Notes: generated by a model not told the origin, from the letters alone. Counted from the stretch's first letter, positions 1 through 27,737 are shown. The stretch is 27,737 nt of DNA from a virus (IMGVR_UViG_3300042350_006544:1-27737), one strand, 5' to 3'. Translations and numbers: made by a program.

Positions 1-228
1 ACTGATATGAGATTAGTAGCTGTTGACTGTGTTGCTGATCCATCGTGCCCCAAAGCATTTGTGAATGGTATTTTAGAGAGCAAACAGTTTGTTGTAGCAG
101 CAGATGGTTCACTTGAAGAATTCTTTGAAAAATTTGAAAATAGTCTTAAAAATTTACCCAGAAAGGAAGTTGAATCATTTTTAAAGGAGCAAATTCTTGG
201 TTTCTTTAAAATGTTAAAAACCAGTTAA
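1..228 (+). CDS. 21: Prohead core protease, C-terminal end (T4 gp21-like), 5'-partial
   Basis: The reading frame is open from the first base of the window (TD before the first Met), so this is the last ~75 residues of a gene that begins upstream; the ATG at 7 is internal. The stretch AVDCVADPSCPKAFVNGIL resembles the region after the catalytic core of T4-type prohead proteases, where a V-x-DPS-x-x-AFVNGI pattern is common. In T4 this serine protease matures the capsid by cutting scaffold, capsid and internal proteins after an (I/L)-x-E motif. Its place directly before core, scaffold and major capsid genes matches T4 order. The catalytic residues lie outside the window, so the call rests on this tail and on synteny. 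Confidence 0.72.
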   Translation, partial: TDMRLVAVDCVADPSCPKAFVNGILESKQFVVAADGSLEEFFEKFENSLKNLPRKEVESFLKEQILGFFKMLKTS

Positions 229-246
229 TTTTTAACTGAAAACAAC

Positions 247-257
247 TAAATAATTAT
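247..257 (+). promoter_or_regulatory. Late-type promoter TAAATA-N5-ATG
   Basis: TAAATA at 247-252 is followed by five bases and then the ATG at 258. In T4 the late element TATAAATA spans about -13 to -6, so +1 would fall on the A of the start codon. It lies in the short gap after the protease gene. Confidence 0.6.
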
Positions 258-569
258 ATGCCATTGAAATCAGGAAGCTCACAGAAAGTGATCAGTCAGA
301 ATGTTAAGACTGAAATGGATAAATTCAAGAAGACCGGTAAAATCGGAACATCTAAGCCTGAATCCAAAGCTGCAGCACAAAAACAGGCTGTTGCTATTGC
401 TCTTAAGAAAGCTGGCAAAAGCCAAGTTAGTGAGCAGCAAAATATAATTTCCTTTTTAAAAGCGGTTTCTCAGAAAAATTATTCTGAAGCAAATAAATAT
501 TTACAGGAAGTGGTTAATTCGAAGCTTAAAGCTAGAATAGAAGCTGCTTCCAAAAGCAAAATTTTTTAA
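258..569 (+). CDS. Small prohead core protein, DUF6496-like N-terminus
   Basis: A 103-residue protein with two parts. Residues ~1-55 (MPLKSGSSQKVISQNV, then a KQAVAIALKKAGK stretch) match the basic motif I associate with DUF6496 phage proteins. Residues ~62-97 (ISFLKAVSQKNYSEANKYLQ...) form an amphipathic helix of the FLxAV-x(4)-YxEA kind seen in small T4-type prohead core proteins such as gp67. It sits between protease and scaffold, ends 3 nt before the scaffold start and has no Shine-Dalgarno site, but carries a late promoter abutting its ATG. I infer a core component cleaved during maturation; the two-part architecture is my reading and not a searched result. Confidence 0.6.
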   Translation: MPLKSGSSQKVISQNVKTEMDKFKKTGKIGTSKPESKAAAQKQAVAIALKKAGKSQVSEQQNIISFLKAVSQKNYSEANKYLQEVVNSKLKARIEAASKSKIF

Positions 570-572
570 TTT

Positions 573-1460
573 ATGGAAACAAAAAACATCGTTAACATTC
601 TAAGAGAAGCAACCAAAGATATTCTCACTGAAGATATTCTTAAGGAAATTGAAACAGCTTTTAATGACACAGTCAATGAAAGAGTAACTATTCATGTTGA
701 AAAGGCACTAGCTGAACAGGATTCAGATTATTCCAATAAGCTAGAGAAGCTCTTAGAAGCTATTGATGCAGATCACACAGTAAAATTAAACAAAGTAGTA
801 CAAGCAGTTGACGCCGATCGCGCCAAGAAACTTGAAACTGTTGTTGAGAAGTATCAGACTGCTCTTAATGATGAAGCAGCAAAGTTTAAGACCAATTTAG
901 TAGATCAAATCAGCAACTATCTTGATTTGTATCTGGAAGAAAAACTTCCTACAAAGGAATTGCAAGAAGCAGTAAACAACAAGAGAGCCATTGAAATTCT
1001 AAATGAACTTCGCGGCACTCTCTCAGTTGATATGGCACTTGCTAAAGAGTCAATCCGCGACGCAGTCGTCGATGGAAAGACCAAATTAGATGAAGCTGCA
1101 AAGCAGCTTGAAGACGCCAATTCCAAGGTTACTTCTCTAACAGAGAGCCTTGAGAAGACAAGAGCTACATTAGTACTTGAACAGAAACTATCTGGTTTAA
1201 ATGCCGAAAAGAAAGAGTATATGAAAAAAATGCTCGACGGCAAGTCAGAAAAGTTTATTGTAGAGAACTTTAAGTATACACTTGGTCTTTTCGAGAAAAC
1301 CGAAGAAGAACGTCTCCAGAATCTAAAGAACGAGGCTGTCACTGAAACAGTATCAAAAGAAGTTGACAGACCCGTAATCGAGGAATCGAAACAGGAAGCA
1401 AAGTCTGCAAGTAATGAACCAGCATTTGGTCTTTACATGTCAGAGCTTGGTAAGTATTGA
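573..1460 (+). CDS. 22: Prohead scaffold / core protein (T4 gp22-like)
   Basis: A 295-residue, highly charged, almost wholly helical protein between protease and major capsid protein, where T4 gene 22 lies. Residues ~45-105 hold three ~18-residue imperfect repeats of the type KLEKLLEAIDAD / KLNKVVQAVDAD / KLETVVEKY, expected to form a coiled coil. A second coiled coil runs over ~165-200. The C-terminus (LYMSELGKY) is short and hydrophobic, as expected for the part of a scaffold that contacts the shell. In T4 the scaffold builds the prohead core and is degraded by gp21. Its start is 3 nt after the preceding stop, so translation is probably coupled; no Shine-Dalgarno site is visible. Confidence 0.8.
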   Translation: METKNIVNILREATKDILTEDILKEIETAFNDTVNERVTIHVEKALAEQDSDYSNKLEKLLEAIDADHTVKLNKVVQAVDADRAKKLETVVEKYQTALNDEAAKFKTNLVDQISNYLDLYLEEKLPTKELQEAVNNKRAIEILNELRGTLSVDMALAKESIRDAVVDGKTKLDEAAKQLEDANSKVTSLTESLEKTRATLVLEQKLSGLNAEKKEYMKKMLDGKSEKFIVENFKYTLGLFEKTEEERLQNLKNEAVTETVSKEVDRPVIEESKQEAKSASNEPAFGLYMSELGKY

Positions 1461-1492
1461 TTTCGCTTTCTGTTGAGGCAGATCCTGAACAG

Positions 1493-1533
1493 TAAATAAA
1501 GGTCGACATTAGTAATAGGAAATTTATACTATT
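1493..1533 (+). promoter_or_regulatory. Putative late promoter region of the major capsid gene
   Basis: TAAATA lies at 1493-1498, which would give a leader of about 30 nt. A degenerate TTTATA-CTATT directly abuts the ATG at 1534 with the 5-nt spacing seen elsewhere. CTATT is the sequence I recall following strong T4 late promoters. Which element is used cannot be told from sequence. Confidence 0.4.
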
Positions 1534-3072
1534 ATGGCAAAACAAATCCGTCCTACACAGGCATACATTGATGAGTCTCGCGCTCGTGTGTTGCTTGAGA
1601 AGTGGGGTCCAGTATTGGACTACTCTTCCAACAACGTAAGAGCAATCGAAGACGATCACACACGTCTCAATACCGCCATTCTCTTGGAAAACCAAGAAAA
1701 ATGGTGCTTTGAGGCTAACAACGCTTCCGGTGGTACTGCAGGCGGCCTACCTTATGGTCAGGCTGGCTCAGGCGTATTCGGTGGTGAAACAGGTGGCGCC
1801 GGTTCATTCGGCAACCAGTTCCCATCACAGAATGATAACGCATACGCCGCAGGCGATGCTCGTCTTCCGAAGATTCTCATCCCAATGATCAGACGTACGT
1901 TCCCTGAGTTGATCACTAACGAAATCGTTGGTGTTCAGCCCATGAGCGGCCCTGTCGGACTTGCTTTCGCACTTCGTTACAAGTATGAGCCTACCAACTT
2001 AGGTTATCAGTCTGGTTCGTTGGACGCAAGTTCATCATCCCAGTACTACAACAACCTAAGAGGTCTCTCTGCTAACCCTGAATTGGGTTACCAGTACCTC
2101 GACACAAGATTCACTGGTGCTTCGTCATCAGCCTTGTCCGGGGCCACAGGTTTCTTCCAGATGCTCGATCAAGATCGTGGCGTTGCTCAGTTGCTCAGCC
2201 AGTTTGAGTTAACAAGCAATATCCCACAGATCGTGGTCAGCTTTGAGAAGACTGCAGTTGAAGCTGGTACACGTAGACTCGCAGCTCGTTGGTCAGTTGA
2301 ACTCGAGCAGGACTTGAAGAACATGAACGGTATTGATATCGACACTGAGCTCACAAACGCTATGTCTTATGAGCTACAGGCCGAAATCGATCGTGAAATG
2401 ATCATCAGAATGATTCAGACAGCACTCAACGCCGGTTACGGCCAAGGGTTCTCAGTCTGGTCACCTGCTTCAGCAGACGGCCGTTGGCTCGTCGAGCGCA
2501 ATCGTGACTTCTACCAGAGACTCATCGTTGAGGCTAACCGTATCGCTGTACGTAACCGCCGTGGTTCAGCTAATTTCGTTGTTGCAACACCTCGTGTGTG
2601 CGCAATCCTCGAAATGCTACCTGAATTCCAGTGGGCACCAGTACAGGGTAATGTTAATACTCAGCCAGTCGGAGTTGCAAAAGTGGGTTCCCTCGCAGGT
2701 CGCTTCAACGTGTATCGTGATACACGCACAGAGGCACAGTTCGAAGCAAATGCTGGCGGTAATTTCGGTGGCTCGGGTCCATTCCCAGCCAACGGTGTTA
2801 CAGTCGCAAATACTCGTACAACACGTCTTGAATATGCTCTCCTTGGCTACAAGGGTCCGGAATTCTACGACACTGGTATCATCTATTGTCCGTACATTCC
2901 AGTCATGGTGCAGAGAACAATTGGTCCAAATGACTTCGCTCCACGCGTTGGTCTATTGACCCGCTATGGTGTTGTTGACAACATCTTTGGCGCTAATCTC
3001 TACTATCATGTCATTATCCTTCAGGGTCTTGGCACAGCATTCCTACCTGGTCAGCAAGCTGTTTACTTCTAA
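1534..3072 (+). CDS. 23: Major capsid protein (T4 gp23-like)
   Basis: A 512-residue protein with the hallmarks of the T4 gp23 family: RRTFPELITNEIVGVQPMSGP near residue 115, an ARWSVELEQDLKNMNGID segment near 250, EIDREMI near 285, GKYRVY-like RFNVYRDTRTEAQ near 390, and a C-terminal GYKGPEFYDTGIIYCPYIPVMVQRTIGPNDF. T4 gp23 is 521 aa and loses 65 residues to gp21. Here a comparable cut could follow E60 (WCFE, then ANNASGG, where a Gly-rich stretch begins). P3 would then be Cys and not Ile/Leu, so the site is only likely. GC content and codon use look higher than in neighbours, as expected for a highly expressed gene. A strong terminator follows. Confidence 0.96.
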   Translation: MAKQIRPTQAYIDESRARVLLEKWGPVLDYSSNNVRAIEDDHTRLNTAILLENQEKWCFEANNASGGTAGGLPYGQAGSGVFGGETGGAGSFGNQFPSQNDNAYAAGDARLPKILIPMIRRTFPELITNEIVGVQPMSGPVGLAFALRYKYEPTNLGYQSGSLDASSSSQYYNNLRGLSANPELGYQYLDTRFTGASSSALSGATGFFQMLDQDRGVAQLLSQFELTSNIPQIVVSFEKTAVEAGTRRLAARWSVELEQDLKNMNGIDIDTELTNAMSYELQAEIDREMIIRMIQTALNAGYGQGFSVWSPASADGRWLVERNRDFYQRLIVEANRIAVRNRRGSANFVVATPRVCAILEMLPEFQWAPVQGNVNTQPVGVAKVGSLAGRFNVYRDTRTEAQFEANAGGNFGGSGPFPANGVTVANTRTTRLEYALLGYKGPEFYDTGIIYCPYIPVMVQRTIGPNDFAPRVGLLTRYGVVDNIFGANLYYHVIILQGLGTAFLPGQQAVYF

Positions 3073-3149
3073 ACAAAGTACTCACTTCTGTCCTGATAGG
3101 CAGGGGATCAAAAGAAAATATTTTCACCTGGTCAGTCCCAGGAAATTTA

Positions 3150-3181
3150 AAAAAGGGCCTCTTGCGGGGCCCTTTTTTTTT
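3150..3181 (+). terminator. Rho-independent terminator after the capsid gene
   Basis: An A-run and AGGGCC, an eight-base loop, then GGCCCT and a run of nine T. The GC stem plus T-tract is a textbook intrinsic terminator about 80 nt after the capsid stop. Confidence 0.92.
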
Positions 3182-3223
3182 GGAAAAAAAACTATATAAT
3201 GGAAAAAAGTGTAAAATCTAGAA

Positions 3224-3235
3224 TAAATACTTTAT
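3224..3235 (+). promoter_or_regulatory. Late-type promoter TAAATA-N6-ATG
   Basis: AATAAATA ends at 3229 and the ATG follows after six bases (CTTTAT). The expected transcript would have a leader of at most one base. Confidence 0.6.
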
Positions 3236-3769
3236 ATGGCAACAACAGTAACAGCTCCTTTTTCTACTAATGCTACCAATACTGCTACATTCAACAGTGC
3301 AGTTTCTTCATTTACAGCTTATATTCCAGCTTCTGGTTTAATTGATAGTAATTTCCCAACAGGGGTTCTATCCGGCAGCAGCACAGTTTACAGTGGGTCT
3401 CTTTCATTTGTACTCACAGCCATAGCTGGTAACACCATTGCTGGTGGAAATACATCTGTGTTATTGACCCTGTCAGGTGCACCTGGTAATAATCTTTTCT
3501 ACGGCTTTGTCAAATCAAGCTCTTACATACCAACAACAAGAATAGCTACATTTGCTATTGGATTCTTTGGTTCTGATTTTATCAGCACAACCGTTAACCT
3601 ATCAGCTAACGGTGTTTCCAATGTGGTTGTTGCAGATCCAACTCTTACATCACCATTTGAAATAGCATTCCAATACGTACCAGGCTCTGACAATGATGTG
3701 CTTGGTGGCAATGTTTCTTACATACACACTGTATCAGACTTCCTCAGAAGACTGAATCTTAACGGCTAA
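3236..3769 (+). CDS. Unknown beta-rich protein, probably virion-associated
   Basis: A 177-residue protein rich in Ser, Thr, Ala, Val and Asn with few charged residues, alternating hydrophobic/polar strands and almost no predicted helix until the last ~15 residues (IHTVSDFLRRLNL). This composition is typical of phage surface or decoration proteins. It has its own late promoter and follows the major capsid gene and its terminator, which would suit a head decoration or other structural role, but I recognise no family. Its stop codon directly abuts the stop of queF on the other strand, with no bases between. Confidence 0.7.
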   Translation: MATTVTAPFSTNATNTATFNSAVSSFTAYIPASGLIDSNFPTGVLSGSSTVYSGSLSFVLTAIAGNTIAGGNTSVLLTLSGAPGNNLFYGFVKSSSYIPTTRIATFAIGFFGSDFISTTVNLSANGVSNVVVADPTLTSPFEIAFQYVPGSDNDVLGGNVSYIHTVSDFLRRLNLNG

Positions 3770-4684
3770 TTACTGCCGCGGTGTTTTAACAAAATACTTG
3801 TATTGATCCACAAGCACTTTATCTAGTAATTCTGCCTTGTTTGCTCTGGTAGGATTAATATCAATGCCACCTCTGCGCACATACAAGCATGATACTACAA
3901 GTTCTTCTGGTTCAAATCTGTCATAAATTCTCTTGTAAATTGTTTCACAAATTTCTTCATGAAAGTGACATTCGTCTCTGAATGATACAATGTACTTTAA
4001 TACAGAAGTTGTATTGAACAAATGCTTACCTTTGTAATGAATATAAACATCACCCCAATCCGGCTGCGATGTCACCCTGCAATTACTCTTCAATAGAGCA
4101 GAATGAAATCTCTGAACTCTTGACTCAGCAAGCAACTCAGTACTCAGCAAATTAGGATTCTCCTTATAATCTGCAGTCTCAATAGTTGTAACGTCAATGA
4201 GTTTCTCAAGAGTAGGATAAGAACCATTACTAAAGATAGGCGGATAATAAACACTATCATCAACTGCAGCGGTCAAACGAACATAGACCCGTACTTCTGT
4301 TTCTAATAGATTAGATAGATCAGTAGCAATTTTTGCTTGTAGCTCATTCAACACATGCACAACATTGCCGCTGAATACCTCCATGTTGAAAGAATTCATG
4401 TACAGCTTAATTGACTTGGATTCCACAATATATTTGTTGTTAGCAGGATACACAATCTTAGCTACAGCTGCAATGGGCATGCCGTGATCTGTTAAGCATG
4501 AAACTTCATATGCATTCCAGATATCATAACCTGCAAAGGGTGGTGCATCATCACTGATATCCAAGTGTTTTCTGTTATTAGCCCGGGGCTCTCTAACGAG
4601 AAGAGATGGATCATAGGTACTCTTGTATCCTGTTATTCTGCCCAGATGCTTTGATATGTTGCTGTTATCTAATTGCGTATTCAT
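3770..4684 (-). CDS. queF: NADPH-dependent 7-cyano-7-deazaguanine reductase (QueF, long form)
   Basis: QueF reduces preQ0 (7-cyano-7-deazaguanine) to preQ1 (7-aminomethyl-7-deazaguanine) with NADPH. This 304-residue protein has the two-domain, bacterial long-form layout (E. coli QueF is 282 aa). ESKSIKLYMNSFN at ~88-100 is the signature of the substrate-binding N-terminal T-fold. SNCRVTSQPDWGDV at ~200-213 carries the catalytic Cys202 and Asp209. FHEE at ~241-244 and RRGGIDINPTRAN at ~270-282 complete the C-terminal catalytic half. All key residues are present, so it should be active. It is the last gene of the modification operon, overlapping the kinase gene by 20 nt. It could serve queuosine salvage, but the DpdA-like gene upstream points to DNA modification. 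Confidence 0.95.
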   Translation of the reverse strand: MNTQLDNSNISKHLGRITGYKSTYDPSLLVREPRANNRKHLDISDDAPPFAGYDIWNAYEVSCLTDHGMPIAAVAKIVYPANNKYIVESKSIKLYMNSFNMEVFSGNVVHVLNELQAKIATDLSNLLETEVRVYVRLTAAVDDSVYYPPIFSNGSYPTLEKLIDVTTIETADYKENPNLLSTELLAESRVQRFHSALLKSNCRVTSQPDWGDVYIHYKGKHLFNTTSVLKYIVSFRDECHFHEEICETIYKRIYDRFEPEELVVSCLYVRRGGIDINPTRANKAELLDKVLVDQYKYFVKTPRQ

Positions 4685-5243
4685 TAAGTTTTATTTTAAT
4701 TGCTTCCATTCGATCTTCCACTGTTCCTTTTAAAATAGTTACCTTTCCCTTCAACCTTTCATCTGACAACCAAAAATTTTCATACTTATCAATAATTGCA
4801 TCTCTAAATTCTTTATTAACACTTCTCTCACCATCATCAACTAACGGAACATCATGAGGACTTGGATAGAAAATATGATCATACCTATGAATATGATTCA
4901 CATAATACATCAATCCCAAGCTATTGGACACAGGAAAATCGTTTAATCTATCCGTTGCAAAATAACTCGTAAACACCATGCCATCCATCAGACAGCGATC
5001 ATGCAATATGCCTTGAAATCCAAACCCCTTATAGTTATAAAACAAATTCTCATACTCTTTATTGAGAATTAAAGTTTGAGTTACATCATTTGCACCAGCT
5101 TCATTAATATCAACTCCATGCTCACGTTTAATTAGCCTCGTAACTTCATCTATATAGCAAAGCTTTGAACCGTAGTACTCCTTACACTTCTTTAAAAGAG
5201 TAGTCTTACCTGAACACTGTGGACCTGTAAAAGTAAAAATCAT
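4665..5243 (-). CDS. P-loop kinase / ATPase (AAA_28- or nucleotide-kinase-like)
   Basis: A 192-residue protein beginning MIFTFTGPQCSGKTTLL, a Walker A motif (GPQCSGKTT, residues 6-14). ILHDRCLMDGMVF at ~85-97 looks like the Walker B/DR-x(3)-D element of nucleoside or NadR-type kinases. Its length fits the AAA_28 and deoxynucleoside-kinase groups; the substrate cannot be read from sequence. I chose the ATG at 5243, which overlaps the upstream stop in an ATGA, over a GTG nine bases earlier. Position between Nmad1 and QueF suggests it phosphorylates a nucleotide or base-modification intermediate; that is inference. Confidence 0.75.
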   Translation of the reverse strand: MIFTFTGPQCSGKTTLLKKCKEYYGSKLCYIDEVTRLIKREHGVDINEAGANDVTQTLILNKEYENLFYNYKGFGFQGILHDRCLMDGMVFTSYFATDRLNDFPVSNSLGLMYYVNHIHRYDHIFYPSPHDVPLVDDGERSVNKEFRDAIIDKYENFWLSDERLKGKVTILKGTVEDRMEAIKIKLNEYAIR

Positions 5244-5587
5244 TTGCCCCACTTACCATTATATACTATTTCTGCAATAATGCCATACACAGAAGAGTCT
5301 CTAAATGCATCCATGACAGGTTCATTAGCCGAATTCATGGCTTTCTTTTTTAAGACTAAATTAATTAGACGCTGAATTTTGTCATTGAGACGCACCACAA
5401 TGGCAGAAACCGCTGCAAATTTGTCCTCTTGTTTCACCAGATCAGAACCTAAAGAAATATTGCCTGGACCATAATCAAACTGTTTTTTGCAAAATGTTTC
5501 GTACAATTCAGCTTGTATTTTTTGAAACTCTTTGCATGTTTCTGGAAAATTTTTCTCAACGTATTTAACAATGTCTTCTTTGTTCAT
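5240..5587 (-). CDS. Nucleotide modification associated domain 1 (Nmad1/DUF1599) protein
   Basis: A 115-residue protein with the DUF1599 pattern: FCKKQFDYGPGNISLG at ~32-47, a helix with LNDKIQRLINLV at ~67-78, then NEPVMDAFRDSSVYGIIAEIVYNGKW at ~88-113, where an acidic D-x(3)-D-x(4)-Y-x-I-I helix is expected. The family is named for its frequent company with DNA and nucleotide modification genes in phages. Biochemical role is not established as far as I know. It overlaps both neighbours by 4 nt (ATGA), so it is translated with the deazaguanine genes. Confidence 0.8.
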   Translation of the reverse strand: MNKEDIVKYVEKNFPETCKEFQKIQAELYETFCKKQFDYGPGNISLGSDLVKQEDKFAAVSAIVVRLNDKIQRLINLVLKKKAMNSANEPVMDAFRDSSVYGIIAEIVYNGKWGK

Positions 5588-6543
5588 AATCTTACCCCGT
5601 ATGGTACTTTACTTAAATTGAGCGCGCCAAGATTGCAACCACCAGCATAACTAATTGCACTCTGCAAGTCTTGCTTTATCTCTTCCATCTTCTCGAGATA
5701 TGTAAATGTATCAGTTTCCATAAGCTTCATTGTACCCTCAATATTTTTCTTTTCAATTTTATTTTGTACACTTGCAGAACCAAAGTATTGCTTGTATCGC
5801 CTCCCATTTGCATCTTTAACGAGCGGTGCAGGACTATCGGAGCAAGCAGCAAATACAGATCCACACATCACCATGCTCGCACCAGCTACAAGAGCTTTAG
5901 CAATATCACCATTGCAGCGCACCCCACCGTCAGCAATAATAGGTACATTTCTATCTTTAGCACATTCTATTATGCAGCTAAACATGGGATATGTAAATCC
6001 TGTTTTATCTTTAGTAGTACACGCATACCCACCGCCAATGCCGGCTTTTATAGCATCAGCACCAACATTATGCAAATATTCAACACCCTGAAAAGTTGCA
6101 ACATTACCTGCAATGATCTTTGCATTAGGTAGCACTTGCTTAATATGTTTAATTTGATCTGCTACTTTTGAATGATGACCATGTGCAACATCAATCGTTA
6201 TAAAGTCAACTCTCATCATGCTCTGTGCGATGGATGTTAATAAGCTCCTATCTTTTTGCTGTATTCCTACGCTTATGGAGATGGTATGAAACTCTTGAAG
6301 ATTAGCATAGCGTACAAAGTTGTTTATATCTTCATCAAACCTATGCATGATATAGAAATAGCCATGCTTATCCAGGAGCTTGCATATATCCACATCAATA
6401 CAACACTTCATATTAGCAGGTACAACTGGTAGCTTAAATGTACGAGATCCAAATATTATATCTGTATCAATCTCTGCTCTGGATTGCACTGAGTTAAAAT
6501 TCGGCTTGAGAAAAACATTTTCATAATGCAAAGATAAATCCAT
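5584..6543 (-). CDS. guaC: GMP reductase-like enzyme (IMPDH/GMPR family)
   Basis: A 319-residue TIM-barrel protein. YENVFLKPNF at ~7-16, VVPANMKCCID at ~40-50, AIKAGIGGGYACTTKDKTGFTYPMF at ~164-188 with catalytic Cys175, and IIADGGVRCNGDIAKALVAGASMVMCG at ~202-228 are all present. The CTT-K-x-KTG-x-x-YP segment is more like GMP reductase than IMP dehydrogenase, and no CBS pair interrupts the barrel. GMP reductase converts GMP plus NADPH to IMP and ammonia. The substrate loop reads GIGGGYAC and not GIGPGSVC, so specificity should be confirmed. It starts 1 nt after the formyltransferase stop. I infer a role in disposing of guanine freed by DNA base exchange, or in reshaping the purine pool. Confidence 0.85.
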   Translation of the reverse strand: MDLSLHYENVFLKPNFNSVQSRAEIDTDIIFGSRTFKLPVVPANMKCCIDVDICKLLDKHGYFYIMHRFDEDINNFVRYANLQEFHTISISVGIQQKDRSLLTSIAQSMMRVDFITIDVAHGHHSKVADQIKHIKQVLPNAKIIAGNVATFQGVEYLHNVGADAIKAGIGGGYACTTKDKTGFTYPMFSCIIECAKDRNVPIIADGGVRCNGDIAKALVAGASMVMCGSVFAACSDSPAPLVKDANGRRYKQYFGSASVQNKIEKKNIEGTMKLMETDTFTYLEKMEEIKQDLQSAISYAGGCNLGALNLSKVPYGVRL

Positions 6544-6544
6544 A

Positions 6545-7114
6545 TTAGCGCTCTAAAATTTTATATGCTATGAAAAAGCTTTTCCACAGATCAAGTGCAG
6601 TATCTCGTAATACTCCATAAACACCATCTAATGACAGCCCCTCAATACTTGTGCCCTGGCTCATTAGTATCTCTCCCTCATCAACACCCGGTACCACTCT
6701 ATGTATTACACACCCTGCTAATTTATACCCCTCAGTAAAAGCTCTTTCTTGTGGATTGAATCCCTTTAATGCAGGATACCTATCAATTAACCCGGGATGC
6801 AAGTTATACATTTCATATTTCTCACAAATCTCTTTGGGGATAATTCTTAGAAATCCGTGCAACGTTACTACAGGGTTTTTAAAGCAGCTCAAAGCATTCT
6901 CATAATCACTTATTGCTGGCTTCTGTGGCAGTTGAATCCAGATATTTTCATTAAGTTTTTGTGATCTAAATTTTGTTATTTCAATTAACTTTGCATTTGT
7001 TTTTACGTGACCCTGCTTATTTGTTACAATACAATCAGGGTACATGCCAAGTGCATTACTGAGATCGTTTATCTCAGTACCTGTTTGTGAGAAAAATGTT
7101 ACCCAAGGTCTCAT
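6545..7114 (-). CDS. Formyltransferase (PurN / formyl_trans_N fold)
   Basis: A 189-residue protein with the catalytic triad of 10-formyltetrahydrofolate-dependent transferases: YNLHPGLIDRYPALKGFNPQERAF at ~103-126 supplies Asn104 and His106, and VVPGVDEGEIL at ~140-150 supplies Asp145. TLHGFLRIIPKEI at ~84-96 is the usual strand and turn before the triad. Length and motifs fit GAR transformylase-like or amine-formylating enzymes. It overlaps the DpdA-like gene by 4 nt (ATGA). Since QueF in the same operon makes a primary amine (preQ1), the simplest reading is formylation of the preQ1 aminomethyl group, free or in DNA. I recall formyl-preQ1 being reported in phage DNA. A purine-synthesis role is the alternative. 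Confidence 0.88.
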   Translation of the reverse strand: MRPWVTFFSQTGTEINDLSNALGMYPDCIVTNKQGHVKTNAKLIEITKFRSQKLNENIWIQLPQKPAISDYENALSCFKNPVVTLHGFLRIIPKEICEKYEMYNLHPGLIDRYPALKGFNPQERAFTEGYKLAGCVIHRVVPGVDEGEILMSQGTSIEGLSLDGVYGVLRDTALDLWKSFFIAYKILER

Positions 7115-7923
7115 CTACGAACAATCTTCTTAAACATTGTAGTGTTATATTTTACAAGTTCAAGCTGATCATCTGTAAAATTATGTGTAATGAGGTCAGC
7201 TAATTTAGTTGATGGTTTATTATCCAATCCATAATCAGCATCATACTTCAATCCATGTATAGCAGCAACAACGGGATTGCTAGTATCGCAACTAACAATA
7301 TTCCAAATATTTCTATCCACATAGTATCTAAACTCCTTAGCTAAAGAACAACCAAGTAAATGATGAGGTTTGCTCCAATTCCATACCCCGTTACTTATTA
7401 AATCATTAATAAAGCGCTGACGGCCTGTACACCATTTCTCGAGGTGCGATTTACCTTCACCAGTAATTTGGTAATAACTAAAATCAAAACTAATTGCAAT
7501 CATATCAGCATTGTCGGCCATAAACTTGTAGCATTCTTTCAATTCATGCCAAGTTTTACCTTGTACAGCGCCAATGGCTTTTGTTAAAAAGCTGTCCTTA
7601 ATGTCACTTGTATAACTCTCAAATGCCTTGAAGCTTTGCATTGTGTCTTGAGCATCTTCTAGAACATCTGGCACAATGAACATATTTGGCTTAATTTCTT
7701 TAGCTTTCACCCAGAACTCACGACTATCAAAAGCTTTGCCCAATTCAAAAATTGAATTATCAAGCAGCACTTCTCTATTGTAAATAGATCTAGCTGATTT
7801 AAAAAAGTCATTATAAACAGGATATTGATCCAGAAGATGTACAAGACAATAGTCAAAATCATTATAGTCTCTAGAGAGATCAAGTATAGACACAGGAGAT
7901 TCATGAGATACTTTCATTAGCAT
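7111..7923 (-). CDS. dpdA: DpdA-like DNA guanine transglycosylase (TGT-related)
   Basis: A 270-residue protein that I read as a phage DpdA, the tRNA-guanine-transglycosylase relative that swaps guanine in DNA for a 7-deazaguanine base. Supporting segments: EVLLDNSIFELG at ~51-62 with Asp55 where TGT has its general-base Asp, MFIVPDVLED at ~81-90, AIGAVQGKTWHEL at ~117-128, HHLLGCSLAKEFRYY at ~187-201 and NIVSCDTSNPV at ~208-218, where Asp213 would be the nucleophile. No zinc site is evident, as in many phage versions. I start at ATG 7923 (MLMKV) and not the upstream in-frame ATG at 7938, because a consensus promoter with 6-nt spacing abuts it. It is the first gene of the operon. Confidence is in the fold and context; the exact base inserted is inference. 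Confidence 0.82.
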   Translation of the reverse strand: MLMKVSHESPVSILDLSRDYNDFDYCLVHLLDQYPVYNDFFKSARSIYNREVLLDNSIFELGKAFDSREFWVKAKEIKPNMFIVPDVLEDAQDTMQSFKAFESYTSDIKDSFLTKAIGAVQGKTWHELKECYKFMADNADMIAISFDFSYYQITGEGKSHLEKWCTGRQRFINDLISNGVWNWSKPHHLLGCSLAKEFRYYVDRNIWNIVSCDTSNPVVAAIHGLKYDADYGLDNKPSTKLADLITHNFTDDQLELVKYNTTMFKKIVRR

Positions 7924-7957
7924 AATACCATTATACAAGTAAATAATAATATATCAA
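7924..7957 (-). promoter_or_regulatory. Sigma70-type promoter of the deazaguanine operon, leaderless spacing
   Basis: Reading the minus strand: TTGATA (7957-7952), 16-bp spacer, TATAAT (7935-7930), six bases GGTATT, then ATG at 7923. The -10 is perfect and +1 should be the A of the ATG. Confidence 0.75.
7940..7950 (+). promoter_or_regulatory. Late-type TAAATA promoter for the baseplate spike gene
   Basis: TAAATA at 7940-7945 would place +1 near 7951, giving a leader of about 9 nt before ATG 7960. The element lies inside the spacer of the divergent early promoter on the other strand. Confidence 0.5.
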
Positions 7958-7959
7958 CA

Positions 7960-10674
7960 ATGAATTATCCACAATATTACGGTAATTACCTGGGCATAGT
8001 TGTACAGAATAACGATCCACTTAAACGCGGTCGCGTCAAAGTTTTTGTACCACACATTTCACCCACTGTATACAAAAATTGGACAGAAATTAAAAGGGAC
8101 AAGAAATTTAAATTCGTTGGTGTCAACACATACAGTGATTTAACAGATGTTGTGGAGGATTTAAAAAAGATTCTGCCATGGGCTGAGTGTGCTGCCCCTC
8201 TAGCAGGCCAATCAAGCAGCGGGCGGTATAATGTGTATCAAAATACTGGCTCCATAAGCAGCAGCAACAAGTTACCCACAACAGTATCTAATCTTTCATC
8301 TTGTGAAATAACACCAGAAATTTTAACCAAATATACGCAAAATCGTGATGGAATTGGTGAGAAGCCAGGCAACATATATGATGCAAATTACTTCCGACTC
8401 AATGATGCATTCAGTGACCCCAAGCAAACAAATGTTAACAATGTTAACAAATTGAGCTATGCCTATACACCAGAATGCTATAGTAACAGCGCCAATGGTG
8501 CTTTTGCTATCCCCAATGTAGGATCTCATTTGTGGGTATTTTTTAATGCCGGCGATCCACTAAGACCAGTTTATTTTGCTTCTTCATTTGGTGCTGAGGA
8601 TTGGAGAAGTATTTTTGATGCTGGTAGTGCACGCTCAACAGATTTTTCCATTGTAACAGGTGCTAGTCAGGGCATGGATTACCCGGGTGAATATGAAAAC
8701 AAAAGACTTGCTGCAAACGAAGAATATAATATCAATACAGAAAATTATCGCAACAAATATGTTATTAACCAGAAAGGCGGTACATTACAATTTGTAAATT
8801 CTGATAATCGAGAGATGCTGAAGATGACTCATTTCTCCGGCTCGTTCAAAGAATTTAATAATTATGCAAATATTGAACTAGCAACTGCTAATGATCAAAA
8901 ATTAGTAATAGGAGATCAGTTCTTAACAGTACGCGGTGATAGAAATGAATATACTGAAAAAGATCATGACTTCTTAGTCAAAGGTGATTATTTTAGAAAA
9001 ATTGGTAATTTGAACGCTGACCTAGCTAAGCAATGGAAAGCCATTGTAAGTGAAATTGCAGATTTAAAACAACTGTTTGATATTCAACGTACCAATGGTT
9101 CAAGTACTGGTGTTCCTAAGCTTTCATCAAAATTACAGAAAAAATTAGGCAGAGCTGCACCTTGTCCAGTGTGCTCTGATCCTTTTAATACATATTTTTA
9201 TTATAATAATTCTTACCTGCCTGTAGGATTCACTAATCAAGTAAACGGAACATTAGCTGACAGTGGCGGTGATTACTTGTACTCCATGTCCATCGTGAAT
9301 GGTGTTTCACTGCCCAGTGTTAGGTACCCTGGTCTTCTAGGCACAGTAAACTACACCAGTCCTAATAACGTGCTAGGTGGCTCCATTGATGGGTCTGTGT
9401 GGCCATCAGGCAACGGTCGCATCTTTGGCGCCAAATGCCCATGCTGCAATGGTACAACTCTGAGCCCTTCATCCTATGCAGGAGACTGGGTAGCTGATGG
9501 TAGAAAGTCACAAGTAACAGCTAAGATTAATAATCAAATTGCTACCTTGGCTGAAATAGAAAAGAAAATGGGTCTGGGTGGTAATGAAATTGTTGAAATT
9601 ACCAAACACAAAATTGAAACAATTGGAACAGTTATGAATGATTTTGGATCAATTAGAGTTGATCCACAAGGAAAAATCTTCATAACAGATGTACAGATAG
9701 CACCATATGGAGTATTCTATAACCGCCAGCCATCGCCACTCATTGAATATGTGCACGTGGATGACTTACCTGGTGGTAATTACACACTTAATGTATGCAA
9801 TCGTTACAATGTGCAAGTAGGCTCTGGTGGTATTAACCTAAAAACATATGGACCGCTTAACATTGCAGGTGCTATTACTAATGTAGCTGGTGAACAAGTT
9901 AATATTGCCAGTGAAAATGAAGTAAACATTGACGGTGGTAGAAGATTATCACTCATTGCTGATATCATTAGCATCAGACAGAGAAACAGAAGACAAGTCG
10001 TAATTGAAGGCAATTTAGGCATTACTGCCAATGCTACTGTAGCGGGCTCAATTCATGTGGAAGGTGAAATCTTTACTAACCATGTAACCGCACCAGTGGA
10101 AATACAAGCTACAGAGCAGTCTACTGTGTATGGTGCAGCAGCTACAGACTTCAATAATAACAATGGCAAGATCATTGGCTTTGGTGTGCCCATGTCAAGG
10201 TTGGCTCTTAAGAATAGACTAGGCAAGTTTTATACACCTAATCAAGTGAGCACTGCATACATTGGTAAGACAGACAGCACTGTATATGTTGGCAAAACAG
10301 ATGATACACAAATTATAGGATACTTAAGAGTAGCTCAAGTAAGCTCAATAATTGACGGTGATGACCAAGCTTGTAGCGCCCTTGCAGATATACCAATTTA
10401 TGGTAGCAATATTAACTGTGTTAAGGGAACTGATCTTAATGGTGTGTATGGTTCCAATGAAGGTGGCACAGGTGCATCAGCTGAATCAATGCCCATCATT
10501 GTGTATGGTACAGGGCGTGATGATGACAGTATCAAGATGGACCCGCATAGTCATTTGTTTAAAAACTTACCACTTACACTTTATGAGACAAATAGTGAAG
10601 TGAGAAATGCTGCTAGCAACATTAACGACGGTGCTCAGGTCTGCTGTAACCCTGTTACAAATAATCAGAAATAA
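7960..10674 (+). CDS. 5: Baseplate hub / tail spike protein (T4 gp5-like, no lysozyme domain)
   Basis: A 904-residue protein. The N-terminus (YYGNYLGIVVQNNDPLKRGRVKVFVPHI, ~6-33; LPWAECAAPLAG, ~73-84; GAFAIPNVGSHLWVFFNAGDPLRPVYFASSFG, ~180-211) is the OB-fold of gp5 and VgrG-like hub proteins. The C-terminal ~300 residues are rich in short alternating strands and NxxxIxxGxxxxL steps, suiting a trimeric beta-helix needle. A middle insertion carries CPVC (~402) and KCPCC (~491), a likely zinc knuckle. Unlike T4 gp5, no lysozyme domain interrupts OB-fold and helix. The protein would pierce the outer membrane. Its promoter overlaps that of the DpdA operon. Confidence 0.88.
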   Translation: MNYPQYYGNYLGIVVQNNDPLKRGRVKVFVPHISPTVYKNWTEIKRDKKFKFVGVNTYSDLTDVVEDLKKILPWAECAAPLAGQSSSGRYNVYQNTGSISSSNKLPTTVSNLSSCEITPEILTKYTQNRDGIGEKPGNIYDANYFRLNDAFSDPKQTNVNNVNKLSYAYTPECYSNSANGAFAIPNVGSHLWVFFNAGDPLRPVYFASSFGAEDWRSIFDAGSARSTDFSIVTGASQGMDYPGEYENKRLAANEEYNINTENYRNKYVINQKGGTLQFVNSDNREMLKMTHFSGSFKEFNNYANIELATANDQKLVIGDQFLTVRGDRNEYTEKDHDFLVKGDYFRKIGNLNADLAKQWKAIVSEIADLKQLFDIQRTNGSSTGVPKLSSKLQKKLGRAAPCPVCSDPFNTYFYYNNSYLPVGFTNQVNGTLADSGGDYLYSMSIVNGVSLPSVRYPGLLGTVNYTSPNNVLGGSIDGSVWPSGNGRIFGAKCPCCNGTTLSPSSYAGDWVADGRKSQVTAKINNQIATLAEIEKKMGLGGNEIVEITKHKIETIGTVMNDFGSIRVDPQGKIFITDVQIAPYGVFYNRQPSPLIEYVHVDDLPGGNYTLNVCNRYNVQVGSGGINLKTYGPLNIAGAITNVAGEQVNIASENEVNIDGGRRLSLIADIISIRQRNRRQVVIEGNLGITANATVAGSIHVEGEIFTNHVTAPVEIQATEQSTVYGAAATDFNNNNGKIIGFGVPMSRLALKNRLGKFYTPNQVSTAYIGKTDSTVYVGKTDDTQIIGYLRVAQVSSIIDGDDQACSALADIPIYGSNINCVKGTDLNGVYGSNEGGTGASAESMPIIVYGTGRDDDSIKMDPHSHLFKNLPLTLYETNSEVRNAASNINDGAQVCCNPVTNNQK

Positions 10675-10676
10675 AC

Positions 10677-10871
10677 TTATCTGGTTTTACGCCAATTAAT
10701 GCGGTGATGCATGCACCAATCTAACAAGGCCACTTCAAAACCAACATCTTTGCCCTGCTTCTCAGAAAGACACCATTTGTGCTTGAGTATTTCATCTCTT
10801 TCAGCTGTGAATTCCCTATAAAGCGCTGTACTTTTTAACTGCATCTCTATCCCTGATAGTGTGCTGTGCAC
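10677..10871 (-). CDS. Conserved small phage protein, unknown function
   Basis: A 64-residue protein with a compact motif EILKHKWCLSEKQGKDVGFEVALLDWCMHHRINWRKTR, which in part I recall from small phage and bacterial proteins of the HKW-x-xSE-x-x-G-x-D-x-GFE-x-AL-x-DW type. It has no signal peptide or membrane segment. I start at the GTG at 10871 because a perfect TATAAATA ends five bases before it; an ATG at residue 10 is the alternative. It converges on the spike gene with a 2-nt gap. Confidence 0.65.
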   Translation of the reverse strand: MHSTLSGIEMQLKSTALYREFTAERDEILKHKWCLSEKQGKDVGFEVALLDWCMHHRINWRKTR

Positions 10872-10884
10872 ATGATTATTTATA
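10872..10884 (-). promoter_or_regulatory. Late promoter, perfect TATAAATA-N5-GTG
   Basis: On the minus strand TATAAATA (10884-10877) is followed by ATCAT and the GTG at 10871. This is the exact T4 late consensus with +1 expected on the G of the start codon. The next ~140 bases upstream hold no gene I can support. Confidence 0.75.
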
Positions 10885-11021
10885 GTATATGCTCAACAGT
10901 TCGTAAGCAACAACAAAATATTATATAAAAACAAACCATCTCTAATATACTAGTAACTATCAAAATAGTTCCCGCCAACCCACCCCTAGTATATCAAGTA
11001 TAACTGCTCCTTCGAGAATAT

Positions 11022-11252
11022 TTATTTTTGATCAGCTAGTTTTTTTAATATACTATCAGCAACATGTTGCTTATCATCCTGCAGGTGGGATTTACATTGT
11101 GGTAAAATAGCTTCTAACCATCGAGACTTGAAGCATCTGATCAAATCCATATTAACATTGCAGTTGAGTTGCTGCAATACATTTTGACATAGGAAATAAA
11201 TTAATGATAATTCTTCTTCGTCTAAAGTATCAAGAAAGTTTTTGGTGATCAT
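11022..11252 (-). CDS. Unknown small protein
   Basis: A 76-residue helical protein (LDEEELSLIYFLCQNVLQQL near the start, a C-terminal DKQHVADSILKKLADQK). Three Cys are present but no clear metal pattern. It overlaps the end of the upstream gene by 23 nt, so the two are probably co-translated. In T4-like phages small baseplate-assembly genes occupy such positions, but nothing in the sequence proves that here. Confidence 0.65.
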   Translation of the reverse strand: MITKNFLDTLDEEELSLIYFLCQNVLQQLNCNVNMDLIRCFKSRWLEAILPQCKSHLQDDKQHVADSILKKLADQK

Positions 11253-11811
11253 TTAATTCTTTAATAAAGTTATTAAGCTTGAAGCTTGTGTTTGTTTTGT
11301 TGCTCAATACAAATATAGTATAATACCCAAGTCGCTGAAAGCTAGGACAGACATCATCAAAAGAATTTGCATAAAGGTCTTCTAGATTACATGTCTCTTT
11401 AACCATGTCAGCAGCATATCTACCATCAATTGGGTAAATACCTTTTTGCAGAAAGCTAAAACAATCATCACATGTTAAATTGTATTCACTCAAAAGATTT
11501 TTATAAAATTTTAAATTTACTTCTGCAGGCAACGTTAAGTTGAGTTGCTCTAGCTGATTAATCAGCGGAATATATTTCGATTTAGCTGTTAATTTTAATC
11601 CACGTAAAAACATGGGCTGAATATTTTTTGTTGTAAGAAAATGAATATAGTTTACTGGATTGTAAGACTTTTTAATTTGCAGGCGCTCTTGATCATACTT
11701 GTTTTTAATAATAAACCCAATCATGACTGTTGGGTAGTCATTCTCATATAAAAATTGAAAACCATCAGTGTTCACAGGTTCACCTGCGAAACTAATATCA
11801 ATGAAGTTCAT
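11230..11811 (-). CDS. Unknown 193-aa protein
   Basis: A soluble protein of mixed helix and strand starting MNFIDISFAGEPVNTDGFQF. CDDCFSFLQKGIYPIDGRYAADM around ~131-153 contains C-x-x-C, too isolated for a finger. I recognise no family. Its start is directly preceded by a sigma70-type promoter with leaderless spacing, so it is probably expressed early, unlike the fibre and lysozyme genes around it. A 9-bp-arm palindrome covers the -10 and the start codon edge. Confidence 0.72.
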   Translation of the reverse strand: MNFIDISFAGEPVNTDGFQFLYENDYPTVMIGFIIKNKYDQERLQIKKSYNPVNYIHFLTTKNIQPMFLRGLKLTAKSKYIPLINQLEQLNLTLPAEVNLKFYKNLLSEYNLTCDDCFSFLQKGIYPIDGRYAADMVKETCNLEDLYANSFDDVCPSFQRLGYYTIFVLSNKTNTSFKLNNFIKELNDHQKLS

Positions 11812-11845
11812 GTAGTTATGATAACTACATTATTTTCAAGATCAA
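11810..11845 (-). promoter_or_regulatory. Sigma70-type promoter overlapping a perfect palindrome
   Basis: Minus strand: TTGATC (11845-11840), 16-bp spacer, TATCAT (11823-11818), six bases AACTAC, ATG at 11811. A perfect inverted repeat (arms TGTAGTTAT / ATAACTACA around a single base, 11811-11829, flanked by A/T) covers the -10 and touches the start codon. Confidence 0.6.
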
Positions 11846-11852
11846 TGGGATA

Positions 11853-12242
11853 TTATCCTCTTTTTAAGAATTCAGATAATAGCAAGACGAGTAGCGAAGT
11901 TGCTGAAGCGATAATGGATGTTGTAATTGCTGTTCTGAAACTCCATTGGCTATGTGAGTTAGCAGATTTTTTAGTAAATTCTGTAGCTATTTGTGAAGAG
12001 ATATTTGCAAATTTTTCTGTTACAACTTCTGTAATATTCTTAAATTTGAGTCCCATTTCCGATTCCAATGCTTCAAGTTTATGCTCTAGCATAGTTTCCA
12101 AAGAATTAATTTTACTCTCTAATTTAGAAACCTGTGATACAAGTGATGGAGAGCCATTGCCTTGATACACAGTCTTATAAAGACTTTCAAGTTCCTTCTT
12201 TACTTGAGTCAATTCTTTAGTATGTGCTGAACTTTTTGCCAT
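11853..12242 (-). CDS. Coiled-coil protein with C-terminal membrane anchor
   Basis: A 129-residue protein. Residues ~8-75 are heptad-rich (LTQVKKELESLYKTV, LVSQVSKLESKINSLETML), a long coiled coil. Residues ~104-125 (AITTSIIASATSLLVLLLSEF) form one membrane helix, followed by KRG, so it would be tail-anchored in the inner membrane with the coiled coil in the cytoplasm. The start lies 3 nt after the upstream stop. Function unknown; a lysis accessory or host-membrane-remodelling role is possible, but unproven. Confidence 0.72.
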   Translation of the reverse strand: MAKSSAHTKELTQVKKELESLYKTVYQGNGSPSLVSQVSKLESKINSLETMLEHKLEALESEMGLKFKNITEVVTEKFANISSQIATEFTKKSANSHSQWSFRTAITTSIIASATSLLVLLLSEFLKRG

Positions 12243-12245
12243 AAA

Positions 12246-12500
12246 TTATGTTACTGTAAAGGAATAAGAAAGTATGCCTCTTGGCAGAGTATATACTCTT
12301 CCTTCAACACGCCCTTTTGCGTATTTGATTACAATAGTTACTTTATCGTTTGTAACTATTGGACCGTTGATAACTTCAACATTGCCTAAATTTATAGAGT
12401 AGCTCTTAATGCCTGTTGTAACATCGAACACTTGCAACACGTTACGACCCTGAAGAACTGCTGTATATAACACATTCGGCAAAGAAGCTTTCTTTAGCAT
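12246..12500 (-). CDS. Unknown 84-aa beta-rich protein
   Basis: A short protein of alternating strands (NVLYTAVLQGRNVLQVFDVTTG, VTIVIKYAKGRVEGRVYTLP) with no helix, Cys or signal peptide. The pattern suggests a small beta-barrel or a tail-associated protein. It is the first gene of a two-gene late unit and is divergent from the fibre gene at 12552. Confidence 0.68.
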   Translation of the reverse strand: MLKKASLPNVLYTAVLQGRNVLQVFDVTTGIKSYSINLGNVEVINGPIVTNDKVTIVIKYAKGRVEGRVYTLPRGILSYSFTVT

Positions 12501-12512
12501 ATGAAATATTTA
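12501..12512 (-). promoter_or_regulatory. Late-type promoter TAAATA-N6-ATG
   Basis: Minus strand TAAATA (12512-12507), TTTCAT, then ATG at 12500. Confidence 0.6.
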
Positions 12513-12535
12513 TGTTGTTTATGAAGTGTTTTTAA

Positions 12536-12551
12536 TAAATAATTCTGTACT
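12536..12551 (+). promoter_or_regulatory. Late-type promoter of the fibre gene
   Basis: AATAAATA ends at 12541, ten bases before the ATG at 12552, so a leader of about 5 nt is expected. It is slightly longer than at most neighbouring genes. Confidence 0.5.
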
Positions 12552-13769
12552 ATGGCCAATCAGTTAACCAAGATTCTTATTAGACGTGGTAGTGATGTAC
12601 AGAGAAAGACCGCCAATACAGTAGGCATAGCTTTTGATTTAGGCGAACCGGCATTCACATTTGATACCAAGAGATTGTATGTTGGCGACGGCATTACGTC
12701 TGGTGGTATTCCTGTAGGTGTCAGAAACTTGGGATCTGTCGGCTCACTCTTTGGCAATGATACTAATGGATTCTCAACTGAAGCAGTTAATGTGTTTGCA
12801 CTAAGCGGATGTGAAGTAGGCGATTTAATTTATGATAGAACAACTCGAGTTCTTTACAGCTTGTCAGCAAGAAGCAACAATCCACCTAACCCACCTCTTT
12901 CTGCAAATTTAACCAAGTATGATACAGCTGCTCTTGTGGACGGGTCATACATTACATATAATACAAGTAGCCAGCTCACACTTATAGATAATTCTATTGA
13001 TCCAACAAAAGTAAGTTCATCCATAGCTGCACCAGGTGGTGGTCTGCAGAAAGTCTCAAATGTTGCTGGTATTAATATTGCACCAAATGGTGTTTTAAAC
13101 ACCATGCTCGATAACATGCCTGGTAATTCAACAAAAATTAATAATACCGGTTCGTCTAATACTCCAAATGATGTTGTTGTGGGCATCAATCAAGTAGTAG
13201 GCCGCACAGCTACTTCTGCTCTTACAGCTATTAACTTTAGTGAAGTTGTAGCTGCAGCTGATTTTTATGGTACAAATGGTATTGTTATTGATCGATCCAG
13301 CGGCACACCAGTCATATCTCTAAGCTCAGCAACATTTACTCTTGCCAGTAATACCATTACAATATCACAACCACTCACATTAACTCAAACACTCAGGATA
13401 AATGGTGCAGCAACAGTAGGATCTTCACTAAGCGCACTGGGTATCATTTACTCAGCTAATGATATCATTGCTTTCTCCACATCTGATGTGTCTCTCAAAG
13501 AGAATATAAAAACAATAAGCTCACCATTAGATAAGCTTGACAAAATATCTGGATATAATTTTGATTGGAAGACAAGTGAATATGAGCATCTCAAAGGATC
13601 TGACGTGGGTGTATTGGCTCATGAAGTGGAGCAAATTATACCTGAGGCAGTAACCACCCGTCCCAATGGTATTAAAGCTGTTAATTATACAAAAGTAATA
13701 CCTCTCTTAATTGAAAGTATCAAGCAATTAAAACAAGAGGTAACAGAGTTAAAAAATGAAAAGCTTTAA
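12552..13769 (+). CDS. Tail fibre / whisker protein with S74 intramolecular chaperone
   Basis: A 405-residue protein. Residues ~5-60 (ILIRRGSDVQRKTA, GEPAFTFDTKRLYVGDG, GGIPVG) are the N-terminal fibre motif common in phages. The middle is Ser/Thr/Asn-rich shaft. Residues ~312-400 match the peptidase_S74 chaperone: SDVSLKENIKTI, LDKISGYNFDWK, DVGVLAHEVEQIIPEAV, VNYTKVIPLLIESIKQLK. In this family a Ser in the SD motif carries out self-cleavage after trimerisation; Ser315 or Ser318 is the candidate. The final KQLKQEVTELKNEKL is a coiled coil. The gene's last 14 nt overlap the start of the next gene. Confidence 0.92.
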   Translation: MANQLTKILIRRGSDVQRKTANTVGIAFDLGEPAFTFDTKRLYVGDGITSGGIPVGVRNLGSVGSLFGNDTNGFSTEAVNVFALSGCEVGDLIYDRTTRVLYSLSARSNNPPNPPLSANLTKYDTAALVDGSYITYNTSSQLTLIDNSIDPTKVSSSIAAPGGGLQKVSNVAGINIAPNGVLNTMLDNMPGNSTKINNTGSSNTPNDVVVGINQVVGRTATSALTAINFSEVVAAADFYGTNGIVIDRSSGTPVISLSSATFTLASNTITISQPLTLTQTLRINGAATVGSSLSALGIIYSANDIIAFSTSDVSLKENIKTISSPLDKLDKISGYNFDWKTSEYEHLKGSDVGVLAHEVEQIIPEAVTTRPNGIKAVNYTKVIPLLIESIKQLKQEVTELKNEKL

Positions 13770-13950
13770 AAGCTTTTTTGAAGCTAAGATATCACCTTTT
13801 GTAGCACGCACACAACAGACAGCTGCAAGCCCAGGTACAAACATAGGCATGACATCTGGTGACTTGTTGAACACATTTCCTAGCTCAATCAAGCAAATTT
13901 CTATTGCATTGCCTAAAAAGAAAAAAATTAAACTGCAGAAAAAAGTTTAA
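13756..13950 (+). CDS. Small protein with capsid-targeting-like N-terminus
   Basis: A 64-residue protein starting MKSFKSFFEAKIS, close to the T4 capsid targeting sequence MKTYQEFIAEA, where gp21 cuts after the Glu. The rest is polar with a very basic C-terminus (LPKKKKIKLQKK) that could bind DNA. I infer an internal head protein trimmed after FFE (P3 is Phe and not Ile/Leu). It overlaps the fibre gene by 14 nt at its start and the lysozyme gene tail-to-tail by 23 nt at its end. No Shine-Dalgarno site is visible. Confidence 0.65.
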   Translation: MKSFKSFFEAKISPFVARTQQTAASPGTNIGMTSGDLLNTFPSSIKQISIALPKKKKIKLQKKV

Positions 13951-14506
13951 TAATACCCTGAGCTCTTCTGCCCACTTGTGTGGCCCATTTGCTCTTTTGC
14001 AATTCACCAGCAGCTGAATTGTAATCACCACTAGCTATATGTTCTTTTGTTTTAACAAACTTACTGAGTCGAGTATACCCCAAATTAAAGGATAAATCTA
14101 GAATACCTAATTTGATATTCTTTGGTAGACTATCAAATTGTGGCACCCATTTCTTAGCATCTTGATAGGCAATTCCCAATGTGATACGAAATATATCTTT
14201 TATTTGATCGTCGGTCAATGCTTGTTTGCCGCTCAAGATAGCATCATAATCTGCACCAGCTTGTGCTGCTATCTTCTTTGCATCAGGCCTTAACAGATTT
14301 AGACCAATTCCTATGGTAGGTATGCCGCGTGAATCATTATAAACATAAGGGCGGTACCCTTCATGGTCTTTTATGAACGCATAAACATCATCAAATGTTA
14401 GCTTGGTATTAACCACTCTCTGTATCATAGCAGGAGGTGGTTCTGCAGGTGGAGGAGCATCACCAACTGCTTCCAGTATTTGTTTTACGGCTTTATAAAA
14501 ACGCAC
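13928..14506 (-). CDS. GH24 lysozyme (T4-type) with capsid-targeting-like N-terminus
   Basis: A 192-residue muramidase that cuts the MurNAc-GlcNAc bond of peptidoglycan. IKDHEGYRPYVYNDSRGIPTIGIGLN at ~45-70 holds the triad Glu49, Asp58, Thr64 with the 9- and 6-residue spacing of T4 lysozyme (E11, D20, T26). The C-terminal ATQVGRRAQGIIKLF fits the family. A 35-residue extension precedes the enzyme: MRFYKAVKQILEA, then Pro-rich APPPAEPPPA. The first 13 residues look like a capsid-targeting sequence ending ILE before Ala, an (I/L)-x-E gp21 site. No signal peptide or membrane segment is present. GTG 14506 is chosen from the abutting late promoter. Confidence 0.92.
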   Translation of the reverse strand: MRFYKAVKQILEAVGDAPPPAEPPPAMIQRVVNTKLTFDDVYAFIKDHEGYRPYVYNDSRGIPTIGIGLNLLRPDAKKIAAQAGADYDAILSGKQALTDDQIKDIFRITLGIAYQDAKKWVPQFDSLPKNIKLGILDLSFNLGYTRLSKFVKTKEHIASGDYNSAAGELQKSKWATQVGRRAQGIIKLFSAV

Positions 14507-14517
14507 ATAAATATTTA
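14507..14517 (-). promoter_or_regulatory. Late-type promoter TAAATA-N5-GTG
   Basis: Minus strand TAAATA (14517-14512), TTTAT, GTG at 14506. The promoter overlaps the last codon and stop of the next gene (14515). Confidence 0.7.
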
Positions 14518-15087
14518 ATTAAGAACAGCTACTTTTACGATCTTAGGGTTGCTGTTAGCGAAATTTATGGCATCACTCTTCTTAACAAAAAACACATCAA
14601 TTACCGGTAATTTTCCCCCAGAAGCTGTCTTACTAACAACAGCACTGCCTGTGTCTACAGCTTTAACTAATCCCACGTTAGGAATTAACACTTCCTTGGT
14701 ATATGGTATGATTCTGGGGTCTACTGCAATTGAATCTCCTTGTTTGAGTGTATGACCAGTAGAACTCCTCAATCTTCTGCTATCTGCATCAGTACCACTG
14801 CCTCGTGCCCAATACACCGTGAGTCTCACAGTTAAAATTTTAAGATTGGAGCCAGCTGTCTTAGGAATAAGCTCCCCATTAAATTTGATACCATTACTTT
14901 CAATTTTTAGTTTTTTAGCCAATAGAGCCTCTTTCTGCGGCGTTATATTTTTTAATTTATTCTTCACGCACAGAATGCTCAATGGAGATTTAATTTCAGC
15001 ATACGAAAATGTACTAAAAGATGCTGTGGATGCAATTAATGCGATTATTAGCATGATTAGCTTGTTTGTTTTTGTGTTTGTTTTCAT
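14515..15087 (-). CDS. Secreted 3D-domain (double-psi beta-barrel) cell-wall enzyme
   Basis: A 190-residue protein with an N-terminal signal peptide: basic MKTNTKTNK, hydrophobic core LIMLIIALIASTASFSTF, likely cleavage after SYA. Residues ~95-180 form a 3D domain: TVYWARGSGTDADSRRLRSSTG, GDSIAVDPRIIPYTKEVLIPNVG, KAVDTGSAV and IDVFF, with the three conserved Asp. Related domains occur in MltA-type lytic transglycosylases and resuscitation factors, so a periplasmic peptidoglycan hydrolase acting in lysis is likely. I start at ATG 15087, where the signal peptide begins. A TTG at 15114 in frame is less likely. A late promoter lies about 70 nt upstream. Confidence 0.85.
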   Translation of the reverse strand: MKTNTKTNKLIMLIIALIASTASFSTFSYAEIKSPLSILCVKNKLKNITPQKEALLAKKLKIESNGIKFNGELIPKTAGSNLKILTVRLTVYWARGSGTDADSRRLRSSTGHTLKQGDSIAVDPRIIPYTKEVLIPNVGLVKAVDTGSAVVSKTASGGKLPVIDVFFVKKSDAINFANSNPKIVKVAVLN

Positions 15088-15116
15088 AAGAGTAAGAAGT
15101 GCCAAATGTGGCAACG

Positions 15117-15131
15117 ATGCCCTAAGGGCAT
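15117..15131. repeat. Perfect inverted repeat ATGCCC-TAA-GGGCAT
   Basis: Six-base arms with a three-base loop, in the leader of the 3D-domain gene on the minus strand. No T-run follows, so it is more likely a leader structure or operator than a terminator. Confidence 0.5.
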
Positions 15132-15146
15132 GAAATCTGTTTTACT

Positions 15147-15172
15147 TGTAACATTATTTATTCTATGTTACA
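15147..15172 (-). promoter_or_regulatory. Hairpin whose loop holds a stop codon and a late-type promoter
   Basis: Arms TGTAACAT and ATGTTACA (15147-15154 and 15165-15172) enclose ten bases. On the minus strand the loop reads AGAATAAATA, which contains the TAA stop of the phosphoribosyltransferase gene and a TAAATA late element that would start transcription near 15150. Confidence 0.5.
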
Positions 15173-15610
15173 GGGTTCCCAAGGGAAGGCAAGCCATGTT
15201 TTTTGGCTAAATTCTTTAACAAAGAAGTCTGGCCTAAATAATGTCTGCTTTTTTACATACAAACATGCTGCTTTAATCTCTTTAGACTCAAGAATGCCCA
15301 CAGTATCAATGAAGCTACTGCCAGTGTCTGAAAGATCATCCATGATAATAACTTTATTGAGTTTTTCGAAACTTGGCACTTGATAGATTTCTTTAACTAT
15401 CTGCTCTTGATTCAGATACGATTTATAGCCCAAGCTAAATACTTTCTCAATACCGAGCAAATGACTCAGCATGACTGCAGGCACCAGTCCACCGCGACTC
15501 AGACCCAAAATGTTGTATTCTTTATATTCAGGTAGCTGCTCTTTGATTTGATTAGCTAGCTTGCTACAATCATTGCCAATTGTTTTCCAGCTTAGTTTTC
15601 TAATGCTCAT
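15158..15610 (-). CDS. Purine phosphoribosyltransferase (xanthine-guanine type, Gpt-like)
   Basis: A 150-residue type I PRTase (E. coli Gpt is 152 aa). LGLSRGGLVPAVMLSHLLG at ~35-53 is the PRPP/pyrophosphate loop. VIIMDDLSDTGSS at ~87-99 is the PRPP-binding motif with its two Asp. WLAFPWE at ~139-145 matches the W-x-x-FPWE end of xanthine-guanine enzymes. The expected reaction is guanine or xanthine plus PRPP to GMP or XMP. It has its own early-type leaderless promoter, the same type as the deazaguanine operon 7.7 kb away, so both are probably made together. I infer salvage of guanine displaced by DpdA. A hypoxanthine or other base preference cannot be excluded. Confidence 0.88.
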   Translation of the reverse strand: MSIRKLSWKTIGNDCSKLANQIKEQLPEYKEYNILGLSRGGLVPAVMLSHLLGIEKVFSLGYKSYLNQEQIVKEIYQVPSFEKLNKVIIMDDLSDTGSSFIDTVGILESKEIKAACLYVKKQTLFRPDFFVKEFSQKTWLAFPWEPCNIE

Positions 15611-15644
15611 TCAACCATAATAACGGAACTATATTAAAGTTCAA
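15611..15644 (-). promoter_or_regulatory. Sigma70-type leaderless promoter of the phosphoribosyltransferase gene
   Basis: Minus strand TTGAAC (15644-15639), 16-bp spacer, TATTAT (15622-15617), GGTTGA, ATG at 15610. Confidence 0.65.
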
Positions 15645-15656
15645 TTAAAAAAGGTG

Positions 15657-15989
15657 TCAGATATTTTTGCGGTATGTGTCTACTTGCTCCAAATTAGCCT
15701 TGGCGCGCTCTACTATAGTATGCAAATATTTCTTGTAGTCATTTGCAGGCATGTCATTAATAATATTAGTAAGCGTACCAATAGTTGTTATTAATGAAGC
15801 TCTTAACAGACCAATGGCTTTGTCATCACTGTCAATAGCTTCTTGATTCTCGTCTCTGTAAGTTGCTAATGGCTGTTGATTGGTAGCTAGAATACTGAAC
15901 CGGTTATCGTGATTCATACTGGCCGGTGGATTCACTTGAACTGATTTAGCCTGGTAGGCTTCTACAATAGCTTTTATGTCCTTAGTCAC
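15657..15989 (-). CDS. Putative internal head protein with capsid-targeting-like N-terminus
   Basis: A 110-residue protein starting MTKDIKAIVEAYQAKS. IVE before Ala at residues 8-11 fits the gp21 site (I/L)-x-E, at the same position as in T4 internal proteins. The rest is a polar linker (~15-55) and a helical C-terminal half (KAIGLLRASLITTIGTLTNIINDM...). GTG 15989 is set by the abutting late promoter. No family recognised. Confidence 0.7.
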   Translation of the reverse strand: MTKDIKAIVEAYQAKSVQVNPPASMNHDNRFSILATNQQPLATYRDENQEAIDSDDKAIGLLRASLITTIGTLTNIINDMPANDYKKYLHTIVERAKANLEQVDTYRKNI

Positions 15990-16001
15990 CTAAGTATTTA
16001 T
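15990..16001. promoter_or_regulatory. 12-bp bidirectional, overlapping late promoters
   Basis: The whole gap between two divergent GTG starts is ctaagtatttat. Plus strand: TAAGTA-TTTAT-GTG (16002). Minus strand: TAAATA-CTTAG-GTG (15989). The two hexamers share two bases and both have the 5-nt spacing to their start codons. Confidence 0.75.
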
Positions 16002-16235
16002 GTGGATGACAAGTATGAATTTGATACACGCAAAGAAGCTGCCGAATATATAATTGATCATTGGGAATATTATAAAGTTTGTGATGGATGTGATTCTATT
16101 GTAACACTCAAAACTCGCATTTGCCCAGTGTGTGCTACTTATAGATTTGACGCAAGCAAGAAGACAGTAGTATCTATGGCCAAAGAATTAAGCAAACACG
16201 ATCAACGAAGCTTGCTGCATGATGACTTATTCTAG
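16002..16235 (+). CDS. Small zinc-ribbon protein
   Basis: A 77-residue protein. KVCDGCDSIVTLKTRICPVCATYRFD at ~26-51 contains two C-x-x-C pairs 13 residues apart, a classical zinc ribbon that could bind nucleic acid or a protein. DTRKEAAEYIIDHWEYY at ~8-24 is an amphipathic helix. Start GTG 16002 is set by the late promoter. Its 3' end overlaps the convergent neighbour by 9 nt. Similar small zinc proteins are common in T4-like phages, function unknown. Confidence 0.75.
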   Translation: MDDKYEFDTRKEAAEYIIDHWEYYKVCDGCDSIVTLKTRICPVCATYRFDASKKTVVSMAKELSKHDQRSLLHDDLF

Positions 16236-16397
16236 ATAGAGATACTCGTTTAAATGTGCTGATAGGTATATAACGCGCTTCATTATCTCATCTTTTGTTT
16301 CAGTATTCCTTGTCTTTTTAGCTTTAAGATACATGTCAATAATCATGTCAGCAGTAACCTTCTGTGTTCCTTGAGGCTGTTTATTATTGCCTTTCAC
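16227..16397 (-). CDS. Unknown small helical protein
   Basis: A 56-residue protein from GTG 16397 (MKGNNKQPQGTQKVTADMIIDMYLKAKKTRNTET...). I prefer this start to the in-frame ATG at 16424, because TAAATA ends exactly five bases before the GTG. No family recognised. Confidence 0.6.
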   Translation of the reverse strand: MKGNNKQPQGTQKVTADMIIDMYLKAKKTRNTETKDEIMKRVIYLSAHLNEYLYLE

Positions 16398-16408
16398 ACA
16401 TGTATTTA
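16398..16408 (-). promoter_or_regulatory. Late-type promoter TAAATA-N5-GTG
   Basis: Minus strand TAAATA (16408-16403), CATGT, GTG at 16397. Confidence 0.6.
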
Positions 16409-16451
16409 TCTTTATTTTAAACATGCAACTAGTTGATTTTTAAAAGCTTAC

Positions 16452-16464
16452 TATAATTACTAGT
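16452..16464 (+). promoter_or_regulatory. Degenerate late promoter (TATAATTA-N5-ATG) or sigma70 -10
   Basis: TATAATTA at 16452-16459 is one base from TATAAATA and is followed by five bases and ATG. Alternatively TATAAT with a 7-nt gap is a -10, but the best -35 (TTGATT) is only 13 bp away. Confidence 0.45.
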
Positions 16465-16650
16465 ATGAGTAATACAGCCGATACATTTAAAACCTTAGTA
16501 GAAACATTTGCCGGAGACTATGAAAAGTTTCAAGGCGGCAACAATGCAGCAGGTACCCGCTCCCGTAAGAGTTTGCAGGAGATTATCAAGCTAGCTCGTG
16601 ACACTCGCAAAGCTATTCAAGAAGAGAAGAATAGCCGCAAGAACAAATAA
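16465..16650 (+). CDS. Histone H1-like (Hc1-type) DNA-binding protein
   Basis: A 61-residue protein. FKTLVETFAGDYEKFQGGNNAAGTRSRKSLQEIIKLARDTRKAIQEEKNSRK resembles, in parts, the Hc1-type histone-like proteins of Chlamydiae and Bacteroidetes, whose core has GN-x-AAGTR-x-RK, then L-x-x-L-x-x-LA-x-x-x-RK-x-I. It has many basic residues and helical spacing. It may compact phage DNA in the cell or head. The family link is from memory of the AAGTRxRK core. Confidence 0.72.
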   Translation: MSNTADTFKTLVETFAGDYEKFQGGNNAAGTRSRKSLQEIIKLARDTRKAIQEEKNSRKNK

Positions 16651-16674
16651 GCTGTTTCTAGATATTCATAAGAA

Positions 16675-16685
16675 TAAATATTCTT
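16675..16685 (+). promoter_or_regulatory. Late-type promoter TAAATA-N5-GTG
   Basis: AATAAATA ends at 16680, followed by TTCTT and GTG at 16686. Confidence 0.7.
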
Positions 16686-17228
16686 GTGAATCAAGATGCA
16701 AAGCTTATCTTTGAAGCTTATAATAAACGTCTTAACGAAGGCTTGTTCGATCAAGCCCGCGCTCAAGCAGCAAGTGCAGTTGGCACAATCAAGGGTCTAG
16801 GTCAGCAAGCTGCTGGTGTTGTTAAAGGCGCCATAGCTGGTGCTGCAGGCAATGTGGCTGGTGTGCAAGCAGCTGCCGCACAGCGTCAGCAAGGAGCACT
16901 TGCTGGTCAAGTTGCAAAGATTGAAAAATATAGAGCCATTGCTGCTAAGAAGCTAGAAAAAACATCACAAGAAATTTTTAACGATCTTAGAAATCTAGGT
17001 GTTGATTTGAAAGGCATATCTTCTCGTGGTGTGAATGTGTTTGTTAATAATCTAAACAATGGCTTCAATCAGCTCATCAAACAATTAGAAGCTGATGCAG
17101 CTAATATTGCAGCAGTAGCTGGTCAGCAGCAACAAACCCAAGCACAAGCCAAAGTGCCCATGGGTCAACAGATACCGCAGCCAGTAACATCACCAGCAGC
17201 TACTAGGATAGTTCCAAGAACAAGTTAA
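16686..17228 (+). CDS. Putative internal head protein, Ala/Gln-rich
   Basis: A 180-residue protein starting MNQDAKLIFEAYNKRLNEGL. IFE before Ala at residues 8-11 is a good gp21 site and aligns with MTKDIKAIVEAY of the gene at 15989. The middle is Ala/Gly/Gln-rich (VVKGAIAGAAGNVAGVQAAA) and could insert into or cross membranes. A helical stretch follows (~78-140), then a Gln/Pro-rich tail. Such low-complexity, trimmed, late proteins fit packaged, ejected head proteins. Its stop overlaps the stop of the convergent gene by 2 nt. Confidence 0.72.
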   Translation: MNQDAKLIFEAYNKRLNEGLFDQARAQAASAVGTIKGLGQQAAGVVKGAIAGAAGNVAGVQAAAAQRQQGALAGQVAKIEKYRAIAAKKLEKTSQEIFNDLRNLGVDLKGISSRGVNVFVNNLNNGFNQLIKQLEADAANIAAVAGQQQQTQAQAKVPMGQQIPQPVTSPAATRIVPRTS

Positions 17229-17539
17229 GCCCGCTCTTTGCGGTGAATACGGCGCATGGTATTAATAATGTGGTCAGCTAATTCATCATTCTTACAGCAC
17301 TGATAAATAGAATCCACAAGAATATAAGCTGCATGATTAGCTTTGCGAGGTGTATCAATATGATTCATATTGATTGTACGACCAGCTTTTGTTTCATTCT
17401 GTTGTGAGAAGCTAGGCTTGTTAGCCACAGGTTGTGCGCTTAATGCAGGTGGTGGAGGAACAGCAGCAGGAATCTTTAGATTGGTCTGCGGCACAATGGC
17501 TTCAGTATATAGGTTGTTTAATTCTTCAACGTAACTCAC
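17225..17539 (-). CDS. Putative internal head protein with Pro-rich linker
   Basis: A 104-residue protein starting MSYVEELNNLYTEAIVPQ. YTE before Ala at ~12-15 may be a gp21 site, although P3 is Tyr. A Pro/Ala linker (IPAAVPPPPALSAQP) precedes a helical C-terminal half (HAAYILVDSIYQCCKNDELADHIINTMRRIHRKERA). GTG 17539 is set by the abutting late promoter. The layout (short targeting-like head, Pro-rich linker, folded tail) parallels the lysozyme at 13928. Confidence 0.68.
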   Translation of the reverse strand: MSYVEELNNLYTEAIVPQTNLKIPAAVPPPPALSAQPVANKPSFSQQNETKAGRTINMNHIDTPRKANHAAYILVDSIYQCCKNDELADHIINTMRRIHRKERA

Positions 17540-17550
17540 ACATATACTTA
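17540..17550 (-). promoter_or_regulatory. Late-type promoter TAAGTA-N5-GTG
   Basis: Minus strand TAAGTA (17550-17545), TATGT, GTG at 17539. This is the second TAAGTA variant in the window. Confidence 0.6.
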
Positions 17551-17562
17551 TGCTCGCGCGTA

Positions 17563-17763
17563 TTACTTGCTCAAAGCAGCAGATAATTTCTGCTTGAGCT
17601 GCAACACGTACTTACCAACAAAACCATCGATAGCCTTATTGGCTCCATCAATACCAGTAGTATCAATGATGCGTTGCAATTCAGCAGTATCAAACAAAGC
17701 TGTAAATGTTTCAAGCTCTTTGTTTTTGTCAGTCTTAATAGATGTTTCAATAGCTATTTTCAT
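17563..17763 (-). CDS. Unknown 66-aa protein
   Basis: A small protein starting MKIAIETSIKTDKNKELETF, with an amphipathic helical rest (LQRIIDTTGIDGANKAIDGFVGKYVLQLKQKL). No family recognised. A late-type promoter lies six bases before its ATG. Confidence 0.65.
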   Translation of the reverse strand: MKIAIETSIKTDKNKELETFTALFDTAELQRIIDTTGIDGANKAIDGFVGKYVLQLKQKLSAALSK

Positions 17764-17775
17764 ATGAACTATTTA
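17764..17775 (-). promoter_or_regulatory. Late-type promoter TAAATA-N6-ATG
   Basis: Minus strand TTAAATA ending at 17770, GTTCAT, ATG at 17763. Confidence 0.6.
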
Positions 17776-17798
17776 ACAATGCAATAAACAATAGCAAC

Positions 17799-17969
17799 TC
17801 AATCGTGCTTCTGTGTTTTAATAGTTTTTTTATCTGACTGCTGTTGCTTGAGACGAATCATGTGCTCCAACACATGCTGGTAGTATTTGCTGCTACTATG
17901 GCCAAGATGAAATAAAATTTCTTCGCATTCCTTGAGGCTGAGTCGATTCACTTTCTTCTTGTGTGGCAT
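17799..17969 (-). CDS. Unknown 56-aa basic protein
   Basis: Reads MPHKKKVNRLSLKECEEILF, then HLGHSSSKYYQHVLEHMIRL and a basic tail. It is helical and positively charged. I recall similar MPH-KKVNRLSL-x-ECE small proteins in T4-like phages but know no function. A late-type promoter with exact 5-nt spacing supports it as a real gene despite its size. Confidence 0.68.
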   Translation of the reverse strand: MPHKKKVNRLSLKECEEILFHLGHSSSKYYQHVLEHMIRLKQQQSDKKTIKTQKHD

Positions 17970-17980
17970 GCAATTATTTA
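17970..17980 (-). promoter_or_regulatory. Late-type promoter TAAATA-N5-ATG
   Basis: Minus strand TAAATA (17980-17975), ATTGC, ATG at 17969. Confidence 0.65.
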
Positions 17981-18002
17981 ATCTTACTCTGCCGCAAAAG
18001 AA

Positions 18003-18140
18003 TTAATATGGCCGTCGTTTTTTACCTTTATCTGATCGAATCTTGCGCGCATTAACACCACAAGACTCCCTTAGATATTTGGCATGGGAAGCAGTAGCTG
18101 TCTTGGCTCGGGGCGTACCTGATACAAATTTACGATGCAT
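18003..18140 (-). CDS. Unknown 45-aa highly basic protein
   Basis: Reads MHRKFVSGTPRAKTATASHA, then KYLRESCGVNARKIRSDKGK and KRRPY. About a third of residues are Lys or Arg, so nucleic-acid binding is plausible. No Shine-Dalgarno site or TAAATA abuts the ATG. The open frame, composition and tight fit between neighbours are the only support. Confidence 0.5.
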   Translation of the reverse strand: MHRKFVSGTPRAKTATASHAKYLRESCGVNARKIRSDKGKKRRPY

Positions 18141-18179
18141 AACATGATAATAATGTGTTTTTAACAAGAATCAATTAAA

Positions 18180-18190
18180 TAAATATTACT
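18180..18190 (+). promoter_or_regulatory. Late-type promoter TAAATA-N5-ATG
   Basis: TAAATA at 18180-18185 (a second copy overlaps at 18176), TTACT, ATG at 18191. Confidence 0.7.
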
Positions 18191-18412
18191 ATGGCAGTAT
18201 ACTATCCAGACTTCAATAGTTTTCGCAGAGCACAACGAAGTGCACTAGATAAAACAAGTAACTATGAAGCAGTAATGAGGCGGCTGGGCCAAGCACAGGC
18301 TGCACAAACTATGACTGTGATGGCCACTGATCCCAATCAAATAACAACACTCAATGGTGAACAAAATCTCACTACGTTTGATGGCTCACCGTTGCTAACA
18401 TTTGGAGCATAA
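18191..18412 (+). CDS. Short tail adhesin-cassette protein
   Basis: A 73-residue protein. Residues ~1-38 (YYPDFNSFRRAQRSALDK, NYEAVMRRLGQAQ) are the same module that opens the proteins at 20794 and 21490. The rest is Thr/Asn-rich beta. It ends 1 nt before the long fibre starts, with which it is surely co-transcribed. The shared module probably docks these proteins on a common tail or baseplate partner. Confidence 0.78.
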   Translation: MAVYYPDFNSFRRAQRSALDKTSNYEAVMRRLGQAQAAQTMTVMATDPNQITTLNGEQNLTTFDGSPLLTFGA

Positions 18413-18413
18413 C

Positions 18414-20789
18414 ATGGCAACATTTGCAAGTTTTAATAGAGCCGATTCACCAGCAGCAGCAGACTTCATTGTTGGATACAATGCTGCAGGTACTGCAGAA
18501 CAACGCACCACAGTAAATGATCTACTCAGCACAGGGCTTGCATTGTATAATAGCGATAAATGGAATTCAAATTTTACTACTACCAATAGTAACAGCGCCA
18601 ATTGGTCTTCTGCTTATACCACCCTTAATGCTGCTAGTGCAGTAACAATAGTTGATGGTGGTAATACCAGAAGTGCTAACATAGCTATAGGAGCTAGAGA
18701 TGCATATAATGTTGCTTTAAGAACAAATAATGCAAACAGGGTTTGGATTTTGAGCTCTGGAGAAGTAGGCATAGGGCCCTCTCTTTCAACTTTAGTTAAT
18801 TTAATAAATTCATCCAGCTCAGATGCTCCTAGATTGACAGTTGGTGGTACCATCTCTTCCACAGGTAATCTATTTTCTTCTGGCTTTGCTACGTTTGTAA
18901 AAAATGCATCCTATCCAACATTAAGCTCCACTCTTACCAATAATTCTGGTTATTATAATTCTCTGGGTACATTTGCATCTCCTGGTGGTTTTATTATTAA
19001 AGGCCATTCCCCCACATATGATAATTCTCCACAAAACCTGCCCGGAAAAGGAACTTATGGTTTATGGATACAAAATGTAGATAATTTTGACCCAGGTACA
19101 ACATTTGCAAGTGATGGGCGCGGTCAAGTAACACATGCCATGGCATTCCGCGCAGGTATTAATAATTTCACTGCTGGTGCAGATCATAATCATGTGCAAT
19201 GGCAGGGTGCACCTTCTAACAATACACAAGCATGGCAAATGACCAATGGTGGTTCACTGGGTGTGTACGGATATGGTAACAACACATACTCACAAAGATT
19301 CTTAGTACATACATTACCTCAATATCAGATATCTACTACCATCACAGCTACCAGTGGTAATTTTGATACCAGAAACGCCAACTTAGTAACTGGTACAGAC
19401 AGAGTCTCTGGTGTTGTTATTTTGCTAGATGCATACTCTGCACCAGCAAATTATAATCTCATCACTCCCGGATCTGTAGTGGGTGTTACTTTGAATCCCG
19501 GATTGGTTGGATTGGTGGCTGTTATTTATAACACACAGTGCACTCAAGTATCAGCAAATGCTGCTGGTCTTACAGCTTATCAGCTTGATTTCTTTATTGG
19601 CAATGGTAACAACTGGGTGCCAGCTCAAAGAGGCATCCAGCCCATTAATCTACAGTCACGAACCAATGGTGGTAACCCTGGTGTCAACTTGATCACCAGT
19701 CAAGTGGGCAGCAATCCAAGCACTCAATATGTGGGCATCACGGGCAGTTATAGAAACATGAACAAGCATGCACTGGCTCGATTCACCACTGCATCCATTC
19801 TTACTGCATTCAAACCAGGCTCACCATTAACCTTGTGGATACCCACTGCCATGCCATCCACATCTCCCATTGGCACCGGCTTCATCACATCAGATAAAAT
19901 TTCTACTTTTGCACAAGGCACATTCCCCACTGGTGTGCGCACTGGATACTTTGATGCTTATGTGATCAATGTGAGTGGCACAGACATGGAATTTGCATTG
20001 TGTAACTTGATGGATTCATATGGATTTGAAAACAGATTCTGGCCCATATCCGCCACAGGTAACGCTGGTTGGGTGCTGTATGGTGGCACACAAGACACTG
20101 TGCATCGCCCCACATTTGGTACTGCAGGCTTCTACTTTGAAAGAGAGCCATGGTACTTTGATGGTACCAATTTCTTGAGTGGTGGCATGGTCAAGTGTGT
20201 GGGCTTGGGTACATCTGAAGTGTATGGAAATTTCTCATATGGATTAGGGTTCCGTGGTGCAGTACTAGGTCAGAAGTCTGGCACATTTGCCGGTGATTAC
20301 AATGCAGTGTATGGTGACAATTCAGTAGCACTGGGTGGTAGCAATCTCATTTCTACAAGTGGCAATCAAGTGGTCATTGGCACATTCAATGATCCTAACA
20401 CCAATTCATTGTTTGTAGTGGGCAGTGGCACGGCAGATAACAACAGAAAGAATGCATTTGAAGTCACTGGAGATGGTGATATCAAGACATCCAGATTCAA
20501 TATCAGAAGCTCCTCTCTCATTGCAGCTGCTGGTAGCAATCAAGCTACTGCCACAGAAATAACAACAGACATTGTTGCTGTAACTGGTGGCACAGGTGGC
20601 ATAAGACTGCCCATTACTGGTGGAGGCCATGTCATATTTGTGCAGAACATTGCACCTTCCAATACTGTAGTGTATCCTCCAGTGGGTGGAAGCTTCCGTG
20701 TATTTGGTGCAAGCTACACCTTTACTGGTGAAAGTGCAGTCTGGTTCATAGCTCTGAGTGCCAATGGCTACTCAGTAAGATTTGCCTAA
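18414..20789 (+). CDS. Long tail fibre / adhesin
   Basis: A 791-residue protein with a GGAG site six bases before ATG 18414. An in-frame TTG at 18402 is rejected. The N-terminus (MATFASFNRADSPAAADFIV, GYNAAGTAEQRTTVNDLL) is an attachment motif. The body is Gly/Asn/Thr-rich beta structure. Near residues 610-690, AGDYNAVYGDNSVALGGSN, GNQVVIGTFND and NAFEVTGDGDIKTSRF resemble YadA-head-like and fibre collar repeats found before tip domains. The last ~80 residues (TEITTDIVAVTGG, GGHVIFVQN, SAVWFIALSANGYSVRF) look like a beta-sandwich tip. No S74 chaperone is present. It is probably the main receptor-binding fibre. Confidence 0.85.
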   Translation: MATFASFNRADSPAAADFIVGYNAAGTAEQRTTVNDLLSTGLALYNSDKWNSNFTTTNSNSANWSSAYTTLNAASAVTIVDGGNTRSANIAIGARDAYNVALRTNNANRVWILSSGEVGIGPSLSTLVNLINSSSSDAPRLTVGGTISSTGNLFSSGFATFVKNASYPTLSSTLTNNSGYYNSLGTFASPGGFIIKGHSPTYDNSPQNLPGKGTYGLWIQNVDNFDPGTTFASDGRGQVTHAMAFRAGINNFTAGADHNHVQWQGAPSNNTQAWQMTNGGSLGVYGYGNNTYSQRFLVHTLPQYQISTTITATSGNFDTRNANLVTGTDRVSGVVILLDAYSAPANYNLITPGSVVGVTLNPGLVGLVAVIYNTQCTQVSANAAGLTAYQLDFFIGNGNNWVPAQRGIQPINLQSRTNGGNPGVNLITSQVGSNPSTQYVGITGSYRNMNKHALARFTTASILTAFKPGSPLTLWIPTAMPSTSPIGTGFITSDKISTFAQGTFPTGVRTGYFDAYVINVSGTDMEFALCNLMDSYGFENRFWPISATGNAGWVLYGGTQDTVHRPTFGTAGFYFEREPWYFDGTNFLSGGMVKCVGLGTSEVYGNFSYGLGFRGAVLGQKSGTFAGDYNAVYGDNSVALGGSNLISTSGNQVVIGTFNDPNTNSLFVVGSGTADNNRKNAFEVTGDGDIKTSRFNIRSSSLIAAAGSNQATATEITTDIVAVTGGTGGIRLPITGGGHVIFVQNIAPSNTVVYPPVGGSFRVFGASYTFTGESAVWFIALSANGYSVRFA

Positions 20790-20793
20790 CGCT

Positions 20794-21393
20794 ATGCCTA
20801 ATGTACCCAATTATAATGACTTGCAGCGACAGCAGAGAATAGCTCTGGATAACAACAGTAGCTACAAAGCCGTGATGCAGCGCCTGGGCAACCCACAAGC
20901 TGTACTGTACAATCCCATTGTGGAAACAACAAGAGTCTTCAATGCAGCAGGTGCATTGATTGCTGCAGTTGCAGGCAATATTCCTCTGTTTTGGGTTCAG
21001 AATCAAACTGCAGTAACTGCAGTCTCTTTTGCCAGTGACAACAGCATAACAAGCATTGGAACAGGTGCATTCTATGGCACCAGCATAACTTCAGCCATCA
21101 TACCCATGGGTGTGACTACCCTTGGCGGGCAATCATTCTCATTTTGTACTAGCTTGACCAGTGTCACTATTCCCAGCAGCGTTACTCGCATTGACGAACT
21201 AGTGTTTGGAGCTTGCACCAATTTGAGTGCAGTGAATTGTTTCACCACGCGAACAGCTTTTACTAATTTTGCTGTGTTTAATGGTACTGCTAGTCCGTTA
21301 ACTATTCGTGTGCGCGAATCTGATGGTACTTGGACTGCAGGCAATCAAAGCTTCCAAGGCAATGCCAATGTGAATGTGATAAAAAACCTGTAA
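20794..21393 (+). CDS. Tail adhesin with BspA-type leucine-rich repeats
   Basis: A 199-residue protein from ATG 20794. Residues ~1-36 (MPNVPNYNDLQRQQRIALDN, SSYKAVMQRLGNPQ) are the shared cassette module. Residues ~72-145 contain LRR_5/BspA-type repeats: ITSIGTGAFYGTSITSAIIP, VTTLGGQSFSFCTSLTSVTI, and VTRIDELVFGACTNLSAV. BspA repeats are used as adhesins by bacteria and protists. Start is 4 nt after the fibre stop, so it belongs to the same transcript. A role in host binding is likely. Confidence 0.82.
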   Translation: MPNVPNYNDLQRQQRIALDNNSSYKAVMQRLGNPQAVLYNPIVETTRVFNAAGALIAAVAGNIPLFWVQNQTAVTAVSFASDNSITSIGTGAFYGTSITSAIIPMGVTTLGGQSFSFCTSLTSVTIPSSVTRIDELVFGACTNLSAVNCFTTRTAFTNFAVFNGTASPLTIRVRESDGTWTAGNQSFQGNANVNVIKNL

Positions 21394-21401
21394 TTTTTTT
21401 T

Positions 21402-21413
21402 GGCCAAATGGCC
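21402..21413. repeat. Inverted repeat between adhesin cassettes
   Basis: GGCCAAATGGCC, with a run of eight T just before it on the plus strand, so it would read as a terminator only for minus-strand transcripts. A second stem (GCGCAG / CTGCGC) lies at 21433-21447. Confidence 0.4.
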
Positions 21414-21476
21414 GGTCCCCTATCCTTTAGCTGCGCAGCAGCTGCGCCGGCCCAGTTTGTTTAGAAAGCTACTGCA

Positions 21477-21489
21477 TATAAATAACAGT
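21477..21489 (+). promoter_or_regulatory. Late promoter, perfect TATAAATA-N5-ATG
   Basis: TATAAATA at 21477-21484, ACAGT, ATG at 21490. The exact consensus fixes this start, rather than one further upstream in the open frame. Confidence 0.78.
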
Positions 21490-21984
21490 ATGGCTAATGT
21501 GCCCAATTACAATGATTTGCAGCGATTGCGCCGGCTGGCCATGAATGATGTGGCTAGCTACAAAATGGTCATGCAGAGACGAGGCACACCACAAGCCACA
21601 GTGTTTGATCCTCAAGCTGGATTGCCAGCCTATCAGAAGAATGGATGGAACTTGTCTTTGAATGTCACAGTGAGCTCTGGAGCTTTTGCCCTGGATACCA
21701 AGACATTGGTGCAGTTTGATGCCAATGCATCCACATATGCCACATATCAAAATGCACCATTCACTACTCTGACACTGGGCAACTACCTGGGTGTGCCACG
21801 ATGGACACTGGTGTCCTTGGGCACAGTGTTCTTCTATCTGAGCACTGTGGATAATAGCATATACACTAAGACACCAGTGAAAATGCAGACACTCACAGTG
21901 CCGGTGACATCTTATGCTGTGTGGATAACCACAGACACTGTGAATTGGCCAGTGAGCTCACTGTATGTGCAGCCGGTGTACTAA
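21490..21984 (+). CDS. Third tail adhesin-cassette protein
   Basis: A 164-residue protein. Residues ~1-37 (MANVPNYNDLQRLRRLAMND, ASYKMVMQRRGTPQ) repeat the cassette module with ~60% identity to that at 20794. The C-terminal ~125 residues are beta-rich (NLSLNVTVSSGAFALD, VPRWTLVSLGTVFFYL) and unlike the other two cassettes. It has its own late promoter. The pattern of one docking head and three unrelated tips suggests interchangeable receptor-binding proteins. Confidence 0.8.
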   Translation: MANVPNYNDLQRLRRLAMNDVASYKMVMQRRGTPQATVFDPQAGLPAYQKNGWNLSLNVTVSSGAFALDTKTLVQFDANASTYATYQNAPFTTLTLGNYLGVPRWTLVSLGTVFFYLSTVDNSIYTKTPVKMQTLTVPVTSYAVWITTDTVNWPVSSLYVQPVY

Positions 21985-22169
21985 CGTGGCAAAATGCACA
22001 GTAAAGTAAAGTAAAACCCCGAATAACAAGTTCCTAGAATTTTGTAAAAAAATTTTGCCATGCACCTATAGAGAAAAACCCGCCAGCCTCTATATGTATA
22101 AATTCCCGTACTTGTGTCTATATGCCCGTCAGTGTTTCTGAAACACGTCAGTGATTCTGAAACGGGTGT
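21985..22169. other. Non-coding junction between convergent late and early blocks
   Basis: No gene seen. It holds an inverted repeat TATAGAG / CTCTATA (about 22069-22096), an A-rich stretch, and the tandem repeat at 22127-22164. It probably contains terminators for both blocks, although no classical GC stem plus T-run is evident. Confidence 0.5.
22127..22164. repeat. Tandem 19-bp repeat, two copies
   Basis: CGTCAGTG(T/A)TTCTGAAAC(A/G) occurs twice without a gap (22127-22145 and 22146-22164), 17 of 19 bases identical. The first copy contains GTGTTTC-T-GAAACAC, a perfect hairpin. Outer bases CCCGT and ACGGG also pair. Confidence 0.7.
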
Positions 22170-22352
22170 TTATTTCTGATGGGTGAGATAGTATAACAAC
22201 ACGATGCATGTCACTATGACTATCACAGGATGACTATGAGCTTTGTCCATGCACCAGTCACACACCTTGCATATGCCATTGAATGCAGCCAACAATAGCC
22301 ATGCAATGACCAATGCTACACAGACGTTAGTTACGGTCAATGATGTTAACAT
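22170..22352 (-). CDS. Small membrane protein, two predicted helices
   Basis: A 60-residue protein from ATG 22352 (MLTSLTVTNVCVALVIAWLL). Hydrophobic segments lie at ~9-27 (NVCVALVIAWLLLAAFNGI) and ~42-56 (PVIVIVTCIVLLYYL), joined by a Cys/His-containing loop (CKVCDWCMDKAHSH). Size and topology allow a holin-like or superinfection role, but nothing proves it. It overlaps the upstream gene by 26 nt. A downstream non-ATG start is possible. Confidence 0.6.
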   Translation of the reverse strand: MLTSLTVTNVCVALVIAWLLLAAFNGICKVCDWCMDKAHSHPVIVIVTCIVLLYYLTHQK

Positions 22353-22494
22353 ACCAAGGCAATGGCTTGTCATTGTAGGTCACTTGAGCAGGTGTTGCAG
22401 CATCCACATCACCAAACCATTTGTGCTCACCTTCCACATACTTGTCAATGCATTTGCGACGCGTTTCAAAGTACTGTTCAGCTGACAAGGTCAT
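22327..22494 (-). CDS. Unknown 55-aa protein
   Basis: Reads MTLSAEQYFETRRKCIDKYV, then EGEHKWFGDVDAATPAQVTY and NDKPLPWYVNIIDRN. AGGAGG lies four bases before its ATG and its start overlaps the end of the preceding gene by 17 nt. The strong ribosome-binding site and coupled arrangement support it although it is short. Confidence 0.7.
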   Translation of the reverse strand: MTLSAEQYFETRRKCIDKYVEGEHKWFGDVDAATPAQVTYNDKPLPWYVNIIDRN

Positions 22495-22777
22495 TGTACC
22501 TCCTCATGGCTGCATCAATGCTAGTGCAAGTCCAACCAGTAATGCCCCACAGGCTAGATCCTGGATAGGTCTCTGCTGGCTCAATGCTCATGCCACCCAT
22601 GACGTATCCATTGTGCCGTCCAATCTTCACCACCTCATAGTTGTTCAAGCTCGAACCTTCTCGAGTCTGTTGAAAGATGGCTCGTGCACCTTCACGCTTC
22701 AATTGCGTATATGTAAAGCCTTTCTTTTTGAACTGAGTGGGTATCACTTTGTATTCTGTTGTTGTTGTATTCATCAT
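22478..22777 (-). CDS. Unknown 99-aa protein
   Basis: Starts MMNTTTTEYKVIPTQFKKKG from a double ATG directly after a sigma70-type promoter. The longer open frame upstream is rejected because it would run through that promoter. The body is a basic alpha/beta protein (FTYTQLKREGARAIFQQTRE, NNYEVVKIGRHNGYVMGG). No family recognised. Confidence 0.7.
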   Translation of the reverse strand: MMNTTTTEYKVIPTQFKKKGFTYTQLKREGARAIFQQTREGSSLNNYEVVKIGRHNGYVMGGMSIEPAETYPGSSLWGITGWTCTSIDAAMRRYNDLVS

Positions 22778-22812
22778 GTGCCAATTGTACAGGATTAGTA
22801 ATGCGCAGTCAA
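22778..22812 (-). promoter_or_regulatory. Early sigma70-type leaderless promoter
   Basis: Minus strand TTGACT (22812-22807), 17-bp spacer, TACAAT (22789-22784), TGGCAC, ATGATG at 22777. The -35 lies inside the coding sequence of the 21-aa peptide upstream. Confidence 0.65.
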
Positions 22813-22860
22813 TAACAAACTCAATGCAGCCACCATCATGCCTAATGCAATGTATTCCAT
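22795..22860 (-). CDS. 21-aa membrane micropeptide
   Basis: Reads MEYIALGMMVAALSLLLTAH plus Y. It is one hydrophobic helix. Its ATG overlaps the stop of the SprT-like gene (TAATG), so it could be translated by coupling. It may be an accident of AT-rich sequence, but the frame is entirely membrane-like. Confidence 0.45.
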   Translation of the reverse strand: MEYIALGMMVAALSLLLTAHY

Positions 22861-23525
22861 TAGACTGTCTCCGCATGATGCATCACTGCACCCTCTGACA
22901 CATAGCTCTGTAACAAATGCTCCACAAGCTCTCTTAGCGTACCTGACTCATACTGACCCTCTGCCTCTGAAGCCAAGGTGCCATCAATGGCAATGAACCT
23001 CTTGTGATTCTTCTTCACAATGCTCACCCGCTCTTCAGTCACACGGTACACATGAAAGGGATTCTTATCACCTTTGCAATACTTGCTCTTGTACTTCTTC
23101 ACCATGCTAGCAGCCTTCTCATCCAGAGACGTACGAGCATATCCTTTGTTCTTCACTTTCTCTACCTTCAAGCCAAATGATTCAGCTTTGCTCTTGAAGT
23201 GTTTGTTATGGTATTGGTTCACATTGCAATCAACGACGTTGGCCACATTGTTGGCATAATGCACCATCTCATGAATGATGGTCTCACAAATGTCTTCTAC
23301 TGAACGCTTCAAGGTATCAGCAGTAATATTAATCTCAGGCAGAGTCTTCTTGCCATCTTTCCAGCGCCCTTGCCAATACCATCCATAGTAGCTCTGACGT
23401 CCGCGGTTAGGGATAAGCGTGAATACTGGGTTGTCCAATTGGGTATCGAGCTCTGCATTGAAGAACTCAAATGCTTCTACTAGTTTGTCTGTTACTGCGC
23501 CTGTGATGTTGGTTGTGTTACTCAT
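22860..23525 (-). CDS. SprT-like zinc metalloprotease
   Basis: A 221-residue protein. ICETIIHEMVHYANNVA at ~79-95 has the HE-x-x-H zinc/catalytic motif. QYHNKHFKSKAESFGLKVEK at ~104-123 holds the third ligand region (H-x-x-x-F-x-x-x-A-x-x-x-GL) typical of SprT/WLM-like enzymes. YCKGDKNPFHVYRV at ~150 replaces the usual zinc-ribbon tail. SprT-family proteins digest proteins crosslinked to or bound on DNA, so the phage enzyme may clear DNA-protein obstacles or a host target. The ATG follows a GGAG-like site at 14 bases and overlaps the upstream stop. Confidence 0.85.
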   Translation of the reverse strand: MSNTTNITGAVTDKLVEAFEFFNAELDTQLDNPVFTLIPNRGRQSYYGWYWQGRWKDGKKTLPEINITADTLKRSVEDICETIIHEMVHYANNVANVVDCNVNQYHNKHFKSKAESFGLKVEKVKNKGYARTSLDEKAASMVKKYKSKYCKGDKNPFHVYRVTEERVSIVKKNHKRFIAIDGTLASEAEGQYESGTLRELVEHLLQSYVSEGAVMHHAETV

Positions 23526-23715
23526 TGATTAGTGTCTCCTTAGTCTTAGTATGGCTGACTTCATCTCGTGCATCAAGCATAGCGTCAGCGTATCGGTATG
23601 CTTGTGCTGCTACCCACTTGGGGGTGGCTTCACCGTCAATCAATCTCTGCATGGCCAGTGCTGCGAAGATGTCTCGCAACTCACCACGCGTATCAAATTC
23701 GTGTTTGTGCTTCAT
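23518..23715 (-). CDS. Conserved small phage protein, unknown
   Basis: A 65-residue protein (MKHKHEFDTRGELRDIFAAL). QAYRYADAMLDARDE at ~38-52 matches the AY-x-YADAML motif I recall in many small phage proteins of unknown function. Start ATG 23715 lies 1 nt after the upstream stop, and CAAATA ends five bases before it, possibly a weak late element. Confidence 0.7.
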   Translation of the reverse strand: MKHKHEFDTRGELRDIFAALAMQRLIDGEATPKWVAAQAYRYADAMLDARDEVSHTKTKETLINE

Positions 23716-23716
23716 G

Positions 23717-23950
23717 TTAATATTTGTATGGGTATGTGATGGTGTTAAGCTTATTGATGGCTCGATCAAACTGATCCATCAACTCACTCTTAGACCACAT
23801 GGGATGTAACCCACGCATACCCTCTAGGTTGTTAGAATAGTCGGTCATGTTCTGCGCGACCATTCGCTTGAGGTTAGTAAGAGTACTGATAGTCGTACCC
23901 AAAGCGTACGCTGTCGTCTCTTCCGTTGTTGCTGCTACTTCATTCATCAT
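23717..23950 (-). CDS. Unknown 77-aa helical protein
   Basis: Starts MMNEVAATTEETTAYALGTT. The body is helical with LTNLKRMVAQNMTDYSNNLE. The double ATG directly follows a sigma70-type promoter, which sets the start well inside the longer open frame. Confidence 0.65.
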   Translation of the reverse strand: MMNEVAATTEETTAYALGTTISTLTNLKRMVAQNMTDYSNNLEGMRGLHPMWSKSELMDQFDRAINKLNTITYPYKY

Positions 23951-23985
23951 ACTAGTAGTATATGGGCAAGTTGGATTCAAAGCAA
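23951..23985 (-). promoter_or_regulatory. Early sigma70-type leaderless promoter
   Basis: Minus strand TTGCTT (23985-23980), 17-bp spacer, TATACT (23962-23957), ACTAGT, ATGATG at 23950. It begins at the base after the upstream stop codon. Confidence 0.6.
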
Positions 23986-24099
23986 CTATGAAATTACCTT
24001 CCAAATGAAATATGTGATGCTAGCATAGATGGCCAATGCTACAAGGTTAGCTAACACATTCAGTAAGAACTGTATAAACTTATCAGGCCCCTCGTTCAT
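23986..24099 (-). CDS. 37-aa membrane peptide
   Basis: Reads MNEGPDKFIQFLLNVLANLV, then ALAIYASITYFIWKVIS. One hydrophobic helix after a short polar head. AAGGAG lies nine bases before its ATG, inside the previous gene, with which it overlaps by 17 nt. Function unknown. Confidence 0.62.
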   Translation of the reverse strand: MNEGPDKFIQFLLNVLANLVALAIYASITYFIWKVIS

Positions 24100-24238
24100 C
24101 TTCTTCCATCTCCTTCCAGAATTCAGCTAATAGCTTCTCTTGCAACAGCTTCTGTTCCTTTTGTTGCAAATACTCTTGTATAACTTGTTGTTGATCATAC
24201 TCATCTGCACCAGTTAACTTGCGGGCTACCCAACTCAT
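24083..24238 (-). CDS. Unknown 51-aa coiled-coil protein
   Basis: Reads MSWVARKLTGADEYDQQQVI, then QEYLQQKEQKLLQEKLLAEF and an acidic tail. Gln/Glu/Leu-rich helix likely to oligomerise. The ATGA overlap with the upstream gene and a GGAG four bases before the ATG support it. Confidence 0.65.
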   Translation of the reverse strand: MSWVARKLTGADEYDQQQVIQEYLQQKEQKLLQEKLLAEFWKEMEEDERGA

Positions 24239-24456
24239 ATGACTCCACATCCTTCATACTTGAGCAAAGCATTGTAGAACAAGCGCTGTATGTCCTTGAT
24301 AGTCATACACCTATCAATGGCTACAATGAGCTTGCGTTTATCTGCAGTGGGTATATCACTGTCCTGTATAGAACAAATGAGCGATCCCTTGAGCTCCCTT
24401 GGTTCTCGCACGGATAATACAGTGTCTTCGAATGCTCTTAACTTGCTGGTCATCAT
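24235..24456 (-). CDS. Unknown 73-aa protein
   Basis: Starts MMTSKLRAFEDTVLSVREPR after GGAGA-CTA, so it uses a Shine-Dalgarno site. Its ATG overlaps the upstream stop (TAATG). TADKRKLIVAIDRCMTIKDI suggests helical structure. No family recognised. Confidence 0.68.
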   Translation of the reverse strand: MMTSKLRAFEDTVLSVREPRELKGSLICSIQDSDIPTADKRKLIVAIDRCMTIKDIQRLFYNALLKYEGCGVI

Positions 24457-24779
24457 TAGTCTCCTATATGGTAGCACATCTCTACCTTGATGTGTTGATC
24501 ATCAAGCTTTTCAACAGCACTCACTGTCGAATAGCCACCGAACTTATTGAAGCGAGCAGGATATAACCTGTTGAGCGCTCTATGGATACGACCCTGATCG
24601 TAAGGTCCATAGAAGGGCACCTTATAGAAGGAGTGATCGTAGTAGGCAGACTGCTTCTCGCCACCCAACGATTCACGCTTCTCCCACTTGATACCACCCA
24701 CAGCGGGCTCAGTTACATTGCGCCATTCACCAGTGTTATCATCATACATCTCGTAAGTTACTGTTCGGTTTTTCATCAT
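24456..24779 (-). CDS. Unknown 107-aa protein
   Basis: Starts MMKNRTVTYEMYDDNTGEWR at a double ATG directly after a sigma70-type promoter. It is aromatic- and Gly-rich (YYDHSFYKVPFYGPYDQG) and mostly beta. The open frame extends 14 codons further upstream through the promoter, which I reject as coding. It heads a four-gene unit reaching 23986. Confidence 0.7.
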   Translation of the reverse strand: MMKNRTVTYEMYDDNTGEWRNVTEPAVGGIKWEKRESLGGEKQSAYYDHSFYKVPFYGPYDQGRIHRALNRLYPARFNKFGGYSTVSAVEKLDDQHIKVEMCYHIGD

Positions 24780-24814
24780 ACACATATTGTAGGTGATTGT
24801 TGGGTAAACGTCAA
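24780..24814 (-). promoter_or_regulatory. Early sigma70-type leaderless promoter
   Basis: Minus strand TTGACG (24814-24809), 17-bp spacer, TACAAT (24791-24786), ATGTGT, ATGATG at 24779. Confidence 0.65.
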
Positions 24815-24836
24815 CTATCAAATTGCTTCATGTAAG

Positions 24837-24995
24837 TTATGACTGCCTCTTGTAGAAGTCTGCACAACTCTTGCAAGCTGGTACTGCACCTAAAATAGGG
24901 TTAGGGATGGTGGTGGTGGCTTTGTTGGTGCATTTGAGGAAGTACATGCATGTATCCTTCTTCTTGTATTTCTTTACTGCTTGTTTAATCATCAT
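24837..24995 (-). CDS. Small Cys-pair protein, possible zinc binder
   Basis: A 52-residue protein starting MMIKQAVKKYKKKDTCMYFL. C-x5-C (CMYFLKC) and C-x-x-C (CKSC) are 23 residues apart, a possible zinc site. AAGGAAAG lies 5-6 bases before the double ATG, and the ATGA overlap with the upstream gene indicates coupling. Confidence 0.65.
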   Translation of the reverse strand: MMIKQAVKKYKKKDTCMYFLKCTNKATTTIPNPILGAVPACKSCADFYKRQS

Positions 24996-25309
24996 TTGTT
25001 CTTTCCTTCCATGTCTGCATACCACTTGGACTGAGCCAAGCACTCTGCAATGGTAGGCTCCTGCCAATATAAGGTATTGAAGCCCATGATCCACACATTG
25101 ACTCCTGGCTTCTTCACCCCTCTCATGACCACTTCACCTGCAGGATGCTGTTCACAAGCATCAGTTACAACTGCAATGAATCCATCTTTCACAGATCCAC
25201 TCACAGTATATCCCACCCTCTTGGCTTCCTTCAAGTATGGTCTGAGCACTTGAGTGGTCATCATCTTGGGGAAGAATTCGTGCTTCTGTTTTGCTTTTGT
25301 TTTCATCAT
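24992..25309 (-). CDS. Unknown 105-aa protein
   Basis: Starts MMKTKAKQKHEFFPKMMTTQ at a double ATG abutting an early promoter. Mixed alpha/beta (AKRVGYTVSGSVKDGFIAVV), no motif recognised. AGGAGG directly touches the first ATG, so it could serve as a ribosome-binding site only for the second ATG and only if transcription starts upstream of the expected +1. Confidence 0.7.
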   Translation of the reverse strand: MMKTKAKQKHEFFPKMMTTQVLRPYLKEAKRVGYTVSGSVKDGFIAVVTDACEQHPAGEVVMRGVKKPGVNVWIMGFNTLYWQEPTIAECLAQSKWYADMEGKNK

Positions 25310-25343
25310 CCTCCTATTATGGCTGAATTCTGAGTTAGGTCAA
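25310..25343 (-). promoter_or_regulatory. Early sigma70-type promoter
   Basis: Minus strand TTGACC (25343-25338), 16-bp spacer ending GAATTCAGC, CATAAT (25321-25316), AGGAGG, ATGATG at 25309. The -35 overlaps the last codons of the upstream gene. Confidence 0.65.
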
Positions 25344-25520
25344 CTCCTCATAATTGAATGAGTGCACTAGCCATCCTGTCTCTTCTGAAATGAGCTCTGC
25401 ACCATCATCAATTACATTAAAGTTATCATCTACTTCGAAGATGAGCTCTTGAGGCAGATGGGTGCAATCTTCTGGTGGGCTCATGGTATCATAAACGATG
25501 CTGTATACTCTGATCTTCAT
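25335..25520 (-). CDS. Unknown 61-aa acidic protein
   Basis: Starts MKIRVYSIVYDTMSPPEDCT. Acidic and beta-rich (LIFEVDDNFNVIDDGAELIS). Its ATG directly follows the upstream TAA. Acidic small early phage proteins are often inhibitors or DNA mimics, but this is only a composition remark. Confidence 0.62.
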   Translation of the reverse strand: MKIRVYSIVYDTMSPPEDCTHLPQELIFEVDDNFNVIDDGAELISEETGWLVHSFNYEELT

Positions 25521-25694
25521 TTAGCGCAATCCCCCTACAGTATACATGTCTTCATACATACTGAAATGACTTCTGAGAGCTTCTGTTGCTTGCTTCAGAG
25601 CCATGGGGTCATTTTCTAGCAAGAAGCTTCTGATCTTTGTATCCGTTACTATGACGGTTAATGCTTTGACAAGTTGATCAGTGTCTCGATTCAT
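25521..25694 (-). CDS. Unknown 57-aa protein
   Basis: Reads MNRDTDQLVKALTVIVTDTK, then IRSFLLENDPMALKQATEAL and RSHFSMYEDMYTVGGLR. Helical. AAGGAG lies eight bases before its ATG, which overlaps the upstream stop (ATGA). Confidence 0.68.
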   Translation of the reverse strand: MNRDTDQLVKALTVIVTDTKIRSFLLENDPMALKQATEALRSHFSMYEDMYTVGGLR

Positions 25695-25897
25695 TTGCTT
25701 TGCTCCTTGCGCTTCTCAATCATTTGAATGATGCGATCCACATTGCTGTCGATCGTTTCAATGCGCCGTCTGAAGGTTTCCCAGACAGGGCTTTGCACAT
25801 CAATCTCATTCCCAATGTACTTGAGTCCGTTGATGATGTTTTCGATTGTATACGCTACCGTCATTTCGCGTTGGCTGAGTTCGTTATCATTTATCAT
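25691..25897 (-). CDS. Unknown 68-aa helical protein
   Basis: Starts MINDNELSQREMTVAYTIEN. A second helix (TIDSNVDRIIQMIEKRKEQ) resembles a coiled coil. First gene of a three-gene unit, with its ATG six bases after a -10 hexamer. Confidence 0.68.
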   Translation of the reverse strand: MINDNELSQREMTVAYTIENIINGLKYIGNEIDVQSPVWETFRRRIETIDSNVDRIIQMIEKRKEQSK

Positions 25898-25931
25898 ACT
25901 AATATTATGGCTGAATTCGCGTTTGGGTCAA
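25898..25931 (-). promoter_or_regulatory. Early sigma70-type leaderless promoter
   Basis: Minus strand TTGACC (25931-25926), 16-bp spacer ending GAATTCAGC, CATAAT (25909-25904), ATTAGT, ATG at 25897. Its spacer end is identical to that of the promoter at 25310. Confidence 0.68.
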
Positions 25932-25933
25932 CT

Positions 25934-26158
25934 CTAAAGTTTACCAGTGCATCCCACATATTCTCTGTTCAATGCATCATAGCTGGTGTGCACAAAATGG
26001 TTGCCTGTTTTCCTGTACACTTTGGAACAGATGGAATGATCACCTTGGCTCCATCCATAATTCACATGGAAGTCCTTGCGTGTTAAACAATCTGCACCAT
26101 ACCGCTTTTTGAGCAGTTTATCGTGCGCTTCAATGAGTCCTTTGCGTGTGAATCTCAT
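25934..26158 (-). CDS. Unknown 74-aa basic protein
   Basis: Starts MRFTRKGLIEAHDKLLKKRY. Basic, with His/Cys scattered (CLTRKDFHVNYGWSQGDHSI). I use ATG 26158, which overlaps the upstream stop (ATGA), over an in-frame ATG at 26224 that would overlap the neighbour by 70 nt. Confidence 0.62.
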   Translation of the reverse strand: MRFTRKGLIEAHDKLLKKRYGADCLTRKDFHVNYGWSQGDHSICSKVYRKTGNHFVHTSYDALNREYVGCTGKL

Positions 26159-26367
26159 AGATATGATAGCTTTCTTTGTTTGATCTCTTCCAGAATATCT
26201 TCTCTGAATACTTCCAAAGAGCATTGAATGAGATCTTCTAATGCTTGTTTCCTTTGGGTAATGGGGTAGTCATGCAACTGATCCAACTGATCATCTGCCC
26301 ACCGCTTCACCAACTCCTTATAGAAGGAAACTACATCTGTTTGTGTGTATGGTTTGAATTTATTCAT
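26155..26367 (-). CDS. Unknown 70-aa helical protein
   Basis: Starts MNKFKPYTQTDVVSFYKELV. AAAGGAG lies five bases before ATG 26367, so the ribosome-binding site fixes this start over an upstream one. Charged and helical (LEVFREDILEEIKQRKLSYL). Confidence 0.68.
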   Translation of the reverse strand: MNKFKPYTQTDVVSFYKELVKRWADDQLDQLHDYPITQRKQALEDLIQCSLEVFREDILEEIKQRKLSYL

Positions 26368-26377
26368 ATATGCTCCT

Positions 26378-26533
26378 TTAGTCATTCAGTAACATTCTTG
26401 CAAAGTCCTTAACATTCTCTAATTCATTATAGAGTTTCTTATATTGGACTTTATCCAATTGATATACCTCATTCAATAGTTTGCTGCATTCTTCTAACTT
26501 TGTTTTTGCTAATTTGGTTTCTTTATTCATCAT
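26378..26533 (-). CDS. Unknown 51-aa coiled-coil protein
   Basis: Reads MMNKETKLAKTKLEECSKLL, then NEVYQLDKVQYKKLYNELEN and VKDFARMLLND. Heptad-like Leu spacing throughout. A double ATG abuts an early promoter. First gene of a three-gene unit. Confidence 0.68.
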   Translation of the reverse strand: MMNKETKLAKTKLEECSKLLNEVYQLDKVQYKKLYNELENVKDFARMLLND

Positions 26534-26567
26534 ACTCCTATTATATGGGAAATTGAGATTTGGTCAA
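26534..26567 (-). promoter_or_regulatory. Early sigma70-type promoter
   Basis: Minus strand TTGACC (26567-26562), 16-bp spacer, TATAAT (26545-26540), AGGAGT, ATGATG at 26533. Perfect -10. It starts 2 nt after the upstream stop codon. Confidence 0.72.
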
Positions 26568-26569
26568 CT

Positions 26570-26746
26570 TCAAATTACAGTTTCAATACTTCCATCACTT
26601 TCAATTTTATATCTATTACCATCTTCCTCTAAATGTCTGCAATAAACCATCCCATCATCCTTATCGATATGCACTACAATTTCATCACTACCTTCACTAC
26701 CTTCAAATATATAACCTACCTTCAATTTGCTTTTATTAATTTTCAT
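26570..26746 (-). CDS. Unknown 58-aa protein, paralogue of the next gene upstream
   Basis: Starts MKINKSKLKVGYIFEGSEGS and ends EEDGNRYKIESDGSIETVI. It is close to the protein at 26774 (LKVGY-x-FE near the start; LEEDG-x-RY-x-IE-x-DG-x-IE at the end), so the two are tandem duplicates. Acidic, predicted small beta-barrel or SH3-like. Function unknown. Confidence 0.72.
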   Translation of the reverse strand: MKINKSKLKVGYIFEGSEGSDEIVVHIDKDDGMVYCRHLEEDGNRYKIESDGSIETVI

Positions 26747-26781
26747 TTTTATATTATATTTGGAAGTTTGGGTTTAATCAA
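26747..26781 (-). promoter_or_regulatory. Early sigma70-type leaderless promoter
   Basis: Minus strand TTGATT (26781-26776), 17-bp spacer, TATAAT (26758-26753), ATAAAA, ATG at 26746. The -35 overlaps the stop codon of the upstream paralogue. Confidence 0.72.
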
Positions 26782-26959
26782 TATAAACTTCAATCCCACC
26801 ATCCTTTTCAATTTCATATCTATCCCCATCTTCTTCTAATTTATGCACAAACACCTCCCCATATTCTAAATTGATAGAAGTAATAATTTTATACCCCTCC
26901 CAATCCTCAAATACATATCCAACCTTCAAATTATTTTTATCTATTTTCATTTTCTTCAT
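26774..26959 (-). CDS. Unknown 61-aa protein, tandem paralogue
   Basis: Starts MKKMKIDKNNLKVGYVFEDW and ends LEEDGDRYEIEKDGGIEVYID. It shares about half its residues with the protein at 26570. Each copy has its own promoter with the same ATAAAA between -10 and ATG, so the promoter was duplicated with the gene. Met4 aligns with Met1 of the paralogue and is an alternative start. Confidence 0.7.
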   Translation of the reverse strand: MKKMKIDKNNLKVGYVFEDWEGYKIITSINLEYGEVFVHKLEEDGDRYEIEKDGGIEVYID

Positions 26960-26994
26960 TTTTATATCATGGCTGAATTTGCTTATTTTTTCAA
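26960..26994 (-). promoter_or_regulatory. Early sigma70-type leaderless promoter, weak -10
   Basis: Minus strand TTGAAA (26994-26989), 17-bp spacer ending AATTCAGC, CATGAT (26971-26966), ATAAAA, ATG at 26959. The -10 is poor, but spacing and flanks match the other promoters. Confidence 0.5.
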
Positions 26995-27168
26995 CACCAA
27001 AACATCACTTTTCTCAAATATAATTGTGGGTCCATTTTTCACATTCACATTATACAAACTACCATCCCATACAGCATTAAAAATAGTGCCCTTTTTGAAT
27101 GTTTCAGTTCTGATGTAGCCTTTATAATAGGTATCAGTTTTAGTATCTTTTCTTAATTTAATTTTCAT
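26983..27168 (-). CDS. Unknown 61-aa basic protein
   Basis: Starts MKIKLRKDTKTDTYYKGYIR. Beta-rich (GTIFNAVWDGSLYNVNV). I prefer ATG 27168 to the in-frame ATG at 27174, because TATAAT is directly followed by the latter and lies exactly six bases before the former, as at the other early genes. Confidence 0.66.
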   Translation of the reverse strand: MKIKLRKDTKTDTYYKGYIRTETFKKGTIFNAVWDGSLYNVNVKNGPTIIFEKSDVLVLKK

Positions 27169-27202
27169 AATCATATTATAATGGATTTGGCAGTTTGTTC
27201 AA
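27169..27202 (-). promoter_or_regulatory. Early sigma70-type leaderless promoter
   Basis: Minus strand TTGAAC (27202-27197), 16-bp spacer, TATAAT (27180-27175), ATGATT, ATG at 27168. Confidence 0.7.
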
Positions 27203-27473
27203 TACAAAACTTACTATATTTTGTTATGGACCAAATCTGCAATTCCTTTATACTATATGGATAAGTTAGGGACAGCAGCACCATCTTAAAAATTAAGAGA
27301 GGAGAGGGGGACTCTGGACCGCTACTTTACGCGTAAAGTTGTTGATTATGAACAGTCGTTGGATTGTTGTGAATCAACAAACTACAAATGCTATTGTAGT
27401 ATCAAGTAGTTACAGTATGGTAGGGAGTATCAACCATTTAGCAAACCCCAATTATGAAGGAGTTACAAAAGTG
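27203..27473. other. 271-bp intergenic region with palindromes, no supported gene
   Basis: It holds a perfect 16-bp palindrome ACTTTACGCGTAAAGT (27324-27339), an inverted repeat TCTTAA-AAA-TTAAGA (27284-27298) and a purine run (27295-27310). Short open frames on both strands lack ribosome-binding sites. It is the largest gap in the otherwise packed early block and may encode a small RNA or bind a regulator. Confidence 0.5.
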
Positions 27474-27587
27474 TTACTTTTTCTTAAAAAGATCTATAAT
27501 CTTAAAGCCAAGCCACAAGATGCCAAAGCATACAAAGAAGAAAGGCACAATGCCTGCAGCCAGCACATCCATTGCGATACTAAGCAT
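27474..27587 (-). CDS. 37-aa membrane peptide
   Basis: Reads MLSIAMDVLAAGIVPFFFVC, then FGILWLGFKIIDLFKKK. One long hydrophobic helix with a basic C-terminus, so the tail would face the cytoplasm. Its ATG overlaps the end of the upstream gene by 8 nt. Function unknown. Confidence 0.6.
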   Translation of the reverse strand: MLSIAMDVLAAGIVPFFFVCFGILWLGFKIIDLFKKK

Positions 27588-27737
27588 AACGTTTAGCCAG
27601 CTCCAGTTCTATCCAATCATTGAAGTAATCGTACACACACTGCAATCGGTCTTCAAGGGTATCTTTGGATGAGGTTATATGATAGTACATGCCCAGGGCG
27701 TGTTTTATGTCAATCTTGTCCACAATGGAAGCAACGA
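27580..27737 (-). CDS. Unknown protein, C-terminal part (5'-partial)
   Basis: The frame is open from the window end to TAG at 27580: ASIVDKIDIKHALGMYYHIT, then SSKDTLEDRLQCVYDYFNDW and IELELAKRYA. Acidic and helical. The start lies outside the window, so length and identity are unknown. Confidence 0.6.
   Translation of the reverse strand, partial: VASIVDKIDIKHALGMYYHITSSKDTLEDRLQCVYDYFNDWIELELAKRYA

Follow-up and report, generated by a model that had tools for sequence, protein, structure and literature searches.

A predicted 7-deazaguanine DNA-modification operon with a DpdN-like formyltransferase in an uncultured T4-like phage

The six-gene operon described here probably makes DNA in which guanine is replaced by 7-(formylamino)methyl-7-deazaguanine. 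It lies in a 27.7-kb IMG/VR virus record, IMGVR_UViG_3300042350_006544 (this whole stretch is called the window below), of a T4-like phage, whose major capsid protein (Gp23, encoded at 1534-3072) matches PF07068 at E 5e-87. This reading is supported by gene content, protein fold, catalytic residues and synteny, from which we infer which reactions take place and in what order, what they produce, and what the GMP reductase, the kinase and the 115-aa protein do. An earlier note on this DNA had proposed formyl-preQ1 DNA on the basis of a DpdA-like gene, a formyltransferase gene and a queF gene. All three were found at the positions it gave, and its proposal is now supported by the TGT fold of DpdA, the intact catalytic triad and lost PurN substrate site of the formyltransferase, the linkage of this gene to QueF and DpdA, and the gene set of phage immuto.

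The six genes run on the minus strand from 7923 to 3770 almost without gaps, in the order DpdA-like protein, formyltransferase, GMP reductase, 115-aa protein (DUF1599-like), P-loop kinase and QueF (Table 1); the five junctions are, in this order, a 4-nt overlap, a 1-nt gap, two 4-nt overlaps and a 20-nt overlap. The genes for the GMP reductase, the DUF1599-like protein and the kinase, all part of this gapless run, had been omitted from the earlier note, which had also described its three genes as translationally coupled. Such coupling holds for DpdA and the formyltransferase, whose 4-nt overlap reads ATGA, but not directly for QueF, as three genes intervene. The same gene order is kept in dozens of independent viral contigs, indicating that the arrangement is not due to chance.

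Table 1 Features of the predicted modification operon and a related gene in the window
Feature	Coordinates	Strand	Evidence
DpdA (DpdA3-like) DNA guanine transglycosylase, 270 aa	7111..7923	-	predicted catalytic Asp55, Asp213; TGT-fold AlphaFold model
DpdN-like formyltransferase, 189 aa, PurN fold	6545..7114	-	PF00551 E 7e-15; Asn104/His106/Asp145 triad
GMP reductase (GuaC type), 319 aa	5584..6543	-	NF003966; PDB 1ypf
115-aa protein, helical, distantly related to DUF1599 / nucleotide-modification-associated proteins	5240..5587	-	phrog_1485 E 2e-11
P-loop (d)NMP-kinase-like protein, thymidylate-kinase related, 192 aa	4665..5243	-	PF13521 E 1e-12; phrog_2107 thymidylate kinase E 3e-17
QueF, preQ0 nitrile reductase, two-domain form, 304 aa	3770..4684	-	PF14819 E 9e-34; PF14489 E 6e-22
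Xanthine/guanine phosphoribosyltransferase-like, outside operon	15158..15610	-	PF00156 E 3e-12; PDB purine/XGPRT E 2e-21

In the proposed route, preQ0 would be supplied by phage-encoded FolE, QueD, QueE and QueC from elsewhere in the genome, and QueF would convert its nitrile to the primary amine of preQ1. DpdA, with its TGT fold, would exchange guanine for the 7-deazaguanine base through a double displacement on two aspartates, while the DpdN-like enzyme would formylate the aminomethyl nitrogen of the base, whether still free or already in DNA, with 10-formyltetrahydrofolate as the donor expected by family rule. The GMP reductase and a guanine phosphoribosyltransferase would probably handle the freed guanine or shift guanine nucleotides toward IMP.

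Sequence-only searches of Pfam, NCBIfam and PDB gave no meaningful match for the DpdA-like protein, and a structure model was needed. The AlphaFold model, built from 78 homologues (mean pLDDT 93, pTM 0.90), had tRNA-guanine transglycosylases as all 50 of its best PDB matches (E 1.8e-9, TM about 0.7). The earlier note had named a mismatch with the TGT/DpdA fold as evidence against its reading; compared with the PDB, the model of the protein shows this fold. Asp55 (LDNSIFELG) and Asp213 (DTSNP) are invariant in the 78 homologues, and their motifs are spaced like those around D89 (D-x3-F) and D264 (D-x3-P) of E. coli Tgt. When the DpdA profile was compared with E. coli Tgt by hhalign, the match was weak (probability 20) with the same motifs aligned, and the isoelectric point does not discriminate, since E. 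coli Tgt is likewise acidic. A tblastn search of 50,697 phage records found the annotated DpdA of Flavobacterium phage immuto (45%), Campylobacter CP220-type phages (46%) and one weak match in a Weizmannia phage. The TGT fold of the model and the invariant catalytic aspartates predict base exchange in DNA as the activity of this protein, which presumably belongs to the DpdA3 subclass.

The window DpdA shares with bacterial Tgt the fold, the two catalytic aspartates and the VQG and LLG motifs, but it is about 100 residues shorter, has no match to the Pfam TGT family (PF01702) and lacks the zinc motif of tRNA TGTs (CxCxxC in 0/157 homologues). These differences bear on whether the operon might modify host or phage tRNA, boosting queuosine, instead of DNA. 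Although QueF and the TGT fold are also parts of the tRNA queuosine pathway, we consider this extremely improbable: besides the missing Pfam match and zinc motif, the annotated relatives of the transglycosylase are the immuto DpdA and the CP220-type enzyme, from phages with fully modified DNA (PMC8306585), and queuosine synthesis has no known counterpart of the formyltransferase.

The formyltransferase was compared with E. coli PurN: all 66 homologues retain the catalytic residues N106 and H108 of that enzyme, and 65/66 retain D144. The N/H/D triad is thus intact (65/66 homologues), as the earlier note had stated, and the PurN-fold identity it proposed is backed by PF00551. On the other hand, PurN position N13 is Glu in 65/66 homologues and position E173 is Ala, Ser or Gly in all 66; we take both residues to be GAR contacts in PurN structures. 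Judged from its sequence, therefore, the enzyme has kept the fold and the catalytic residues while its substrate site is altered, which makes a role in purine synthesis unlikely, and formylation of preQ1 or dPreQ1 is its predicted activity. A PurN-type auxiliary metabolic gene that is a chance neighbour of DpdA and QueF would also show the PurN fold, and cyanophages such as P-SSM2 do carry annotated PurN genes. We nevertheless regard this explanation as very unlikely here, because the two substrate residues are lost in nearly all homologues, the NCBIfam PurN model gives only 48.1 bits against a cut-off of 150.1, and the gene occurs with QueF and the kinase beside DpdA in 71 of 72 loci. The lost substrate residues provide a sequence signature that separates the DpdN-like enzyme from purine synthesis.

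Relatives of the formyltransferase were found in at least 590 stretches of viral contigs, some of which may encode ordinary PurN-type enzymes. The operon is therefore frequent in uncultured phages, and formylated deazaguanine DNA may be common beyond the cultured ones. When 84,980 bacterial and archaeal genomes were searched, the top-scoring relative was encoded together with a DpdA on the phage-like contig L182; of the other matches listed, nearly all cover the conserved half only and resemble ordinary PurN.

The gene context was counted over 85 non-redundant viral loci having DpdA and enough downstream sequence. Both the kinase and QueF lie beside DpdA in 84 of them, the exception being a 17-kb fragment (L082). 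The formyltransferase is present in 72 loci, 71 of which have the linkage to QueF and the kinase given above, and an overlapping second sample gave 43/44. The other 13 loci, which lack the formyltransferase, retain QueF and the kinase; this is what one would predict for formylation as an optional final step that follows QueF. On the DpdA tree, the formyltransferase label needs two changes, against a mean of 11.4 after shuffling. Two contig fragments, L082 and L182, count against the main reading, as they contain DpdA and the formyltransferase but no QueF within their sequence.

QueF of the window is 38% identical to E. coli QueF and passes the Pfam cut-offs, with a near miss against the curated TIGR03138 model (265.6 against 293.45 bits). 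Its Cys190, Asp197, His229 and Glu230, as well as ESKS, the NADPH motif of the QueF family, are conserved in 140/140 sequences, which favours a nitrile reductase over the amidinotransferase QueF-L. Similarity alone separates QueF poorly from QueF-L, and phages with QueF/QueF-L-type genes carried dPreQ1 (Hutinet 2019, PMC6884629). In the same study, dpdA and the modification were linked to restriction-enzyme resistance (Hutinet 2019, PMC6884629).

No FolE, QueC, QueD or QueE was seen within the 27.7-kb window, in agreement with the earlier note, which had left the source of preQ0 between the host and another part of the phage genome. The latter is the most likely, since near relatives carry all four genes and preQ0 is thus most likely made by the phage itself. 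Among 20 long relatives, QueD was found in 16, QueC in 18 and FolE in 16. In a 217-kb relative with DpdA near 38 kb, FolE, QueD and a QueE-like radical SAM protein (PHROG QueE-like, E 9e-45) are clustered near 61-66 kb, and a plain QueC without a GAT domain, scoring over the TIGR00364 cut-off, lies at 85 kb. In near relatives these genes are tens of kilobases away from the DpdA operon.

Among the closest known systems is Flavobacterium phage vB_FspM_immuto (NC_055915), where DpdA, the formyltransferase (45% identical to that of the window), a thymidylate-kinase-like gene and QueF are arranged in the order of the window. In immuto, DpdA has QueD, QueE, FolE and a phosphoribosyltransferase as neighbours, and PolA follows QueF. 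The window differs in that its operon includes the genes for the GMP reductase and the 115-aa protein, with none for preQ0 synthesis nearby. In 2023, Cui et al. reportedly found 2'-deoxy-7-(formylamino)methyl-7-deazaguanine in the DNA of phages; they are also reported to have predicted DpdN as the formyltransferase acting on dPreQ1 and to have set apart the DpdA3 class, in which replacement is complete. We take the immuto formyltransferase to be tied to this published fdPreQ1 modification. Given the immuto core and the 2023 work, the predicted modification type of the window operon is already known. The fdPreQ1/DpdN/DpdA3 system resembles the window in pairing a formyl-deazaguanine with a predicted formyltransferase; its phages are cultured, whereas the window belongs to an uncultured clade with three additional genes in the operon and a product that is predicted only. 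Formylated deazaguanine modification is rare and was previously known from cultured phages, to which the window would add a T4-like phage infecting uncultured bacteria.

The less expected part of the operon is its constant kinase partner together with the accessory guanine-nucleotide enzymes. The P-loop kinase adjoins DpdA in 84/85 non-redundant loci whatever the tailoring, and a thymidylate-kinase-like gene is also found beside DpdA in Campylobacter phage CP220, which makes an amide. CP220 and CPt10, in which 100% of dG is replaced by dADG (PMC8306585), resemble the window in this pairing, with a DpdA 46% identical to that of the window, and differ from it in the amide product and in having no formyltransferase or QueF beside DpdA. 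In other lineages, the cluster contains genes of the PRA-PH/MazG-like, HD+AAA, dGTP_diPhyd_N, MazG, PolA and LOG types, none of which occurs throughout. A Trp_halogenase gene is a neighbour in the loci L019 and L122. The constant kinase and these lineage-specific guanine-nucleotide enzymes leave room for an exchange at the nucleotide level before replication, in which DpdA would act on dG nucleotides, the kinase would re-phosphorylate the modified dNMP and the polymerase would incorporate it, giving complete replacement; GMP reductase or nucleotide hydrolases might then, if this rather unlikely scheme holds, lower the competing guanine nucleotides.

The logic of such a route resembles that of the Z-genome PurZ/DatZ/MazZ route, and it would suit the presence of the kinase in loci with different tailoring, including the fully replaced CP220, the several lineages with a cluster enzyme possibly acting on (d)guanine nucleotides, and a DpdA without the TGT zinc motif (157/157). 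However, the known substrates of TGT-fold enzymes are polynucleotides, and work on Campylobacter phage infections reportedly detected no dADG phosphates and concluded that insertion is post-replicative. The neighbouring hydrolase genes also have a patchy distribution: searches with MazG and PF18909 over long relatives found no uniform hydrolase partner, with PF18909 in 3/23 records. Moreover, the case for a kinase confined to DpdA phages was weakened, as the CP220 and immuto kinase queries also match about 89 Streptomyces phages, in which the stretch examined carries no DpdA annotation, and CP220 has a second kinase copy beside its dUTPase. Part of this family may thus be plain dTMP kinase. 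Taken together, we consider the nucleotide-level exchange improbable, though less so than the tRNA and PurN-type explanations. If true, it would explain complete dG replacement and overturn the notion of a strictly post-replicative insertion; the steady kinase and the guanine-nucleotide enzymes make complete guanine replacement in some phages a testable question.

Under the preferred reading, formylated deazaguanine DNA made by the operon, the guanine-nucleotide enzymes would be accessory. The 115-aa protein shows 34% identity to phage proteins annotated as DUF1599 or nucleotide modification associated, and is modelled as four helices (pLDDT 87). The model matched no PDB fold at E 0.001, sequence searches of Pfam and PDB gave nothing meaningful, and no relation was detected to the MazG-like or dGTP-hydrolase proteins encoded in the cluster elsewhere. 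The GMP reductase scores just over the NF003966 cut-off (344.3 bits against 344) and does not reach that of TIGR01306 (305.1 against 465.65 bits); it matches the GMP reductase structure 1ypf in the PDB (E 3e-76) and has, by sequence, the catalytic loop GGGYACTTKDKTG. Across much of the clade of the window its gene is part of the operon or is located a few kilobases upstream of it, but none was found in immuto, in CP220 or in those formyltransferase-free relatives that were tested. This enzyme probably removes GMP as IMP. Relatives of the phosphoribosyltransferase-like gene, whose product possibly salvages released guanine, are present in 16/20 long related contigs, and the two enzymes together could salvage the guanine that is exchanged out and shift it to IMP.

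Relatives of the DpdA (the TGT-fold DNA guanine transglycosylase) and the DpdN-like formyltransferase of the window occur on other contigs, mostly from uncultured viruses, and some of their operons contain additional genes (see table). In two of them (L019 and L122), a Trp_halogenase family gene is placed after DpdA and before the formyltransferase; this gene overlaps the formyltransferase start in both contigs as well as the DpdA stop in L122, and an AsnB-like amidotransferase is additionally present in L019. These genes may be responsible for further tailoring of the base, or they may be passengers. The same interval holds homing-endonuclease-like genes in three other relatives. Further down the operon, a SPASM radical SAM gene was seen in two relatives. 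The two additional genes of L053 both lie after the formyltransferase and before the kinase.

Additional genes in relatives of the window operon
Gene	Contig and positions	Interval	Match
Trp_halogenase family	L019:4008-5585	DpdA/formyltransferase	PF04820, E 5e-79
Trp_halogenase family	L122:8419-10002	DpdA/formyltransferase	PF04820, E 2e-75
Homing-endonuclease-like	L077:8428-9180	DpdA/formyltransferase	weak GIY-YIG match, under cut-off
Homing-endonuclease-like	L143:9225-9815	DpdA/formyltransferase	clusters with L077 gene
Homing-endonuclease-like	L148:9211-9990	DpdA/formyltransferase	resemblance by eye only
SPASM radical SAM	L007:13446-14765	kinase/QueF	
SPASM radical SAM	L030:12566-13891	kinase/QueF	
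LOG/lysine-decarboxylase-like family and dGTP_diPhyd_N-type	L053:9236-10497	formyltransferase/kinase	PF03641 (LOG-like)

One contig group (L052 and L054-L073) carries DpdA, the kinase, and QueF without the formyltransferase; the DNA base predicted for these contigs is the unformylated dPreQ1, not fdPreQ1. The bin of a Clostridiales MAG includes a phage-like contig, L182, on which MazG, DpdA, the formyltransferase, and a family-A DNA polymerase are consecutive (182-4391); neither QueF nor the kinase was found in the available contig sequence. On the 4.7-kb contig L139, where no DpdA was seen, a sugar-nucleotidyltransferase-like gene (173-1063) occupies the expected DpdA position, followed downstream by the formyltransferase, the 115-aa protein, the kinase, and QueF.

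Elsewhere in the window, a phage lysozyme gene (PF00959) adjoins a 3D-domain gene (PF06725) at 13928-15114, and the two are likely a lysis pair. The window also encodes a small protein with a BspA-type leucine-rich repeat (20782-21393; PF13306, E 1e-16) and a protein of the SprT-like metalloprotease family (22860-23525; PF10263, E 5e-7).
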